Positions 1 to 64,000 of a DNA stretch of 64,000 bases are shown one piece after another. Where the stretch lies: positions 1 through 64,000 of the forward strand of contig JADBKP010000009.1 of the NCBI GenBank assembly GCA_014896315.1. Direction: 5' to 3'. This DNA is from Limnochordales bacterium. GTDB lineage: Bacteria; Bacillota; Limnochordia; Limnochordales; DUMU01. Numbering within the stretch: the stretch's first letter is position 1; each line of letters begins with the position of its first letter. The position numbers and the translations under genes were made by a program. The notes beneath the pieces are model-generated. The model was not told the DNA's origin and ran no database searches. It saw nothing but the letters and a program-made list of their open reading frames with translations.

Positions 1-23
1 GCAAGATTATGGGTTGTGGGAAG

Positions 24-216
24 GGCGGACGCAGGCTGCGTCCGCCTTTCTCGCGCGCTGAAAAGCCCGCGTCCGGCGGTCGCGGGTATGGCGCACCGTG
101 CACCATCTCGGGGCAAGGGCGACGGCGCATTCTGCGCCAGTCGCTCCCCTTGCACATCCCAGGGCCTGGCCTGGCGGTGCGGCGGCGCAGAATGCGCCGC
201 CGGCTGGCGAGCCGGC
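24..216. repeat. Cluster of nested palindromes
   Basis: The stretch before the first gene holds several perfect inverted repeats and no convincing reading frame. A 10-bp stem (24-33 with 37-46, loop GGC) is followed by TTTC and could terminate a plus-strand transcript coming from outside the window. GGCGCATTCTGCGCC at 124-138 is the exact reverse complement of 184-198, so each arm can fold alone or the two can pair together over 15 bp. A further 7-bp stem joins 199-205 to 210-216, and a 6-bp stem joins 66-71 to 81-86. Function unknown. Confidence 0.6.
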
Positions 217-217
217 A

Positions 218-1000
218 CTAGTCCGGTAGCATGATGTGGTAGAGAGTTACCAGCTCCCTGAACCCCAGTTTGGTTGCGACACGAAGGCTGGCCTTATTGG
301 AAACGTCGGTGCTCCAGGTAACAATGGCGGCCGACTGCAGTGCAACCTGCAATGCCAAGGCCGAGACGCTGGTGGCGTAGCCTTTTCCGAAGTGATCTGG
401 ATCTGTCCCCACCATCACCACTTCCGTCCGGCGCACGGAGAGCGGCCAGAGCCCGGCATGGGAGAGCACGCGGTTGCCATCGGCCACGATACCAAAGACG
501 CGGTATCCGGCTCGAAGCAAATCGGGGAAGGAGGACCAGTCTCGCCAGAACTGGTATTCACGTCCCAGTACGAGCTCCTCACCTTCGGGGTGAACACCCT
601 CCGGTGCTGAGCAGGTGTAGAGTTTCACATTCTCCCGCTTTAGTATCGCTCCCGGCAGTTGCATGATCTCGTCGGCAGCGCTCCGCCCGCAGGTGACGAT
701 GGAGAGTGGTCCGGTCCGTTCTTTCCGGAGTCGTGCAAGCAATGAGGCAACCTTGACCTCTGGCAAAACGTCGACGAGCACTGTTGCACCGTTTACGAAG
801 GCGATACCGCCTATGCTCCCGTCATGTTCGGCGGCAAAGATTGGGCCGCACTGGTTGCCGTACGTGCTAAGTAGCCTCTCCAGTTCACCATAGAACCAGA
901 GGTTTCCGTCCCAAAGCACGGGATCAACATTGGAGTATGTGTGGTTCTTCAAGAAGTCTATAGCAGTCGTGATGGCCCGGGTGTCCAGGAACCGCCACAT
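218..1000 (-). CDS. GNAT-family N-acetyltransferase
   Basis: This 260-residue protein carries a GNAT fold in its C-terminal half. The acetyl-CoA pyrophosphate-binding motif appears as HFGKGYA near residue 205, and the later N-x-x-S-x5-K-L-G-F pattern (NKASLRVATKLGF) is the classic GNAT motif B. The N-terminal half (about 130 residues) is a separate, divergent domain, as in two-domain GNAT proteins that acetylate small molecules or peptides; the substrate cannot be inferred. The ATG is preceded by a GAGGGGG ribosome binding site. It is transcribed away from the PrsW-like gene, and its end faces the palindrome cluster. Confidence 0.85.
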   Translation of the reverse strand: MWRFLDTRAITTAIDFLKNHTYSNVDPVLWDGNLWFYGELERLLSTYGNQCGPIFAAEHDGSIGGIAFVNGATVLVDVLPEVKVASLLARLRKERTGPLSIVTCGRSAADEIMQLPGAILKRENVKLYTCSAPEGVHPEGEELVLGREYQFWRDWSSFPDLLRAGYRVFGIVADGNRVLSHAGLWPLSVRRTEVVMVGTDPDHFGKGYATSVSALALQVALQSAAIVTWSTDVSNKASLRVATKLGFRELVTLYHIMLPD

Positions 1001-1109
1001 CGTCTTTCCCCCTCATGAACCTTTTTTGGTTTTCGTGAAACGGCGCTTCAGCCCCTGCAAGGCGGAGGGGTTTCACGGGCCACCCCTCTGAGAGCACGCC
1101 TGCGGCGGT

Positions 1110-1129
1110 GGGGTGGGGTGGGGCAAGGG
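1110..1129 (+). other. Putative G-quadruplex motif
   Basis: In the 204-bp gap between the divergent acetyltransferase and protease genes there are three G4 tracts separated by single T residues and a G3 tract after CAA. This fits the G-quadruplex folding pattern with 1-, 1- and 3-nt loops. The same gap has inverted repeats GGAAACG/CGTTTCC at about 1141-1155 and a longer CGTGAAAC/GTTTCACG pair. No clear sigma-A promoter is visible. Confidence 0.4.
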
Positions 1130-1204
1130 CAAGGCGATGGGAAACGGCGTTTCCGCACATGATACACCCACAAGCTCGAGCGCATCGCCTCCGGGGGTGT
1201 TTGG

Positions 1205-1819
1205 GTGCAGGCGTTTCTCCTTTCCCTGCTTTTCGGGTTGGCCTGGGTACTCTACTTTGCCAGACAGGACCGGCATCCCGAGCCGGCGGCGCGACTTCTG
1301 CTTACGTTTGCCGCGGGAGGCTTGTTCGTGCTACCGGCAAGCCTCATCGAACTGGCACTCCGTCGCTGGATCGGCAATGAGGTGGGCGCGGCGATGCTGG
1401 CTGCCTTCCTGGTCGTTGCTCCGGTCGAGGAGCTAGCAAAAGCCCTTGCCGCGTATGGCTTGGCGCTCCGTACGCGCGAGGCCGATGAACCGGCCGATTA
1501 CTACATTTACCTGGTTGTTGCCTCCCTGGGTTTTGCCACATTGGAGAATGTTTATTACACACGGGTATTGGGAATGGTTGCTCTCCCCCTTCGGGCAGCT
1601 GTTACCAGCCTCGCCCACGCATCGTTCTCGGCGTGGGTGGCTTACGGCTGGGCGCGGGGCAACTTGACGGCAGGATTGGTGCTCGCCACGGTTACCCACG
1701 GGGCCTACGACAGCCTGCTTCTGGCCGGCGGGTTTCCGGCGCTGGCCTCACTGCTGGTGGTCGCCGCCGGTCTGGCCGTCCTGGCGTGGGGACTAAGGGC
1801 GGCACAGCAAGCCGGTTGA
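1205..1819 (+). CDS. PrsW-family intramembrane metalloprotease
   Basis: A 204-residue, almost entirely hydrophobic protein with about six or seven predicted membrane spans. It shows the PrsW/CPBP-like hallmarks in order: a PVEELAK segment (EExxK) near residue 77, FATLEN near 105, a histidine segment SLAHASFSAW near 140 and THGAYDSLL near 167. In Bacillus, PrsW makes the site-1 cut in the RsiW anti-sigma factor, but PrsW relatives also have other substrates and no sigma/anti-sigma pair lies beside this gene. The start is GTG after a G-rich, rather poor ribosome binding site. It reads toward yebC with a 136-bp gap. Confidence 0.8.
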   Translation: MQAFLLSLLFGLAWVLYFARQDRHPEPAARLLLTFAAGGLFVLPASLIELALRRWIGNEVGAAMLAAFLVVAPVEELAKALAAYGLALRTREADEPADYYIYLVVASLGFATLENVYYTRVLGMVALPLRAAVTSLAHASFSAWVAYGWARGNLTAGLVLATVTHGAYDSLLLAGGFPALASLLVVAAGLAVLAWGLRAAQQAG

Positions 1820-1955
1820 CGTCAAAGCTGCCTTCCCCGGATCCTCGCCGTCCGAGGCCCATGCATGCTACAATCTTAGGTTGGTTCTGCACCCTGTGAA
1901 CAGAGACGAACCCGATGCCGACCCCGCACGGATACTTGAGAAAGGGGGAGTCAAC

Positions 1956-2723
1956 TTGTCCGGTCACTCAAAGTGGGCAAATATCAAGCGGAAGAAGGAG
2001 AAGGTTGATGCCGCCCGCGGCAGGATCTTTACCCGTCTGGCCCGGGAGATCATTGTTGCCGCCCGACAAGGAGGCGGAAATCCCGAGGCCAACTTCCGGC
2101 TTCGTATCGCCATCGAAAATGCTAAAAAGGCGAATATGCCCAGCGAAAACATTGAGCGAGCAATCAAGCGTGGCACAGGTGAGCTGGACCAGGACGAACA
2201 GTGGGAAGAAGTGACATACGAGGGATACGGTCCGGGGGGAGTAGCCGTGATGGTGGAGGCCCTTACGGGAAACCGTAACCGGACTGCCAGCGAATTGCGT
2301 TACATCTTCTCGCGCAACGGAGGCAACCTGGGCGAAGCTGGTTGTGTGGCCTGGCTCTTCGAGAAGAAGGGCGTCATCCGTGTTGCCAGGACCGCGATTC
2401 CGGACAGTGAGGACGATTTTCTCCTTTTCGTACTGGACGCGGGCGCGTCTGACGTCCAGCTCGACGAAGAGGAAGGGGTTTTTGAGATCATCACTGAACC
2501 CCAGGATCTCCAGAAAGTGCAGGAAGCCCTGGAAAAGAGAGGCATAGAGACCGAGGAGGCATCTTTGCAGCAGGTGCCGAAGAATCGGGTAGAAGTGACT
2601 GGTAAGGATGCCGAGCGGGTTGTCGCCTTATTGGAAGCGCTGGAAGATCATGATGACGTTCAGAATGTGTATTCCAACGCCTCGTTTGAGGAGAGCGATC
2701 TGGCGGTCGGAGATGGGTCGTAA
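1956..2723 (+). CDS. yebC: YebC/PmpR-family protein
   Basis: A 255-residue member of the YebC/TACO1 family, beginning with the signature SGHSKWANIKRKK and ending with the usual acidic tail. Family members bind DNA as regulators or help ribosomes translate difficult (for example polyproline) stretches. The TTG at 1956 is chosen because it gives the family's conserved N-terminus and sits 6 nt behind AAAGGGGGAG; an upstream in-frame extension to 1881 lacks family similarity. It heads the row yebC-ruvC-ruvA-ruvB, a linkage common in bacteria, with 21 bp to ruvC. Confidence 0.95.
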   Translation: MSGHSKWANIKRKKEKVDAARGRIFTRLAREIIVAARQGGGNPEANFRLRIAIENAKKANMPSENIERAIKRGTGELDQDEQWEEVTYEGYGPGGVAVMVEALTGNRNRTASELRYIFSRNGGNLGEAGCVAWLFEKKGVIRVARTAIPDSEDDFLLFVLDAGASDVQLDEEEGVFEIITEPQDLQKVQEALEKRGIETEEASLQQVPKNRVEVTGKDAERVVALLEALEDHDDVQNVYSNASFEESDLAVGDGS

Positions 2724-2744
2724 GTTCACGGAGGAGTGCTTGGA

Positions 2745-3257
2745 GTGCTGGTTTTAGGGGTGGACCCCGGGACGGCGCTAGCCGGCTACGGATTTGTGGA
2801 GCAGGTCGGCAGCCGACTGCACCTGGTAGATGCGGGGGTGATTCGAACTCCTCCGGATTGGCCGGCGCAGCAAAGGCTCCTTCATCTCCACGACGAATTA
2901 ACTCGGCTCGTCGCTTTTCACAAACCGGCAAGCATGGCGGTGGAGAAGCTGTTCTTCAATCGGAACGTGCGCACTGCTATGGCTGTCGGTGAGGCCAGGG
3001 GCACGATTCTGCTGGTAGCAGCCAGGTTTGGCCTGCCGTTGGATGAATATACCCCCCCTGCGGTGAAGATGGCTGTCACAGGGACAGGCGCGGCAGATAA
3101 ACAGCAGGTGGCAGCCATGGTTTGCCGGCTTCTCGGGTTGAGCCGTCCTCCTACCCCGGATGATGTCACCGATGCCCTGGCTATAGCCATCTGCCATCTG
3201 CATCATTTGACCACGCTGTCACGTTGGCAGCGGTCTGCGGGCGGTATCCACGGATGA
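2745..3257 (+). CDS. ruvC: Holliday junction endonuclease RuvC
   Basis: RuvC resolves Holliday junctions by paired nicking in the RuvABC complex. The 170-residue protein has the RNase H-like fold with catalytic acids in GVDPG near the N-terminus, VEKLFF in the middle, and the C-terminal DVTDALAIA pair. The GTG at 2745 is preferred over one at 2736 because it is 10 nt from the GGAGG box (the earlier one is 1 nt away) and gives the family-length N-terminus. Its stop overlaps the ruvA ATG in an ATGA arrangement, indicating translational coupling. Confidence 0.95.
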   Translation: MLVLGVDPGTALAGYGFVEQVGSRLHLVDAGVIRTPPDWPAQQRLLHLHDELTRLVAFHKPASMAVEKLFFNRNVRTAMAVGEARGTILLVAARFGLPLDEYTPPAVKMAVTGTGAADKQQVAAMVCRLLGLSRPPTPDDVTDALAIAICHLHHLTTLSRWQRSAGGIHG

Positions 3258-3958
3258 TCGGGCGTTTGCGCGGACAGTTGGCACATGTGGGTGAAGAGAC
3301 GGTTCTGGTTGAGACCGGAGGAGTCGGCTACGAGGTGCAGGTTCCGGCCTCAACGCGCCAGGCCTTGCCACCCGTGGGCCAGGAGGTTACGCTTTGGTGT
3401 CGAGTATACCTCCGGGAAGATGATCTGCGCCTTTTTGGCTTTGCCAGCCTGGTGGAAAGGGAGCTTTTTGACCATCTTCTCTCGATAAGCGGTGTGGGGC
3501 CCCGCCTGGCTCTGGCCGTGCTGTCTACCTACTCTCCCACCCGCTTTGTTCAAGCAGTGCTCAGAAACGACGTGGGAGCACTAACCCAGATTCCCGGGGT
3601 CGGGCGCAAGACAGCCGAGAGGTGGTTGTTGGAGTTGCGCGGCAGGCTGCCGAAGGCCTTGCTGGCTGTCGCCGGTGCTCGGGGAGCGGCTGAGCCAATC
3701 CCTACCAGCCCCGCCGGTCGGGGGAGTGGCGCACGGGAGGGGCGGTTCGGGGAGGGTGAGGCGGACGGGGTAGGCCCGGGTGCGGACAGCATGGCAGAGG
3801 CGCACGCAGCCTTGCTTGCCCTGGGCTATAGCAATGCCGAGGCCGACGGCGTCTTGCGGGAGCTTCTGGCGGAGGGGCTGGTCGCTTTGTCGGCTCCGGC
3901 TGAGGTGTGGGTCAAGGAGGCTTTGCGCCGGCTGGCGGCGCGCCTTGCCCGTCACTAA
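3254..3958 (+). CDS. ruvA: Holliday junction DNA helicase subunit RuvA
   Basis: RuvA is the junction-binding tetramer that loads RuvB. The 234-residue protein has the N-terminal OB domain (MIGRLRGQL start), two helix-hairpin-helix motifs ([10 protein letters not shown] and [12 protein letters not shown]), and a C-terminal three-helix RuvB-binding domain ([13 protein letters not shown]). Between domains II and III lies a flexible linker of about 35 residues, rich in Gly, Pro, Ala, Arg and Glu, longer than in Escherichia coli. Start ATG overlaps the ruvC stop. Confidence 0.95.
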
Positions 3959-3981
3959 AGCGATCGCGGGAGGCAGGCAAT

Positions 3982-5190
3982 ATGGTGCGGGAACGCAGAC
4001 CTGCCCGGGGTCAGTCCGGGCTTAGAACCGGGCCGACCGAGAGCAGAGCGGCAGAGCGTCTGGTCAGTCCGGAGCGGCGCGGCGAGGATGACGAGATCGA
4101 GCTGGCTGGGGAAGGGCCGTGGCCGTACGCGGAGAGCGTCCCGGGGGAGGGCAGGGACCTGCTCCGGCCGCGGTGCCTCGCCGAATACATCGGTCAGGAG
4201 AAGGTAAAAGAGAACATAACTGTTTTTGTGCGGGCAGCCCGGGAGCGAGGCGAAGCTTTGGACCACGTCCTGCTCTACGGGCCGCCGGGCCTGGGCAAGA
4301 CTACACTCGCCCACATCATCGCTGCCGAGCTAGGAGTTACCTTGCGGATTACCTCCGGACCGGCGCTCGAGCGCCCGGGGGATCTCGTGGCCATGCTGAC
4401 CAACCTCGAGCCCCGGGATGTTCTCTTCATCGATGAGATTCACCGGTTGCGGCCCGTCATCGAAGAGGTCCTCTATTCCGCCATGGAGGACTTTGCCGTT
4501 GACGTCACCCTGGGAAAGGGGCCGAGCGCCCGCTCGCTGCGGATCGACCTTCCCAGGTTCACGCTGATCGGCGCTACCACCCGCATGGGGATGCTCACCT
4601 CGCCTCTGCGGGACCGTTTCGGGGTTATATGTCGTCTCGAGTACTACAAGCCGAGTGAGCTGGCAGCCATCCTCAAGCGTTCGGCTCAGGTACTGAAGGT
4701 GAACATAACGGAGAGCGGCATCGAGGAGATAGCCCGCCGTTCACGGGGCACGCCGCGCATTGCCAATCGTTTGCTCAAGCGAGTTCGCGACTTCGCACAG
4801 GTGGCGGGGGCAGAGGTGATCGACCGGGAGCTCGCCTCCCGTGCCTTGCGCCTGCTTGAGGTGGATGAACGGGGACTTGACAGTGTCGATCGGAAGCTGC
4901 TGGTGGCCATAGCCGACATTTTTGGCGGCGGTCCGGTGGGTCTGGATACACTGGCCGCGGTTACCTCCGAAGCTCCCGAGACGGTGGAGGATGTGTACGA
5001 ACCCTTTCTTATGCAGCAGGGGTTTTTGCAGCGGACTCCCAGGGGACGAATGCTGACCCGGCGGGCTTATGAGGAACTGCCTTTCCTTGCTCCCTGGCGG
5101 GCCCAGTGGGAGGCGGCCCAAGCCGCTCGCGAAGCAGGAGACGGGCAGACAGCTTTACCTCTGTTCGAGGATGGGGAGAAGTCGGGCTGA
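3982..5190 (+). CDS. ruvB: Holliday junction branch-migration ATPase RuvB
   Basis: RuvB is the hexameric AAA+ motor that drives branch migration. Visible motifs are Walker A (GPPGLGKTT), Walker B with DEIH ([10 protein letters not shown]), sensor 1 (GATTR) and the arginine finger region (SPLRDRFG), followed by the winged-helix DNA-binding domain. At 402 residues it is longer than the usual 335-350: about 50 charged residues precede the [12 protein letters not shown] core start. The ATG at 3982 has a GGGAGG site 8 nt upstream, so the extension is likely translated. Confidence 0.95.
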
Positions 5191-5214
5191 GGCCGGGAGG
5201 GTAAACAGAGGCCG

Positions 5215-6057
5215 TTGAGTTCACGAATCTATGAAACCGAGGCGGTCGTACTCCGTTCCCAGAATCTGGGAGAGGGTGACCGCTTGATCACGCTGCTCTC
5301 GCCTTCGGAGGGGAAGATTCGAGCAACAGCGCGCGGGGCGCGCCGGGGCCGGTCAAGCCTGGTCGCCGGGACCATCCCCTTTGTTCACGGGCGCTTTCAG
5401 TTCTTCCGGGGCAGGGAGCTTGACTCGCTGCGGCAGGTGGAAGTTCATTCGACCCATGTGGCCATCCAGAGCAGTTTGGCGACGGTGACGGTCGCCTCGT
5501 TCATGGCAGAGCTGCTTGATCACACCACCGCCGCCCGCCAGCCGGCCGAAGGCCAGTTTACTCTCTTTCTCGGTGCTCTGGAGCAACTGGACAGCGTCCC
5601 CGAGAGCGTGGAACTTCAGAATCTCCTCTTTGCCTTCGAGCTGAAGCTTATGGATGTTCTGGGATTCCGCCCTCGCCTGGATCAGTGTCTGCAGTGCGGG
5701 CGGTCGGAGGAGCAACTCGATGCCTGGGTCCTCCAGCCGGAAGCCGGCGGCCTGCTCTGCTCGGCCTGTGCCGGCCTCCTTCCTGCGGGGGGCGTCCGTC
5801 TCTTCGTTCCCGAAAGAAAAGCTATGCAGTACCTCCTGAATAACCCGCTTTCCCGGGCGCCGGTGCTGCAGCTTGCACCGGCCGCAAGGACAAACATGTT
5901 CCGGGCTCTGCGCATGTATGTAGACTTCTACGTAAACCATAAACTTCGGTCACTACCCTTTCTGGTGGCGGTGCTGGGGTTGCCGGATACGCTGCTGCCG
6001 GGGGAAGGAGCGAGGGTCTACGATGGAGCATCCGCCAAGCGAGGTCGGCAAGAGTAG
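5215..6057 (+). CDS. recO: DNA repair protein RecO
   Basis: RecO works with RecR to load RecA onto SSB-coated single strands. The 280-residue protein has the N-terminal OB domain (start YETEAVVLRS, GEGDRLITLLSP) and a zinc-finger-like pair of CxxC motifs (CLQC near 159 and CSAC near 182) typical of Gram-positive RecO. The start is TTG just after an ACAGAGG box, 24 bp behind ruvB, suggesting one repair operon. The 3' end overlaps the next gene by 35 bp. Confidence 0.93.
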   Translation: MSSRIYETEAVVLRSQNLGEGDRLITLLSPSEGKIRATARGARRGRSSLVAGTIPFVHGRFQFFRGRELDSLRQVEVHSTHVAIQSSLATVTVASFMAELLDHTTAARQPAEGQFTLFLGALEQLDSVPESVELQNLLFAFELKLMDVLGFRPRLDQCLQCGRSEEQLDAWVLQPEAGGLLCSACAGLLPAGGVRLFVPERKAMQYLLNNPLSRAPVLQLAPAARTNMFRALRMYVDFYVNHKLRSLPFLVAVLGLPDTLLPGEGARVYDGASAKRGRQE

Positions 6058-6490
6058 CTGGCAAGCTTTAACTGATGTGGAGTTGGAGAAGGTCGAGGCC
6101 ATACGCCGCCGGTTGCCAGTTGGCTACCGCGAGGCCCGGGCGGCTCTGGAAGCTTGCGGGGGCGACCTGCTGGAAGCGCTGGCTCGTCTGGAAGAGGAGA
6201 TCCGTAACGATGAGACGCAAGCCGGTTTGTGGGGTCGTGTTAAGACGGAACTCCGGCGGCTGTGGCGGGAGGGAAGCGACACCCGGTTGCGGATCGCCCG
6301 CGGCCAGAGACTGCTTGTCGACGTACCGGTTCTGGTAGGTCTGTTGTCGGCGGTGGCTGCGCCCAGTCTGACGCTGGTGGCCGCCCTGGGGGCGGTGGCG
6401 ACCGACTGCCGCCTGACGCTGGAAAAGGAAAGCAAGCATTTTAGAGCTGGCAAGGAAAGGGCAGTTGTTGACGGTTTCTCCCGCGTTTGA
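6023..6490 (+). CDS. UBA-like DUF4342-type protein
   Basis: A 155-residue protein. Residues 15-55 resemble the UBA/EF-Ts N-terminal fold (VEAIRRRLPVGYREARAAL then CGGDLLEALARLEEE). The middle is charged, and residues 95-125 form a hydrophobic segment (VDVPVLVGLLSAVAAPSL) that could be one membrane span or a reentrant loop. This matches the DUF4342 architecture; members often sit between recO and glyQ in Clostridia-like genomes, but the function is unknown. The ATG lies inside the end of recO with a GAGGG box, so translation is probably coupled. Confidence 0.75.
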   Translation: MEHPPSEVGKSSWQALTDVELEKVEAIRRRLPVGYREARAALEACGGDLLEALARLEEEIRNDETQAGLWGRVKTELRRLWREGSDTRLRIARGQRLLVDVPVLVGLLSAVAAPSLTLVAALGAVATDCRLTLEKESKHFRAGKERAVVDGFSRV

Positions 6491-6496
6491 TAAAGT
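6468..6496 (+). promoter_or_regulatory. Candidate sigma-A promoter of the glyQ leader
   Basis: TTGACG (6468-6473) and TAAAGT (6491-6496) are 17 bp apart. The -35 box is inside the end of the preceding gene. A start near 6503 would produce the structured leader that ends in the terminator before glyQ. Confidence 0.45.
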
Positions 6497-6502
6497 AGCC
6501 AG

Positions 6503-6642
6503 CGGTAGCGGGACAGAGCAGGCCAGGGCGGGCGGTGTAACGTCCCGTCCTGATTGATACAGGCCAGTCAGTGCCTGATCGGACCGCCAGGCGCCCGCCC
6601 CTAGTCGCTGGCAGATCAGCGCCAACCCGACCCGACGCTGGC
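6503..6642 (+). promoter_or_regulatory. Structured leader RNA upstream of glyQS
   Basis: The 250-bp gap before glyQ contains strong inverted repeats: GGGCGGGCG (6528-6536) with CGCCCGCCC (6591-6599), GGCGGT with ACCGCC nearby, and CAGGC with GCCTG inside. CGCTGGC occurs twice (6606-6612 and 6636-6642), giving alternative partners for GCCAGCG at 6498-6504. A leader followed by a terminator and then an aminoacyl-tRNA synthetase suggests attenuation. glyQS is a typical T-box target in Bacillota, but the conserved T-box element (UGGNACCGCG) is not recognisable here, so the class of this leader is open. Confidence 0.45.
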
Positions 6643-6687
6643 AAGACCTTCCGTTCCTGCTCTGGCAGCGGAAGGTCTTTCTTTTGC
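6643..6687 (+). terminator. Intrinsic terminator/attenuator before glyQ
   Basis: An 11-bp perfect stem (6643-6653 with 6669-6679), extended inside the loop by CTGC/GCAG, is followed by TTTCTTTT. It lies 55 bp upstream of the glyQ start and downstream of a candidate promoter, so it either regulates glyQS by attenuation or ends a small RNA. Confidence 0.85.
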
Positions 6688-6741
6688 AAAGAACAGGAAG
6701 GAAATAGAGAAACAAGGATAAGCAGGGGTAGGAGGGGGAGC

Positions 6742-7611
6742 TTGGACTTTCAGGAACTGATCTTTGCCCTCGAGCGTTTCTGGGCAAAACAGGGTTGTGT
6801 TATCCAGCAACCTTACGACATCGAGGTGGGCGCAGGGACGTTCCACCCGGAGACCTTCTTGCGCGCTCTGGGGCCCGAGCCGTACAGAGTTGCCTACGTG
6901 CAACCGTCCCGGCGGCCGACCGACGGACGGTATGGGGAAAACCCCAACCGGTTGCAACGGTATTTCCAATTTCAGGTGTTGATCAAGCCCTCGCCCCCCG
7001 ACATCCAGGACATCTATCTCGAGAGTCTTGCTTATCTTGGCTTCAATCCGGAAGACCACGATATTCGTTTTGTTGAGGACGACTGGGAGTCACCCACCCT
7101 GGGAGCCTGGGGTCTGGGCTGGGAAGTCTGGCTCGATGGTATGGAGATCACCCAGTTCACGTACTTTCAGCAGGTGGGCGGGGAGGAGTGCCGGCCTGTA
7201 CCGGTCGAGATAACGTACGGGACGGAAAGGCTGGCCATGTATCTGCAGGGTGTAGAGAATGTGTACGACCTGCAGTGGGTAAAAGGGTTTACTTACGGTG
7301 ATGTCTTTCACCGCAACGAGGTGGAGCAGAGCCGGTACAACTTCGAACTGGCAGACGTTCCTCTCCTGGTGCGGCTTTTTGACGAGTACGAGGCAGAGGC
7401 ACGCCGGGTGCTGGCGCAAGGAGCGGTGCTTCCAGGTTACGACTATGTCCTGAAGTGCTCCCACGCCTTCAACCTTCTTGACGCCCGGGGGGCACTCAGC
7501 GTAAGCGAGCGGGCGGCATACATTGGCCGGGTGCGGGCACTGGCACGGCTTGCGGCGCAGCAGTACCTAAAGCACCGGGATTACCTGGCGCAAGGGAAGG
7601 GGCAGGAGTGA
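6742..7611 (+). CDS. glyQ: Glycine-tRNA ligase alpha subunit
   Basis: GlyQ is the catalytic alpha subunit of the alpha2-beta2 glycyl-tRNA synthetase, charging tRNA-Gly in the cytoplasm. The 289-residue product starts [14 protein letters not shown] and contains the diagnostic [25 protein letters not shown] and [10 protein letters not shown] segments; length matches the family (about 290-300). The TTG at 6742 is used because the family N-terminus begins here and GGAGGGGG sits just upstream. One base separates its stop from the glyS ATG. Confidence 0.96.
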
Positions 7612-7612
7612 G

Positions 7613-9832
7613 ATGCGGGACCTGCTTTTGGAGATCGGAGTGGAGGAGCTGCCCGCCCGATTCATCGACCCGAGCCGGGAGGCTCTGGCTCGCCGTGTGG
7701 CCGAACTTCTGCAACAGTCGCGGCTTGACTTCGGCGAGGTTAAAGGGTATGCGACGCCGCGCCGGCTGGCGGTCCTGGTGAAGGATGTAGCCGAGGAGCA
7801 GCCCGATACGTTTATTGAACGGCGGGGCCCCTCCCGCTCCGTGGGCCAGACACCGGACGGCCAGTTTACCGCTGCTGCCCGGGGGTTTGCCCGCTCGCAA
7901 GGGGTTGACGTAGAGCAGCTGGAGTTGCGCGCAACACCCCAGGGCGAGTACTTCTTTGCCGTCCGCCGGGAGGCGGGGCGACCGGCCCGGGAGCTGTTGC
8001 CGGAGCTGTTGCGGAATGCCATCACATCTTTGACCTTCCCCAAGTCAATGCGTTGGGGTGATGGCGAGCTGCGGTTCGCCCGTCCCATCCGCTGGTTGGT
8101 CGCCCTTTTCGGGGAGGAAGTGATCCCATTTGAACTGGCTGGTGTCCGCAGCGGCCGGGAGACGCGCGGCCATCGCCAGCTCGGGCCAGGTCCGATCGTC
8201 CTGAACCGTCCGGATGAGTACGTCCGAGTACTGGCCGAGGCAGGGGTGATCGTGGACAGCGAGGAGCGCCGCCGCCGGCTCATCGCCGAGGTTGAGCGGG
8301 CAGCCCGGGAAGCAGGCGGCAGGGCCGATCTCGAGCCGGAACTGGTAGACGAGGTAGTCAACCTCGTAGAGTATCCCACTGCTTTTGTGGGCAGCTTCCC
8401 TGCCGAATACCTGAGCCTGCCCGAAGCGGTGATCATCACGCCCATGCGTCACCACCAGCGCTACTTCCCGGTTCGGGGCGAAAACGGAAAGCTTCTGCCC
8501 GTCTTCGTAGGAGTTCGCAACGGTGGGACGCGTAACCTGGCGGGAGTGGCGGCCGGCAACGAGCGGGTCTTGCGCGCCCGGCTGGATGATGCCCGTTTCT
8601 ATTTCAACGAAGACTGTAAGCAACCGCTCTCAGCCTATGGGGCGAAACTGGCCGGTATCGTCTTCCAGGAGCGTTTGGGCTCGCTCGCGGATAAACGAGA
8701 GCGACTGGTCAAATTGGTGCGCCAGTTGGGAGAGAAGTTGGGGGAGTCCGCAGGCCTATCCGCGGCCGAACTGGAGACCGCCGCTCGTGCCGCCGAATTG
8801 GCCAAGGCGGACCTGGCGACGCGGATGGTTGGCGAGTTTCCAGAGCTTGAGGGGATTATCGGGCAGGAGTATGCGCTTCGCAGCGGTGAGAGCGAGGCGG
8901 TGGCCATCGCCATTGGTGAACAGTACCGACCGCGCGGGGCGGGCGACGAGTTGCCCACCAGCCGGGCGGGTGCACTGCTGTCGGTGGCTGATCGATTCGA
9001 CACCCTGGCCGGGTACTTTGCCGTCGGGCTAATCCCGACGGGATCGCAGGATCCCTATGCTTTGCGCCGGCAGGCGCTGGGACTTCTGCGCATACTGCTG
9101 GAATTCGACTGGCATTTGAACGCCATCGAGGCGGCGCAACAAGCACTGCGCAACTATCCCCGGGAGCTTCTCCAAGCCCCCGCTCCCGCTACCGGAGAAC
9201 GTTCTGCCGGGGCGGATGTTAAGGGACGCCAGCCGGCCGGGCCTATGTCGGTGGCCGGGACGTACGGAGAAGAGGACCGGATCAGAGCGGTGGCAGGCCA
9301 GCTGTGGGAGTTCCTGGCCGATCGTCTGCGGGGTATCCTTACTGCCAAAGGAATACGCTATGACCTGGTGGAGGCGGCCCTCGCTGCCGGAGAGGCCGAT
9401 CCGGCGGGAATTTCCGATCGGGCATCCGCGCTGAGCGACGCAGTTGAGAAGGATGCCGCAGGAGACCTGGAGAATCTGGCCGCCGCCTACGGGCGGGTGT
9501 ATCGCATTCTGGAACAGGCCGGGTCAGCAGGCTGGCGGCCGGGACCGGTAGATCCGGCGTACCTGACCGAGGATGCGGAGCGAGCCCTGTGGGAGGCAGT
9601 GGCGCAAGCCAGTACAGAGCTGGAACAACTGGCTGCCAGGGGCCGGTGGGCCGCGGCCATTGCGCTGCTCTCCCGCCTGCGTCAACCAATCGACCTGTTC
9701 TTTGACAGGGTGCTTGTTATGGCGCCTGACGAGCGCGTGCGCAACAACCGGCTAAACCTGCTGTTTACCTTCCGACAGGCAGCCGGCCGGATTGCTGCCT
9801 TCGAGAAGGTAGTTACCGGGAAGGTGCGTTGA
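7613..9832 (+). CDS. glyS: Glycine-tRNA ligase beta subunit
   Basis: GlyS is the tRNA-binding beta subunit. The 739-residue protein starts with the canonical MRDLLLEIGVEELPARFI and retains PMRHHQRYFPV, the HD-like middle region and a C-terminal DALR-type anticodon-binding domain (RLNLLFTFRQAAGRIAAFE). It is about 45 residues longer than usual, partly from a Gly/Ala/Pro-rich insertion at about residues 518-548. Translation is probably coupled to glyQ. Confidence 0.96.
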   Translation: MRDLLLEIGVEELPARFIDPSREALARRVAELLQQSRLDFGEVKGYATPRRLAVLVKDVAEEQPDTFIERRGPSRSVGQTPDGQFTAAARGFARSQGVDVEQLELRATPQGEYFFAVRREAGRPARELLPELLRNAITSLTFPKSMRWGDGELRFARPIRWLVALFGEEVIPFELAGVRSGRETRGHRQLGPGPIVLNRPDEYVRVLAEAGVIVDSEERRRRLIAEVERAAREAGGRADLEPELVDEVVNLVEYPTAFVGSFPAEYLSLPEAVIITPMRHHQRYFPVRGENGKLLPVFVGVRNGGTRNLAGVAAGNERVLRARLDDARFYFNEDCKQPLSAYGAKLAGIVFQERLGSLADKRERLVKLVRQLGEKLGESAGLSAAELETAARAAELAKADLATRMVGEFPELEGIIGQEYALRSGESEAVAIAIGEQYRPRGAGDELPTSRAGALLSVADRFDTLAGYFAVGLIPTGSQDPYALRRQALGLLRILLEFDWHLNAIEAAQQALRNYPRELLQAPAPATGERSAGADVKGRQPAGPMSVAGTYGEEDRIRAVAGQLWEFLADRLRGILTAKGIRYDLVEAALAAGEADPAGISDRASALSDAVEKDAAGDLENLAAAYGRVYRILEQAGSAGWRPGPVDPAYLTEDAERALWEAVAQASTELEQLAARGRWAAAIALLSRLRQPIDLFFDRVLVMAPDERVRNNRLNLLFTFRQAAGRIAAFEKVVTGKVR

Positions 9833-10020
9833 GCCTGATACTCTCGCAAAAATGCCCGGAGAGGAAGGAGGATTCAAGGAGCTAAGAGAGAAAATTAAAT
9901 ACGGGTAAAGTTGCCTGAGGCGGGTCAACTTTTGACCCTCCGGGAGCTTTTGGTGTCCCTGGGTTTTACGACGTAAGGTGAAGGGCGGCAGGCTTTAGCT
10001 CAAGGAGGTAGGTTTACGCG

Positions 10021-12678
10021 ATGTCGGTCGAAACTGCGAAGCAGACCAGGAAAAAGATGGTCTACGCCTTCGGCGGTCCGGGTCGCGCCGAAGGGGAAGG
10101 CGATATGAAAATCCTGCTGGGTGGTAAAGGCGCCGGATTGGCAGAGATGACCAACCTGGGGATTCCCGTTCCTCCGGGCTTTACCATCACCACCGAGGTC
10201 TGCATTGAGTTCTACAATAACGGCAAGAAGTGGCCGGAAGGGCTTGAGGAGCAGGTCAAGGAAGGCCTGAAGCGGATTGAGGAATTGATGGGGGCCAAGT
10301 TTGGCGATCCGGACAACCCCCTGCTTCTCTCGGTCCGTTCCGGTGCAAGGGTCTCTATGCCCGGGATGATGGATACCATTCTCAACCTGGGGCTGAATGA
10401 CCAGGCGGTTGAGGGCCTGGCCCGCAAGACCAATAATCCCCGGTTTGCCTGGGACTGCTACCGTCGCTTCATTCAAATGTATAGCGACGTAGTGCTCGGG
10501 GTGGATCACGATCACTTTGAGAAGCTGATTCAGGCCCGCAAGGATCAAAAGGGTGTTAAGCTGGACGTAGAGCTGGACGCGGAGGACTGGAAGGCCCTGG
10601 TGGCACAATACAAGGAGCTTGTCCTGCGCGAGACCGGCAAACCGTTCCCCCAGGATCCATGGGAGCAGCTCAAAGGAGCTATTAACGCGGTTTTCGACTC
10701 GTGGAATAATCCTCGGGCCATCAAGTATCGCGAAATCAACGGCATCCCGCACGACTGGGGCACGGCCGTCAACGTCATGGCCATGGTCTTCGGCAACATG
10801 GGCGAGAATTCGGGCACCGGCGTCGCTTTCACCCGTGACCCGGCTACCGGCGAAAAGCGGTTCTTCGGCGAGTACCTGCCCAATGCCCAGGGTGAAGACG
10901 TAGTGGCCGGTATCCGTACGCCGTATCCCGTATCTGAGCTGGAGCGGCGGATGCCGGAGGTTTACAAGCAACTTGAGGAGATCTACAAGAAGCTGGAAAA
11001 CCACTACAAGGATATGCAGGATATAGAGTTTACTGTTCAGGAAGGTAAGCTCTACATGCTGCAGACCCGTAGTGGCAAGCGCACTGCCAGGGCGGCCGTA
11101 AAGATCGCCGTGGACATGGTGCATGAAGGCCTGATCGACAAGAAGACCGCCCTGTTGCGGGTAGATCCGAAGCAACTGGACCAGCTCCTGCACCCGATGA
11201 TTGACCCGAAGGCGAAGTACGAGGTGCTGGCCAAGGGTCTTCCAGCGTCGCCGGGTGCGGCCGTAGGTCGGGTGGTCTTCACCGCAGACGATGCCGAAGA
11301 GTGGGCCAAGCGCGGTGAGAAGGTCATCCTGGTGCGGTCGGAGACGTCGCCAGAGGATATCGGCGGTATGAACGTGGCCCAGGGCATCCTGACATCCCGG
11401 GGCGGCATGACCTCCCATGCGGCGGTGGTAGCCCGTGGTATGGGCAAGTGCTGCGTGGCCGGCGCGGGAGATATAGTGGTGGACGAGGAAGCCCGCCGGT
11501 TCCGGGTTGGCAACGTGGTGGTAAAAGAGGGTGACTGGATCACACTTAACGGTACTACCGGCGAAGTGATCCTCGGTCAGGTCAACCTGGTCGAGCCGTC
11601 GCTGGCCGGAGAGTTCGCCGAGCTGATGAGCTGGGCCGATGAGATACGTAAGCTCGGGGTACGCGCCAATGCTGATATCCCGCGGGATGCCAAGGTGGCG
11701 CGGGAGTTTGGCGCTGAAGGTATTGGGCTGTGCCGTACCGAGCATATGTTCTTTGCTCCGGATCGGATCAAGGCGGTGCGCGAGATGATCCTGGCCGACG
11801 ACGCGGCCGGGCGGGAGAAGGCGCTGGCAAAGCTCTTGCCTTTCCAGAAGAACGATTTCATCGGTCTCTTCCGCGAGATGCAGGGGCGGCCGGTCACTAT
11901 CCGTCTGCTCGATCCGCCGCTGCATGAGTTCCTGCCGCAGGAAGAGGAGCAGCTCCAGGAGCTTTCGCGTGAGATGGGCGTTCCCGTGGAGAAGCTGCGG
12001 GATCGGGTTGAGAGCCTCAAGGAGTTCAACCCGATGCTGGGACACCGCGGCTGCCGTCTGGGGATCACCTACCCCGAGATCTACAACATGCAGGTACGGG
12101 CTATCTTTGAGGCCGCCTGCGAGCTTGCCAAGGAAGGCATGACGGTTGTCCCCGAGGTAATGATCCCGCTTGTCGGCACCAAGAAAGAGCTCGAGGTGCT
12201 GCGCAAGAACGTTGAACGGGTGGCAGAAGAGGTGATGGCGGCGGCCGGTGTCAAGCTCGAGTACCGGATCGGTACAATGATCGAGGTACCGCGTGCGGCC
12301 GTTACTGCCGATGAGATCGCCCAGGTGGCCGATTTCTTCTCGTTCGGTACAAACGACCTGACACAGATGACCTTCGGGTTCAGCCGGGACGATGCCGGTA
12401 AGTTCCTGGGCGCGTATCTGGAGCAGGAGATTCTGCCGGCCGATCCCTTCCAGACGCTGGACCAGGAGGGTGTGGGCCAGCTCGTCCGCATGGGTGTGGA
12501 GAAGGGTCGGGCGGCCAATCCCAACCTGAAGACCGGCATCTGCGGCGAGCACGGTGGCGATCCCAAGTCGATCGAGTTCTGTCACCGGGTCGGTCTCACC
12601 TACGTGAGCTGCTCGCCTTACCGGGTACCGATAGCCCGGTTGGCAGCGGCTCAGGCTCAGATCAAGTATCCTCGGTAA
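10021..12678 (+). CDS. ppdK: Pyruvate, phosphate dikinase
   Basis: PPDK interconverts pyruvate + ATP + Pi and PEP + AMP + PPi. The 885-residue protein has the ATP-grasp domain (KMVYAFGG start, [11 protein letters not shown]), the phospho-histidine swivel domain with [15 protein letters not shown] (catalytic His near residue 466), and the PEP-binding TIM barrel ending with CGEHGGDP. A full AAGGAGGT site precedes the ATG, suggesting high expression. The 188-bp gap upstream has a GGGTCAA/TTGACCC hairpin (9922-9938). No ppdK-regulatory kinase gene (PpsR family) is adjacent, although that gene often accompanies ppdK. Confidence 0.97.
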
Positions 12679-12703
12679 CCGGTGGCGGAAGCAGTAGCGA
12701 CGG

Positions 12704-12735
12704 AGCCCCGGCGAGCCGGCCGGGGCTTCTTATCT
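12704..12735 (+). terminator. Terminator after ppdK
   Basis: AGCCCCGG (12704-12711) pairs with CCGGGGCT (12720-12727) and is followed by a moderately T-rich TCTTATCTT. Confidence 0.7.
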
Positions 12736-12878
12736 TGCGGCGGGATTGGGGAGTATAGCTGGCAGCGAACGGTAATGCCCAACGTTCGTCTAGTGGTTAC
12801 GGGGGTGAGGTGGGGGGAGGACAGCACTGCCTGAGAGAGAATGATGGTAATGGTGGCAGGAAGGGAGGGTAAAGTCTG

Positions 12879-14846
12879 GTGGCAGGACAGTATCCGCCCG
12901 AGTGGCTCGAGGAGCTGCGGCGGGCCAACGACATCGTCCAGGTCATCTCCGAGCATGTGACTCTGAAGCGCTCCGGGCGGGGATTCGTGGGGCTGTGTCC
13001 TTTCCACCAGGAGCGGACACCTTCTTTCCATGTTCACCCTGAGCGGCAGTTTTTTCACTGTTTTGGCTGCGGGACCGGTGGCGATGTAATTCGTTTCGTC
13101 ATGTTAATCAGGGGACTGAGCTTCCCGGAAGCGGTGGCCTGGCTGGCCGAGCGGGCGGGAATTCCGCTACCGGCTGCGGGAGCGGCCCAGATACGCGAGG
13201 AACGGGAAAGGCGAGAACTGCTCGAAGTTCACAGGTGGGCGGCGGAGTTTTTTCGCCAAACACTCTGGAGCGAGATAGGACGAGTTTGCCGGGAGTATCT
13301 GGCCCTCCGGGGAATCAAAGAGGAGACTGCGACGCGCTTCCTCCTGGGATATGCCCCTCCCTCGCCGGATGCCATCCAGCTGGCCGCTCGGCGGGCGGGT
13401 GTCTCACCCGCTCTGTTGATCCGAGCCGGGCTCGTGATTACGAGCCGCCAGGGACAGGCAGTCGACCGGTTTCGCGGGCGGCTGATCTTCCCCATCTGCG
13501 ATGCCCAGGGGCAGGTGATTGCTTTTGGCGGCCGTGTTCTCGACGCTCCGGGAGCGGAGGTTGGTGGGGTGGCGACTTCAGCTCCTGCCCCCAAGTACCT
13601 CAATTCGCCGGAGACGGCGCTCTATCGGAAGGGACGGCAGCTGTACGGGCTCCACCTGGCGCGAGAGAGCATACGCCGCCTGGGATCGGCGGTGGTGGTA
13701 GAAGGGTACATGGACTGCCTCTCCCTAGTTCAGGCCGGGGTTGAGAACGTGGTAGCCTCGCTCGGAACGGCTCTCACGCCCGCACAGGTGCAGTTGCTGC
13801 GCCGGTACGCTCCGACGGTCACCATTGCATATGATGCGGATACGGCAGGCGAGCTTGCTACCGGGCGCGGGCTGGATCTGTTGGAGCAGGCAGGGTTGCA
13901 GGTGCGGGTGGCAGTCTGGCCGGAGGGCAAGGACCCTGACGATGTGGCACGCCAGGATCCGGCGGAGGCGAGGGAGCGCCTGGGCAAGGCTCTTCCCATA
14001 TGGGAGTACCGGTTCAGTCGGCTGATCGGCCCGGCCGCATCTGCCGATCCGGAAGCGAGGCGGCAGGCGGTGCGGCGGGTTGCGGAAGCACTGGCCCGCG
14101 TGCCGGGAGCAGCCGAGCGGGAGGTTCTTGTTCAGCAGGCGGCGGGACTGCTGGCCATTCCCCCTACGAGTCTGGCGCAGCAGGTGGAGGAGACGAGGCG
14201 ACGCCAGGGGATGCCGGGGCTGCCTGGTGCTCGTCGCAGTAAGAGCGGGTCATGGCAGCATACTAACGAAGGCGGCCGGCTACAGCCCCGCAGTGAACAG
14301 CTACCCCCGACGGTACAACGCCCGGCGGAGGTAGAGGCAAGTCTGCTGGCCTGGATCTGCCGGCATCGGGAGGAGGGAAGAGCCCTGATCAGCCAGCTGA
14401 ACGCGGCGTGGTTCAGAGTGCCGGCCTACCGGCGGTTCGTGGAGGCCCTGCAGGAATGGGGGGATCTCGAACCTCTGCTGACGGGGAAGGCCGGCGAAGA
14501 GCTGGCTGCCTTGGCCGCGGCCTTCGTATCCGGTGCCTGCGGGGATACGGGTGGGTTGCTGTCCGTGTCCGTAGGACATGCCGCGGAGGACGGTACGGCC
14601 AGAGGCGGGGGTGGAGGCGCTGGCGTCAGGGGCGGAAAGCCGGCGACCTGGGAGACCGGGCAGGAACTGGTCTGGCGGGTCCAGGCACAGGCGGAAATCG
14701 CGATCATCGGCAATTTCGAGCAGGAACTACGCGATTGGGAGCGAATGCTTCCAACCCGATTATCTGGTTTAAATCGACTCATTTTGCGGTATAAACAAAT
14801 GGTGGCAAATCTGGCCCCTGGAAAAGCAGCTGAAAGGGGGGCGTAA
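12879..14846 (+). CDS. dnaG: DNA primase
   Basis: DnaG makes RNA primers for replication. The 655-residue protein has the N-terminal CHC2 zinc ribbon ([11 protein letters not shown] then HCFGCG), the TOPRIM catalytic core ([11 protein letters not shown] near residue 272 and YDADTAG near 320), and a C-terminal helicase-interaction domain that is Gly/Ala-rich and divergent. Start is GTG behind AAGGGAGGG. Only 5 bp separate it from rpoD, the classic macromolecular-synthesis pair. Confidence 0.96.
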
Positions 14847-14851
14847 CCAAA

Positions 14852-15973
14852 ATGGATCGAAAGGGGGGAGAGGGAGTGAATAAGCCGGAGTTGGCTGACA
14901 TCGAGCACGTGCGGGAGCTGATCCGCAAGGGCAAGCAGCAAGGTTCGCTCACCTACAAAGAGATAATGGACGCGCTGGGCGAAGTGGATCTCTCGCCCGA
15001 GAAGATAGACGAAATATACGAATCCTTTGCCAATCTCGGGATCGAAATCATTGGCAGCGGTTCGGAGGACGAGCGGCCCGGTCGTGACGGAGAGCATGTC
15101 GAGCCCGAGGACCTTAGTATGGACCTGGATATACCGGAAGGGATTGCCCTTGACGATCCCGTCCGGATGTATCTGAAGGAGATCGGCCGCATTCCCTTAC
15201 TGACCGCCGAGGAAGAGGTAGAGCTGGCCAAACGGATCGAGGCAGGCGACGAAGAGGCTAAACGTCGCCTGATCGAAGCCAACCTGCGCCTTGTCGTCAG
15301 CATCGCCAAGCGGTATGTGGGGCGGGGGATGCTTTTCCTCGACCTGATCCAGGAAGGGAATCTCGGGCTGATTAAGGCGGTCGAGAAGTTCGACTACCGC
15401 AAGGGCTACAAGTTCAGCACGTATGCGACGTGGTGGATCCGGCAGGCGATAACCCGTGCCATCGCTGATCAGGCTCGCACCATCCGGATACCCGTTCATA
15501 TGGTAGAGACGATTAACAAGATGATCCGGATTCAGCGGGAGCTCCTGCAGCAGCTGGGACGGGAGCCGACTCCGGAGGAGATTGCCGAAAAGATGGAGTT
15601 GCCGCCCGAGCGGGTACGCGAGATACAGAAGATCGCGCAGGAGCCTGTTTCGCTCGAGACACCCATCGGTGAAGAGGAAGACTCGCACCTGGGTGATTTT
15701 ATCGAGGACCAGGACGCCCCGGCACCGGCTGAGGCAGCTGCCTTCACCATGTTGCGGGAGCAGCTCGAGGAGGTACTGTCGACCCTCAACCCTCGGGAGC
15801 AGCAGGTGCTTCGCCTACGGTACGGGCTTGATGACGGGCGCCAGCGTACCCTGGAAGAGGTCGGTCAGATCTTCGGCGTGACACGGGAGAGGATCCGCCA
15901 GATTGAGGCCAAGGCGCTGCGCAAGCTCCGGCATCCGAGTCGGAGCAAGAAGCTGAAGGACTTTCAGGAGTAG
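14852..15973 (+). CDS. rpoD: Primary sigma factor RpoD/SigA
   Basis: The vegetative sigma factor. The 373 residues include a short region 1.1, region 1.2 ([17 protein letters not shown]), region 2 with the -10-recognising [18 protein letters not shown], region 3, and region 4.2 with [19 protein letters not shown]. Size matches Bacillota SigA. ATG 14852 follows AAGGGGGG; an in-frame GTG at 14876 also has a purine-rich box, so the start could be 8 codons later. A bulged hairpin follows (GGCGCT/AGCGCC enclosing GACCG/CGGTC) but lacks a T-tract. Confidence 0.97.
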
Positions 15974-16033
15974 CAGCGGGAAGCAGGTGGCGCTGTACGA
16001 CCGGCGGATGCGGTCGAGAAAGCGCCCCGGGCC

Positions 16034-16062
16034 TTTCGCTGCCGGCATGGATATGCTAAAAT
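16034..16062 (+). promoter_or_regulatory. Candidate promoter of the tRNA gene
   Basis: TAAAAT (16057-16062) is 17 bp behind a weak -35 (TTTCGC, 16034-16039) and 12 bp ahead of the mature tRNA 5' end. Confidence 0.45.
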
Positions 16063-16074
16063 GAGACGGCGAGT

Positions 16075-16150
16075 GGGCCCTTAGCTCAGCGGTCAGAGCA
16101 GTGGACTCATAATCCATTGGTCGCAGGTTCGAATCCTGCAGGGCCCACCA
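16075..16150 (+). tRNA. tRNA with CAU anticodon, probably tRNA-Ile2
   Basis: A complete 76-nt cloverleaf: acceptor GGGCCCT with AGGGCCC, D-arm AGCTCAGC-GGTCAGAGC, anticodon loop CTCATAA with CAT at 16108-16110, T-arm GCAGGTTCGAATCCTGC, and an encoded CCA. The CAU anticodon alone allows elongator Met, initiator Met or lysidine-modified Ile2. The overall sequence (CCTTAGCTCAG, GACTCATAATC, TTGGTCGC, GCAGGG) closely resembles Escherichia coli tRNA-Ile2 (ileX), which also lies near rpoD, so Ile2 is preferred. TilS would be needed to modify C34. Confidence 0.9.
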
Positions 16151-16170
16151 CCTCTTTTCGTGATTCTCCC

Positions 16171-16198
16171 CCTGACGACCTTGTTCGTCAGGTTTTTC
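16171..16198 (+). terminator. Terminator after the tRNA
   Basis: CCTGACGA (16171-16178) pairs with TCGTCAGG (16185-16192), followed by TTTTT. Confidence 0.88.
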
Positions 16199-16240
16199 AT
16201 TCTTATTCCTGGCAAACCAGGAAGTCTCTGGTATTGGTAC

Positions 16241-16269
16241 TTGACCATCCGGGGATGAGCTGGTATACT
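16241..16269 (+). promoter_or_regulatory. Sigma-A promoter of rnpB
   Basis: TTGACC (16241-16246) and TATACT (16264-16269) are exactly 17 bp apart, with a TG extended -10 dinucleotide. The predicted start is near 16276, about 18 bp before the RNase P RNA P1 stem. Confidence 0.85.
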
Positions 16270-16276
16270 CCAGGGT

Positions 16277-16655
16277 ACAGTAAGAAACGGAACGAGCGAA
16301 ACGAGACCGGGTGGTCGCGCAGGACGTGTGCCTGCGAGGAAAGTCGGGACTCCACAGGGCAGGGTGCTGGGTAATACCCAGTGGGGGCGACCCCAAGGAA
16401 AGTGCCACAGAGATGCAGGCGACCGACTGCGGCTTTGCCGCAGTACGGTAACGGTGAAACGGTGCGGTAAGAGCGCACCAGCAGCCAGGCGACTGGCTGG
16501 CTTGGCAAACCCCACCTGGAGCAAGACCAAATAGGAGGGAGATAGAGTGGCCCGCTCTTCCCTCGGGTTGGTCGCTGGAGGTGCCGGGCAACCGGCATCC
16601 TAGATGGATGACCACCACGACAGAATCCCGCTTACAGGTCTGGTTTCGCTCCCGT
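16277..16655 (+). ncRNA. rnpB: RNase P RNA, class A
   Basis: The catalytic RNA that trims tRNA 5' leaders. The conserved 5' core GAGGAAAGTCGGGACTCC with ACAGGGCAGGGTG begins at about 16337, and the 3' core ACAGAATCCCGCTTACAG is at about 16620-16636. Helix P1 closes the molecule: 16294-16308 pairs with 16637-16651 with one mismatch. Ends are approximate; the 5' end is set by the promoter and the 3' end by the terminator. Open frames overlapping this interval on both strands are not coding. Confidence 0.96.
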
Positions 16656-16693
16656 GCCGCGGGGGCCTCTGAGGGTTGTGCCGCGGCTTTTTA
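16656..16693 (+). terminator. Terminator of rnpB
   Basis: GCCGCGG (16656-16662) pairs with CCGCGGC (16681-16687), then TTTTTA. Confidence 0.85.
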
Positions 16694-16781
16694 TGTTCTT
16701 CGCCTGTTCGTAAGCGCAGAGGGTGGAAAGGAGGGAGCGCCGACCGTTCTTTCCCCCGGGAAGCGGGAGGCGCTGGCGGAA

Positions 16782-17012
16782 ATGCGGTTTGGGCAGAGGA
16801 TAAGAGAGGATGCAGAGTCAATCTGGGGTGAGGTCAGCCGGACGCCCTCCTCCCGGCGGGTTGTTCGTCGGCCTACCCGGGGACATCGGTTTTCGACCTC
16901 CGAATCGTTCCAGGGAGAGCCAGGAGATCCGCGGGTCGACTGGGATTCCTGGGATCCCGAAGTTTATAGTTCCGATTTCGGCAACGGTAAGGATCGGGAA
17001 AATCCGACTTAA
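16782..17012 (+). CDS. Hypothetical 76-residue protein
   Basis: The 510-bp stretch between rnpB and mraZ has no recognised gene. The best candidate is this frame, starting ATG about 12 nt after GGGAGG. The product is hydrophilic and Arg/Ser/Asp-rich (starts MRFGQRIREDAESIWGE, ends GNGKDRENPT), with no known domain, signal or membrane span. Its sequence is unlike an obvious shadow frame because nothing real overlaps it, but conservation cannot be tested here. Confidence 0.3.
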   Translation: MRFGQRIREDAESIWGEVSRTPSSRRVVRRPTRGHRFSTSESFQGEPGDPRVDWDSWDPEVYSSDFGNGKDRENPT

Positions 17013-17073
17013 GCTTCTATACAGTCCAAGCCGTCTTGCCAGACGGCGGTGAGCCGTTTGGTTGCAGGTACAG
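17013..17073 (+). ncRNA. Possible small RNA or 3' UTR with hairpin
   Basis: Between the hypothetical frame and the strong terminator lies a perfect 7-bp hairpin GCCGTCT/AGACGGC (17030-17047). TATACA at 17029 upward could be a -10 but no -35 is convincing. This may be a small RNA ended by the terminator, or merely a 3' UTR. Confidence 0.25.
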
Positions 17074-17104
17074 GGGAAGGCCGAAAGCCTTCCCTTTTTC
17101 TTTT
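17074..17104 (+). terminator. Terminator upstream of the division cluster
   Basis: GGGAAGGC (17074-17081), loop CGAAA, GCCTTCCC (17087-17094), then TTTTTCTTTT. It insulates mraZ from upstream transcription. Confidence 0.93.
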
Positions 17105-17167
17105 AGCATTGATTGAAAACATTCGCGCCTGCCGGCAGGAGTTGGGCGAGTCAAAGCGAAGAGTGCT

Positions 17168-17193
17168 GTGGGGATAAGTGGGGTGAAGTGGGG
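17168..17193 (+). promoter_or_regulatory. MraZ operator: three GTGGGG direct repeats
   Basis: GTGGGG occurs at 17168, 17178 and 17188, exactly one helical turn (10 bp) apart and 12 bp before the mraZ start. Known MraZ boxes are TGGG/GTGG-type direct repeats at 10-bp period just upstream of mraZ, so this is very probably the autoregulatory site of the cluster. No convincing -10 was found between the terminator and these repeats. Confidence 0.85.
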
Positions 17194-17204
17194 ACAGATG
17201 GCGA

Positions 17205-17642
17205 ATGTTCATGGGGGAGTATCGTCACACCCTGGACGAGAAAGGCAGGCTCTTCATCCCGGCCCGCTTCCGGGATGAGCTGGGGCCGAGCTTTATCGTC
17301 ACCCGCGGGCTGGATAACTGTCTTTTTCTCTTCCCCCACACCACCTGGCGGATGGTGGAGGAGAGGTTGGCAGCACTGCCCGTCAACAAGGCAGCAAGCC
17401 GGGCTTTTGCCCGTTTGCTCTTTTCGGGAGCTTCTGAATGCCAGCCCGATCGGCAGGGCAGGGTGCTTCTCCCGCCAGCTCTGAGGGAGTATGCGGGGCT
17501 GGAAACGGAGAGAGAGGCTGTAGTAGTTGGTGTTTCCCAGCGGGTCGAGATCTGGAGCGCGACGCGGTGGGATGCTTATACGCAGCAGGTAGCCGCTGAT
17601 TTCGCACAGCTAGCGGAAGAGATGGTAGACATGCCATTCTGA
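17205..17642 (+). CDS. mraZ: Division/cell-wall cluster regulator MraZ
   Basis: MraZ is an AbrB-like DNA-binding protein that forms ring-shaped octamers and controls its own cluster. The 145-residue protein contains two copies of the family motif: LDEKGRLFIPARFRDEL at residues 10-26, and a second copy with DRQGRVLLPPALREYAGL at about 82-99. It is the first gene after the operator and terminator, 50 bp ahead of rsmH. Confidence 0.95.
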   Translation: MFMGEYRHTLDEKGRLFIPARFRDELGPSFIVTRGLDNCLFLFPHTTWRMVEERLAALPVNKAASRAFARLLFSGASECQPDRQGRVLLPPALREYAGLETEREAVVVGVSQRVEIWSATRWDAYTQQVAADFAQLAEEMVDMPF

Positions 17643-17692
17643 CGGTAAGCTCCTGGAGGAAAGAGTGCTTGCGTAAGGAGGCGATAACGGCA

Positions 17693-18658
17693 GTGGGCGT
17701 CAGTCTCTACCAGCACACGCCGGTTCTGGTTGAGGAAGTTCTCGCCCGCCTCGATTGTCACGCCGGGGGTCGCTACGTCGATGGCACGGTGGGTGGTGGT
17801 GGGCATGCTGCGGCCATCCTGGAAGCTTCCGCTCCGGACGGACTGCTGCTCGGCATCGACCGGGATCCAATGGCGCTGCGCTCAGCTGCCCGGCGTCTGG
17901 CCCCCTTCGGCGATAGAGTTACCCTGATCCGGGGCAACTTTGCCCAGATGGATGATCTAGCCCGTTCCGTGGGCTGGACGTATGCCGACGGGGTGGTTCT
18001 GGACCTGGGAGTATCCTCCCCGCAGCTGGACATACCTGGTCGGGGCTTCAGTTACCAGCACGAAGCCCCGCTGGATATGCGCATGGATCCTTCGATCAAG
18101 CGGACGGCAGCCGATCTCGTCAACCAGGCCAGCCCGGCCGAATTAACCCGCATCCTGCGGGAATACGGCGAGGAACGCTGGGCCTCTCGCATCAGTCGTT
18201 TCATCGCCGAAGCACGGCGCCGGGAGCCGATCGTGACGACGATGCAGTTGGTAGAGGTGATAAAGGCGGCGGTGCCCGCCAGCAGCCGCCGGGAGGGTGG
18301 CCATCCCGCCCGCCGGACGTTCCAGGCATTGCGAATTGCGGTCAATGACGAACTGCGTTCACTGGAGAAAGGGTTGGCAGCGGCTTGGAGGCTCCTTGCT
18401 CCCGGAGGACGGCTGGTTGTGATCAGTTTTCACTCGCTGGAGGACCGGATCGTCAAACAGTTCTTCCAGCAGAAAGCGTCGGGTTGTACTTGCCCTCCAG
18501 GCTTGCCGGTCTGTACTTGCGGGCGGCGGCCCGAGCTCAAGTTGTTGACGCGGAGGGCTGTGACGCCCTCTGCTGCCGAGATTGAGGCAAATCCACGAGC
18601 GCGGTCGGCAAGGCTTCGCGCCGCAGTTAAGGTCATGCCAGGCGAAGGAGAGGAATAA
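17693..18658 (+). CDS. rsmH: 16S rRNA (cytosine-1402 N4) methyltransferase RsmH
   Basis: RsmH (MraW) methylates C1402 of 16S rRNA. The 321-residue protein starts in the conserved QHTPVLVEEVL block, has the SAM-binding DGTVGGGGHAAAIL motif near residue 32, and ends with the family FHSLEDRIVKQFF segment and a CxC...CxC cluster. GTG 17693 fits the family N-terminus and an AAGGAGG site; a TTG at 17669 with its own GGAGG site would add 8 residues. Confidence 0.95.
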   Translation: MGVSLYQHTPVLVEEVLARLDCHAGGRYVDGTVGGGGHAAAILEASAPDGLLLGIDRDPMALRSAARRLAPFGDRVTLIRGNFAQMDDLARSVGWTYADGVVLDLGVSSPQLDIPGRGFSYQHEAPLDMRMDPSIKRTAADLVNQASPAELTRILREYGEERWASRISRFIAEARRREPIVTTMQLVEVIKAAVPASSRREGGHPARRTFQALRIAVNDELRSLEKGLAAAWRLLAPGGRLVVISFHSLEDRIVKQFFQQKASGCTCPPGLPVCTCGRRPELKLLTRRAVTPSAAEIEANPRARSARLRAAVKVMPGEGEE

Positions 18659-18660
18659 AG

Positions 18661-19086
18661 TTGGACGAAAGGGACTGGTATACTTACGGCTCAGCGGTAC
18701 CTGAGGTCGCCCGATCCGCAGTGCGATACAGGCCGCTGATTCCAGGGGTGGCCGAGGAGGCTCCCGGTGAGCAGAACCAGCTGCCCCGCTCGGTCCGGCG
18801 CACACGCACCCGCTACCGGCTCTCAGCGCGGGCCGTTGTGGTCGGGGCGGCGATCGTGTTGGGGCTCGGGTACGCGTACCTCTGGCTGCAGCTCGAGCTG
18901 ACGTCACGCGGCTTCGAGCTGGAGCGCCTGGAGAGCCAGCTCGCCGAGGAGTTACAGGTCAACGAGTGGCTCGGGCAGCAGCTGGAGCAGGCCAGGTCAC
19001 TGGAGAGGGTGGAAAAGGTCGCCCGGGAGCAATTGGGTATGGTGGATGAGCCAGTCCTCCAATTTGTAGCGGCGACCAGGAGGTAG
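18661..19086 (+). CDS. ftsL: Cell division protein FtsL-like
   Basis: A 141-residue single-pass membrane protein: a basic cytoplasmic part (VRRTRTRYRLS), one transmembrane helix at about residues 57-78, and an extracytoplasmic coiled coil (LERLESQLAEELQVNEWLGQ). Position between rsmH and the septal PBP, size and topology identify FtsL; sequence conservation in this family is low. It would join DivIB/FtsQ and DivIC in the divisome. TTG start after GGAGAGG, 2 bp behind rsmH. Confidence 0.85.
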   Translation: MDERDWYTYGSAVPEVARSAVRYRPLIPGVAEEAPGEQNQLPRSVRRTRTRYRLSARAVVVGAAIVLGLGYAYLWLQLELTSRGFELERLESQLAEELQVNEWLGQQLEQARSLERVEKVAREQLGMVDEPVLQFVAATRR

Positions 19087-19090
19087 TGAT

Positions 19091-21322
19091 GTGCGCCACA
19101 GGCTGTCGCAAGTCAAGGTGCGCCGCCGGATGGCACAACTGCTTTTCATGTTCGTCGTGGTTGCCGCGCTGCTTGTGGCGCGGCTTGCCTGGGTACAACT
19201 GGTGAAGGGGGCGTTTTACCGGCAACAGGCAGAAGAGCAACGCCTGCGGTATATGCCTGTCCCGCCTAAGCGGGGTGAAATTCTGGACCGCAACGGCGAG
19301 ACGCTGGCAACCAGTATCAGCACCGATGCCGTGCTGGCCATACCGGCGCAGGTGTCCGATCCTGCCCGTACTGCCGCCCTGCTCGCCCCACTTCTGGGGG
19401 AGGATCCTGACACCCTTCTGGAAAAGCTCGCGAACCGCCGGGTGGGCTCGGTCTGGCTGGCGCGCCGCTTGCCGGTAGAGATCGGCCGGAAGATCCGGGA
19501 GTTGCAACTGCCCGGGATACAGCTGATAGACCGGCCGGAACGGTTCTATCCCAACGGGTCATTGGCCGCGCCGGTACTGGGGATAGTGGGTATCGATAAT
19601 CAGGGCCTGGAAGGCCTTGAGTTGTACTATGATCAGGTGCTGCGGGGAAAACCCGGTCGGGTGTTGCAGGAGCGGGATAACAAGAATCGCAACATCCCGG
19701 GGGGTGAACGCCGCTTCGTGCCTCCTGAGGACGGCCACACACTGGTCCTCACCCTGGATCGCGTTATCCAGTACGTGGCCGAACGGGAGTTGGCCGCGGG
19801 CGTCCAGGCCGCCCAGGCGGAACGGGGCGTCTTCATTGCTATGGACCCGCAAACCGGAGAAATCCTGGCCAGCGCGGTCTATCCGAGCTTCGATCCGAAT
19901 GCGTATTCCCAATTCCCGGTTGAACAGCGGCGCAACCGAGCGGTTACCGACCAGTACGAGCCGGGTTCCACTTTCAAGATCATCACTGGTGTGGCTGCTC
20001 TGGCCGAGGGTGTGGTGAGACCCGGAGAGTCGTTCTTTGATCCCGGCTTTATCATCATAGACGGGGAGACCATCCATTGCGTCAAGCCGGGTGGGCACGG
20101 TTCATTGGACTTTACCCATGCGACCGAGGTATCCTGCAACGTCGTCTACGCGCAGCTATCCCTCTATCGCTTGGGTCCGCAGCGCTTTTACGACTACATG
20201 CGGGCCTTCGGACTTGGGCAGCGGACGGGAGTCGACTTTCCGGGCGAAGCCACCGGCCTGATACCTTCGCCCGGCCGTATCCGCTGGGGTGCCAACGTGG
20301 CCTGGGCTACCGCCGGCTTCGGCCAGGGGGTAGCTGTTACACCCCTGCAAATGGTGGTGGCGGCCAGCGCCATCGCCAACGGTGGACATCTGATCAAGCC
20401 CCGTTACGTCAAGGAGATCCGAGATGCAGAGGGGCGGGTCGTCAAGCGGTTCGAACCCGAGCTGGTCCGCCAGGTGATACCGGCAGCGGCAGCGCGGGAG
20501 TACGCCCGGATCCTGCGCTCAGTCGTGGTCAACGGTTCCGGAGGACGGGCCGATCTGCCCGGTTACAGGGTGGCCGGCAAGACGGGGACTGCCGAAGTGG
20601 CAGAAGGCGGGCGCTACACCGACAAGCGAATCGCCTCGTTTCTGGGCTTTGCGCCCGTTGATAATCCCCGAATCGTGGGCATAGTGGTGTTGTATAATGT
20701 TGGAGCTCGCCCAGCATACGGCGGTACTTGGGCTGCCCCCGTCTTCAGGGCGATAATGGAAGACGTCCTGCCCTATCTGGGGGTGCGTCCGAGGCTGGAG
20801 GAAGCGGCCTCTTCCCACCAGACCCAATCCGGTCAGCCAACTGAGGGCCGGCAGGGGGCGCAGGATGGGGCTACCGCAGAAGTGATCGTCCCTAACGTCC
20901 GCGACTTTCCGCTTTCCGAGGCGTTGGACCGGATTACCGGGGCCGGGCTCTCCTATCAGTTGCTGGGAGATGGCGAGGTCGTATTAGAACAGCTTCCCCT
21001 GCCGGGGGCGTCGGTTCCGCCCGGAACGGCGGTTAACCTGTATTTAAACGGTCTCACCGAGAGTCCGCAGACGCTGGCCACCGTCAAAGCGCCTGATTTG
21101 ACAGGCCTGGGAGTACGGCAGGTTGCAGTGGAACTGGCCGAACTTGACTTGCAGGTTCGCATCGTAGGCACTGGCGCGGCAGTCCGCCAATATCCAGCGC
21201 CGGGTACATTGCTGCGACGCGGCGACACCGTTACCGTTTGGTTTGAACCGCCCGAAGCGGTAAGACAACCCGGGCAAGACGCAGGGCGGGCAGGAACGGA
21301 CGAGGTGCAGGGGCAGCAGTAG
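19091..21322 (+). CDS. Class B penicillin-binding protein with PASTA domains, SpoVD/FtsI type
   Basis: A 743-residue septal or spore-cortex transpeptidase. It has an N-terminal membrane anchor (residues 14-36), a PBP dimerisation domain (RGEILDRNGETLATS), and a transpeptidase domain with active-site STFK (Ser293), SCN and KTGT (Lys497). Two PASTA domains follow (VPNVRDFPLSEALDRI and APDLTGLGVRQVAVEL), as in SpoVD and PBP2B. There is a single such gene in the cluster, so whether it serves division, sporulation or both cannot be decided. GTG start 6 nt after AGGAGGT. Confidence 0.93.
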   Translation: MRHRLSQVKVRRRMAQLLFMFVVVAALLVARLAWVQLVKGAFYRQQAEEQRLRYMPVPPKRGEILDRNGETLATSISTDAVLAIPAQVSDPARTAALLAPLLGEDPDTLLEKLANRRVGSVWLARRLPVEIGRKIRELQLPGIQLIDRPERFYPNGSLAAPVLGIVGIDNQGLEGLELYYDQVLRGKPGRVLQERDNKNRNIPGGERRFVPPEDGHTLVLTLDRVIQYVAERELAAGVQAAQAERGVFIAMDPQTGEILASAVYPSFDPNAYSQFPVEQRRNRAVTDQYEPGSTFKIITGVAALAEGVVRPGESFFDPGFIIIDGETIHCVKPGGHGSLDFTHATEVSCNVVYAQLSLYRLGPQRFYDYMRAFGLGQRTGVDFPGEATGLIPSPGRIRWGANVAWATAGFGQGVAVTPLQMVVAASAIANGGHLIKPRYVKEIRDAEGRVVKRFEPELVRQVIPAAAAREYARILRSVVVNGSGGRADLPGYRVAGKTGTAEVAEGGRYTDKRIASFLGFAPVDNPRIVGIVVLYNVGARPAYGGTWAAPVFRAIMEDVLPYLGVRPRLEEAASSHQTQSGQPTEGRQGAQDGATAEVIVPNVRDFPLSEALDRITGAGLSYQLLGDGEVVLEQLPLPGASVPPGTAVNLYLNGLTESPQTLATVKAPDLTGLGVRQVAVELAELDLQVRIVGTGAAVRQYPAPGTLLRRGDTVTVWFEPPEAVRQPGQDAGRAGTDEVQGQQ

Positions 21323-21373
21323 GAAGCAGACGGCCGAAGCAGGGCAACGTGTAGGAGGCTGAGCCGGTCACCG

Positions 21374-22954
21374 ATGGAACAGGAAAAAGAAGAGATGAGG
21401 CTGGCGCGCTTGCTGGCAGCTCTTCCCACGTACCGGTTGCTGGGCGGCACGTCAGCTGCCGGTGCGGATACCGACATCCTGGTCAGCGGGATAGCGTACG
21501 ATTCGCGGATGGTGCGCCCAGGCAAGATCTTTGTCGCCGTGCGCGGCATGCGCGAGGATGGCCATCACTATGCCGGTGATGCCGTCTTGCGGGGAGCCGT
21601 GGCCGTGGTAGGGGAAGAGCCGGTCGAGGTGCCAGCTCATGTTGTGCAGGTGATCGTTCCGGACAGCCGTGAGGCCTTAAGCCGGCTCAGCGCTGAGTTT
21701 TACGGCCATCCTTCGCGGCGGTTGCGCGTGATCGGTGTGACCGGCACCAAGGGCAAGACAAGCACGACCTACCTGATCAAAGCGATCCTGGAGGCGGCTG
21801 GAGGGAGGGTCGGGCTCATTGGTACCATTCAGAATCTTATTGGCGATCAGATATTGCCAGCCCACCGGACGACGCCGGAGTCCACCGATCTGCAGGCGCT
21901 GCTTTGGCAGATGGCAGAAGCAGGGGTTGACAGTGTCGTCATGGAGGTTTCCTCTCACGCCCTTGCGCTCAAACGGGTTCAAGATGTCGCCTTCGACGTC
22001 GCCGTCTTCACCAACATCGGTCGCGATCATCTGGATTTCCATCCCACGCCCGAAGAGTATCTGGCCGCCAAGAAGATTCTTTTTCGGAGTTTGCAGCCGA
22101 TCTCTCAGGATGCGCTGCAGAGGGAAGGAGCGGAGACTGCCCCTCTTAAGTCCCGCCGTTTTGCCGCCATCAACCGGGACGACCGCGCGTGGCAAGAGGT
22201 GGCGGAGGCTTGTGCCGTACCGGTGCTGACCTATTCTCTCCACTCCTCCGAGGCTGATATAAAGGCCAGCATCCTCAAGATGGGCCTCGACGGGACCAGG
22301 GTACGGCTTGACCTGCCCTCCGGGTCCCTCGAGCTTGCGCTGCAGCTGATAGGCAAGTTCAACGTGTATAATGCGGCGGCAGCCGCAGCCGTGGGCGTCG
22401 GGCTGGGAGTTGCGCCTGCAGCCATAAAGTCGGGGCTTGAGGCGGTGGCGGGAGTGCCGGGGCGCTTCCAGCGGATTCGCCAGGGTCAGCCTTTCGAAGT
22501 GGTTGTGGATTACGCTCACACGCCTGACAGCCTGGAACAGGTGCTGCAAGCCGGCCGGGAACTGGGGCCTCGCCGACTGCTGGTGGTGTTTGGCTGCGGC
22601 GGCGACCGCGACAAAGGAAAACGGCCCCTGATGGGGGCGGTGGCGGCTCGCTGTGCCGACCAGGTTTTTATTACCTCGGATAACCCGCGCAGTGAAGATC
22701 CGGAATCCATCTGCCGACAGATTGAAGAGGGTTTCTTGCGTGAACCCAACCGGGTGGCGACCAGGCATGAGGTGATAGTGGATCGGCGGGCAGCGATCAG
22801 GGCTGCGCTTGCTGCCGCCCGAGCGGGAGATCTGGTTGTGATCGCCGGCAAAGGGCACGAGACCTACCAGGAGTTTGCTCGCGGGCGCATCCACTTTGAT
22901 GATGCTGAGGTGGCTCGCCAGGTGCTGGCTGAACTGGCAAGAGGTGGGGCATGA
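21374..22954 (+). CDS. murE: UDP-MurNAc-tripeptide synthetase MurE (meso-DAP type)
   Basis: MurE adds the third amino acid to the peptidoglycan stem peptide. The 526 residues include YDSRMVRPGKIFVAVRG (UDP-MurNAc domain), the P-loop GVTGTKGKTSTT, MEVSSHAL, the Lys of EYLAAKKILF (carbamylated in the family), and DYAHTPDSLEQVL. DNPRSEDP at about residue 436 is the motif that selects meso-diaminopimelate rather than lysine. An in-frame ATG at 21395 (MRLARLLAALP) is an alternative start closer to typical length. One base separates its stop from the chosen murF start. Confidence 0.95.
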   Translation: MEQEKEEMRLARLLAALPTYRLLGGTSAAGADTDILVSGIAYDSRMVRPGKIFVAVRGMREDGHHYAGDAVLRGAVAVVGEEPVEVPAHVVQVIVPDSREALSRLSAEFYGHPSRRLRVIGVTGTKGKTSTTYLIKAILEAAGGRVGLIGTIQNLIGDQILPAHRTTPESTDLQALLWQMAEAGVDSVVMEVSSHALALKRVQDVAFDVAVFTNIGRDHLDFHPTPEEYLAAKKILFRSLQPISQDALQREGAETAPLKSRRFAAINRDDRAWQEVAEACAVPVLTYSLHSSEADIKASILKMGLDGTRVRLDLPSGSLELALQLIGKFNVYNAAAAAAVGVGLGVAPAAIKSGLEAVAGVPGRFQRIRQGQPFEVVVDYAHTPDSLEQVLQAGRELGPRRLLVVFGCGGDRDKGKRPLMGAVAARCADQVFITSDNPRSEDPESICRQIEEGFLREPNRVATRHEVIVDRRAAIRAALAAARAGDLVVIAGKGHETYQEFARGRIHFDDAEVARQVLAELARGGA

Positions 22955-22955
22955 G

Positions 22956-24413
22956 GTGGAAGGTGTAACGCTGCAAGATCTGGCGCAAGCGGTGGGAGGC
23001 AGTCTGGTGGGAGGGCCCGGCCTGGAGGGGGTTCCCATCCGATCGGTAGCCGTCGACAGCCGCAAGGTGACGCCGGGGGCGCTCTTTGTGGCGCTGCCGG
23101 GTGAGAAGACGGACGGCCACCTCTACATCGCACCGGCACTGGAGATGGGAGCGGTTGCCGCTCTGGTTGATAAGACAAAAGTTGCTCTGTGGGAGGATGC
23201 GTGGCAGGTAGCAGGCCGTCCGCCGGCGGCCGCGATCTTGGTTGACGACACCCTTGCAGCTCTGGGCGAACTGGGACGCTGGTACAAACGGCGCATTGAT
23301 CCCGTGACAGTGGCGGTGACGGGCAGCAATGGCAAGACGACCACCAAGGAAATGGTCGCTTCCATCCTGGAGCAGGTGGGACCCACTCACCGTTCCAGCG
23401 GGAATTACAATACCGAGATTGGACTGCCTCTAACCCTGCTCGAACTGGCTTCGCATCACCGCTTCCTGGTGGTGGAGATGGGGATGCGGGGTGCGGGGCA
23501 GATCCGGCGGCTGGCCCGCCTGGCCGAGCCGCGGGTTGGGATTGTCACCAACGTAGGACCTGTTCATATGGAAATTCTCGGTTCTATCGAGGCGATCGCC
23601 CTGGCCAAGCAGGAGCTGGTCGAAGAGTTGCCCGCCGGTGGCGTGGCCGTGTTGAACGGCGATGACCCTCGGGTGGCATCCATGGCTCAGGCGGCCCGGG
23701 GAGCGGCAGTGTTCTTCTTTGGCCTCAGCCGGGGTTGTGACGTTCGGGCGGAGGACATCGATTTCAAGGACGGACGCCACTGCAAGTATCGCCTGGTCTG
23801 GAGCAGAGGGAGCGATGCAGAATCCGTGGTGGTGACGCTTCCGTTACCCGGACGGGCGGCGGTCTGGAATTCGCTGGCGGCAGCCGCCGCCGCGTTGGCG
23901 CTGGGTGTACCGCTTGAGGTAGTGGCCCGGGGGCTGGCCCGCGTCGTCCCGCCGCGGCAGCGGTTGAACATTGTAGATGTTGCCAACGGTCTGACCTTCA
24001 TAGAAGATGTCTATAACGCCAGCCCGGCTTCCATGCGGATCGCCCTCGAGACGCTGGCGCAGGTGGCGCGGGAGGGCCGTCGGCCGGTGGCGGTACTGGG
24101 AGAGATGAAGGAGCTCGGGCCGATCAGCGAAGCAGCTCATCGAGAACTGGGTCAGGAGGTGGCCGCGCGCGGGGTACAACTGCTGGTCACGGTGGGGGAG
24201 CTGGCGCGGCTTATCGGAGAAGAAGCTCGGGCGGTGAGACCAGCACTGGAATGGATACACTGCCATGACGGTCAGGAGGCGGCCCAGGCGGTGCCGCGAC
24301 TGGTTCGGCCGGGTGACGTCGTGCTGGTTAAGGGCTCACGAGCATTGCAGCTGGAGACGGTCGTCGCAGCGCTCTACGGCAGATGGGACGGGGAAGCGGA
24401 GGGGGAACGCTGA
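22956..24413 (+). CDS. murF: UDP-MurNAc-pentapeptide synthetase MurF
   Basis: MurF adds D-Ala-D-Ala to complete the pentapeptide. The 485-residue protein shows VDSRKVTPGALFVALPG, the ATP loop VTGSNGKTTTKEM, and FIEDVYNASPASM. The GTG at 22956 follows GAGGTGGGG at 6 nt and gives the usual family start (EGVTLQDLAQAVGG); longer in-frame starts lie inside murE. The stop abuts the mraY ATG. Confidence 0.95.
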   Translation: MEGVTLQDLAQAVGGSLVGGPGLEGVPIRSVAVDSRKVTPGALFVALPGEKTDGHLYIAPALEMGAVAALVDKTKVALWEDAWQVAGRPPAAAILVDDTLAALGELGRWYKRRIDPVTVAVTGSNGKTTTKEMVASILEQVGPTHRSSGNYNTEIGLPLTLLELASHHRFLVVEMGMRGAGQIRRLARLAEPRVGIVTNVGPVHMEILGSIEAIALAKQELVEELPAGGVAVLNGDDPRVASMAQAARGAAVFFFGLSRGCDVRAEDIDFKDGRHCKYRLVWSRGSDAESVVVTLPLPGRAAVWNSLAAAAAALALGVPLEVVARGLARVVPPRQRLNIVDVANGLTFIEDVYNASPASMRIALETLAQVAREGRRPVAVLGEMKELGPISEAAHRELGQEVAARGVQLLVTVGELARLIGEEARAVRPALEWIHCHDGQEAAQAVPRLVRPGDVVLVKGSRALQLETVVAALYGRWDGEAEGER

Positions 24414-25391
24414 ATGTGGCAGCTGCTGGCCAGCTTTTTGCTGGCAGTGGTCGTGGTTCTGGTGCTCGGTCCGGGAACCATCGCTCTGCTGCGGCGTCTG
24501 AAGGCCCGGCAGACTGTTCGCAGCGAGGGGCCGGCAACTCACTATCAGAAGAGCGGAACTCCCACTATGGGCGGGTTGTTGCTGCTGGTCGGCACTGCTG
24601 TGGCGACCTTGTTGTTTGTCCCCCCGGAGGGCTTTACCCGGGCGGCACTCCTTCTGTTTGTGACCGTCGGGTACGGGCTCTTAGGTCTGACTGATGATTT
24701 CTTGAAGGCCGTCTTTCGGCGCTCACTGGGTTTGCGGGCACGGACGAAGTTTCTGTGGCAGGTAGTTCTTGCCCTGCTACCCGCTCTCTGGCTGGTTCGC
24801 GAAGACGGACTGACTTCTGCCGCCCTGCTTTTGCCCTTTTCCGCCGGCAGTGAATGGGTCTTGCCGCTCTGGGCTTTCCTGCCTTTTTCCGTACTGGTGA
24901 TCGCAGGCAGTTCCAACGCGGTCAACCTGACGGACGGGCTTGATGGGCTGGCAGCCGGGACGGTGGCGGCGGCGAGCCTGGGGATGGGGTTGCTCCATGC
25001 TCGCCTCGGAGATGTGGGAGGGGCCGTGTATGCTTTCAGCCTGGCCGGGGCATGTACTGGCTTTCTCTGGTTCAACAGCTACCCGGCACGAGTTTTCATG
25101 GGAGATACGGGTGCCCTGGCCCTGGGAGCAGGTCTGGGCAGTCTGGCCATCCTGGGGGGAACCGCGCTCTTTCTGGTGCTTATTGGCGGTATCTTCGTGG
25201 CGGAGACCCTCTCCGTCATGGTCCAGGTGTTCTCCTTCAAGCTGTTTCACCGCCGGGTTTTCCGTATGGCGCCGCTCCACCACCACTTTGAACTGGCGAA
25301 GTGGCCCGAACCGGTGGTGGTCGCCCGCTTCTGGGTGGTTGGCATTCTCCTTGCCGTGCTGGGCCTGCTTGCCAGCGTCCCCTTGCGCTGA
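24414..25391 (+). CDS. mraY: Phospho-MurNAc-pentapeptide transferase MraY
   Basis: MraY makes lipid I at the membrane. The 325-residue, ten-span protein has all family signatures: TPTMGG near residue 46, GLTDDFLK near 83, NAVNLTDGLDGLAAG near 163, FMGDTGALALG and APLHHHFEL near 285. The start is ATG directly at the murF stop. The next gene, 61 bp downstream, is ftsW; murD, which usually follows mraY, is absent. Confidence 0.96.
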   Translation: MWQLLASFLLAVVVVLVLGPGTIALLRRLKARQTVRSEGPATHYQKSGTPTMGGLLLLVGTAVATLLFVPPEGFTRAALLLFVTVGYGLLGLTDDFLKAVFRRSLGLRARTKFLWQVVLALLPALWLVREDGLTSAALLLPFSAGSEWVLPLWAFLPFSVLVIAGSSNAVNLTDGLDGLAAGTVAAASLGMGLLHARLGDVGGAVYAFSLAGACTGFLWFNSYPARVFMGDTGALALGAGLGSLAILGGTALFLVLIGGIFVAETLSVMVQVFSFKLFHRRVFRMAPLHHHFELAKWPEPVVVARFWVVGILLAVLGLLASVPLR

Positions 25392-25452
25392 CGGGGCGGA
25401 AACGTCCGGATAACTGCCGGGGAGCATAGCCGTTGCTCCGGGAGGGTAAAGG

Positions 25453-26673
25453 ATGGGAGGCAGAAAAGCGCCAGTGGTCACACCCGCTCTGCCCACCGTG
25501 GCGGGCAGGCCTGCCGGACTCCGTCAGCCTGCGGGCCGTGATATCCCGGCGGACCGTTCTCACCGCCCGTCCACCGTCCGCGCCGGCAAGAGTCGCCCGG
25601 ATACCCTCATTCTGCTGCCGTCCGTGGCCTTATTGGTGATCGGCCTGCTGATGGTCTTCTCCGCCAGCTCCGTTCAGGCTCTATACGAGACCAACGATGC
25701 CTTCTACTACGCCAAACGGCAGTTCTTGGGGGCTGCTTTGGGGCTTGTCGCCATGGCCGTGCTTTCCCGGATCGACTACCGCAGGCTGCGATGGCTGGCA
25801 TGGCCGGGCCTGCTGGTCACTGTGGCTTTGCTGGTTGCCGTTCTGTTTGTCGGCCGCGAGGTTGCCGGGGCCAGGCGATGGATCCCACTCGGGCCTATCA
25901 ACCTGCAACCATCCGAGTTGGCGAAGCTGGGCCTGATCCTTTTCCTTGCCGCCTGGCTGGATCGCCGGCGGGATATGATAACTTCGTTCTGGTCCGGGTA
26001 TCTGCCTCCGCTGTTGTTGACCGGATTGCTGTTTGGCCTCGTCATGCTAGAGCCGGACCTGGGGACGGGCATTACCCTGGGAGCGATCGCCATGGTAATG
26101 CTCTTTGCCACGGGTGCCAGCGGCTGGCACATTCTTCTCACCGGTTTTCTAGCCATTCCGGTCGTCGCACTCTTGATCTGGATCGAACCTTATAGGTTGC
26201 GCCGGATCATGGGGTTCATCGATCCCTGGGCCGACCCGCTCGATTCCGGCTTTCAGACCATCCAGTCGCTCCTGGCGGTTGGGTCAGGTGGCCTTTTTGG
26301 CACCGGCTTGGGTCAGAGCCGGCAGAAGTACTTCTACCTTCCCGAACAGCATACCGATTTCATCTTTGGGATTGTAGGCGAGGAATTGGGATTCCTTGGC
26401 GCAGTGCTGGTGGTCCTTTTCTTCTTCATACTTTGCTGGCGGGGGCTCCGAGCGGCTTTGCGGGCACCCGACTTCTTCGGCATGGCTCTTGCCACCGGGC
26501 TTACGGCGCTTATCGGAGTTCAGGCCTTCCTGAATATGGGGGTTGTCACCGGGCTCTTGCCGGTCACCGGGATCACGCTTCCCTTCCTGAGCTACGGGAG
26601 TTCCTCGCTGGTCGTAACGCTGGCAGCTGTTGGAATTTTGCTCAACATCTCCCGGCAGGGGGAGGGTCCGTAG
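25453..26673 (+). CDS. SEDS glycosyltransferase, SpoVE/FtsW type
   Basis: A SEDS-family polymerase of lipid II, partner of the SpoVD-type PBP. The 406-residue protein has about ten membrane spans and the family segments GARRWIPLGPINLQPSELAK, MLEPDLGTG, FIFGIVGEELGF and LPFLSYGSSSLV. About 50 extra hydrophilic residues (Pro/Arg-rich) precede the first span, longer than in SpoVE. The ATG is supported by GGGAGGG. It abuts murG with no gap. Confidence 0.93.
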   Translation: MGGRKAPVVTPALPTVAGRPAGLRQPAGRDIPADRSHRPSTVRAGKSRPDTLILLPSVALLVIGLLMVFSASSVQALYETNDAFYYAKRQFLGAALGLVAMAVLSRIDYRRLRWLAWPGLLVTVALLVAVLFVGREVAGARRWIPLGPINLQPSELAKLGLILFLAAWLDRRRDMITSFWSGYLPPLLLTGLLFGLVMLEPDLGTGITLGAIAMVMLFATGASGWHILLTGFLAIPVVALLIWIEPYRLRRIMGFIDPWADPLDSGFQTIQSLLAVGSGGLFGTGLGQSRQKYFYLPEQHTDFIFGIVGEELGFLGAVLVVLFFFILCWRGLRAALRAPDFFGMALATGLTALIGVQAFLNMGVVTGLLPVTGITLPFLSYGSSSLVVTLAAVGILLNISRQGEGP

Positions 26674-27852
26674 TTGGCTGGTTCAGACAAGCTGCGGGTG
26701 GTCGTCACGGGTGGCGGCACCGGCGGACATGTGTATCCCGCTCTGACTCTGGCCCGAGCACTCGTGGAGCAGGAGGCTGACGTTATCTACGTAGGGACGG
26801 ATTCGGGCCTGGAGGCGCGGCTTGCGCCGCGCGAGGGACTGACTTTCCACAGCATTTCGGCCCGGCCCCTCAAACGGTCTCGCCCCTGGACTGTGGCAGG
26901 TACCGCCCTGGCCGCCGGGGTAGGGGTGCTGCAGGCGGTCCGGATGTTGGCAAGGTTCCGGCCCGATCTGGTCATTGCCACCGGCGGGTACGTATGCGGG
27001 CCGCTGGCGCTGGCCGCTGCGCTGAGGCGAATCCCCTTGCTGGTGCAGGAGCAAAACGCTCTTCCGGGCAGGACCAGTCGCTACCTGGCCCGCTATGCCC
27101 GAGTTGTCGCTCTTGGGTTTGCCGAAGCCATCCCCTACTTCCCCGCCGCCTGCCGACCCCGTCTGGTGGTAACCGGCAATCCCGTGCGACCGGCAGTGAT
27201 CCAGGCGGAGCGGAAGGCGGGCCTCTCGTTCTTCCGTCTTGATGAACGACGACGCACGCTGCTTGTTGCCGGTGGGAGCCAGGGGGCACAGCGACTCAAC
27301 CAGGCCGTGCGCGAGGCCCTGCCCTGGCTGCTCGACCGGCCCGATCTGCAGGTTATCTGGCTGACGGGCGAGCGATCCTACCCCCAGATCGTGGCACAAC
27401 TCCCCGGGGAGTGGCGGCAGGAGAAGCTGGACGCGGACGGATATGAACAGCAGCTGGTAAGACAGCGGCACGTGCTGATCGCCCCCTACACCCATGCCAT
27501 GGCACTGGCGCTGGCTGCGGCGGACCTGGCCGTCAGCCGGGCCGGTGCCCTCTCGCTGGCGGAACTCCTGGTTCAAAAAGTCCCCGCGGTACTTGTGCCC
27601 TATCCCTTCGCTGCCGATAACCATCAACAGGCAAATGCTGAGGTGCTTGCCCGCCAGGGGGCGGCTGTGATCGTTCCTGATGCCGAGCTCAGTGGTGAGA
27701 GGCTGGTCTGCGAGTTGCAGCGCCTGCTGGATGATGCCGGCCGGCTGGCGGCCATGCGGGCCCGCGCCGCCGCTTTAGCCAAGCCCCAGGCGACCGAAGA
27801 GATTCTGTCCCTGGCCCGACGGATCATCGGGAACCAGAGTGCAAGGGAATGA
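26674..27852 (+). CDS. murG: Lipid II synthase MurG
   Basis: MurG transfers GlcNAc from UDP-GlcNAc to lipid I at the inner membrane face. The 392-residue protein shows the glycine-rich loops GGGTGGHVYPAL (residues 12-23) and GGSQGAQRLN, the NPVR segment, and SRAGALSLAELL in the donor-binding domain. TTG start after GGAGGG, contiguous with the ftsW stop. After it comes a 134-bp gap with two inverted repeats, including a CCCCC/GGGGG hairpin at 27943-27959. Confidence 0.95.
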   Translation: MAGSDKLRVVVTGGGTGGHVYPALTLARALVEQEADVIYVGTDSGLEARLAPREGLTFHSISARPLKRSRPWTVAGTALAAGVGVLQAVRMLARFRPDLVIATGGYVCGPLALAAALRRIPLLVQEQNALPGRTSRYLARYARVVALGFAEAIPYFPAACRPRLVVTGNPVRPAVIQAERKAGLSFFRLDERRRTLLVAGGSQGAQRLNQAVREALPWLLDRPDLQVIWLTGERSYPQIVAQLPGEWRQEKLDADGYEQQLVRQRHVLIAPYTHAMALALAAADLAVSRAGALSLAELLVQKVPAVLVPYPFAADNHQQANAEVLARQGAAVIVPDAELSGERLVCELQRLLDDAGRLAAMRARAAALAKPQATEEILSLARRIIGNQSARE

Positions 27853-27986
27853 AGCGAACCGGGCCGGCAGCAGCCATTTTGTGGGGTGAGCCAGAAGTCC
27901 TAAAGTTGCATAAAATGGGCCGCTCACGTAATGGGGCGGTTGCCCCCGCAAACAGGGGGTGGCCGTCGTGATGGGGGTGGCGGCCC

Positions 27987-29252
27987 GTGGAGGCCATCTG
28001 GATTCAGGGCGGCAACCAGCTCGCGGGGAATATAGCCATCTATGGGGCTAAGAACTCCGCCCTCAAGCTGATGGCAGCCGCGCTTCTCACTGACCAACCG
28101 TGCCGGCTGGATAACGTACCCGATATTCGGGATGTACGGCTGATGGTTCAGATACTGGAAGGAATGGGGGTGCAGGTACGGCGAGAGGGTGAGAGCCTTC
28201 TCATTGAGGCGAAGGAGCTGGGGACCGAGGTGCCCCCTGAGCCGGTACGGGAGATGCGAGCCGGAATTCAGGTCATGGGTCCGGTGGTGGCCCGCAAGGG
28301 GCGTATTCGGATATTCCAGCCTGGCGGGTGTTCGCTCGGGCCACGGCCCATCGACTTTCACCTGCGGGGGCTGGAGGCGATGGGGGCGAGGGTGCGGGAG
28401 GAGCACGGGTTTATCGTTGTGGAAGCGGAGCGGCTGCGGGGGACGGACATCTACCTTGACTTCCCCAGCGTGGGAGCGACCGAAAACCTGATGATGGCCG
28501 CCGTGCTGGCGGAGGGGACAACCGTAATCCACAACGCTGCTCGCGAACCGGAGATAGGCGACGCCGAAAAGTTTCTCAACCAATGCGGGGCTCGGGTAAG
28601 CGGCGCTGGAACGGGTGTTATTCGAGTCGAGGGTGTCACGTCGCTGCAAGGGACCAGTTACCAGGTGATGCCCGATCGTATCGAGGCAGCCACGTTCCTG
28701 ATAGCTGCAGCGGCAGCCGGAGCGGACCTGACGCTCAGACCGGCGCCGGTAGTTCACCTGGAAGCGGTGCTGGCCAAACTCAGCCAGATCGGTGTGGATT
28801 GGGAGAGTCCCGACCCCATGACGCTGCGGGTGCGCAGCCAGGGAGCACTTGCGGAAGGATACCGACCGGTCCACGTACGGGCCTTGCCCTATCCCGGGTT
28901 TCCCACCGACGTGCAGCCGCAGATTACCGCTCTGCTTACCCTCGCCCGCGGCACGAGCATCGTCACCGACGAAGTCCATGCGGCCCGGTTTGGATATGCC
29001 GGTGAGCTGCGGCGCATGGGGGCGCAGATCTGGGTCGAGGGCCGGACGGCGGTCATCAAGGGCTGTTCCCACCTGACCGGTGCCCGGGTGACCGCACCCG
29101 ACCTGCGGGGAGGAGCAGCTCTGATTGTGGCAGCTCTGGCGGCGGAAGGTGAAAGCCTGATCGAGGGAGTGGTGCACCTTGACCGGGGATATGCCCGGCT
29201 GGAGGAACGACTGCGGCAGGTAGGAGCAAGGATCTGCCGCCTGGAAGTCTAG
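27987..29252 (+). CDS. murA: UDP-GlcNAc 1-carboxyvinyltransferase MurA
   Basis: MurA performs the first committed step of peptidoglycan synthesis using PEP. The 421-residue protein begins WIQGGNQLAGNIAIYGAKN, with the substrate-binding Lys-Asn pair near 22-23. The catalytic loop PGGCSLGPRPID carries Cys at position 115, the residue alkylated by fosfomycin, so the enzyme should be fosfomycin-sensitive by this criterion. GTG start after a G-rich box. Confidence 0.95.
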   Translation: MEAIWIQGGNQLAGNIAIYGAKNSALKLMAAALLTDQPCRLDNVPDIRDVRLMVQILEGMGVQVRREGESLLIEAKELGTEVPPEPVREMRAGIQVMGPVVARKGRIRIFQPGGCSLGPRPIDFHLRGLEAMGARVREEHGFIVVEAERLRGTDIYLDFPSVGATENLMMAAVLAEGTTVIHNAAREPEIGDAEKFLNQCGARVSGAGTGVIRVEGVTSLQGTSYQVMPDRIEAATFLIAAAAAGADLTLRPAPVVHLEAVLAKLSQIGVDWESPDPMTLRVRSQGALAEGYRPVHVRALPYPGFPTDVQPQITALLTLARGTSIVTDEVHAARFGYAGELRRMGAQIWVEGRTAVIKGCSHLTGARVTAPDLRGGAALIVAALAAEGESLIEGVVHLDRGYARLEERLRQVGARICRLEV

Positions 29253-29286
29253 CTTCCTCGAGTAGGTTGGTGGGGAAAGGGGGCGA

Positions 29287-30072
29287 ATGCGGCACTTGGC
29301 AGGAGCGGTTTGGCCGGAGGAACTGCCAGAGGAGCAGAAAACCGGGCGAAGAGCCGAGGTCGGCTGGCGCTGGCTGGTGGCGGTCTTTCTTCTCCTGTGC
29401 GCGATGGTGATCGTTCTCTCCTCACCTCTCCTGGCGGTCAGAGAGGTGGTGGTCAGGGGGAATCAAGCGCTCCCCGCCTGGCAGATCGAGCAGTTGGCCG
29501 ACATCAGGCCGGGTCAGCCACTCCTTCTGGTGGACAAGGCCGCTATCGAAAAGAGACTCCTCCTGCACCCCCGCATCCTGAGTGCCAGGGTAACCCGCCG
29601 GTGGCCGTCGACAGTGATAATCACCGTTCGGGAGCGGCGGGCCGTTGCCCTGCTGCCGGCCGGGGACGATTTCCTGGCCCTGGACCAGGACGGGATCCCG
29701 TTCAGCCTGGCTGATCCCGCCCGCGAAGCGAAACTGCCGGTAATCACCGGCCTGCGCGTGCCATCACTGGCGATGGGAGTACGGTTGAAGGACACCGGCC
29801 TGGAGCGCGTGCTCGCTCTCCTGGAAGTTCTGCCGGAACAGTTGCAGGGAAAGGTGGCGGAGATACATGTCTCTGAGCTCGCCGGTGAACCGGTACTGCG
29901 CCTGTACCTCGCGTCGCTGCTGGCGGTGGACATGCCTGCCGATCCGGCCCGTTTTGGCGAGGCCCTCTCCCGGCTCGTAGCGATATTGCCCCATGTCTCT
30001 ACCTACGGAGCGGGCTGGGTTCTTGACTTATCATCTTCCACGGGCGCACTGCTGCGCCAGGAAGGAAAGTGA
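29287..30072 (+). CDS. ftsQ: Cell division protein FtsQ/DivIB
   Basis: A 261-residue bitopic divisome protein: a cytoplasmic tail of about 28 residues, one transmembrane helix (about 29-49), a POTRA domain ([20 protein letters not shown]) and the FtsQ beta domain ([20 protein letters not shown]). It connects FtsL/DivIC to the septal synthases. ATG behind AAAGGGGG, 34 bp after murA. Confidence 0.92.
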
Positions 30073-30163
30073 GCTTGGCTGTGGAATGTACAAAAGATAT
30101 TGTCAACCGAAAGTGACTTCCAGCCGGTTAACTGGAATTGGTGGCAGCGCTGGGGGGAGAACG

Positions 30164-31213
30164 GTGCTAGAACTAGAGAAGGATACTGGCCATTTTGCCC
30201 AGATCAAGGTGGCGGGGGTTGGCGGTGGAGGCAGTAACGCAGTCAACCGCATGATTGAGGCAGGGCTTTCGGGGGTCCAGTTTATTGCCATGAATACCGA
30301 CGCCCAGGCCCTGCAGATCTGCAAAGCCGAGATCAAGATCCAGCTAGGTGCTAAACTGACCAAGGGGCTAGGTGCGGGTTCAAACCCGGAGGTAGGCAGC
30401 AAGGCGGCGGAGGAGAGCCGGGAGCAGATCCGCGAAGCCCTGGCCGGGGCGGACATGGTCTTCATAACCGCCGGAATGGGCGGTGGGACGGGGACCGGTG
30501 GCTGTCCCATCGTGGCGGAGGTGGCCCGCGAGCTGAACGCCCTGACGGTGGGGGTTGTCACGCGGCCCTTCTCCTTTGAAGGTCGGAGGCGGGCGCTGCA
30601 GGCAGAGCGGGGGATCGAAGCGCTCAAGAAGAACGTCGATACGCTGATCACCATTCCCAACGATCGTTTGCTGCAGGTAGTCGACAAGAAGACGTCGATC
30701 GTCGAAGCTTTCCGCGTGGCCGACGATGTCCTGCGTCAGGGCGTTCAGGGTATCTCGGACCTGATCACCGTTCCCGGGCTGATAAACCTTGATTTTGCCG
30801 ACGTGCGCACCATCATGACCAATGCCGGTTCTGCCCTGATGGGGATCGGGCGGGCAACGGGCGAGGATCGAGCGGCCAAAGCGGCACGGATGGCCATCTC
30901 CAGCCCGCTTTTGGAGGCATCGATCGAAGGCGCGAAAGGAATCCTGCTCAACATAACCGGTAGCTCCAACCTGGGGCTGTTTGAGGTAAACGAGGCGGCC
31001 GAGATCGTGGCTGAGGCGGCCGATCCCGAAGCCAACATCATATTCGGGGCTGTCATCGATGAAAGCCTGCAGGACGAGATTCGCGTCACAGTGATAGCGA
31101 CCGGCTTCGAGCCGCGATCCGCCGAGGAAGACGACAGAAAAGTCGAAGGTTTTGAGATCAGGCCCTTCACCAACGACGAGCTGGACATCCCCGCTTTCCT
31201 GCGCCGGCGCTGA
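30164..31213 (+). CDS. ftsZ: Cell division GTPase FtsZ
   Basis: The tubulin homologue that forms the Z ring. The 349-residue protein has the N-terminal [13 protein letters not shown], the GTP-binding signature GGGTGTG (about residues 106-112), followed by GCPIVAEVA, the T7-loop region NLDFADVR, and the conserved C-terminal peptide [12 protein letters not shown] used to bind FtsA/SepF-type anchors. GTG 30164 gives the family N-terminus and has GGGGGGA at 6 nt. FtsA is not encoded nearby. A GCTCCG/CGGAGC hairpin (31223-31239) without T-tract lies between the convergent ftsZ and sigE. Confidence 0.97.
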
Positions 31214-31298
31214 GCCCGGCCGGCTCCGGCGAACGGAGCGTTGCGAGAGGGCCGGGAGGCTCGCGACGGGAACGGCCACTCGGCAGCCGTTGCCCCTC

Positions 31299-32057
31299 TT
31301 AGCCGCTCTCTGCTCTGCTCATCTCCCGCCGCAGTTTCTTCAAGATACGCTTCTCCAGCCGGGAAATGTAGCTTTGCGAGATGCCAAGGAGGTCGGCGAC
31401 CTCCTTTTGCGTTTTTTCCTGCCCGTCCCGCAGCCCGAAACGCAGCTCCATGATGAGTTGCTCGCGGGGATTGAGACAGGCGAGCGCGCGGGCCAGAAGG
31501 GCTCGTTCTACTTCTTCGTCGAGGCGCTTGTTTACGTTACTCTCCGCCCACAGCACGTCGGAGAGTCGGAGCTCATTGCCGTCCCAGTCGGTAGTGAGTG
31601 GTTCATCGATGGAGATCTCCGTCCGGGTCTTGCTGTTGCGCCGCAGGTACATGAGAATTTCGTTTTCAATGCACTTGGACGCATAGGTAGCAAGTTTGAT
31701 TCGCTTGCTGGGATCAAAGGTCTGGACCGCCTTGATCAGGCCGATAGTACCAATCGAGATCAGATCCTCGACTGGGATACCCGTGTTTTCAAACTTGCGG
31801 GCGATGTAGACGACCAGGCGCAGATTATGCTCGATCAGGGGTGTGCGCACCCCTTGATCCCCGGCAGCCAGCCGGCGCAGGAGCTCGGCCTCCTGTGCTG
31901 CGGAAAGGGGCGGTGGCAGCACCGGGCGGCTATCCACGTGGTAGACGGGAGAGGGAGCCCGAAAGAGACGGTCAAATGCCTGGCGTAACCGGTGCCACGC
32001 CCGCAGCAAGCGTATCCGAGTGTGGATGGTGGCGTCAGGCAGGGCTAGCCGAAGCAT
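31299..32057 (-). CDS. sigE: Sporulation sigma factor SigE (pro-sigma-E)
   Basis: The early mother-cell sigma factor. The 252-residue protein contains [21 protein letters not shown] (region 2) and [14 protein letters not shown] (region 4.2), near-identical in type to Bacillus SigE. An N-terminal pro-sequence of about 30-35 basic/hydrophobic residues precedes [14 protein letters not shown], where SpoIIGA would cut. ATG 32057 is set by AAGGAGGAGGT and family length. It overlaps the upstream spoIIGA by 23 bp. Oddly, the operon is on the minus strand, convergent with ftsZ. Confidence 0.96.
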
Positions 32058-33033
32058 GGCCGGACTTACCTCCTCCTTGAGCAGGGGTGAACGGATCAAC
32101 GGCTTGAGATAAACCGGTGCGGCTGGCAGGGGAGAGGAGCGCTCCAGGTACGAGCGCCTGGTAGATTCCGTCTTTGTCCAGACGGTGGGGGAGGAAAGCG
32201 ACCAGGCAAGCGCGGTTTTCATAGATCCCTTCCACTGTCCGCACCAGTACCCGGTCGGGACGGAGAGCCCAGAGTATACCCCGATCCTGTCCCAGGCTGG
32301 AAAAGGGTACGGGGCACAACCTGCCCTCAAGCTCCGGGTTCTCCAGGGCCGTCGCTGCTGTCAACTCGCCCCGGTCCAGGGAGACCAGGGCTCGCCACAG
32401 CACCGGCGGTAACAGGAGCCGTGCGGCCCCGGAATCACAGATCAACACCGGGCGGCCCATGACGGGGTCCCTGAGTTGATTGCCGGTATCGAGCAGCGCC
32501 GGTAGGTTGACGGCTTTTCCTGCCAGGCTGATGGTTACCTGCAACTGGTAGAGGCGTCGCCAGGCGTGGCGATGGAGAGCGCCCCACACCCTGCTGGCCA
32601 GTGTGGGAACAGCTACCAGGAAGGCGACGCTGCCAGCGGTCCAATGGGGCGCTCCGGGATCGCCCAGCAAATAGGCGACGGTAATAGCCATGCCGGCGGC
32701 GACGATCGCCAGCAGAAAGAAAGTGGCGCAGATCTGTACAAACCGCCGCCCTGAGAACGGTGCAAAGGCGATAGCCAGCATGGCGATACCGGCAAGAATA
32801 ATGACGGGCAGAGAGCGCCACGGGATGCCAGGCCACAGCAGGCCGAGCAGAGATAGCCTGTATATGACGTAATACGCGCTGCCCGTGAGAGCAGAAAAGA
32901 AGAGACGAATGCGGGAGGTGAAAAGTCCAAGAGCGTGGGCCGTCGCCCTTAGCAACCACCCATCGGCGATCACGTTAAGCATCACTTGCAGAGCCAGTTC
33001 ATCCAGGTACAGGTATTGAACCTCATCCTCCAT
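32035..33033 (-). CDS. spoIIGA: Pro-sigma-E processing protease SpoIIGA
   Basis: SpoIIGA is the membrane-embedded aspartic protease that activates pro-sigma-E when signalled by SpoIIR. The 332-residue protein has five or so N-terminal membrane spans (residues 1-160) and a soluble domain with [12 protein letters not shown], containing the catalytic Asp of the DTGN motif. The N-terminus [16 protein letters not shown] matches the family start, supporting ATG 33033 (GGGGG at 9 nt). It is divergent from sigG; upstream is a 13-bp tandem repeat. No clear Spo0A box was seen. Confidence 0.92.
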
Positions 33034-33078
33034 GAGACCTGTCCCCCTAGCTCCCAATCCACATTCCGAGCGGAGTCT

Positions 33079-33104
33079 TCTATTCCCCCACTCTATTCCC
33101 CCGG
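33079..33104. repeat. 13-bp tandem repeat upstream of spoIIGA
   Basis: TCTATTCCCCC occurs at 33079-33089 and again at 33092-33102 (13-bp period) in the 156-bp gap between divergent spoIIGA and sigG. On the spoIIGA-coding strand it reads GGGGGAATAGA twice, 46-78 nt before the start codon. Confidence 0.7.
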
Positions 33105-33133
33105 CCGCTTCCATATGACGGCAGATCAGCTTG

Positions 33134-33162
33134 GAATAGTCCTCCTGTTTGCGGGCCATACT
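33134..33162 (+). promoter_or_regulatory. Sigma-F/G-type promoter of sigG
   Basis: GAATA (33134-33138), a 15-bp spacer, and GGCCATACT (33154-33162). The -10 matches the forespore consensus GGNNANANT completely; the -35 matches GYWTA except one base. The predicted start is about 20 bp before the sigG ATG. sigG is a known sigma-F target that also autoregulates. Confidence 0.65.
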
Positions 33163-33189
33163 CTGGGTAGGCTTGCGGGAGGGAACAGT

Positions 33190-33966
33190 ATGACCAACAA
33201 AGTCGAGATATGCGGTGTCAACACCTCGAAGCTCCCCGTGCTTTCTTGCGCCCGGATGCGTGAGTTGCTGGCCCGTATGCGCCAGGGCGACAAAGAGGCT
33301 CGCAACGAGCTGATCCAGGGAAACCTCCGGCTTGTGCTCAGCGTTATCCAGCGGTTTAACAACCGGGGCGAGCAAGCCGATGACCTCTTCCAGGTCGGTT
33401 GTATCGGACTTATGAAGGCCATCGACAACTTCGATCTCAGCCAGGATGTGAAGTTTTCTACCTACGCCGTTCCCATGATCATCGGCGAGATCCGGAGGTA
33501 TCTGCGGGACAACAACCCGATCAGGGTGAGCCGTTCATTGCGGGATATAGCGTACAAAGCCCTTCAGGTTCGCGATCAGCTCACCAACAAGTATGCCAAG
33601 GAGCCCACCATCGCTCAACTCGCGGAGGAGCTGAAGATTCCGAGGGAAGAGGTGGTTTTTGCCCTGGATGCAATACAAGAGCCCATTTCCTTGTTCGAGC
33701 CGATTTATCACGATGGCGGTGATCCGATTTACGTAATGGACCAGATCGGCGATGAGAAAAACCAGGATAGCAATTGGCTCGATGAGCTGTCCATCAAAGA
33801 GGCTATGGCCAAGCTGAACGAACGAGAACGGCTTATCCTTCACAAACGTTTCTTCGACGGGCGTACCCAGATGGAAGTGGCCCAGGAGATTGGCATCTCC
33901 CAGGCGCAGGTATCGCGATTGGAGAAGGCAGCTTTAAAGAGCCTGCGCCGCTTCCTGGCCAGCTAG
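33190..33966 (+). CDS. sigG: Late forespore sigma factor SigG
   Basis: The 258-residue protein starts NKVEICGVNTSKLPVL, the hallmark SigG N-terminus, and contains RRYLRDNNPIRVSRSLRDIA, FEPIYHDGGDPIYVMDQI and EIGISQAQVSRLEKAA. Sigma-G drives the late forespore programme. ATG 33190 follows GGGAGGG and lies just behind a sigma-F/G-type promoter. spoIIR follows in the same direction with a 10-bp gap. Confidence 0.97.
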   Translation: MTNKVEICGVNTSKLPVLSCARMRELLARMRQGDKEARNELIQGNLRLVLSVIQRFNNRGEQADDLFQVGCIGLMKAIDNFDLSQDVKFSTYAVPMIIGEIRRYLRDNNPIRVSRSLRDIAYKALQVRDQLTNKYAKEPTIAQLAEELKIPREEVVFALDAIQEPISLFEPIYHDGGDPIYVMDQIGDEKNQDSNWLDELSIKEAMAKLNERERLILHKRFFDGRTQMEVAQEIGISQAQVSRLEKAALKSLRRFLAS

Positions 33967-33976
33967 AAAGAGTTCG

Positions 33977-34771
33977 GTGAGAAAACGCGGAAGGATGTAC
34001 GTGCGGGTGAAGTTCACAAAAGAAACTGAGGCTGGAGGAAGTGCCTGGTTTCTTCGCCTGATAAGTTTTCTGGCGGGTTTGCTTATCGTGCTGGGATTAC
34101 CGTTAACGGTCCGGGCCGGCACAGCAGAGCGCGCGGAGAGGAGCTGGCCGGCGGCAGAGACACAGGAAGCTGTCCTGGCCTATAACCCCCATAACCTCTT
34201 GCGCCTCCACATTCTTGCCAACAGTGATGATCCCTCCGATCAGCAGCTCAAACTCCGGGTGCGCGACCAGCTTCTGGAGATTACCGCAGGACTTTTCGGT
34301 TCGGTGCGCAGCGCCACGGAGGCGGAATGGCTGGTCCGTCTGCACAAGGCTGAACTGGAGGCGGCGGCCCTGCGGGAGATCCGTCTGGCCGGCAAGAGCT
34401 ACGGGGTACGGCTGGAGATCGGGGACGTCTACTTTCCCGATCGACGATACGGATCGCTGGTCTACCCGGCCGGTATCTATCGGGCTGTTCAGGTCGTTTT
34501 AGGGGAGGGGCGGGGGGCGAACTGGTGGTGCGTTCTCTTCCCACCGCTTTGTCTCGATTCGGGAACTGGTACGGCGAAAAGCGCAGGAGGGAAAACTGCC
34601 GCGGCGGCGCCGCCTACGGGATTGGGTGTGGCGCGGGCTGCCGCAACCTCAGGCGCGAGGGGTAACTCCGGAGCTATGGACCGGGATGCGGGCCGGGCGG
34701 TACGGGTAAAGATAGGATGGAAATGGCTTCCGGATGACTGGTGGAGTCAGGTGCGTGGCTGGTTTCGGTAG
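33977..34771 (+). CDS. spoIIR: Stage II sporulation protein R
   Basis: SpoIIR is the forespore signal secreted to trigger SpoIIGA. The 264-residue protein has a membrane signal segment at about 26-47, the family block LLRLHILANSDDPSDQQLKLRVRDQLL, and NWWCVLFPPLCL near residue 180. The C-terminal 70 residues are Ala/Gly-rich and less conserved. GTG start with an AAAGAG box; ATG 33995 is an alternative. It lies directly after sigG, although the family is normally transcribed by sigma-F, so it may share the sigG promoter. Confidence 0.93.
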   Translation: MRKRGRMYVRVKFTKETEAGGSAWFLRLISFLAGLLIVLGLPLTVRAGTAERAERSWPAAETQEAVLAYNPHNLLRLHILANSDDPSDQQLKLRVRDQLLEITAGLFGSVRSATEAEWLVRLHKAELEAAALREIRLAGKSYGVRLEIGDVYFPDRRYGSLVYPAGIYRAVQVVLGEGRGANWWCVLFPPLCLDSGTGTAKSAGGKTAAAAPPTGLGVARAAATSGARGNSGAMDRDAGRAVRVKIGWKWLPDDWWSQVRGWFR

Positions 34772-34813
34772 ACTTCCGGTACTCCCGCCTTCATAAAATG
34801 CAGTAAGGCGGGG

Positions 34814-35170
34814 ATGCCCATGATGATCACCAGTTCGGAGTTGCGAGAGCGCGAGATCATCAATCTGGTGGACGGCCGGCGTCTGGGGAATCTGTATGAC
34901 CTGGAACTCAACCCCGATACGGGGGAAGTGATGGCTCTTATTCTGCCGGAAATAGAGGGACGTTTCCTGTGGCGCCGCGTGAACGAGTTTCAGATCCCCT
35001 GGTCCCAAGTGGTGTTGATTGGTGTAGACTGTATCCTGGTGGAATGTCCGGAACTGGCAGACCCCGCATACCAGATGCCAAAACGGCGGGAGGAAGCCCG
35101 TGAACCAGGGAACAAGTTGCGCGGGGGCGCGACCCCCTCGTTTTCCGGCACAGCCCACATTCGCCCCTAA
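34814..35170 (+). CDS. YlmC/YmxH-family PRC-barrel sporulation protein
   Basis: A 118-residue protein: residues 4-82 form a PRC-barrel domain (SSELREREIINLVDGRRLG, DLELNPDTGEVMALILP) of the YlmC/YmxH family, which is linked to sporulation but biochemically undefined. The C-terminal 35 residues are low-complexity and overlap the next gene by 71 bp. A second ATG two codons later could be the start. Position between sigG and pgeF matches ylmC in Bacillus. Confidence 0.88.
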   Translation: MPMMITSSELREREIINLVDGRRLGNLYDLELNPDTGEVMALILPEIEGRFLWRRVNEFQIPWSQVVLIGVDCILVECPELADPAYQMPKRREEAREPGNKLRGGATPSFSGTAHIRP

Positions 35171-35945
35171 AGAGATTGTTGCCTGGCGCGCCCGGACGCT
35201 CCCCGGTGCATTTGCGGTCTTCACCAGCCGTCGCGGGGGAGTAAGCCCGGCGCCTTGGGCGACGCTCAACCTTGCCTACCATGTTGAAGATGAGCCAGAG
35301 CGGGTCAGGACCAACAGGGAGCGGGTAACGGAAGCTCTCAAGTTGCCCTCCTCGCTGTGGGTAACCGCTGAGCAAGTACATGGCGCCGGTGTTGGCGTGG
35401 TGGAAGAGCTCTCCGTGGAAAAGGCTGACGCCAACACTTTTCGACTGAGTTCCATTCCCGGCAAGGACGCGCTGGTTACTCCCGCGGCAGGGCTGCCGCT
35501 AGCTCTCTTCTTTGCTGACTGTGTTCCTCTCTTCTTCTCAGTCCCTGCGGCGGGAGTGGTGGGTCTTGCTCATGCCGGGTGGCGCGGGACGCTGGCAGGG
35601 GTGGCCGAGGCGACGCTGCAGGTCCTGAAGGACCGTTTCGGAGTCCATCCCGGTGATGTCTGGGTGGCCATCGGCCCTGCTATCGGTCCATGCTGCTATG
35701 AGGTGGGCGAGGAGCTGTGGCAGGCTTTCCGTCAGAAGTTTGGTGCGGCGGTGGCGGCGGATCACCGCCGGGTTGACCTGGCAGCGGCCAATCGTGAACT
35801 GCTGCTACGTTGTGGGGTTCCGGCCGGGCAGATTGAGAGTGCCGGTATCTGTACCTGCTGTCATGCTGATCTTTTCTTCTCTCACCGCCGCGATGGTTTT
35901 CCCACCGGCCGCATGGCCGCCTTGATCTACCGCCTGCCAGCCTGA
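35100..35945 (+). CDS. pgeF: Multicopper-oxidase-fold protein YfiH/PgeF
   Basis: A 281-residue member of the YfiH/YlmD laccase-domain family, reported as a purine nucleoside phosphorylase and as a peptidoglycan editing factor. Family motifs: NLAYHVEDEPERVRTNRER, EQVHG, ALFFADCVPL, GLAHAGWRGT (zinc-binding His) and IGPAIGPCCYEV (Cys). GTG 35100 is supported by GGGAGG 7 nt upstream, although it overlaps ylmC by 71 bp. Confidence 0.93.
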   Translation: MNQGTSCAGARPPRFPAQPTFAPKEIVAWRARTLPGAFAVFTSRRGGVSPAPWATLNLAYHVEDEPERVRTNRERVTEALKLPSSLWVTAEQVHGAGVGVVEELSVEKADANTFRLSSIPGKDALVTPAAGLPLALFFADCVPLFFSVPAAGVVGLAHAGWRGTLAGVAEATLQVLKDRFGVHPGDVWVAIGPAIGPCCYEVGEELWQAFRQKFGAAVAADHRRVDLAAANRELLLRCGVPAGQIESAGICTCCHADLFFSHRRDGFPTGRMAALIYRLPA

Positions 35946-36038
35946 GAACGAGCCGTTTGCCATCCGGGCTCGGGCAGCAAGTGGTGTATTATTCTTGAGG
36001 GCTGATGTATCGAACACCGGCGCTGCGAGGTGGGGGGA

Positions 36039-38708
36039 ATGTACAACGCGGGATCCGGGGGGGTGCGGTCGGTAATATCCGGGATCGTGCTCCTCGCCGC
36101 CGGCCTGTTTGGCATGGTAAGTCTGTCCTCCGACAACAGCGGGGCCCTTGGACGTTCGCTGAGTGGCTGGTTGGTCTGGGGGCTGGGAAGGGCGGCGTGG
36201 CTGGTACCGCTACTTTTGATCGCCGCGGCGATCCGCGCTTTCCGGCCTTCTTTCCTTCGGCGGTGGGGGCTGGCCCAGTTCGCCGGTATCAGCCTTGCCA
36301 TCATCAGCGGTCTGGCCATAGCCCATCTCTTGCTGGTCGCACCTGCGCCTGGGACGACCCGCCCGCTTCTGCCACCACTCTCCTACCATCCAGGGGAGCC
36401 TGCCGTGGCCGTCGCCAAACCGCTTGCTTCCGGTACCGGGGCTGCGGGTGCCTTGCTTGCGTGGCTGGTACAGCTGGCGGTGGGAAGGGCTGGCGCCTGG
36501 ATTCTGTTGCCGGCCGTCTTCCTGGTAGGAGTATTCCTCCTGGTTGAACCGTATGAGTCCCGGCTCAAGGTGGCAAAACGCTGGCTGGGAGGAGCGGTTC
36601 GAGGGATCGGGCGACTGGGGAGGGCCCTGTGGGGTCTGATACTGGCCTGCATCAAGTATGTGCAGGACGGCGTGGCAAGATGGCAAGACCGGCGTGAGGA
36701 GAACAGGGCCTGGAAGAACGTGAGCGCGGTCAAACGTACACAGAAAGCAAAGCCCGCGCGCCACGAGCAGGAAAGCCCAGCGAGAGAAGAGGACGAGGAT
36801 ACCCTTGAGATTGTTCTTCCTGGAACTCCGGCGGATGGCCCGGCGGCACGCGGGGGCGGGCTGCCCTTGCAGCGCCCCCTTTTTCCGCCTCCTTTAGGCG
36901 GTGGACAGGTCGGCCCGGCCGGCAGGGCTGCGCCTGCCGCGCAGGCCGGTGATGCGACAGGGGGGAACGGCGCACCCGGGCCGGAGCTGGAAAGTACAGG
37001 GGTGGCGAAACGGAGCCGCCACGGGATTCCCCAGATGCGGAGCTTCCAGTTGCCGCCTCCGGCGTTGTTGACCCGGCCGGCCCGGAGCAACCGGGGGCGC
37101 AGAGAGGTGCCCCTCGATCAGTCCGATCTGCTGGTAGAGACATTTCGCAACTTTGGCATTCAGGCGAGCGTGGTGGCGGTTCACCGGGGGCCGACCGTAA
37201 CCCGCTATGAGTTGCAGCCGGCTCCCGGGGTGAAGGTGAGCAGGATTGTCGGCCTGGCCGACGACATTGCGCTGGCCCTTGCCGCGCCCGGCGTAAGGAT
37301 TGAGGCGCCCATACCCGGCAAGCGGGCGGTAGGGATTGAAGTTCCCAACCCGGAGCCGGAAACGGTCTACTTCCGGGATGTAATCGAGAGCGAGGCTTTT
37401 CAGAAGAGTCCTTCGCCCCTTACACTGGCGATCGGGAAAGACCTGGGCGGCGAGCCGGTGGTGGCCGATCTGCGGAAGATGATCCACCTCCTGATAGCCG
37501 GTGCTACCGGTTCGGGCAAGAGCGTCTGCCTCAACTCGCTGATAGCCAGTATCCTCTGCAAGGCGACTCCGGCTGAGGTCCGGTTCCTCATGGTCGATCC
37601 CAAGCGCGTGGAGCTCAGCACCTACGATGGGATTCCCCACCTGATAACCCCGGTGGTTACCGATCCCAAACAGGCAGCGGTGGCGCTACGCTGGGCGGTG
37701 CGGGAGATGGAGGAGCGCTACGAGCTGTTCGCCCTGGCCGGGGTCCGGAATATAGAAGGGTTTAACGAAGCGCTCGCCCGGGGGCAGTTGCGTCTGGCTC
37801 ACAGCGAGACGCATGGACCGGATGGGCGAGCCGGGGGGATGGGGACGGAGGGAGCATTTGACGCTGCGGCAACGGCTGGTGAGGGCGGTGCAACCGGCCC
37901 TGGGGGAGCAGGGGCGGGAGCCAACCAGGCTGCGGGCCAGACTGTTGTGCCCGCGCCGGTCTTTCCCGACAAGAAGCCGCACAGCCACCGCCATGGGGAA
38001 GGTGGAGATGAGAGGCCACAACCGACCTTTCCGCAAGCTCCGCTTCCCTACCTTGTCATTATCATCGATGAGCTGGCCGACCTGATGCTGGTGGCGGCGG
38101 CAGAGGTGGAGGATGCCATCTGGCGGTTGGCACAGATGGCTAGGGCGGCGGGGATATACCTGATCATAGCCACTCAGCGGCCGTCGGTCGATGTCATCAC
38201 CGGGGTTATCAAAGCAAATATTCCCTCCCGCATTGCCTTCGCCGTCTCCTCGCAGACGGATTCCCGGGTAATCCTGGACCAGGCAGGTGCTGAGCGTTTG
38301 CTCGGCCGGGGCGACATGCTCTTTTTCCCCGTCGGCGCGAGCAAGCCGCTGCGGGCTCAGGGGGCGCTTATCTTTGATCGTGACGTGGAACGGCTGGTAG
38401 AGTTCTGGAAGCGGCAGGGCGAGCCCGAGTACGAGGTGGATGTCACCGTGCCGCCGGCTGAGGAGGAGAGGATGCCGGAGGAACCGGATGATCCCCTCTT
38501 TGACGAGGCCGTACGCCTGGTGGTGGAGATGGGACAGGCCTCCATCTCCTTGCTCCAGCGACGTTTCCGCATTGGCTACAGCCGGGCGGCCCGCCTTGTC
38601 GATATGATGGAACAGAAGGGCATCATTGGACCGGCCCAGGGGAGCAAACCGAGAGAGATTCTCATCGGTCAACGCCTGGGCCGGACCGGGGAGAGTAAAC
38701 GCTCGTGA
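36039..38708 (+). CDS. DNA translocase SpoIIIE/FtsK with insertion
   Basis: Hexameric DNA pump for chromosome segregation at septa. The 889-residue protein has four N-terminal membrane spans (up to about residue 165), a Pro/Gly-rich linker (about 210-350), the alpha domain, Walker [10 protein letters not shown] near 488, Walker [11 protein letters not shown] near 675, and a C-terminal winged-helix gamma domain ([23 protein letters not shown]). Between Walker A and Walker B an insertion of about 90 residues, rich in Gly, Ala and His, interrupts the motor domain (nt about 37770-38040). ATG 36039 has a strong GAGGTGGGGGGA; a GTG 9 bp upstream is possible. Confidence 0.94.
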
Positions 38709-39076
38709 GAGGTACCGGGCAAAGGTTGCGGGAGGCTAGGCAGCGGCAGGGTATTTCCCTGGCGGAGGTTGAGCAGGCGACTCACATCAGCCGACAGTAC
38801 CTTGAGGCGCTGGAAAGGGAGGATTGGCAGGCCTGCCCCGGGGAGTTCTATGCTCGTGCGTTCTTGCGCACCTATGCGTCATATCTCGGACTCGATCCGG
38901 CCGAGTTGCTACCTGCCCGGGGAGCGGCGGAGTGGGAGAAGGAATCTGCCGCCACCCGCTGCCCCGGCCGGGGCAGGAGGCGGGTCCGCATCAACGTGCT
39001 CCGGCTGGTAATCGTTCTGCTTCTCCTGTTGCTCGTACCGGGGCTGTTGCTGTTCTGGTTGCTCAGTGGGCGCTGA
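38705..39076 (+). CDS. RodZ-like HTH membrane protein
   Basis: A 123-residue protein: an N-terminal XRE-type helix-turn-helix ([31 protein letters not shown]) and a single C-terminal transmembrane helix (about 97-119). This is the cytoplasmic and membrane part of RodZ, the MreB-binding shape protein, without the usual extracellular DUF4115 domain. GTG overlaps the translocase stop (GTGA), indicating coupling. Confidence 0.82.
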
Positions 39077-39111
39077 TGACGCCGATTTTCTCAAGGTCGA
39101 GGACGGTTAAG

Positions 39112-40020
39112 ATGCTGGAGATGAGAGACTCATTGATCCATGCTATGGTGGCTGATGGCCGGCTGATGGCGGTCGCCGCCAGTACCCGGGAGACGGTGGA
39201 AGAAGCAAAAAGAAGGCATGACACCTGGCCTACCGCCACGGCCGCGCTGGGCCGCACGCTAACCGGCGCGGTGCTGCTCGCCGCAGTGCTCAAGTCCCCC
39301 GGCCAGCGCGTGATGCTGCAGGTGGCGGGCGACGGTCCTCTTGGTTTGGTGGTAGCGGAAGCCACGATAGCGGCCGCCGGGGTGCTGGCACGCGGATATG
39401 TCCAGAACCCGCACACTGATCCGCTCCGGACGCGCCGGGGCAAGCTGGATGTGGCCGCAGCAGTGGGTCGGGGGACACTCTGGGTGATCAAGGACCTGGG
39501 ATTGCGGGAACCATACCGCGGCAGCGTTCCTCTGGTCTCCGGCGAGATTGCGGAAGACCTAGCCTATTACCTCGTCCGCTCCGAACAGACGCCGTCTCTT
39601 GTTGCCCTGGGTGTGCTTGTCGAGCCGGATGGAGGCGTGCGGGCTGCGGGGGGAATCATGGTGCAGGTCCTGCCCGGTGCCGATGAGGCGACCATAAATG
39701 AACTGGAGCAAAGGGCTCGTAATATGCCGCCTGTCTCCAGCCAACTGGAGCACGGCCGGGGGCCTGAGGAGATTCTCCACGGCTTGCTCGGCGACTTCGG
39801 GGTGCAGGTGTTAGCCTCCCGTTCCGTTGGCTTCAGCTGCAGCTGCAGCCGGGAGCGGCTTGCTGATGCCTTGCGTGCCCTGGGGACCGAGACCCTTGCC
39901 GAGCTCGAGCGGGAAGACGGGCAGGCCGAGGTCGTCTGCCGTTTCTGTGGTGAGAAGTACCTTTTCAGCCGCGAGGATCTCATGCGCCTGATGGCCTATC
40001 GGGGCGAGAAGCCCGAGTAG
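39112..40020 (+). CDS. hslO: Redox-regulated chaperone Hsp33
   Basis: Hsp33 is a holdase activated by oxidation. The 302-residue protein has the family N-terminus (MRDSLIHAMVADGRLMAVAA), the substrate-binding core, and the C-terminal zinc switch: CSC near 246 and CRFC near 281, i.e. CxC plus CxxC, all four cysteines present. ATG 39112 is used with GAGGA at 8 nt; ATG 39121 is an alternative. Confidence 0.95.
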   Translation: MLEMRDSLIHAMVADGRLMAVAASTRETVEEAKRRHDTWPTATAALGRTLTGAVLLAAVLKSPGQRVMLQVAGDGPLGLVVAEATIAAAGVLARGYVQNPHTDPLRTRRGKLDVAAAVGRGTLWVIKDLGLREPYRGSVPLVSGEIAEDLAYYLVRSEQTPSLVALGVLVEPDGGVRAAGGIMVQVLPGADEATINELEQRARNMPPVSSQLEHGRGPEEILHGLLGDFGVQVLASRSVGFSCSCSRERLADALRALGTETLAELEREDGQAEVVCRFCGEKYLFSREDLMRLMAYRGEKPE

Positions 40021-40086
40021 CGGGACTGCCCGGTCTAAGCCGGTCCCCTTCGGCATATCCGTGATGCTGAAGGGAGGCGGTCCACT

Positions 40087-40908
40087 TTGGTCAAGTCCAT
40101 TGACAGGGAGACACGAGGGCCGGGCATTCTTTTCGTCGTAGTCGTGCTTCTCATTGTTGGCGTGGTGGCAGCTCGCTTGCTGGGATGGAATCCGCTGGGC
40201 GGTCAAGGCCAGGAGGGCAACCTGCCGCAGATCGGCGATCTGGGCGGCGCAGTTGGCGGTTCGGACACCGGTACGGGCGGCGACACAGGCGGTTCGCTGC
40301 CGGCTGCCGTGCCGACGGTGATCATCTACCATACGTATGCGAGCCAGAACTACTCGCCGAACGAGGCTTACACCACTCAGGGGCGTCCCGGTGAGATAGT
40401 GGAAGTAGGGGCGGAACTGGCACGCCAGCTGGAGGCCAGGGGTATAAGGGCCATACACCTGCAAAACGTAAATGATTGGCCGTCCCACGCGGAGGCCTAT
40501 AAGGTAGCTGCTTCCGTGGTGGAACAGAAGATTCGTGCGACCCCGAACGTGGTGGCCGTGATCGATGTTCACCGGGATGGACTATCCGGCAAGCCGGATG
40601 GCTATACCACGGGGCTCATAAACAACGAGTCGGCGGCCAAAATTTTACTGGTAGTGGGAGACCTGGATAATCCCGAGCTCGATAGCAATGTGGCCTTCGC
40701 CGAGCAGGTCCGGGCCGGCCTCAACCGCATGTATCCGGACCTGTCGCGGGGAATCAAAATCCAGCCGATCAACCGAAACGGGCACCTGCATCCGCAGCAT
40801 CTGACGGCGGTGATCGGTGACTATACAGATAACAACCTCGAGGAGGCCAAACGGGGGGCGGCGGCCCTGGCGGCGGTGCTGGCCGAGGCTTTGCGTGGCC
40901 AGGCCTGA
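40087..40908 (+). CDS. spoIIP: Stage II sporulation protein P, variant active site
   Basis: SpoIIP is the peptidoglycan amidase/endopeptidase that works with SpoIID during septal thinning and engulfment. The 273-residue protein has a membrane anchor (about 14-33), a Gly/Thr-rich linker, and the SpoIIP domain from residue 75. VIDVHRDG is conserved. The first motif, normally YHTHxxES, reads YHTYASQN: His82 is kept, but the second His is Tyr84 and the Glu is Gln87. The protein is also shorter than Bacillus SpoIIP (about 400). TTG start behind GGGAGGCGG. Confidence 0.87.
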   Translation: MVKSIDRETRGPGILFVVVVLLIVGVVAARLLGWNPLGGQGQEGNLPQIGDLGGAVGGSDTGTGGDTGGSLPAAVPTVIIYHTYASQNYSPNEAYTTQGRPGEIVEVGAELARQLEARGIRAIHLQNVNDWPSHAEAYKVAASVVEQKIRATPNVVAVIDVHRDGLSGKPDGYTTGLINNESAAKILLVVGDLDNPELDSNVAFAEQVRAGLNRMYPDLSRGIKIQPINRNGHLHPQHLTAVIGDYTDNNLEEAKRGAAALAAVLAEALRGQA

Positions 40909-41075
40909 GAAGTGTCAGGAGTTGAGCGCCCGGCCGGTATCCGGGGCATCCCTGCCACCTGCAGGCGGCGGCAGGACAATCGAGAGGGAGAGAGAATTTT
41001 GCATGGTTGTTTAATATGCCAGGCAGGCGGCGGATGCCCCTGTTTGTTGCTGCAAGGGCGAAAGGGGCGCATGGC

Positions 41076-42545
41076 ATGAGCCACGTCCATTTCATCGGTA
41101 TCGGCGGGGTCGGGATGAGCGCTCTGGCCCGTATCCTGCTCGCCAGAGGGGAGCGGGTCTCGGGATCGGATCTGCATCCGTCAAGGATAACGGAAGAGTT
41201 AGCAGAGCTGGGGGCGACAATCTACATCGGGCACCGAGCCGAACAGGTGAAAGGTGCCGACGAAGTGGTCGTCTCTGCTGCCATCCCTGGAGATAATCCC
41301 GAGCTCCGCGAGGCGCGGGCCCGGGGCATCCCGGTGCTGCACCGCGCAGAACTCCTGGCTCGCCTGCTCAATTCCGGACTCTCGGTGGCGGTTTCCGGAG
41401 CCCATGGCAAGACGACGGTCACCTCCATGGTGACGGTGGCGCTGCAGGCCGCCGGCTGCAGAGTGCAACCGGTGATCGGCGGCACCATCAGGCCGCCGAC
41501 GACAAACGGGAACGGGCAGGTGGTGGCGCCGGCAGAAGCGGCGGCGCATGCAGTTCTCGATGTCACCGACGCCCTATCGCCCAACGGTTACTCCGGGGGT
41601 TATCGCAGAGAAGAGTGGGTCGTCGCTGAGGCGGACGAGAGCGATGCTTCTTTTCTTTACTATCACCCGATGGTGGCAGTTGTAACCAACATAGAGCCCG
41701 ACCACCTCGAGAACTACGGGGGGTCGTTCGCCCGGCTGGTCGATGCTTTTCGCCGCTTTCTCTCCCAGGTGCGGCCGGAAGGCATTGGGGTTGTCGGGGT
41801 GGATTCCCCGGTCTTGCGAGAACTGGTGGAGGGGTGGCCGCGGCCGCTGATCCGGTACGGTTTGAGCGAAGAGGGACGGCCGGAGTGGACTGCCGATCAG
41901 ATCGAGCTGGGGGAGAGAGGCAGTCGCGCCCGGGTCTGGCACAGGGGGGAGGTTGTCGGGGAGCTGCGCCTGTCCGTCCCGGGACGTCACAATATCGTCA
42001 ACGCGCTGGCTGCCCTCGCCGTGGCCGAATGGGCAGGGGCTCGTCTGGAACCGGTCTTCGCGGCTCTGGAAATCTTTGCTGGCGCCCACCGCCGTTTTGA
42101 ACTGGTCGGAGAGGTGGACGGCGTCCGGGTCGTGGATGACTACGCACACCATCCCAGCGAGATCAAGGCGACCATCGCTGCCGCCCGTTCACTGCGGCCC
42201 GGGCGGCTTTGGGCAGTCTTCCAGCCGCACAGGTTCGCCCGCACCTACTACCTGCTCCATGAGTTTCCGCCGGCCTTCGCCGATGCCGACGAGATAGTCA
42301 TCACGGAAGTCTACTCCCCGCCACCCGAGAAGCCTTTGCCTAATGTGAGTGGCGAGAGATTGGCAGCCGAAGTGGAGCGGGTGTTGCAGCGTCCCGTTCA
42401 CTACGTGGCTACGTTGCCGGAACTGGTGGAGTTCGTTCTTTCTCGCGTGCGTCCCGGCGACCTGGTGCTCTGTATGGGTGCCGGCGACATAACGCAGGCC
42501 GCCCGGGAGATCGGCCGCAGGCTCGTGGAGGGTGCCCGCAAGTGA
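41076..42545 (+). CDS. murC: UDP-MurNAc-alanine ligase MurC
   Basis: MurC adds L-Ala to UDP-MurNAc. The 489-residue protein opens HFIGIGGVGMSALARIL, with P-loop SGAHGKTTVTSM, the VAEADESDASFL block, NIEPDHLENY and DDYAHHPSEIKAT. A roughly 30-residue insertion (PPTTNGNGQVVAPAEA onward) precedes VAEADESD. ATG 41076 fits the family start; an upstream TTG at 41007 would add 23 poorly conserved residues. It is separated by 10 kb from the main mur cluster, and its GTGA overlap with the helicase gene suggests coupling. Confidence 0.94.
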   Translation: MSHVHFIGIGGVGMSALARILLARGERVSGSDLHPSRITEELAELGATIYIGHRAEQVKGADEVVVSAAIPGDNPELREARARGIPVLHRAELLARLLNSGLSVAVSGAHGKTTVTSMVTVALQAAGCRVQPVIGGTIRPPTTNGNGQVVAPAEAAAHAVLDVTDALSPNGYSGGYRREEWVVAEADESDASFLYYHPMVAVVTNIEPDHLENYGGSFARLVDAFRRFLSQVRPEGIGVVGVDSPVLRELVEGWPRPLIRYGLSEEGRPEWTADQIELGERGSRARVWHRGEVVGELRLSVPGRHNIVNALAALAVAEWAGARLEPVFAALEIFAGAHRRFELVGEVDGVRVVDDYAHHPSEIKATIAAARSLRPGRLWAVFQPHRFARTYYLLHEFPPAFADADEIVITEVYSPPPEKPLPNVSGERLAAEVERVLQRPVHYVATLPELVEFVLSRVRPGDLVLCMGAGDITQAAREIGRRLVEGARK

Positions 42546-45157
42546 ATGTGGAGAGCTTTCTTGGGCATCTGACCAGCGACGCCAACTATCGAGGTCAGAT
42601 CTGTCACCGGCGGGAGTTGCCGGCCCGTCCGGCCCGCTTTGCTGATCCCGCCCGTCCGCTGCCCGAGCCGTTGCAGAAGGGGCTGGCCGCCCTCGGGATC
42701 AGCCGGCTCTATCTCCACCAGGCGAAGGTGCTGGACCTGGCCCGGGAGGGCAAAGACGTGGTAGTGGTGACCGGGACGGCCAGCGGTAAGAGCCTTTGCT
42801 ACAACCTGCCCATTCTCGAAGATCTGCTAGCCCATCCCGATCACCGGGCTCTTTACCTTTTTCCCACCAAGGCTCTGGCGCAGGATCAGTTGCGGGCGCT
42901 CGAGACACTGACGCAGGCGGCCGGGCTGGAGGTGAGCGCCGGTACTTACGATGGCGATACCCCGCCCCACACGCGGCGAAAGCTCCGGGCGGGTGGCCAG
43001 CTCATTCTCACCAACCCCGACATGCTGCATGCCGGCATCCTCACCAACCATGGCGGTTGGGCCCACTTCTTCAGCCGGCTGCGCTGGGTGGTAGTGGACG
43101 AAGTTCACACCTACCGTGGCGTGTTTGGGTCGAATGTAGCTTTGCTGATGCGGCGCCTTTTGCGAGTGGCCGGCCTTTACGGGGGCAGGCCGCAGTTTCT
43201 GGCGGCATCGGCCACGGTGCGTAACCCGGGTGAACTGGCGGAAAAGCTTTTCGGCCGCCCGGTGGAGGTCGTGGACGAGGATGGAGCCCCTCGTGGACCG
43301 CGGACGTTCATCTTCTGGAATCCCCCGGTGGTCGACCGCGGGGAAATCCGCCGCAGCGCCACGCTGGAGGCCCGGGACCTCCTGGTCCGTCTGGTGGAAC
43401 AGGGGGTGAGCGCCATCGCCTTCAGCCGCACTCGAGGCGGTGCGGAGCTTCTTTACCGGTATACCCGGGAGGCGCTGGAGGCGATCTCGCCGCGGCTGGC
43501 GCGACTGGTACGGGCTTACCGGGCGGGATACCTGCCGGAGGAGAGGCGACGCATCGAACAGGAGCTCTTCAGCGGGCAACTGCGGGCGGTCTGTGCCACC
43601 AGCGCTCTGGAGCTCGGCATCGATGTGGGGGATCTGGACGCCAGCATCCTGGTAGGGTACCCGGGGTCGATCGCCAGCACCTGGCAGCAAGCAGGCAGGG
43701 CGGGACGCCGGGATGAACCGGCACTGGCCGTGCTGATCGCCCAGCCGGGGCCGATCGATCAGTATCTGGTTCACCATCCCGATTACTTCTTCGAACTCTC
43801 ACCGGAACACGCCGTCATCGATCCGGGCAATCCGTACATCGCCCTAAACCACCTGCGGGCAGCTCTGGCCGAGCTGCCGTTGCGCCCCTCAGAGCTTGCG
43901 ATCTTCGGCCGGTATGGTCCGGCGTTGCTGGAGTTGCTTGAGGAGCGAGGAGAGGCGATCCGGAGAGGAGGCCGAGCCTACTGGACGGGGCGGGGACAGC
44001 CGGCCACGCAGTTTGGCCTGCGTACTCTGGACGATGTGACCTATACCATCCTGCTTGTTGAGGACGGGCGTGAAGTGCAGGTTCTGGGAACTACCGATGA
44101 GGTCAACGCCTTCCTGCAGCTGCATCCGGAAGCGGTCTACCTGCACGGCGGCGAATGCTACTTCGTAGATGAACTGGATCTGAAAGAGAAGGTGGCTCGC
44201 GTCCACCGCGAGGATCTGGATTACTACACGCAGGCGATCGCCGAGAGGCGGGTGCAGATCGAGAAAGTCGAGGCGCACAAGAGTGGGGGGGCGGCCGATG
44301 CCGGGTTCGGCCCGGTGAGCGTGCTCTTCTTGCCCTACATGTTTAAGAAGATCCGCTTCTCGACCCGGGAGAATGTGGGCTACGGGCGGATCTCGCTCCC
44401 CTCCCGGACGCTGGAGACGGTGGGCCTATGGATTGAGCCATCGGCCACGGTGCGGGAGTCGGTAGAAAGGGCGGGGCGGAGTGCGGCCGGGGGGCTGCTT
44501 GGCCTGGCCAACGTACTGGCGGAAGTGGTACCGCTCTATGCCATGTGCGACCCGCAGGATATCGGCACCGCCATCGGCCCCGGCGAGAGCGGCAGGCCGG
44601 CGGTTTTCCTCTACGACCAGTACCCGGGGGGGCTTGGGTTCAGCGAGAGGGTTTTCCGACTCCTGCCCGAGGTGCTGGAAAGCTGCCTCGACCTGATCGA
44701 TAGCTGTGCCTGCGCCGACGGGTGTCCGTCGTGTGTGGGTGCGCCGCTACCCGGTCCGGCGGCGCTGGTGGGAGATACGGCCGGGCTTGTCCCCGACAAG
44801 CTGGCGGCCTTGTTGCTGCTCTCGCACCTGACAGGGCGCAGGCCGCGCATCCCCCTGCCGGCCATGAGCGAGGGTTGGCCCGGGGGACTGGGGGTGGGTG
44901 AGGCGGCCGCGACGGCGTTGCCGGGGTCGGATGAGGTGGCCGCGACGGAAACGGGGAGGCAAGCCGGAGTTGCCGCGGCAGGAATGACGGAGTCAAAGCC
45001 CGAGCCCTGGCCTCCGGTGGAGCATCCGCTCAGCCCCGCGCTAGAACAACGCCTGCGGCAGAAGCTGGAGAGCCTCGCGGAGGCGTCGGCGTACGAAGCG
45101 GCGAACCGCCCCCGCGGCCGCGGTCCGGCCGGTGGTACGCCGCCGCGGCAGGTGTAG
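42542..45157 (+). CDS. DEAD/DEAH-box helicase, YprA/MrfA-like
   Basis: An 871-residue SF2 helicase: Walker A GTASGKSLCYN, motif II DEVH, SATVRNPGEL (motif III), motif VI QAGRAGRR, then a long C-terminal DUF1998-type region with a cysteine cluster (CACADGCPSC) near residue 725. Family members (Bacillus MrfA/YprA) are 3'-5' helicases acting in nucleotide-excision repair of mitomycin damage. The last 130 residues are Gly/Ala/Pro-rich. GTG overlaps the murC stop. Confidence 0.9.
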   Translation: MNVESFLGHLTSDANYRGQICHRRELPARPARFADPARPLPEPLQKGLAALGISRLYLHQAKVLDLAREGKDVVVVTGTASGKSLCYNLPILEDLLAHPDHRALYLFPTKALAQDQLRALETLTQAAGLEVSAGTYDGDTPPHTRRKLRAGGQLILTNPDMLHAGILTNHGGWAHFFSRLRWVVVDEVHTYRGVFGSNVALLMRRLLRVAGLYGGRPQFLAASATVRNPGELAEKLFGRPVEVVDEDGAPRGPRTFIFWNPPVVDRGEIRRSATLEARDLLVRLVEQGVSAIAFSRTRGGAELLYRYTREALEAISPRLARLVRAYRAGYLPEERRRIEQELFSGQLRAVCATSALELGIDVGDLDASILVGYPGSIASTWQQAGRAGRRDEPALAVLIAQPGPIDQYLVHHPDYFFELSPEHAVIDPGNPYIALNHLRAALAELPLRPSELAIFGRYGPALLELLEERGEAIRRGGRAYWTGRGQPATQFGLRTLDDVTYTILLVEDGREVQVLGTTDEVNAFLQLHPEAVYLHGGECYFVDELDLKEKVARVHREDLDYYTQAIAERRVQIEKVEAHKSGGAADAGFGPVSVLFLPYMFKKIRFSTRENVGYGRISLPSRTLETVGLWIEPSATVRESVERAGRSAAGGLLGLANVLAEVVPLYAMCDPQDIGTAIGPGESGRPAVFLYDQYPGGLGFSERVFRLLPEVLESCLDLIDSCACADGCPSCVGAPLPGPAALVGDTAGLVPDKLAALLLLSHLTGRRPRIPLPAMSEGWPGGLGVGEAAATALPGSDEVAATETGRQAGVAAAGMTESKPEPWPPVEHPLSPALEQRLRQKLESLAEASAYEAANRPRGRGPAGGTPPRQV

Positions 45158-45192
45158 AATGAAACGTTGACCGGGGTACGCCGGGAGCCGGG

Positions 45193-46119
45193 GTGGATAT
45201 GGAAGGGGATCGGGGAAGCCAGCTTGCGGTCTTGGTCGTGAGCTACAACACGCGGGAGTTGCTGCGATCTTTTCTGCGCTCCGCCCTTGCCGCCGGGGAG
45301 GAGTTGATTCGGGTGAACTCCGGGGGCGCAGAACGGCGGCTGGTACCTCCTCTTAGGTTGCAGATTATCGTTGTCGACAACGCGTCCAGGGACGGGACGG
45401 TCGCCATGGTCGAGCGTGAGTTTCCTGCGGTATTGGTGATGGCCAATCGGGAGAATGTCGGGCCGGCCAGGGCCTTCAACCAGGCGTTACGCCTCGCCCT
45501 TGAGTCTCCCGAGAACGAGTTCCTCGTCTTGGCCAACAGTGACATCGAGATTCTGCCGTTTGCCCTCAGCCGCATGCTGGAGTTCCTCCTCTCGCATCCT
45601 GAGGCGGACGGCTGCTCAGCGGCGCTACTCAACCCCGACCTGACCCCCCAGGTTACGCGCACGTTTGTCTGGCGGTTGCTTCCCCGCCCGAGAAGCGCGG
45701 CCTACCGCTCCACGTTCCCGGGTACGACCTTTGCCATGTACCGCCGGCGCGCGTTCCAGCAGGTCGGCGGGTTCGACGAAGTCTACTACTTCTACAACGA
45801 AGACCTTGATTGGGCCACCCGCGCCTTTCGGGCCGGGCTTACGTTTTACCACCTTACTGATGCGAAAGTTGTTCACTACGGCGGTGCTGGCCGCAGCCAG
45901 AACCAACTCCGTATCAAAGAAGAGCTGCCGCGCGCCAACTACTACTATTTTCGCCGGCACTGGCCATGGCTTGCGCCTTTGGTCTTCCAGTACAATTGCT
46001 GGTCTCTCAAGCGCGAGGCTGGGCGGGGGACTCCGGGCGCGGCCGAAGCCCTGCGCCGGCTGGAAGAAGAGCACCATTCACCTTCGGCTCCGCGCATACC
46101 TGCCTTCACACAGGACTGA
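45193..46119 (+). CDS. Glycosyltransferase family 2 (WbbL-like)
   Basis: A 308-residue GT-A-fold glycosyltransferase. VVSYNTRELL starts the nucleotide-binding region, VDNASRDGT follows, ANSDIE near residue 115 is the DxD-like metal site, and GGFDEVYYFYNEDLDWATR near 193 carries the catalytic acid. It resembles rhamnosyl/galactofuranosyl transferases that build surface polysaccharide; donor and acceptor are unknown. It is soluble, with no membrane spans. GTG start 35 bp after the helicase gene. Confidence 0.87.
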   Translation: MDMEGDRGSQLAVLVVSYNTRELLRSFLRSALAAGEELIRVNSGGAERRLVPPLRLQIIVVDNASRDGTVAMVEREFPAVLVMANRENVGPARAFNQALRLALESPENEFLVLANSDIEILPFALSRMLEFLLSHPEADGCSAALLNPDLTPQVTRTFVWRLLPRPRSAAYRSTFPGTTFAMYRRRAFQQVGGFDEVYYFYNEDLDWATRAFRAGLTFYHLTDAKVVHYGGAGRSQNQLRIKEELPRANYYYFRRHWPWLAPLVFQYNCWSLKREAGRGTPGAAEALRRLEEEHHSPSAPRIPAFTQD

Positions 46120-46236
46120 CTCCCGCATCGCTTCACCTGGTTCAAGTGCATTAACCTGCACTGAAAAGGTCGCGTGGTAGACTGGCATTGGAGGCGCACT
46201 CAACCACTCAACCGCGTTTGCGTGAGGAGGCCGTGG

Positions 46237-48030
46237 ATGGAGGAGAAAGCTGGCGGGTTCAAGTACGATGCCCGGACCGCTGCGGATCTGTTTCGGGAGA
46301 TCGCCGACCTGTTGGAGTTGCTGGGCGAGGAGCCCTTCAAGGCGCCGGCTTACAGGAGGGCGGCGGCGGTGATCCAGCGGTACGCCGCGGAGATTCCCCG
46401 CCTGGCCGAGGAGGGGCAGTTGACCAGCTTACCCGGTATCGGGGAGATCCTGGCCCGTAAAGTCAACGAGATCCTGTCGACGGGTACCGTCGAACTCCTG
46501 GAGCGGTTGCGCTCCCGCGTCCCGCCCGGAGTGCAGGCGCTTCTGGGAGTGCCCGGGCTCGGTCCCCGCACTGTCGCCACGCTCTGGAGGGCCGGGGTGG
46601 AAGATCTCGATACCCTGGAAGAGATGGCGGCTACCGGACGATTGCGGCAGCTCCCGGGCTTTGGCCCGCAAAAGGAGAAGGCGATTCTGGAGGCCATCGC
46701 GACGGTAAAGCGCCAGGGAGGGCTGTGGCTCGGGGAGGCTTGGGTCGCCGCCAAAGAGATATCCGCTCGGCTTGAGACGCTGGCGGGGGTCGAGCGGGTC
46801 GAGCCGGCCGGCTTTGTGCGGCGGGCGGCCTGGCAGGTGCCTCAGCTCGAGTTTGTAGTGGTCCGGGAGGCTGACTCCGTAGATCCCGACCTCGATCTGA
46901 CGGATCTGGCCGCCGAGCTTGGCAAGATGCTGGGCGTGCCGGTTCACATCTATGTGACCACTCCTGAACGGTTCGGTGCAGTGCTTCTCTGGGCGACCGG
47001 GGGAGAAATGCATCTGGCCGAGCTCGCCCCCGTCCTTACGGCACGGGGGCTTCTGCTCGGGCCGGAAGGTCTCCTTCGCCGCGTGGCATCCTCGACGCCT
47101 GAGGGGAAGGGTAACGGTACGGCTGACCATCCGGCAGATTCCTCCCCCGACCTCCCGTCAGAGCTGGTCGTCACCCCCGATGAGGAGTCCGTGTACCGCT
47201 ATCTGGGACTTGCTCCCATACCCCCGGAGCTGCGGGATCGGCCGGGCATGGTCGATCTTGCCGCCAAAGGCCAGGTCCCCCGCCTGGTCGAGCTGGCGGA
47301 CATTCAAGGGGATCTCCACGTTCACACGTCCTGGTCCGACGGCCGTGCTTCCCTGGCGGAAATGGCCCGGGCGGCGGCCACCCGCGGCCTTCGATATCTT
47401 GCCGTCACCGATCACTCGGCTTCGCTGCGGGTAGCCAATGGCCTGGAGGCCGAGCGGTTGAAGCTCCAGTGGGAAGAACTTGACCGCACCCGGTCCGCCT
47501 TTCCTGAGCTAGAATTGCTCCGGGGCATCGAAATAGAGATCCGCACTGACGGGCAACTGGATTACGACGAAGAGATTCGCAGCCGTTTCCAGTGGGTCAA
47601 CGCCTCCATCCACACCGGCTTTTCCAGCGATGCGGCGCAGATCCGAAGACGCCTCCTGGCGGCGATGAAAGACCCTGCCACCTGCGCAATATCCCATCCC
47701 ACCGGTAGGCGTCTGGGCATGCGCCGCCCGTACGCTTTAACCCTCGAGCACTTGCTCGAAGACGCGTTGGCGACCGGAGTGGCACTGGAGATCAACTGCT
47801 CCCCCGAGCGGCTGGATCTGAGCCCGGAGTGGGCTGAGGCTGCCTTTCGGGCCGGTGTTCCCCTGACCATCAGTACCGACTCCCATTCCCCTGACGGGAT
47901 GGCCGTGATGGAACTGGGCGTCAGACTGGCCCGGCGTGCTGGCTTGCCGCCGGAGGCCATTCTCAACGCGCAGCCTCTTTCGGTGGTGCGGGAACATGCC
48001 GAGCGCCGCCGTTCTGCCGCAGGGCGTTGA
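46237..48030 (+). CDS. PolX-family protein with PHP exonuclease but degenerate polymerase site
   Basis: Bacterial PolX joins a pol-beta-like domain to a PHP phosphoesterase. Here the 597 residues start with HhH motifs (SLPGIGEILARKV, GVPGLGPRTVATL, PGFGPQKEKAILE), then the palm. The catalytic Asp triad expected at 203, 205 and 237 reads Gln203, Glu205 and His237. The PHP domain is intact: GDLHVHTSWSDG, AVTDHS, RGIEIEI, SIHTGF, ISHPTG, STDSHS. So it probably retains 3'-exonuclease or AP-endonuclease activity without polymerisation. ATG 46237 follows AGGAGG. The 3' end overlaps the convergent rlu gene by 68 bp. Confidence 0.9.
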   Translation: MEEKAGGFKYDARTAADLFREIADLLELLGEEPFKAPAYRRAAAVIQRYAAEIPRLAEEGQLTSLPGIGEILARKVNEILSTGTVELLERLRSRVPPGVQALLGVPGLGPRTVATLWRAGVEDLDTLEEMAATGRLRQLPGFGPQKEKAILEAIATVKRQGGLWLGEAWVAAKEISARLETLAGVERVEPAGFVRRAAWQVPQLEFVVVREADSVDPDLDLTDLAAELGKMLGVPVHIYVTTPERFGAVLLWATGGEMHLAELAPVLTARGLLLGPEGLLRRVASSTPEGKGNGTADHPADSSPDLPSELVVTPDEESVYRYLGLAPIPPELRDRPGMVDLAAKGQVPRLVELADIQGDLHVHTSWSDGRASLAEMARAAATRGLRYLAVTDHSASLRVANGLEAERLKLQWEELDRTRSAFPELELLRGIEIEIRTDGQLDYDEEIRSRFQWVNASIHTGFSSDAAQIRRRLLAAMKDPATCAISHPTGRRLGMRRPYALTLEHLLEDALATGVALEINCSPERLDLSPEWAEAAFRAGVPLTISTDSHSPDGMAVMELGVRLARRAGLPPEAILNAQPLSVVREHAERRRSAAGR

Positions 48031-49072
48031 GAAGGCGTTGCATCTCGTCCGGGATAGGTGCCTCCAGGACCAGCTCCCGGTTGTCGTTGGGATGGGGGAA
48101 GCAGAGCCGCCGGGCGTGCAGGGCCATCCGCGCCAAGGTGTGCGTCTCGTTTGGTGGGAGCACAGCCCCGAACAGGGCCTGATGCTCCGCGCCCGGCCCG
48201 TAGAGTGGGTCGCCGAGGATCGGCCAGCCGGCCGCTGCCAGGTGGACGCGGATTTGGTGGGTTCTCCCCGTGACTGGGTGAACTGCGAGCAGCGCCAGGC
48301 GCGGCGGGAAGAGTTCGAGACACCGGTATTCGGTGCGGGCGGGACGGCCGGTCGGAGTCACCTGCTGCCGGCTGGAATGCCCGGGAACGGGGGCAAGCGG
48401 CCAGTCGATGATTCCATCAGTGGGAAAAGCCGGCCACCCGTCGGAACGGCAACGCACCACCGTCACCAACGCCAGGTACTCCTTGTGCACCAGCCCTCTG
48501 TCAAGAGCCTGCTGCAGCCGGTGATGTGCATGAGGGTTGCGGGCAAAAAGGACGATGCCGGAGGTTTCCCGATCAAGCCGGTGGATGGGGTGCACCACGA
48601 CCTCGTGCTCGGCACCGGTACCGTTGCTTCCGTTGGCGCGCAGGAGGTGGTAGGCCACGCCGTTGGCCAGAGTCCCCGAACGTTCCCGCTTTACCGGGTG
48701 GGTCAGCATGCCGGCCGGCTTGGCGACGGCAAGGATTGCGTCGTCTTCATAGAGGATGCAAAGCGGCATCTCCTCCGGTTCGACTGGCGGCGGTGGGGCT
48801 ACGGGGGACGGGACTCCGTACGGGGTCCCGCCTGGCCCGCTGGCCGGCGGAAAGCGTTCGGCCGGATCTCCCACCAACTCTACCAGGTCGCCGGCTTGCA
48901 CCCGGTAGTCGGTGCGGGTCGGTAGGCCGTTCACCCGGATACCGCCGGTGCGCTTCAGCCGACGTACCAGCCGGAGGGAAACACCCTTGCGGCGGAGAAC
49001 TTCGCCCAGGGGGCGACCGCAGGCAGAATCATCGGGGCTTACTTTCAAGGAAAACCAGACGGTCTGCGGCAT
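47963..49072 (-). CDS. RluA/RluD-family pseudouridine synthase
   Basis: A 369-residue pseudouridine synthase. Residues 1-75 include an S4-like RNA-binding domain (GEVLRRKGVSLRLVRRLKR, GGIRVNG), and the catalytic HRLDRETSG with its Asp lies near 160, followed by KEYLALV and PVTGRTHQIRVHL. The target (23S rRNA or tRNA) cannot be decided. A Pro-rich linker (PSPVAPPPPVEPEE) separates the domains. The start at 49072 is a best guess; an in-frame ATG 16 codons upstream exists, neither with a strong ribosome site. Confidence 0.88.
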   Translation of the reverse strand: MPQTVWFSLKVSPDDSACGRPLGEVLRRKGVSLRLVRRLKRTGGIRVNGLPTRTDYRVQAGDLVELVGDPAERFPPASGPGGTPYGVPSPVAPPPPVEPEEMPLCILYEDDAILAVAKPAGMLTHPVKRERSGTLANGVAYHLLRANGSNGTGAEHEVVVHPIHRLDRETSGIVLFARNPHAHHRLQQALDRGLVHKEYLALVTVVRCRSDGWPAFPTDGIIDWPLAPVPGHSSRQQVTPTGRPARTEYRCLELFPPRLALLAVHPVTGRTHQIRVHLAAAGWPILGDPLYGPGAEHQALFGAVLPPNETHTLARMALHARRLCFPHPNDNRELVLEAPIPDEMQRLLNALRQNGGARHVPAPPKEAAR

Positions 49073-49123
49073 CTTCACATCCAGCAAAACTTCTGCTTTG
49101 GCCCGGCAAGCAGGTCTCATGGT

Positions 49124-49129
49124 TATAAT
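49124..49129 (+). promoter_or_regulatory. Candidate -10 box of the M42 gene
   Basis: A perfect TATAAT (49124-49129) lies 43 bp before the chosen TTG start. No good -35 is found 16-18 bp upstream. Transcription from it would start near 49136, after an earlier in-frame ATG at 49133, supporting the later start. Confidence 0.4.
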
Positions 49130-49171
49130 GACATGAGTGGGTACTCGTATCCAGTGCAGGAGGCGAGACGA

Positions 49172-51508
49172 TTGCAGAGGAGGCGGGAGGCGCAATCCCT
49201 GAGGGAACTTCTATTGGAGCTGGCGCGAGCCCGAGGCGGAGCGGGGGCAGAGACTCCCGTCGCCCGGCTTGTCACGAAACTGGCTGCTCCCTGGGTTGAT
49301 GCCTGCCACAGGGATCAGCTGGGCAACCTCTGGCTGATCCGCAGGCCGCGCCGGGAAGCCGCAGGCCCCCGCATCATGCTGGCCGCCCATATGGACGAGA
49401 TCGGGTGGCTGGTGAGCAGCATTGAAGATGGGGGTTTCTTGCGTTTGCGGCCGCTTGGCGGACCGGATGTGGCGACGTACCTGGGGCACGAGGTACTGGT
49501 CGAGAACAGGGAAGGCCGGCTGTTTCCCGGGATAGTCGGCACGAAGCCGCCGCATATAACCCGGGCTGATGAGTACCGCCGCTTCCCGGAAGCGGAAGCC
49601 CTTTTCGTGGATGTGGGGCTGAGCGAAGCGGAGGTGCGCCAGCACATCCAGGTAGGAGACATTGTCTATCCGGCGGTTGAACCCTGGGAGCTGGGCGAAG
49701 GCAGGATTACGGCCAAGTCGCTGGACAACCGGGCCTCGGTCGCGACGGTTCTCTGGGCGCTGCGGCTGCTTCAGGACCGGGATACCGCTGCGGAGGTTGT
49801 GGCCGTGGCCACTGTGCAGGAAGAACTCGGGATGCGGGGAGCACGCGTCGCCGCCACGAGCATCGAACCCGACCTGGCTATTGCTCTGGACGTGGGTTTC
49901 GGCCTGCAACCGGGGGTTGACCGCTGGACCGGGATCAGGCTCGGTAAAGGCCCGGCCCTGACCGTCGGCCCGAACATCCACCCCGGGTTGCGCCAGGCGC
50001 TGCTGGATACAGCCCGCCGCATCCGGGTCGAGACGCAGGTGGAGGTGGCCGCCGGTTCAACCGGGACCGATGCCTGGCTGATCCAGGTGGCCGGCCGGGG
50101 CATACCCACGGCGCTGCTCTCGCTGCCGCTCCGGTACATGCATTCTGCGGTCGAGCTGGTTGACGTGGGGGATCTGGAGGAGACCGCCCGTCTGCTCGCC
50201 GAGTTTATCGTCAATGCCGGTCCCGAGTGGCGGCGTACCCGTCCCCGGTGGTTGACGGGCGGGGAGGGAGCGGCGGCTGGTATAGCGGCAGCGGCAGTTC
50301 ACCAGGACGGCACGGGGAAGAGTGCGGACGAGGCGGGTGACGCGGGCAAGGCGGGGGAGGAGGGTGACGCGGCTGAGCATCCGGCAGAAGATCCTTCTGC
50401 GGACCGGAGTGCCAGGATTGCGGCGGGCCTTGCCAGAATCGATCTTGATGCAGCCGGGCATGAGTTGGCCCGCCGGCTTGTAGCGCATCTTGCCGAACTC
50501 TCGGAGCTGCGCGGTCCTTCGGGGGCGGAGGCCCCGGTCCGGGAGTGGCTCCTGGACCACCTGCCGCGGGAGGTAGACGAAGTTTTCATTGACAGCATGG
50601 GCAATCTCCTTGTGGCCCGCGGCCTTGGCCGTCCAGGCCCCCGGGTGATGGTCGATGCTCATATGGACGAGGTCGGACTGATCGTTCAGGGGGTGGACGA
50701 TGACGGCCTGCTGCGTATCGACCAGATTGGCGGCATCGACCCGCGGGTCTTGCCGGCCCAGCGGGTCCTGGTAGGACCGCGGGCGCTGCCGGGCGTGATC
50801 GGGGTGAAGCCAATACACCTGCGCAAGGGCGAAGAGCGCAGCCGCGCCCCCCAGTACGAGAACCTCTACGTTGACATCGGTGCAAAGGATAAGGATGCTG
50901 CCGAGAAGTTGGTTCAACCGGGGGAGACGATCACCTTCGCCACCCGCTTCGAGCTGATAGGGAACGGGCTGGTAAAGGGGAAGGCGCTGGACGACCGGGG
51001 AGGCTGTGCCATCCTCCTCGAGTTGCTGGCGGAGGATTGGCCTTTTCCATTCTTTGCCGCTTTCACGGTGCAAGAAGAGGTGGGCCTGCGGGGAGCGCAG
51101 GTGGCAGCAGAAGAGATTCTGCCGGATGTCGGGCTTGCCCTGGAGACGACCATCTGTGCCGACCTGCCTGACGTGCCCGGCCACGGTCAGGCCACCCACC
51201 TTTGGGGCGGGCCGGCCATCAGCTTCCAGGACCGCGCTTCTGTTGCGGACCGGGAGCTGGTGGAGCTGATTGAGAAGGTGGCCGCTCGCGAGGGGATTCC
51301 CTGGCAGTGGCGGCGCGCCCTGGGCGGGGGCAACGATGCGGGGGCGATTCAACAGAGGGCGGGCGGCGCCCGAACCTGCAGCATCTCCATTCCGTGCCGG
51401 TATATCCATACTCCTGCCTGCCTCCTGTCGGTGGTCGACATGGTCAATACTTACCGCCTGGCCCGGGCCTTTCTCCGGGCACTGGCAACCGAGTGGCCAA
51501 GGTCCTGA
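49172..51508 (+). CDS. Double-domain M42 aminopeptidase fusion
   Basis: M42 aminopeptidases normally have about 350 residues and form 12-mer tetrahedral cages. This 778-residue protein holds two complete copies joined by an Ala/Gly/Glu/Asp-rich linker (about residues 360-415). Copy 1 keeps the dinuclear metal residues in AAHMDEIG, KSLDNR, VQEELG and ALDVGF plus RYMHSAVEL; copy 2 in DAHMDEVG, KALDDRGG, VQEEVG, ALETT and RYIHTP. TTG 49172 follows AGGAGG at 8 nt. The third, ligand-less M42 gene follows after 46 bp. A sequencing artefact joining two genes is unlikely given the long linker with normal codon use. Confidence 0.9.
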   Translation: MQRRREAQSLRELLLELARARGGAGAETPVARLVTKLAAPWVDACHRDQLGNLWLIRRPRREAAGPRIMLAAHMDEIGWLVSSIEDGGFLRLRPLGGPDVATYLGHEVLVENREGRLFPGIVGTKPPHITRADEYRRFPEAEALFVDVGLSEAEVRQHIQVGDIVYPAVEPWELGEGRITAKSLDNRASVATVLWALRLLQDRDTAAEVVAVATVQEELGMRGARVAATSIEPDLAIALDVGFGLQPGVDRWTGIRLGKGPALTVGPNIHPGLRQALLDTARRIRVETQVEVAAGSTGTDAWLIQVAGRGIPTALLSLPLRYMHSAVELVDVGDLEETARLLAEFIVNAGPEWRRTRPRWLTGGEGAAAGIAAAAVHQDGTGKSADEAGDAGKAGEEGDAAEHPAEDPSADRSARIAAGLARIDLDAAGHELARRLVAHLAELSELRGPSGAEAPVREWLLDHLPREVDEVFIDSMGNLLVARGLGRPGPRVMVDAHMDEVGLIVQGVDDDGLLRIDQIGGIDPRVLPAQRVLVGPRALPGVIGVKPIHLRKGEERSRAPQYENLYVDIGAKDKDAAEKLVQPGETITFATRFELIGNGLVKGKALDDRGGCAILLELLAEDWPFPFFAAFTVQEEVGLRGAQVAAEEILPDVGLALETTICADLPDVPGHGQATHLWGGPAISFQDRASVADRELVELIEKVAAREGIPWQWRRALGGGNDAGAIQQRAGGARTCSISIPCRYIHTPACLLSVVDMVNTYRLARAFLRALATEWPRS

Positions 51509-51554
51509 ATAGAGACCGGGCGGATAACTGTTCACCAGGAAGAGGGCGTCAGAG

Positions 51555-52703
51555 ATGGAACGAGTATTCAACGAAGAAGAGCTTGCGGAGTTGGCTCGCT
51601 GGGTAGCGGCAATTGCGCCTACCGGCCGGGAAGATAGCTTGCGGGCCATGATCCTGGATGGCCTGCAACGTGGCGGAAGCGGGCTGGAGGGGCATGCAAC
51701 CTGGGAAGTTGATGCGCTGGGCAACCTGGTCGTTGCTGCTGGGACAGCCCGGTCGGTCCGGTCTGACGAATCAGCCTCATCCGGCCCGACCGGGACGCAG
51801 ACCGGGATCGGGACCGGAATCAGGGTTGCGATCGCCGCACCCCTGGACGAGCCGGGGCTGGTGGTAACTCATATCGATGAGGACGGGTGGCTGCGGGTCG
51901 AGCTTCTGGGTGAACTGACGCCCGCCGGCGTAGTGGGTCGTCAGGTTGCCTTTCGGGGGCGGACCAGGACGGTGTGGGGAGTGGTCGCTCCCGAACGGCG
52001 GCGAGGCAGCGGCGGCAGTTCACGCAACGGTGAGGGGTCGGGCGGTGAGTTGCGCGCCGACGAACTCTTCGTCGACGTGGGGGCGACCAGCCGCAGCCAG
52101 GTTGAGGAGGAGCTGTCTCCGGGTTCGGCAGGGGTGATATGGTATGGCGAGGTACTGGCCCGCGGCCTGTCGGGCGATCGGCTGAGCGGTAAGGCGCTGG
52201 GGCGGCGGGCGCTGGCCTACCTGGTGTATACTTTGCTTTCCCGAGTGGAGGGAGCGATCGGCTTCATATTCGCGGCGCAGAGCCTCCTGGGCGGCCGTGG
52301 CGTTCAGCCCGCCGTCTACCGGCTACGCCCGGACGTGCTCATCGTCTTGCAGCCCGTGCCCTCTGCCGACTGGCCGGCCGTGCCGAAAGGAGAAGTACGT
52401 CTGGGGGGTGGCCCCGTACTGGTGGTTCATGCCGGAGCAGCAGGGTCGGACCGGCAACTGCTGGCGCGGGCGCAAGAGTGGGCGACCGCGCGCGGGCTTC
52501 AGGTCCAGAGGTGGGTGGCCGATGGCCGGACGGCAACCGACCTCAGCCAGGGCGCCTGGGCCGGTGGTGGTGTCCGGGTTCTCGGCCTGGGCCTGCCCGT
52601 ACGGGCGGTGACAGGAGGTCCGGAGACGATCTGCGCCGGCGACTGGCTGGCGCTGCGGGACTTGCTCGCAGGCCTGCTACAGGATCAGGTTGGCTTAAAC
52701 TAG
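51555..52703 (+). CDS. M42-like pseudo-enzyme
   Basis: A 382-residue intact frame whose layout follows M42 peptidases (start LARWVAAIAPTGRED, ELFVDVGATS, C-terminal VRAVTGGPETICAGDWLALRD) but whose metal ligands are gone. AHMDE is APLDE (Pro96), KALDDR is KALGRR (Gly216), QEEVG is QSLLG (Ser243, Leu244). The usual C-terminal RYxHS is also altered. It is probably catalytically inactive and may serve as a structural or regulatory subunit of a hetero-oligomer with the upstream fusion. ATG with GGAAGAGGG. Confidence 0.78.
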   Translation: MERVFNEEELAELARWVAAIAPTGREDSLRAMILDGLQRGGSGLEGHATWEVDALGNLVVAAGTARSVRSDESASSGPTGTQTGIGTGIRVAIAAPLDEPGLVVTHIDEDGWLRVELLGELTPAGVVGRQVAFRGRTRTVWGVVAPERRRGSGGSSRNGEGSGGELRADELFVDVGATSRSQVEEELSPGSAGVIWYGEVLARGLSGDRLSGKALGRRALAYLVYTLLSRVEGAIGFIFAAQSLLGGRGVQPAVYRLRPDVLIVLQPVPSADWPAVPKGEVRLGGGPVLVVHAGAAGSDRQLLARAQEWATARGLQVQRWVADGRTATDLSQGAWAGGGVRVLGLGLPVRAVTGGPETICAGDWLALRDLLAGLLQDQVGLN

Positions 52704-52781
52704 GGACAGAAGGGCGACAGATCAAGAGCAACGGCGCATCTTCACCCCGGCCCGGATTGACTTAACGGAGGAGGGAATGGC

Positions 52782-54533
52782 TTGCGGGAGTTTTTGAGGC
52801 TCAAAGAGTTCTTCGTACGTAACAAGTGGCGTTACTTTGCCGGCATCCTCTCCCTCCTTATAGTCGATACCGGACAACTGGTGACGCCCCAGATTCTCAA
52901 GGGGGCGGCCGATGCCCTGCAGGACGGGAGGCTCACCGCTCCCCTGCTGTTGCGCTACGTTCTCGCTTTTGCCGGGGTAGCGGGCGTGATTGCAGTTGGC
53001 CGTTTTGGGTGGCGGATCTTCATAGCCGGGGCTGCCCGGCAGCTCGAGATGGAGTTGCGCAACCGCTTCTTTGCGCACCTGGAGAAGTTGTCGGCGAACT
53101 TCTTCAACCAGCGCACGACAGGCGACCTGATGGCCCATGCCACCAACGACATCGGGGCGATTCGCCAGGCGGTGGGGCCGGGCCTCATCACGCTTATCGA
53201 CTCCCTTTTCCTGACCGGGATGGGGCTCTTCACTCTGGTCTATACCATTGATTGGAAGCTTACGGTGATCGCCCTGCTCCCCATGCCACTTTTGGTGTTT
53301 ACCATCATCTATTTCGGTCGGCAGATCCACCGCCGGTTCCGGCGGGTGCAGGAGAGTTTCGCCGAACTCACGGGAATAGCCGAGGAGAGCTTTGGAGGCG
53401 TACGGGTTGTCAAGGCTTTCGTCCAGGAAGAGGCGGAATGCGAGAAGTTCGCACGGCAGAATCGAGAGTATATCGCCCGCAACATGCAGCTTGTCCAGCT
53501 CTGGGGCTTGTTTGGGCCGCTGTTGCAGTGGCTGTCGGGTTTGAGCGCCGTCATTGTGATCGGCTATGGCGGTTATCTCACCGTTACCGGCGTCATCAGC
53601 CTGGGCGACTTCATTGCCTTCCAGAGTTACCTGGGACTTTTGACCGGCCCGATCATGGGATTTGGCAATGTGGTAAACAACCTGCAGCGCGGCGCGGCCT
53701 CCATGGCCCGGATCAACGCGATCCTGAACGAAGTTCCGGAAATACGCGACACGGAAGATACCCTTCCCGTGACCGACCTGAAGGGTGAGATCGAGATCCG
53801 CAACCTGACCTTCCGTTACCGCGATGATCTGCCTGCGGTGCTGGAGAATATCAACCTCAAGCTGGAGGCCGGGCAGACGCTGGGGATTCTGGGCAGGACT
53901 GGCAGCGGCAAATCGACGCTGGCCAACCTGCTTCTGCGGATCTACGATCCTCCGGCCGGGACTATCTTCATAGATGGCGTGGACGTGCGCCGGATCCCCC
54001 TCGCCACGCTGCGGGAGAAGATCGGGTACGTACCGCAGGAGAACTTCCTCTTCTCCACGACGCTGGCGGCCAACATTGCCTTCGCCCGTGACCAGTGGAC
54101 GATGGAGGAGGTAGAAGAGGCGGCCGCGCAGGCGGCGCTTATCGATGATGTGCGCGGTTTTGCCAATGGGTTCCAAACCATTGTGGGTGAACGGGGAATC
54201 ACCCTCTCCGGAGGCCAGAAGCAGCGGGTGGCGATCGCCCGGGCGTTGCTGAAGAATCCCCGCATCCTGATCCTGGACGATTGCCTGTCGGCGGTGGATA
54301 CCCGCACCGAAGATGCCATCCTGCGACGGTTGCGGGAGGTGATGCGGGAGCGGACCAGCATCATCATCTCGCATCGGGTCTCGACTCTTCAGGAGGCCGA
54401 CCGGATAGTGGTCCTCGACCGGGGGCGGATTGCCGAGATCGGTACTCACGAGGAGTTGTTGGCACGGAAGGGAATCTACTGGGACACCTATCAGCGCCAG
54501 CTGCTGGAAGAGAAGATCTTGGCCGACGCCTAG
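52782..54533 (+). CDS. ABC exporter subunit with degenerate catalytic site (BmrC-like)
   Basis: A 583-residue half-exporter: six membrane spans (residues 15-310) and a nucleotide-binding domain with Walker A GRTGSGKST, signature LSGGQKQR, Walker B ILILDDCLSAVD and H-loop SHRVST. The catalytic glutamate after Walker B is Asp (residue 500), typical of the degenerate partner in heterodimeric exporters such as BmrCD and TM287/288. The substrate is unknown; family members export drugs. TTG start after GGAGGAGGG. The partner gene follows after 57 bp. Confidence 0.92.
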   Translation: MREFLRLKEFFVRNKWRYFAGILSLLIVDTGQLVTPQILKGAADALQDGRLTAPLLLRYVLAFAGVAGVIAVGRFGWRIFIAGAARQLEMELRNRFFAHLEKLSANFFNQRTTGDLMAHATNDIGAIRQAVGPGLITLIDSLFLTGMGLFTLVYTIDWKLTVIALLPMPLLVFTIIYFGRQIHRRFRRVQESFAELTGIAEESFGGVRVVKAFVQEEAECEKFARQNREYIARNMQLVQLWGLFGPLLQWLSGLSAVIVIGYGGYLTVTGVISLGDFIAFQSYLGLLTGPIMGFGNVVNNLQRGAASMARINAILNEVPEIRDTEDTLPVTDLKGEIEIRNLTFRYRDDLPAVLENINLKLEAGQTLGILGRTGSGKSTLANLLLRIYDPPAGTIFIDGVDVRRIPLATLREKIGYVPQENFLFSTTLAANIAFARDQWTMEEVEEAAAQAALIDDVRGFANGFQTIVGERGITLSGGQKQRVAIARALLKNPRILILDDCLSAVDTRTEDAILRRLREVMRERTSIIISHRVSTLQEADRIVVLDRGRIAEIGTHEELLARKGIYWDTYQRQLLEEKILADA

Positions 54534-54590
54534 AGGCTACCTGGCGCGTCCATATCTCATGGCGCTTGCGCACCTCGAGGAGGGTGAGGG

Positions 54591-56726
54591 TTGAGGGAGT
54601 TTCACGAGGAAGAGGCATTAGGTAAAGCATATGATGCCCGGCTTATGCGCCGGCTGATGCGGTACGCCAAGCCTTACTGGCACCGTTTTGTCCTGGCGAT
54701 TATCATGGCGCTGGCGGTGGCGGCGGCCGGGCTGGTTCAGCCGCTGCTCATGCAGCGGGCCATCGACGACCATATCATCGGGCCGACCAAACCAATGGTT
54801 GCCTTCACCCCGGGCACCGAGCCGGTCCCCGGCGTCCTCTGGCAGGGCAAAGTTTACGTCCGGGAGAGTGCCTTGAAGGACAAAAGTCCGGCGGAGGGGG
54901 CGATCACTGCCGGTCGCTATCAGCTCGTGCTTGTGGACGGTCAGGCCTACCTGGTGACCCTGCCTGCCGGCGTTGTCGAGATTACTCCGCCCTACAAAGT
55001 GGAGGACGGACAGGTGATCGTGGCTGGTGGCCTGCGCCTGCCGGCTCAAGCGCTGGACGAGAGTGAGGCCGACCTGTTTCGCGCCCGGGACATAGCCCGG
55101 GTGCGTTGGCTCGCCCTGCTACTCCTTGCCTTGTTGACCTTCTCCTTCCTCACGAACTACGGCCAGACCTATCTTTTGCACCGGACAGGCCAGCAGATCA
55201 TGTACGATCTGCGCCAGGAGCTCTATCGTCACCTACAGAGCCTCTCCCTCTCCTTCTTCGACCGAAACCCCACCGGCCGTCTGGTCACCCGGGTCACCAA
55301 TGACGTCGAAGCCCTGAATGAAATGTATACGGGGCTGTTTGTCAACCTCTTCCGTGACCTTTTCCTGCTGATCGGTATCGTGGTGGCCATGTTTGGTTTA
55401 AGCCCGCGCCTCGCAACACTTGCCCTTCTCACGCTGCCGGTCTTGACTGCGGTTACCTACGCCTTCCGGATGAGGGTACGGGAGGCCTACCGGCAGGTGC
55501 GGACCAGGCTTGCCCGTATCAATGCGGCCATGGCCGAGAATATCTCCGGAATGCGGGTAATTCAGATCTTTCACCGAGAACAGGCAAAACTTGCCGAGTT
55601 CGCCCGGATCAACAAGGATTATTATGATGCTTCCATGGTGCAGTTACTGATATTTGCCATTTTCCGGCCGGCCATCGACCTGATTTCGACCCTGGCCGTA
55701 GCCATGTTGCTCTGGTTTGGCGGAGTGCGGGTGATTGAGGGGACGGTCTCCTTTGGAGTGCTCTTTGCCTTCATCTCCTACATCCAGCAGTTCTTCCGGC
55801 CCATCAGCGATCTTACCGAACAGTACAACGTGCTCCAGACCGCCATGGCCTCGGCCGAACGCATCTTCCAGCTCCTCGACACGCAGGAGAGGATTCCGGT
55901 CCCCGCCAACCCAAGGCCGCTTGGTCGGATTCGCGGGGAGGTCGAGTTCGACCACGTCTGGTTTGCCTACAAGGGCGAGGAGTGGGTGTTGCGGGACGTC
56001 TCTTTCCGAGTTGAGCCGGGGCAGACTGTGGCACTGGTGGGCGCCACGGGAGCCGGCAAATCCTCCATCATCAGCCTGCTCAGCCGCCTCTATGACATTC
56101 AGAAAGGAAGCATCCGCGTCGACGGTATCGACATCAGGGAGGTCGATCCGGCCGAACTGCGCCGGCAGATCGCCGTAGTCTTGCAGGACGTTTTCCTCTT
56201 TACCGGAGACATCGCTTCCAATATCCGGTTGAACAACACCGAGATCGACGATGAGCGAGTGCGCTGGGCGGCGGAAGTGGTGGGGGCGATGGAGTTCATC
56301 GAGAAGCTCCCGGGCGGGCTGGCAGCCAGGGTGACCGAACGGGGGTCGACCCTTTCTGCCGGCCAGCGCCAGCTCATTGCCTTTGCGCGAGCCCTGGCCT
56401 TCGATCCCCGGATTCTCGTCCTGGACGAGGCGACGGCCAACATCGATACCGAGACGGAACAGTTGATCCAGGCGGCTCTGGCCCGGCTTATCAAAGGGCG
56501 GACGACGATCGTTATCGCCCACCGGTTGTCTACAATTCAGAACGCTGACAAGATCATCGTTCTGCACAAAGGCAGGATCCGGGAGATGGGCCGCCACGAG
56601 GAGCTGCTGGCGCTTGGCGGACTTTACTACGACCTGTACAGGCTCCAGTACAAACTGGACGTGGACGGCAACACCCGCGTGGCCGACCCGACCGGTTCCG
56701 GCAGTACAGTGACCCGGCCTGCCTAA
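54591..56726 (+). CDS. ABC exporter subunit with extracellular domain (BmrD-like)
   Basis: A 711-residue half-exporter. Between membrane spans 1 and 2 is an extracellular domain of about 110 residues (about 60-165), as in BmrD. The NBD has Walker A GATGAGKSS, the non-standard signature LSAGQRQ, Walker B VLDEATANID with catalytic Glu613, and H-loop AHRLST, so it supplies the active ATP site of the heterodimer. TTG start behind GAGGAGGG. The stop overlaps the convergent secreted-protein gene by 4 bp. Confidence 0.93.
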   Translation: MREFHEEEALGKAYDARLMRRLMRYAKPYWHRFVLAIIMALAVAAAGLVQPLLMQRAIDDHIIGPTKPMVAFTPGTEPVPGVLWQGKVYVRESALKDKSPAEGAITAGRYQLVLVDGQAYLVTLPAGVVEITPPYKVEDGQVIVAGGLRLPAQALDESEADLFRARDIARVRWLALLLLALLTFSFLTNYGQTYLLHRTGQQIMYDLRQELYRHLQSLSLSFFDRNPTGRLVTRVTNDVEALNEMYTGLFVNLFRDLFLLIGIVVAMFGLSPRLATLALLTLPVLTAVTYAFRMRVREAYRQVRTRLARINAAMAENISGMRVIQIFHREQAKLAEFARINKDYYDASMVQLLIFAIFRPAIDLISTLAVAMLLWFGGVRVIEGTVSFGVLFAFISYIQQFFRPISDLTEQYNVLQTAMASAERIFQLLDTQERIPVPANPRPLGRIRGEVEFDHVWFAYKGEEWVLRDVSFRVEPGQTVALVGATGAGKSSIISLLSRLYDIQKGSIRVDGIDIREVDPAELRRQIAVVLQDVFLFTGDIASNIRLNNTEIDDERVRWAAEVVGAMEFIEKLPGGLAARVTERGSTLSAGQRQLIAFARALAFDPRILVLDEATANIDTETEQLIQAALARLIKGRTTIVIAHRLSTIQNADKIIVLHKGRIREMGRHEELLALGGLYYDLYRLQYKLDVDGNTRVADPTGSGSTVTRPA

Positions 56727-57916
56727 TCCCCGCCCTCAGCGACCGGCAGGATGTAGAGAAGGGCCGGCAGGCAGGAAGCTCCCGGGGGCATGAAGTCGAA
56801 GCTGAAGAGCGTCTCCTCACCGGGACGCAGTTCAACTTCGGCGATGTAGGACATTTCCGTTCCGTAGCCGGAGAAGTAGCGGCGGGGAGTCTCAGGTATG
56901 CGGATCACCCGGCCGGCGCCCGGACCGGCCGTGACCAGGATCGCCCCGGCAAAACCGCAGCCCGACCCCGAACCGAAGTAGATCCGCACCTTCCGGCCTC
57001 TCCCTGCTTCTGTAGCGGAACTTGTGCCCGTGGCGGTCTCTGCCACCTCTGTGCCGGCCCGCAGGCGAAGGTTTACGTGGTAGATGACCCCGTAGTTGCC
57101 GAAGTTGACGCGGGTGTTGCCGTCCAGTTCGTCCCGGCCAGTCAGGAAAGTATCGTAGTAGTTTCCGCTTGCCAGAAGCCAGACCGCCTCTTCACCCGCG
57201 TTCTCCAGGTTGACGGTACGGTCAGCCGGTCCGAATGTACCGCGGTTGACTTCACCGGCCGGTACGGGGATGGGTTCAAACCGGGCAGGATCAAGGTCGC
57301 TTGGGCTGTTAGCGGCCAGGACCAGCATCTCAATAGGGCCGTCCGTATCTCCTTCGTAGAGACCCTCGATCAACTGGTTGTATGCTACGGGCCGGCTGAG
57401 GCCTACCGGATCAAGCAGCGCCCAGCCCCCGGCAGGAATCGTGATAGTGCGGGGGTGTTGGGGCAGAAGAAAGTCGCGCAGTGATTCCTGTCCTACCCAA
57501 AGGTATCCCTGGCTTGGCCCCCGCACGCCCTGCCGGGTGACCGTGACGTTTACTTCCCTTTCACCCAAGTTGCGGATGATAACGGGGAAATACTTATAGC
57601 CGGTAGTCTCTTCGTTGACGTGGTAGACGAAAAGACGCCAGGGTCCGGAGAAGGTGGCGCGGCTGAGAATTCCCTCTCCTTTCACATATTCGGGCTGGTC
57701 GCTGAAGAGCAGGTCCGGCCCGCCCTCGGTGTAGGTAAAAGGTTCTGCCAGGTACAGAGGGGGAGGGCTCTTGAGGTTGACGATGGTGCCGGGAGCAGGT
57801 TTTGGTGTGGGGGAGGGGGCGGCGGCCACAGCAGTTCGGGCCAGGACAAGCGCGGCAAACAGAAGGGTGGCAGTGATCAGAAGCTGGGATAAACCGGAGG
57901 GCCGGCGGGTGAACAT
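56723..57916 (-). CDS. Secreted protein of unknown function
   Basis: A 397-residue protein with a signal peptide (LITATLLFAALVLARTAVAAA, cleavage probably after AVAAA). The mature part is beta-rich and Gly/Pro/Thr-rich, opens with SPTPKPAPG, and has only two cysteine-containing segments (GSGCGFAG and GASCLPALL) that might form a disulfide. I do not recognise a domain. ATG 57916 follows a GGACGGAG box. It is divergent from the MurE-like gene, with a 204-bp shared upstream region. Confidence 0.6.
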   Translation of the reverse strand: MFTRRPSGLSQLLITATLLFAALVLARTAVAAAPSPTPKPAPGTIVNLKSPPPLYLAEPFTYTEGGPDLLFSDQPEYVKGEGILSRATFSGPWRLFVYHVNEETTGYKYFPVIIRNLGEREVNVTVTRQGVRGPSQGYLWVGQESLRDFLLPQHPRTITIPAGGWALLDPVGLSRPVAYNQLIEGLYEGDTDGPIEMLVLAANSPSDLDPARFEPIPVPAGEVNRGTFGPADRTVNLENAGEEAVWLLASGNYYDTFLTGRDELDGNTRVNFGNYGVIYHVNLRLRAGTEVAETATGTSSATEAGRGRKVRIYFGSGSGCGFAGAILVTAGPGAGRVIRIPETPRRYFSGYGTEMSYIAEVELRPGEETLFSFDFMPPGASCLPALLYILPVAEGGD

Positions 57917-58120
57917 AATCTCCGTCCTTTCGTCAAGTAATTGATCCATCGGTAGATGCCGTAATACTGATAAACATTTCTATTCTATCGGGGGTTTACC
58001 TGCTAGAGCCTGGCAGGAAGATAGACAAGCTACCAGCAGGAATACTTGTCCGCATGGCTAAGTTTCCTGAGTAGTCACGCAAGAGATACCGGATCTTTAT
58101 GCCCGAAACGAAAGGACGAT

Positions 58121-59827
58121 GTGAGGCTGAGGTCGCTGGGAGCGGTGTTGGACGGGATACCTTGCCGAGTTTACCGGCAGAGCGCGGATGCCCGGATAAG
58201 TGTTGATAACCGGTCCGGCTCTACAGACTCGCTAGTGGATTGGTCCCAGCCGGTGGCGGGGGTGACCGCGGACTCCCGTGAAGTCCGACCTGGCTGGGTT
58301 TTTCTGGCGGTTCAGGGCAGCCGTTTCGACGGTAATCTTTTCATTCCGGCAGCCCTGAGGGCGGGGGCGGTGGCCGTCCTTACTGACAAAGAAGCGGCAG
58401 TGCCCCGGACTGAGGCAGTGGAGGTGGCCGCAAGCGAGGGGCGGATCCTGGTAGTACCCGATATTCGCTGGGCCGTGGCGCGGGCGGCAGCCAACTTCTA
58501 CGGTCACCCCGGCCGGGAGCTTACGGTAGCGGGTGTGACCGGGACTCTGGGCAAGACGAGTGTGAGCCACATCCTCTACTCGATACTCCAGGAAGATCCG
58601 TCCCACCGCCCGCCCGGTCTCATCGGCTCGCTTGGCATACGCTACTGCGATCTCCACATTCCCTCGCCCCTGACCACTCCGGATGCAGTCACATTGCAGC
58701 GCTCCCTGGCCGAGATGAATGCGGCGGGAGTACGGGTGGCGGTCATGGAGGTCTCCTCCCACGGCCAGCTGCAACGACGCGTCGACGAGATACCCTTCCG
58801 CCTGGGCGTCTTCCTGAATCTGGTGGCCGGAGAACATGCCGACGTTCATCCGGATTTCGACTCATATGTGCGGGTAAAAGCCCGCTTTTTGCAGGAACTG
58901 GCCCCGGGCGCGGTGCTGGTCTTCAACCATGACGATCCCAAAGTGCGAGAGCTTGTGCTTGGCGAGTGGAGGTCGCCCGACCCGGACCGGGGCCAGCTCG
59001 TGTTCAGCAGCTGGCGCCCGCTGGGGTACTCCGCGGGTCTGGAGGCGACTGCGAGCCAGACTCGAGGCAAGACGATGTGGGCAGCGGAAAACGGTAGGCG
59101 GTCTGCGGCCTCTCCTTCACTTCTGAAGGTACGCGGGTTGCAGCTATCGCTGGATGGCAGCCGATTTACGATAAGGTCAGGAGCTCCCCTGCCGCAGGTA
59201 GGGGGAGGGGAAAGGCCGCCCGTTCATATGGAGTGCCAGCTCAGCCTGCTTGGGGCTCACAATGTGGCCAATGCTTTGGCAGCGATTGCGGCCGCGCTCG
59301 CTTTGGGAGTACCGGAGTCCGTGATCACCGGCGTTCTGCCCTACCTCAAGCCTTTCCGGCGGCGCATGGAACTCATATATCGCGGGGAGTTCTCGGTGCT
59401 GGACGATACTACGGGCCATCCCCAGAGCTTCGTCGCACTCTTTTCCACGGTGCAGTTGCTGCAGCCCCGTCGCTTGGTCCTGCTCACTGCCCCGCGTGGC
59501 AATCGGGGCCTGGATATCAACAGAGCCAACGCTGCCACGATTGCCGCCTGGTACGGACGGTTGCCTCTGGCCCCTCTGTTAGTTACCGCTGCCTGGGACA
59601 GGGCAGACCCGGCAAACCGGGCCACGGAGGAAGAGGTAGCCGTCTTTCGGGAGGAGCTGGTACGGGAGGGAGTGCCGCACGCATTTTACCCCGACCTGGA
59701 GACGGCCCTCACCGCCGCCCTGCAGCAGGTGGAGGCCGGGGACCTGCTGGTGATTGCCGGCACGCAGGCGCTGGATTCCGCCGCTGAACTGCTGCGGGAG
59801 ACGATAGGCGTTCCGCCGCGTCGGTAG
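58121..59827 (+). CDS. MurE-like Mur ligase of unknown substrate
   Basis: A 568-residue second Mur ligase. It keeps the first domain (TADSREVRPGWVFLAVQGSR), P-loop GVTGTLGKTS, MEVSSHG, and the carbamylated-Lys region VRVKARFL, so ATP-dependent ligation is expected. It differs where MurE recognises its amino acid: FTNLxRDHLD is FLNLVAGEHADVH, DYAHTPD is DDTTGHPQ, and the DNPR motif is missing. A roughly 70-residue insertion sits before the C-terminal domain. GTG 58121 follows AAAGGA; an upstream in-frame extension is less likely. Confidence 0.75.
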   Translation: MRLRSLGAVLDGIPCRVYRQSADARISVDNRSGSTDSLVDWSQPVAGVTADSREVRPGWVFLAVQGSRFDGNLFIPAALRAGAVAVLTDKEAAVPRTEAVEVAASEGRILVVPDIRWAVARAAANFYGHPGRELTVAGVTGTLGKTSVSHILYSILQEDPSHRPPGLIGSLGIRYCDLHIPSPLTTPDAVTLQRSLAEMNAAGVRVAVMEVSSHGQLQRRVDEIPFRLGVFLNLVAGEHADVHPDFDSYVRVKARFLQELAPGAVLVFNHDDPKVRELVLGEWRSPDPDRGQLVFSSWRPLGYSAGLEATASQTRGKTMWAAENGRRSAASPSLLKVRGLQLSLDGSRFTIRSGAPLPQVGGGERPPVHMECQLSLLGAHNVANALAAIAAALALGVPESVITGVLPYLKPFRRRMELIYRGEFSVLDDTTGHPQSFVALFSTVQLLQPRRLVLLTAPRGNRGLDINRANAATIAAWYGRLPLAPLLVTAAWDRADPANRATEEEVAVFREELVREGVPHAFYPDLETALTAALQQVEAGDLLVIAGTQALDSAAELLRETIGVPPRR

Positions 59828-60727
59828 TTACAGTATTCGGCCTCCATCATCTGCCGCCATCCGGATCGTGGCTTTCCCGTTCTTGGCCGGAGACCTTTCG
59901 CTGGGACGACCGTCATAGGGCAGGGGGATGAACCCGACAGAGGGCCGCCGGGCTATTGGCTGTGGATACAGGTCCATCAGGGCGTAGATCTCCGGTGGCA
60001 TGTCGGTGCTTACGGGCAGGCCCATCTCCCGCGCTGTCTCCGCCGTGATCGGGTAGTCATGGGTGAAGCGGCCGGTGGAGAGAAGGTCGGCCAGCTCCTC
60101 AGCTTTCTCTGGCGATACCCCGTTGGCGATGGTGATGCGGATGACCAGATCCCGCACCTGGCGCAGTGCCTTTCGTCCCATCTCAGCCAGGATCAGGGTC
60201 TGGTCATCCAGCTCGCTGAGAGGCTTGGTCTCAGCCACCTTGACAATGTCTGCAGCTGCGTACCCGCCGATCTGCGGGTCGACCGGCCCGAGGACCGCGT
60301 TTTCGTCCATTACGATCTGATCCGCGGCCAGGGCGAGCAATGTGCCTCCCGACATGGCGTAGTGGGGAACGAAGACCGTTACGGGGCCTTCACGGTTTAT
60401 GAGTGCATGAGCGATCTGTTCGGCTGCCAGGACCAGCCCTCCTGGAGTGTGCAGCACCAGGTCAATGGGCATGTCGGGAGGCGTAAGCTTGATCGCCCGC
60501 AGAATCTGTTCAGAATCGTCGATGTCGATGTAGCGGCTGATCGGGATGCCGAGCAGTGCCAGCGACTCCTGTCGGTGGATCAGGGTTATCACCCGGCTGC
60601 GCCGGCGGGCCTCCAGCCTGCGGATCACCCGCAGCCTTTCATTGTAGATATGGCGCTGCCGCAAGAGGGGAGTAAGCGAAGTGAAGAGCAGATAGATCCA
60701 GAAGATATCCAGAGGGCTGAAAGTCAT
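59828..60727 (-). CDS. SDH-family Clp-fold serine proteinase
   Basis: A 299-residue ClpP-like membrane-anchored protein of the SDH_sah (PF01972) family. An N-terminal hydrophobic helix (DIFWIYLLFTSLTPLL) anchors it; then LHTPGGLVLAAEQI, the serine region PHYAMSGGTLLALAADQIVM and DENAVLGPVDPQIGG follow, matching the crotonase/ClpP fold with catalytic Ser. Substrates are unknown. ATG 60727 has GGAGGT at 6-7 nt; a GTG 3 codons upstream is possible. It follows pepF (gap 68 bp), so the two peptidase genes may be one operon. Confidence 0.82.
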   Translation of the reverse strand: MTFSPLDIFWIYLLFTSLTPLLRQRHIYNERLRVIRRLEARRRSRVITLIHRQESLALLGIPISRYIDIDDSEQILRAIKLTPPDMPIDLVLHTPGGLVLAAEQIAHALINREGPVTVFVPHYAMSGGTLLALAADQIVMDENAVLGPVDPQIGGYAAADIVKVAETKPLSELDDQTLILAEMGRKALRQVRDLVIRITIANGVSPEKAEELADLLSTGRFTHDYPITAETAREMGLPVSTDMPPEIYALMDLYPQPIARRPSVGFIPLPYDGRPSERSPAKNGKATIRMAADDGGRIL

Positions 60728-60795
60728 GTTCGCCACCTCCCCCTACAGCATGCCTCAACTCACAAGGTAGCATCCGGCAGGCGCCCGCCGAACGC

Positions 60796-62637
60796 TTAAC
60801 CGTCCGACCGTTCCCTCATCTTCTCCTTCAGGAGGTCGAGCCTGGCTTCCATCTCGTCAAGGAGACGGGCAAAGAGTGCGAGCCCTTTGCGGATCGGTTC
60901 GGGGGAACGCATGTCTACCCCCGCCAGCTCCAGCAGTTCCAGCGGATAGCGGCAACTGCCGCCGCGCAGGAACTGCAGATAACGGGCGACTGCGGTCTCT
61001 CCTTCCTCAAGAATCTTGCGTCCCAATGCAACTGCAGCTGAGAACCCAGTAGCGTACTTGTAGACGTAGAAGTTCATGTAGAAATGAGGAATCCGGGCCC
61101 ATTCCAGGGCAATTTCTTCATCGACGACAATATCTGGGCCGAAGTATTTCTTGTTCAGGTCATAATAGATGCTGCTCAGGCGCTCAGCGCTGAGTGAACC
61201 GCCTTTCTCGACCTCCTCGTGGATTAGCTGCTCGAATTCGGCAAACATGGTCTGCCGATATACTGTGGTTCGGAAAGCCTCAAGAAAGTGGTTGATGACG
61301 AACAATCTTTCGAGGTCGTTTTCCAATGTTTTGTGGAGGTAATCAAAGAGAAGTACCTCGTTGGTCGTCGAAGCCACCTCGGCTACGAAGATGCCGTAGT
61401 GAGCGTAGATATACGGTTGAGTTGCATGACTGAAGTAAGTGTGGAGCGCGTGGCCAAGCTCGTGAGCGAGAGTGAAGAGATCGTCGAGGCGGGACTGGTA
61501 GTTCAAAAGAATGTACGGGTGAACTCCATAAGCGCCCCAGGAGTACCCACCAGCATATTTGCCCTGGTTTTCAAAGACGTCGATCCAGCCTCCCTTGAGA
61601 GCCTCGAGCAACACCTGCCGGTACTCGGCGCCAAGCGGTGCGAGGGCGCGCACCACTTGTTCTTTCGCCTTCTCGTAGGGGATCTCCATTTCGATTTCAG
61701 GCACAATGGGAGTGTACAGATCGTACATGTGCAGTTCATCCAGACCCAGCGCCTGGCGGCGCAACCGGACATACCGGTGCAGGAGCGGCAGGTGTTCGTG
61801 TACGGTAGCGATCAGGTTATCGTACACCTCAAGGGGTATACTCTCACCATCCAGGGCCGCGGCGCGTGCCGACTCGTACCGGCGCGCCCGCGCGAAGAAG
61901 ACATCCCGCTTTACTTGCGCGCTGAGAATGGCGGCCAGAGTGTTTCTCTGCTTTCCATAGGTCTCATACAACGCTTTAAAGGCGTCCCTGCGCACCCGAC
62001 GGTTTCGGGACTCAATGAACCGTCCGTACCGCGCTTTGGTCAGTTCGACCTTGCGCCCGTCTTCGTCCTCGATCACCGGGAACCGCAGGTCGGCATCGTT
62101 CAGCATCGTGAAGATGTTGTCAGGTGCTTCGGCCAGCTGCCCGGCCAGAGCAAGAATCCTCTCCTCGGATGGCGAGAGCGTGTGCGGCTTGAGCCGCAAG
62201 AGTTCGTCCAGATAATGCCGGTAGAGTTCCAGGTCCGGAGTCTCTGCCAGGTAGCGCTCGATCGTACCGTCGGGAAGCGCCAGGATTTCCGGAGCGATAA
62301 ACGCCGTCGCCTCGGAAAGCTCGACGCCCAGGTGCTCCGCCCGGTCAACCAGCTCCTGGGAGCTGGCCCTGGTGCTGTCCTCGTCCCGCCGCATACGGGC
62401 GTAAACAAACAACCTCTCGTGGATCTCCTCGGCCTTATCCCGCAGCCGCAGGCATTCGAGCAACACCTGGCCGCCTTCACCCAGCCGGCCGGCAAAGCGC
62501 CGCAGCTCCGGCAGGATTTCCTTTACCTTTGCATAATCAGCCTCCCACTTATCCTGGTCGGGATAGATGTCCTCCAGACGCCAGCGATACTCCGCCGGGA
62601 TCTCTTCACGCTTGGGCAGCGTTAGCGTCTCGGCCAT
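60796..62637 (-). CDS. pepF: Oligoendopeptidase F
   Basis: A 613-residue M3B metallopeptidase that cleaves cytoplasmic oligopeptides. The zinc motif is HELGHALH near residue 398, with the third ligand Glu in VAEVASTTNE. The N-terminal helical lobe (KREEIPAEYRWRLEDIYP) is standard and the length matches. ATG behind AGGAG. With the M42 proteins and the SDH protease it makes this a peptidase-rich neighbourhood. Confidence 0.95.
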   Translation of the reverse strand: MAETLTLPKREEIPAEYRWRLEDIYPDQDKWEADYAKVKEILPELRRFAGRLGEGGQVLLECLRLRDKAEEIHERLFVYARMRRDEDSTRASSQELVDRAEHLGVELSEATAFIAPEILALPDGTIERYLAETPDLELYRHYLDELLRLKPHTLSPSEERILALAGQLAEAPDNIFTMLNDADLRFPVIEDEDGRKVELTKARYGRFIESRNRRVRRDAFKALYETYGKQRNTLAAILSAQVKRDVFFARARRYESARAAALDGESIPLEVYDNLIATVHEHLPLLHRYVRLRRQALGLDELHMYDLYTPIVPEIEMEIPYEKAKEQVVRALAPLGAEYRQVLLEALKGGWIDVFENQGKYAGGYSWGAYGVHPYILLNYQSRLDDLFTLAHELGHALHTYFSHATQPYIYAHYGIFVAEVASTTNEVLLFDYLHKTLENDLERLFVINHFLEAFRTTVYRQTMFAEFEQLIHEEVEKGGSLSAERLSSIYYDLNKKYFGPDIVVDEEIALEWARIPHFYMNFYVYKYATGFSAAVALGRKILEEGETAVARYLQFLRGGSCRYPLELLELAGVDMRSPEPIRKGLALFARLLDEMEARLDLLKEKMRERSDG

Positions 62638-62770
62638 TCACTACAACTCCTTTCTGTGCCGAATCCTCGCACACCTCCCCTGGAAGCGTCAACCGGCAAG
62701 TCGGCAGGAGTTGGTGATCCGTGAGCGGAATGGACAATAAACTGTGCAAACTCTCCGGAGTTGAGACGCT

Positions 62771-62934
62771 ATGGGCGATGCAAGGAGCCCGGGAAGCAGG
62801 CAAGATTCGCTTCCCCCCTCCTGGAACACGAGGCCGGCCTGCGGCTGAAGGTCGGCCAGCTGCTCGCGCTGGCCGGCGTTCCGAAAGAGCTGCTTGCGGA
62901 GGCAATCCGCCTGACCCGGCCAGCTGGAAGCTAA
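62771..62934 (+). pseudogene. Possible frameshifted small gene
   Basis: The 362-bp gap between pepF and the SEC-C gene has no intact gene I trust. An ATG at 62771 (GGAG 10 nt upstream) opens a frame of 25 codons. At a run of six C (62813-62818) a -1 shift would continue into LLEHEAGLRLKVGQLLALAG and then VPKELLAEAIRLTRP, ending at 62934, a clearly protein-like amphipathic segment. Either an assembly error, a decayed gene or slippage could explain it. Confidence 0.3.
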
Positions 62935-62943
62935 CAGAATACT

Positions 62944-62985
62944 GCGGGGCCGGCCGCCCGGCCTCTTGTGCCGCAGCCGGCCCGC
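62944..62985 (-). terminator. Hairpin after the SEC-C mini-gene
   Basis: GCGGGGCCGGC (62944-62954) pairs with GCCGGCCCGC (62976-62985) allowing one bulge. It lies just past the minus-strand stop of the mini-gene; the flanking T-content is low, so termination strength is uncertain. Confidence 0.45.
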
Positions 62986-62999
62986 TCTCTTGTCGCGTG

Positions 63000-63098
63000 C
63001 TACTGTTTTGCCTTCTTGCCACAGCAATCGCCGTACCGCTTACCCGACCCGCAGGGGCAGGGATCGTTGGGGCGCGGCCGGTTTTTTGTGCCAGCCAA
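63000..63098 (-). CDS. SEC-C motif zinc mini-protein (32 residues)
   Basis: A complete tiny gene: TTG start 8 nt after AGGAGG (63107-63112 on the minus strand) and 32 codons. The product is basic (MAGTKNRPRPNDP...) and almost all of it is the SEC-C zinc motif CPCGSGKRYGDCCGKK, the fold found at the C-terminus of SecA, where it binds SecB and ribosomes. As a free-standing peptide its role is unknown. A stop codon upstream in frame (TAG at about 63170) rules out a long N-terminal domain. Confidence 0.75.
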   Translation of the reverse strand: MAGTKNRPRPNDPCPCGSGKRYGDCCGKKAKQ

Positions 63099-63263
63099 AG
63101 CTTTCGCCTCCTTCCGGGTATTACCTTGCCCAGATTTGGGTAAACCATCCCTGGCTTCTGTTGAATACAGCTAGATCGGGCGGCTGACAGCCAAGAAGTT
63201 GGTTTGTACCATCATCTGTCCACCTTGCGCCCGCGCACTTCCCCGTACGCGCCATCACTCGCG

Positions 63264-63292
63264 TTGCCAGGTGATACCTGTCGCTTTATACT
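63264..63292 (+). promoter_or_regulatory. Sigma-A promoter of the mini-gene
   Basis: TTGCCA (63264-63269) and TATACT (63287-63292) are 17 bp apart. The predicted start is near 63299, giving a 57-nt leader with a CACAG/CTGTG hairpin (63313-63327) before the ORF. Confidence 0.6.
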
Positions 63293-63355
63293 TCGTGATA
63301 GCCGATCGGGTCACAGCTTTACTGTGCAACCCGTCGTGCGCGGGAGGTGGCCAGA

Positions 63356-63448
63356 ATGGCCAACAAGGGCGAGAAGACCCAGAAGGGCCAGCAGGCTCCG
63401 CAGGGCGGCAAGTCCGGCACCAAGCAGGGCGCAGAACCCAAGAAGTGA
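63356..63448 (+). CDS. 30-residue Lys/Gln/Gly-rich peptide
   Basis: ATG behind GGGAGGTGG, 30 codons. The peptide (MANKGEKTQKGQQAPQGGK...) contains 7 Lys, 5 Gln and 6 Gly, with no hydrophobic stretch, so it should be intrinsically disordered and very basic. It sits within its own transcription unit (promoter at 63264, terminator at 63493). The composition recalls small spore-associated or nucleic-acid-binding peptides, but no family can be assigned. Confidence 0.6.
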   Translation: MANKGEKTQKGQQAPQGGKSGTKQGAEPKK

Positions 63449-63492
63449 CATCGGAAGTTTGGTTGTCGACCAGTGGACACGTCTCGGGTACG

Positions 63493-63522
63493 GAAGGGAC
63501 CAACCGGTCCCTTCTGTTTTTT
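63493..63522 (+). terminator. Terminator of the 30-residue gene
   Basis: GAAGGGACC (63493-63501), loop AACC, GGTCCCTTC (63506-63514), then TGTTTTTT. Confidence 0.93.
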
Positions 63523-63651
63523 ACGCACCGCGACATGTTGCCCGCCGACTGTGTTTGCCTGTGCGACAGCTACGTTGACAGGATTGGCACAAAATGTACC
63601 GAATCAAATCAACGAAATTACCTCTACAATTAATCGCAGGAGGAGGATAGC

Positions 63652-64000
63652 ATGCGTGCTTGGTCGTGCCGTTACCTGTCCATGGTAACTCGCAAACCAA
63701 GGTTGGGGTGGTGGCCATCAACGGGGTTAGGGATAGCGTTGTTTCTGGCGGGACTCGGCGCGACGGCGCAACTGCAGGCCTTTCCAGCGGTCCTGGCGGC
63801 CTCTGTCAAGAGCCCGGCGACGATTACGGTCTACTTGTACCAGGGCGACCAGGAAACTGTTGATTGGATGCGGTCAATGATCACCAAGTTCGAGGAAGAA
63901 CATCCGGATATCAAAGTGAACGTTATCACCAGCGCTGGGGCCGACTATGTCACCAAGTTAACGACGCTTTGGGCGGCGGGCACTCCGCCCGACGTCTGGG
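63652..64000 (+). CDS. ABC transporter solute-binding protein, partial at window end
   Basis: The first 116 codons of a family 1 extracellular solute-binding protein (sugar type), cut off by the window end. After an N-terminal region with a hydrophobic signal segment (GLGIALFLAGLGATAQLQA), the mature start ATITVYLYQGDQETVDWM leads to ITKFEEEHPDIKVNVI and LTTLWAAGTPPDVW, the conserved opening of such proteins. The signal is preceded by a long basic part (residues 1-22). ATG follows AGGAGGAGG. TTGACA at 63575 is a possible -35, but its -10 is weak; TACAAT at 63625 is an alternative. Confidence 0.85.
   Translation, partial: MRAWSCRYLSMVTRKPRLGWWPSTGLGIALFLAGLGATAQLQAFPAVLAASVKSPATITVYLYQGDQETVDWMRSMITKFEEEHPDIKVNVITSAGADYVTKLTTLWAAGTPPDVW

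Follow-up and report, generated by a model that had tools for sequence, protein, structure and literature searches.

M42 enzymes form 12-subunit tetrahedra that are built from dimers, and bound metals, those at site M1 in particular, help this assembly (PMC8993905). Particles that mix paralogues have also been described. In Pyrococcus horikoshii, TET2 and TET3 form heterododecamers with controlled placement of the two proteins (PMC4220976), and a study on Bacillus subtilis reports that YtoP and YsdC were cross-linked in cells and models them as a heterodimer (PMC10090944; entry 9a5r). The aminopeptidase TmPep1050 of Thermotoga maritima is active by itself (PMC3511314), and one of the forms in which it has been solved is a dimer (5ne6). 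For the most part, M42 particles have been studied as single-subunit cages. Closed peptide-degrading chambers that combine active and inactive subunits include the beta ring of the eukaryotic 20S proteasome and ClpP/ClpR, the folds of which are unrelated to M42, and we know of no M42 case of a chamber with mixed active and inactive subunits. A literature search turned up neither a recurrently dead M42 subunit nor a covalent M42 pair, an M42 triplet or M42 hetero-oligomers in Clostridium. Mixed M42 particles are already known, and it is the recurrently dead subunit and the covalent pair for which we found no published report.

A fused A-B gene and a ligand-less third gene

The locus described here lies in the window, by which we mean the whole stretch of 64,000 nucleotides that was analysed. 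It consists of one gene in which two M42 subunits are joined and of a third M42 gene behind it, and we refer to the three subunits as A, B and C after their place in the gene triplet described below. The features are as follows.

49172 to 51508, plus strand: fused M42 A-B gene (open frame, two full PF05343 matches, SD AGGAGG, same fusion in two related genomes)
49352 to 50194, plus strand: N half, subunit A, orthologue of the triplet's first gene (Pfam match, ligands, A clade support 100)
50252 to 50389, plus strand: linker between the A and B halves, residues ~374-419 (alignment of three fusions, predicted disorder)
50600 to 51460, plus strand: C half, subunit B, orthologue of the triplet's second gene (Pfam match, ligands, B clade support 99)
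51536 to 51546, plus strand: ribosome-binding-like CAGGAAGAGGG before the third gene (sequence)
51555 to 52703, plus strand: subunit C turned pseudo-enzyme, M42 fold without metal ligands (Pfam match, alignment, model, superposition)

The fused gene encodes 778 amino acids from TTG 49172 and 791 from the first ATG at 49133, with the frame open from 49133 to 51508. Because an SD AGGAGG at 49158-49163 lies 8 nt upstream of it, TTG 49172 is the better candidate for the start. Pfam M42 (PF05343) matches each half of the protein, at 270 and 283 bits where the curated cut-off for membership is 23.2 bits. The metal set is intact in the A half (H86, D88, D198, E230, E231, D253 and H337 in 791-aa numbering) and in the B half (H510, D512, D620, E648, E649, E671 and H759 in the same numbering), giving active-site strings, with the HxD aspartate included, of HDDEEDH and HDDEEEH, respectively. 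Both halves hold the residues that a two-metal site requires, and the B half carries at the sixth site the Glu that marks B subunits. A preliminary description of the locus had proposed one 778-residue frame with two full metal sets, which is borne out by the open frame, the two Pfam matches and the presence of all ligands. It had put the linker at ~55 residues; by our alignment and model the linker is ~46 residues long (pLDDT < 50, predicted disordered), and its length and sequence differ among the three genomes that carry the fusion. Despite the disordered linker the model of the fused protein reached a pTM of 0.86. Since the input had all single-domain A and B sequences aligned onto the C half, the N half rested on three sequences, and the model was still confident. 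The pTM of this single-chain model suggests that the A and B halves dock onto each other.

The third gene starts 46 nt after the stop of the fusion and encodes 382 aa with an M42 match of 99 bits. Its ligand positions read Pro96, Gly216, Ser243, Leu244, Gln266 and Thr353, such that all six are replaced. The first four of these had been pointed out before and agree with our alignment, the register of which is backed by superposition of the AlphaFold model; Gln266 in place of Asp/Glu and Thr353 in place of His are two further losses. The residues required for a two-metal site are thus missing from the third protein and likewise from its counterparts in the related genomes G001 and G002. The fold is predicted to be retained: the model has pLDDT 87 and pTM 0.88, and 325 of its residues superpose on TmPep1050 (4p6y) at Z 40.3 and an rmsd of 2.2. 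An alternative register that would restore the ligands was rejected, as the structural superposition on 4p6y covers the whole chain. The P, G, S and L substitutes are common to all three family members, which are 43-52% identical in this protein, and, where the pocket used to be, the family's dead C carries newly conserved motifs, among them APLDEPG, GRR, QSLL.GRG and DLSQGxW. A degenerate-pattern scan of the genome contigs in which only the third protein served as query gave no match.

Derivation from an ancient three-gene cluster

Looking for the same fusion in other genomes had been proposed as a check on the preliminary description, and the fusion was present in each of the three family members sampled (the window genome, one of the same genus and one of another genus) and nowhere outside the window family within the sampled genomes. 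The two additional copies are uninterrupted and are 69% and 59% identical to that of the window, and by parsimony on the A+B tree the fusion is one change. The window genome itself comprises 2.6 Mb in 20 contigs, and its relatives include Bacillota MAGs, one of which is labelled Limnochordaceae.

Elsewhere in the order and class, separate M42 genes, usually three, are found at the same place, and the A and B genes there often share a few nt, read in different frames. The A-B-C order was seen in 77 of 80 loci from a sample of the phylum and class and also in many Clostridium and Chloroflexota loci, and is fixed across Bacillota and Chloroflexota. On the tree, A, B and C each form one clade (support 100, 99 and 96), and the third protein of the window falls in the C clade as an orthologue of the triplet's third gene. 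At the sixth ligand position, Glu is present in 164/171 B proteins and Asp in every A protein of the 171 triplets, from which it follows that the paralogues are old and distinct. We conclude that the locus derives from an ancient cluster of three M42 aminopeptidase genes in the order A-B-C.

Thermotoga maritima offers the closest structural counterparts. When its structures were scored with A, B and C profiles, the top-scoring profile was A for 1vho, which we take to be the TM1048 product, B for 2fvg (TM1049) and C for 3isx/4p6y (TM1050), matching the parts of the window locus; the three genes presumably stand side by side. They are, however, three separate genes, and TmPep1050, the C orthologue, is active and metal-bound, whereas its counterpart in the window is without ligands.

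The C gene is absent from G015, G020 and rumen Clostridia loci, and two genomes of the window's class, like some Clostridia, seem to have lost it outright. A-B pairs without an adjacent C were recorded at L036, L037, L089, L090, L103, L118, L120, L125, L126, L132 and L133.

Repeated loss of active sites and selection on dead C

In each of 171 complete triplets we read seven active-site positions, namely the HxD aspartate and the six ligand or catalytic residues. The active site of A was intact in 171/171, B was changed in 6 and C was dead in 33, the latter figure not being a prevalence since the sample is non-random and was gathered in part with dead C as the query. All three sites were intact in 136 triplets, only C was lost in 29, B and C were lost together in 4, and only B was changed in 2, one of these being merely Asp to Glu. 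The most parsimonious history on the A+B tree has C losing its site four times and B three times. That A was spared in all seven losses is suggestive, with a probability of ~0.06 if the genes are equally likely to be hit, and so not significant.

Dead C proteins were found in the window family, in sampled Clostridium-type Clostridiaceae loci, in an Alicyclobacillaceae MAG (L069) and at L237, in every case directly behind A-B. The preliminary description had paired the dead paralogue with the fusion; both are real, clade-specific and retained, but the two need not go together. In Clostridiaceae and other lineages a dead C stands behind unfused A and B, so that the joining of A and B and the inactivation of C are distinct events. 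In the sampled Clostridiaceae the catalytic Glu of dead C is gone in all loci except L229, and the proteins range from L076 (HDDAEDH), with every metal ligand kept, to L068 (SDSGKSN), with nearly all lost. Because the Glu is gone nearly throughout while some loci keep all metal ligands, the alignment suggests that catalysis was lost first and that metal binding eroded afterwards.

Two further patterns were noted. At L039:7638-8678 (G033), B is dead (HDPKEDG) with A and C intact, the reverse of the usual pattern. In the Clostridiaceae loci L227, L228, L229, L230 and L234, active-site residues are lost in both B and C, and only A is intact.

For the closest pair of loci with a dead C (NDTSYDN), L073 and L075 from Clostridium cadaveris and a close relative, dN/dS of C was 0.126 at a dS of 0.68, and that of A and B was 0.073 and 0.076, respectively (dS 0.5-0.7, unsaturated). 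In the window family C gave a dN/dS of about 0.31-0.48, which is only rough because dS is near saturation. Dead C thus evolves faster than A and B, and these ratios indicate that it is under purifying selection. Of the 67 positions that intact C conserves, dead C keeps 34 at 85% or more, for the most part glycines and residues of the core, and has lost 20, four of them in the active site. Such conservation is typical of a protein that is maintained as a fold rather than as a catalyst. A simple pseudogene reading of the third gene was rejected on the grounds of selection, predicted fold and frame retention.

A proposed mixed particle and its alternatives

Given a conserved trio of which one or two proteins can lose catalysis yet stay under selection, a mixed A-B-C cage would be the simplest explanation. 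We consider it probable that A, B and C co-assemble as one mixed TET-type cage, with C kept as a non-catalytic subunit and A and B tethered in the case described here. The paralogues would form a single TET-type (12-protomer tetrahedral) peptide-degrading particle; with other active sites supplied by the particle, individual subunits would be free to lose catalysis, and those without it would be retained for assembly, chamber geometry or substrate routing. In the window family, C would have lost all six metal-site residues once, before the split of the three sampled members, and the flexible linker would join A and B at a fixed 1:1 ratio, the A-B pair perhaps being the dimer building block. 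Because C has no metal ligands, it would be expected to need A-B for higher assembly. The fixed gene order in two phyla, the losses in C or B and never in A, the purifying selection and the known M42 hetero-oligomers lend this proposal indirect support. A role of C as a cap or gate is no better supported than a plain structural role. Whether the particle is also widespread, with catalysis lost repeatedly in C, sometimes in B and never in A by parallel evolution, and with A-B made covalent here, we regard as evenly balanced.

The TET2-TET3 particle resembles the proposed cage in that different M42 paralogues take up defined places in one particle (PMC4220976), but both of its partners are active, it was built from homodimers in vitro, and it has neither a fusion nor a dead subunit. 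YtoP and YsdC are likewise M42 paralogues in contact, although in the available part of that report they are two partners only and neither is reported dead or fused (PMC10090944). If the mixed cage is correct, bacterial M42 cages can be built from distinct subunits. The unevenly dead trio would then provide natural mutants for metal-free assembly, chamber geometry and substrate routing, and the natural A-B fusion would fix a subunit pairing that is otherwise hard to control and permit a direct structural test.

It is unlikely, in our estimate, that C stands outside the particle with a new job, as a dead M42 protein that binds peptides or regulates, is dimeric and has no contact with A or B. 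Metals, at M1 especially, matter for assembly of the M42 dodecamer (PMC8993905), so that a ligand-less C may not form a cage of its own, and the new pocket motifs conserved in the family and the faster evolution of dead C would suit such a protein. Nevertheless, C stays directly behind A-B in all dead cases found, and the ligands lost differ by lineage, which is more easily explained by a weaker demand for catalysis than by a single new function of the pocket common to all.

We think it improbable that the genes encode three separate homo-oligomeric aminopeptidases of differing specificity, clustered for co-expression, with a redundant C that is slowly eroding in some lineages. A+B particles or separate homo-oligomers can work, given that TmPep1050 is active alone (PMC3511314) and that C is absent in several lineages, and A, B and C differ in their chamber loop as well as at the sixth ligand (Glu in 164/171 B). 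Slow erosion is, however, at odds with a dead C frame that is kept in the three family genomes at the identities given above and also across Clostridiaceae loci, with the dN/dS of 0.126 in the closest dead-C pair and with the 34/67 fold positions that dead C retains.

Finally, that the fusion is an assembly or frameshift error and the third gene a pseudogene has hardly any probability left and is refuted for practical purposes: although all three fusion genomes are draft assemblies of many contigs, two of them metagenome-assembled, an assembly error is very unlikely because two other family genomes carry the same uninterrupted fusion, each of the three has a different linker, and the third ORF is without stop or frameshift in all three and folds well in silico.

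Neighbouring genes and other M42 copies

The trio in the window is followed closely by two ABC exporter genes in the same direction (52782-56726); the exporter pair was not found behind the trio in L059 and does follow it in L060. M42 sequences also occur apart from the trio. In the Clostridium cadaveris genome of L073, about half of an M42 domain lies within a 1863-codon open frame (G266:C1:534477-534998). The window genome has one further separate M42 gene, G000:C17:259332-260216, which at 391 bits has the genome's top M42 score, and an extra M42 copy elsewhere in the genome is also present in several genomes of the order.
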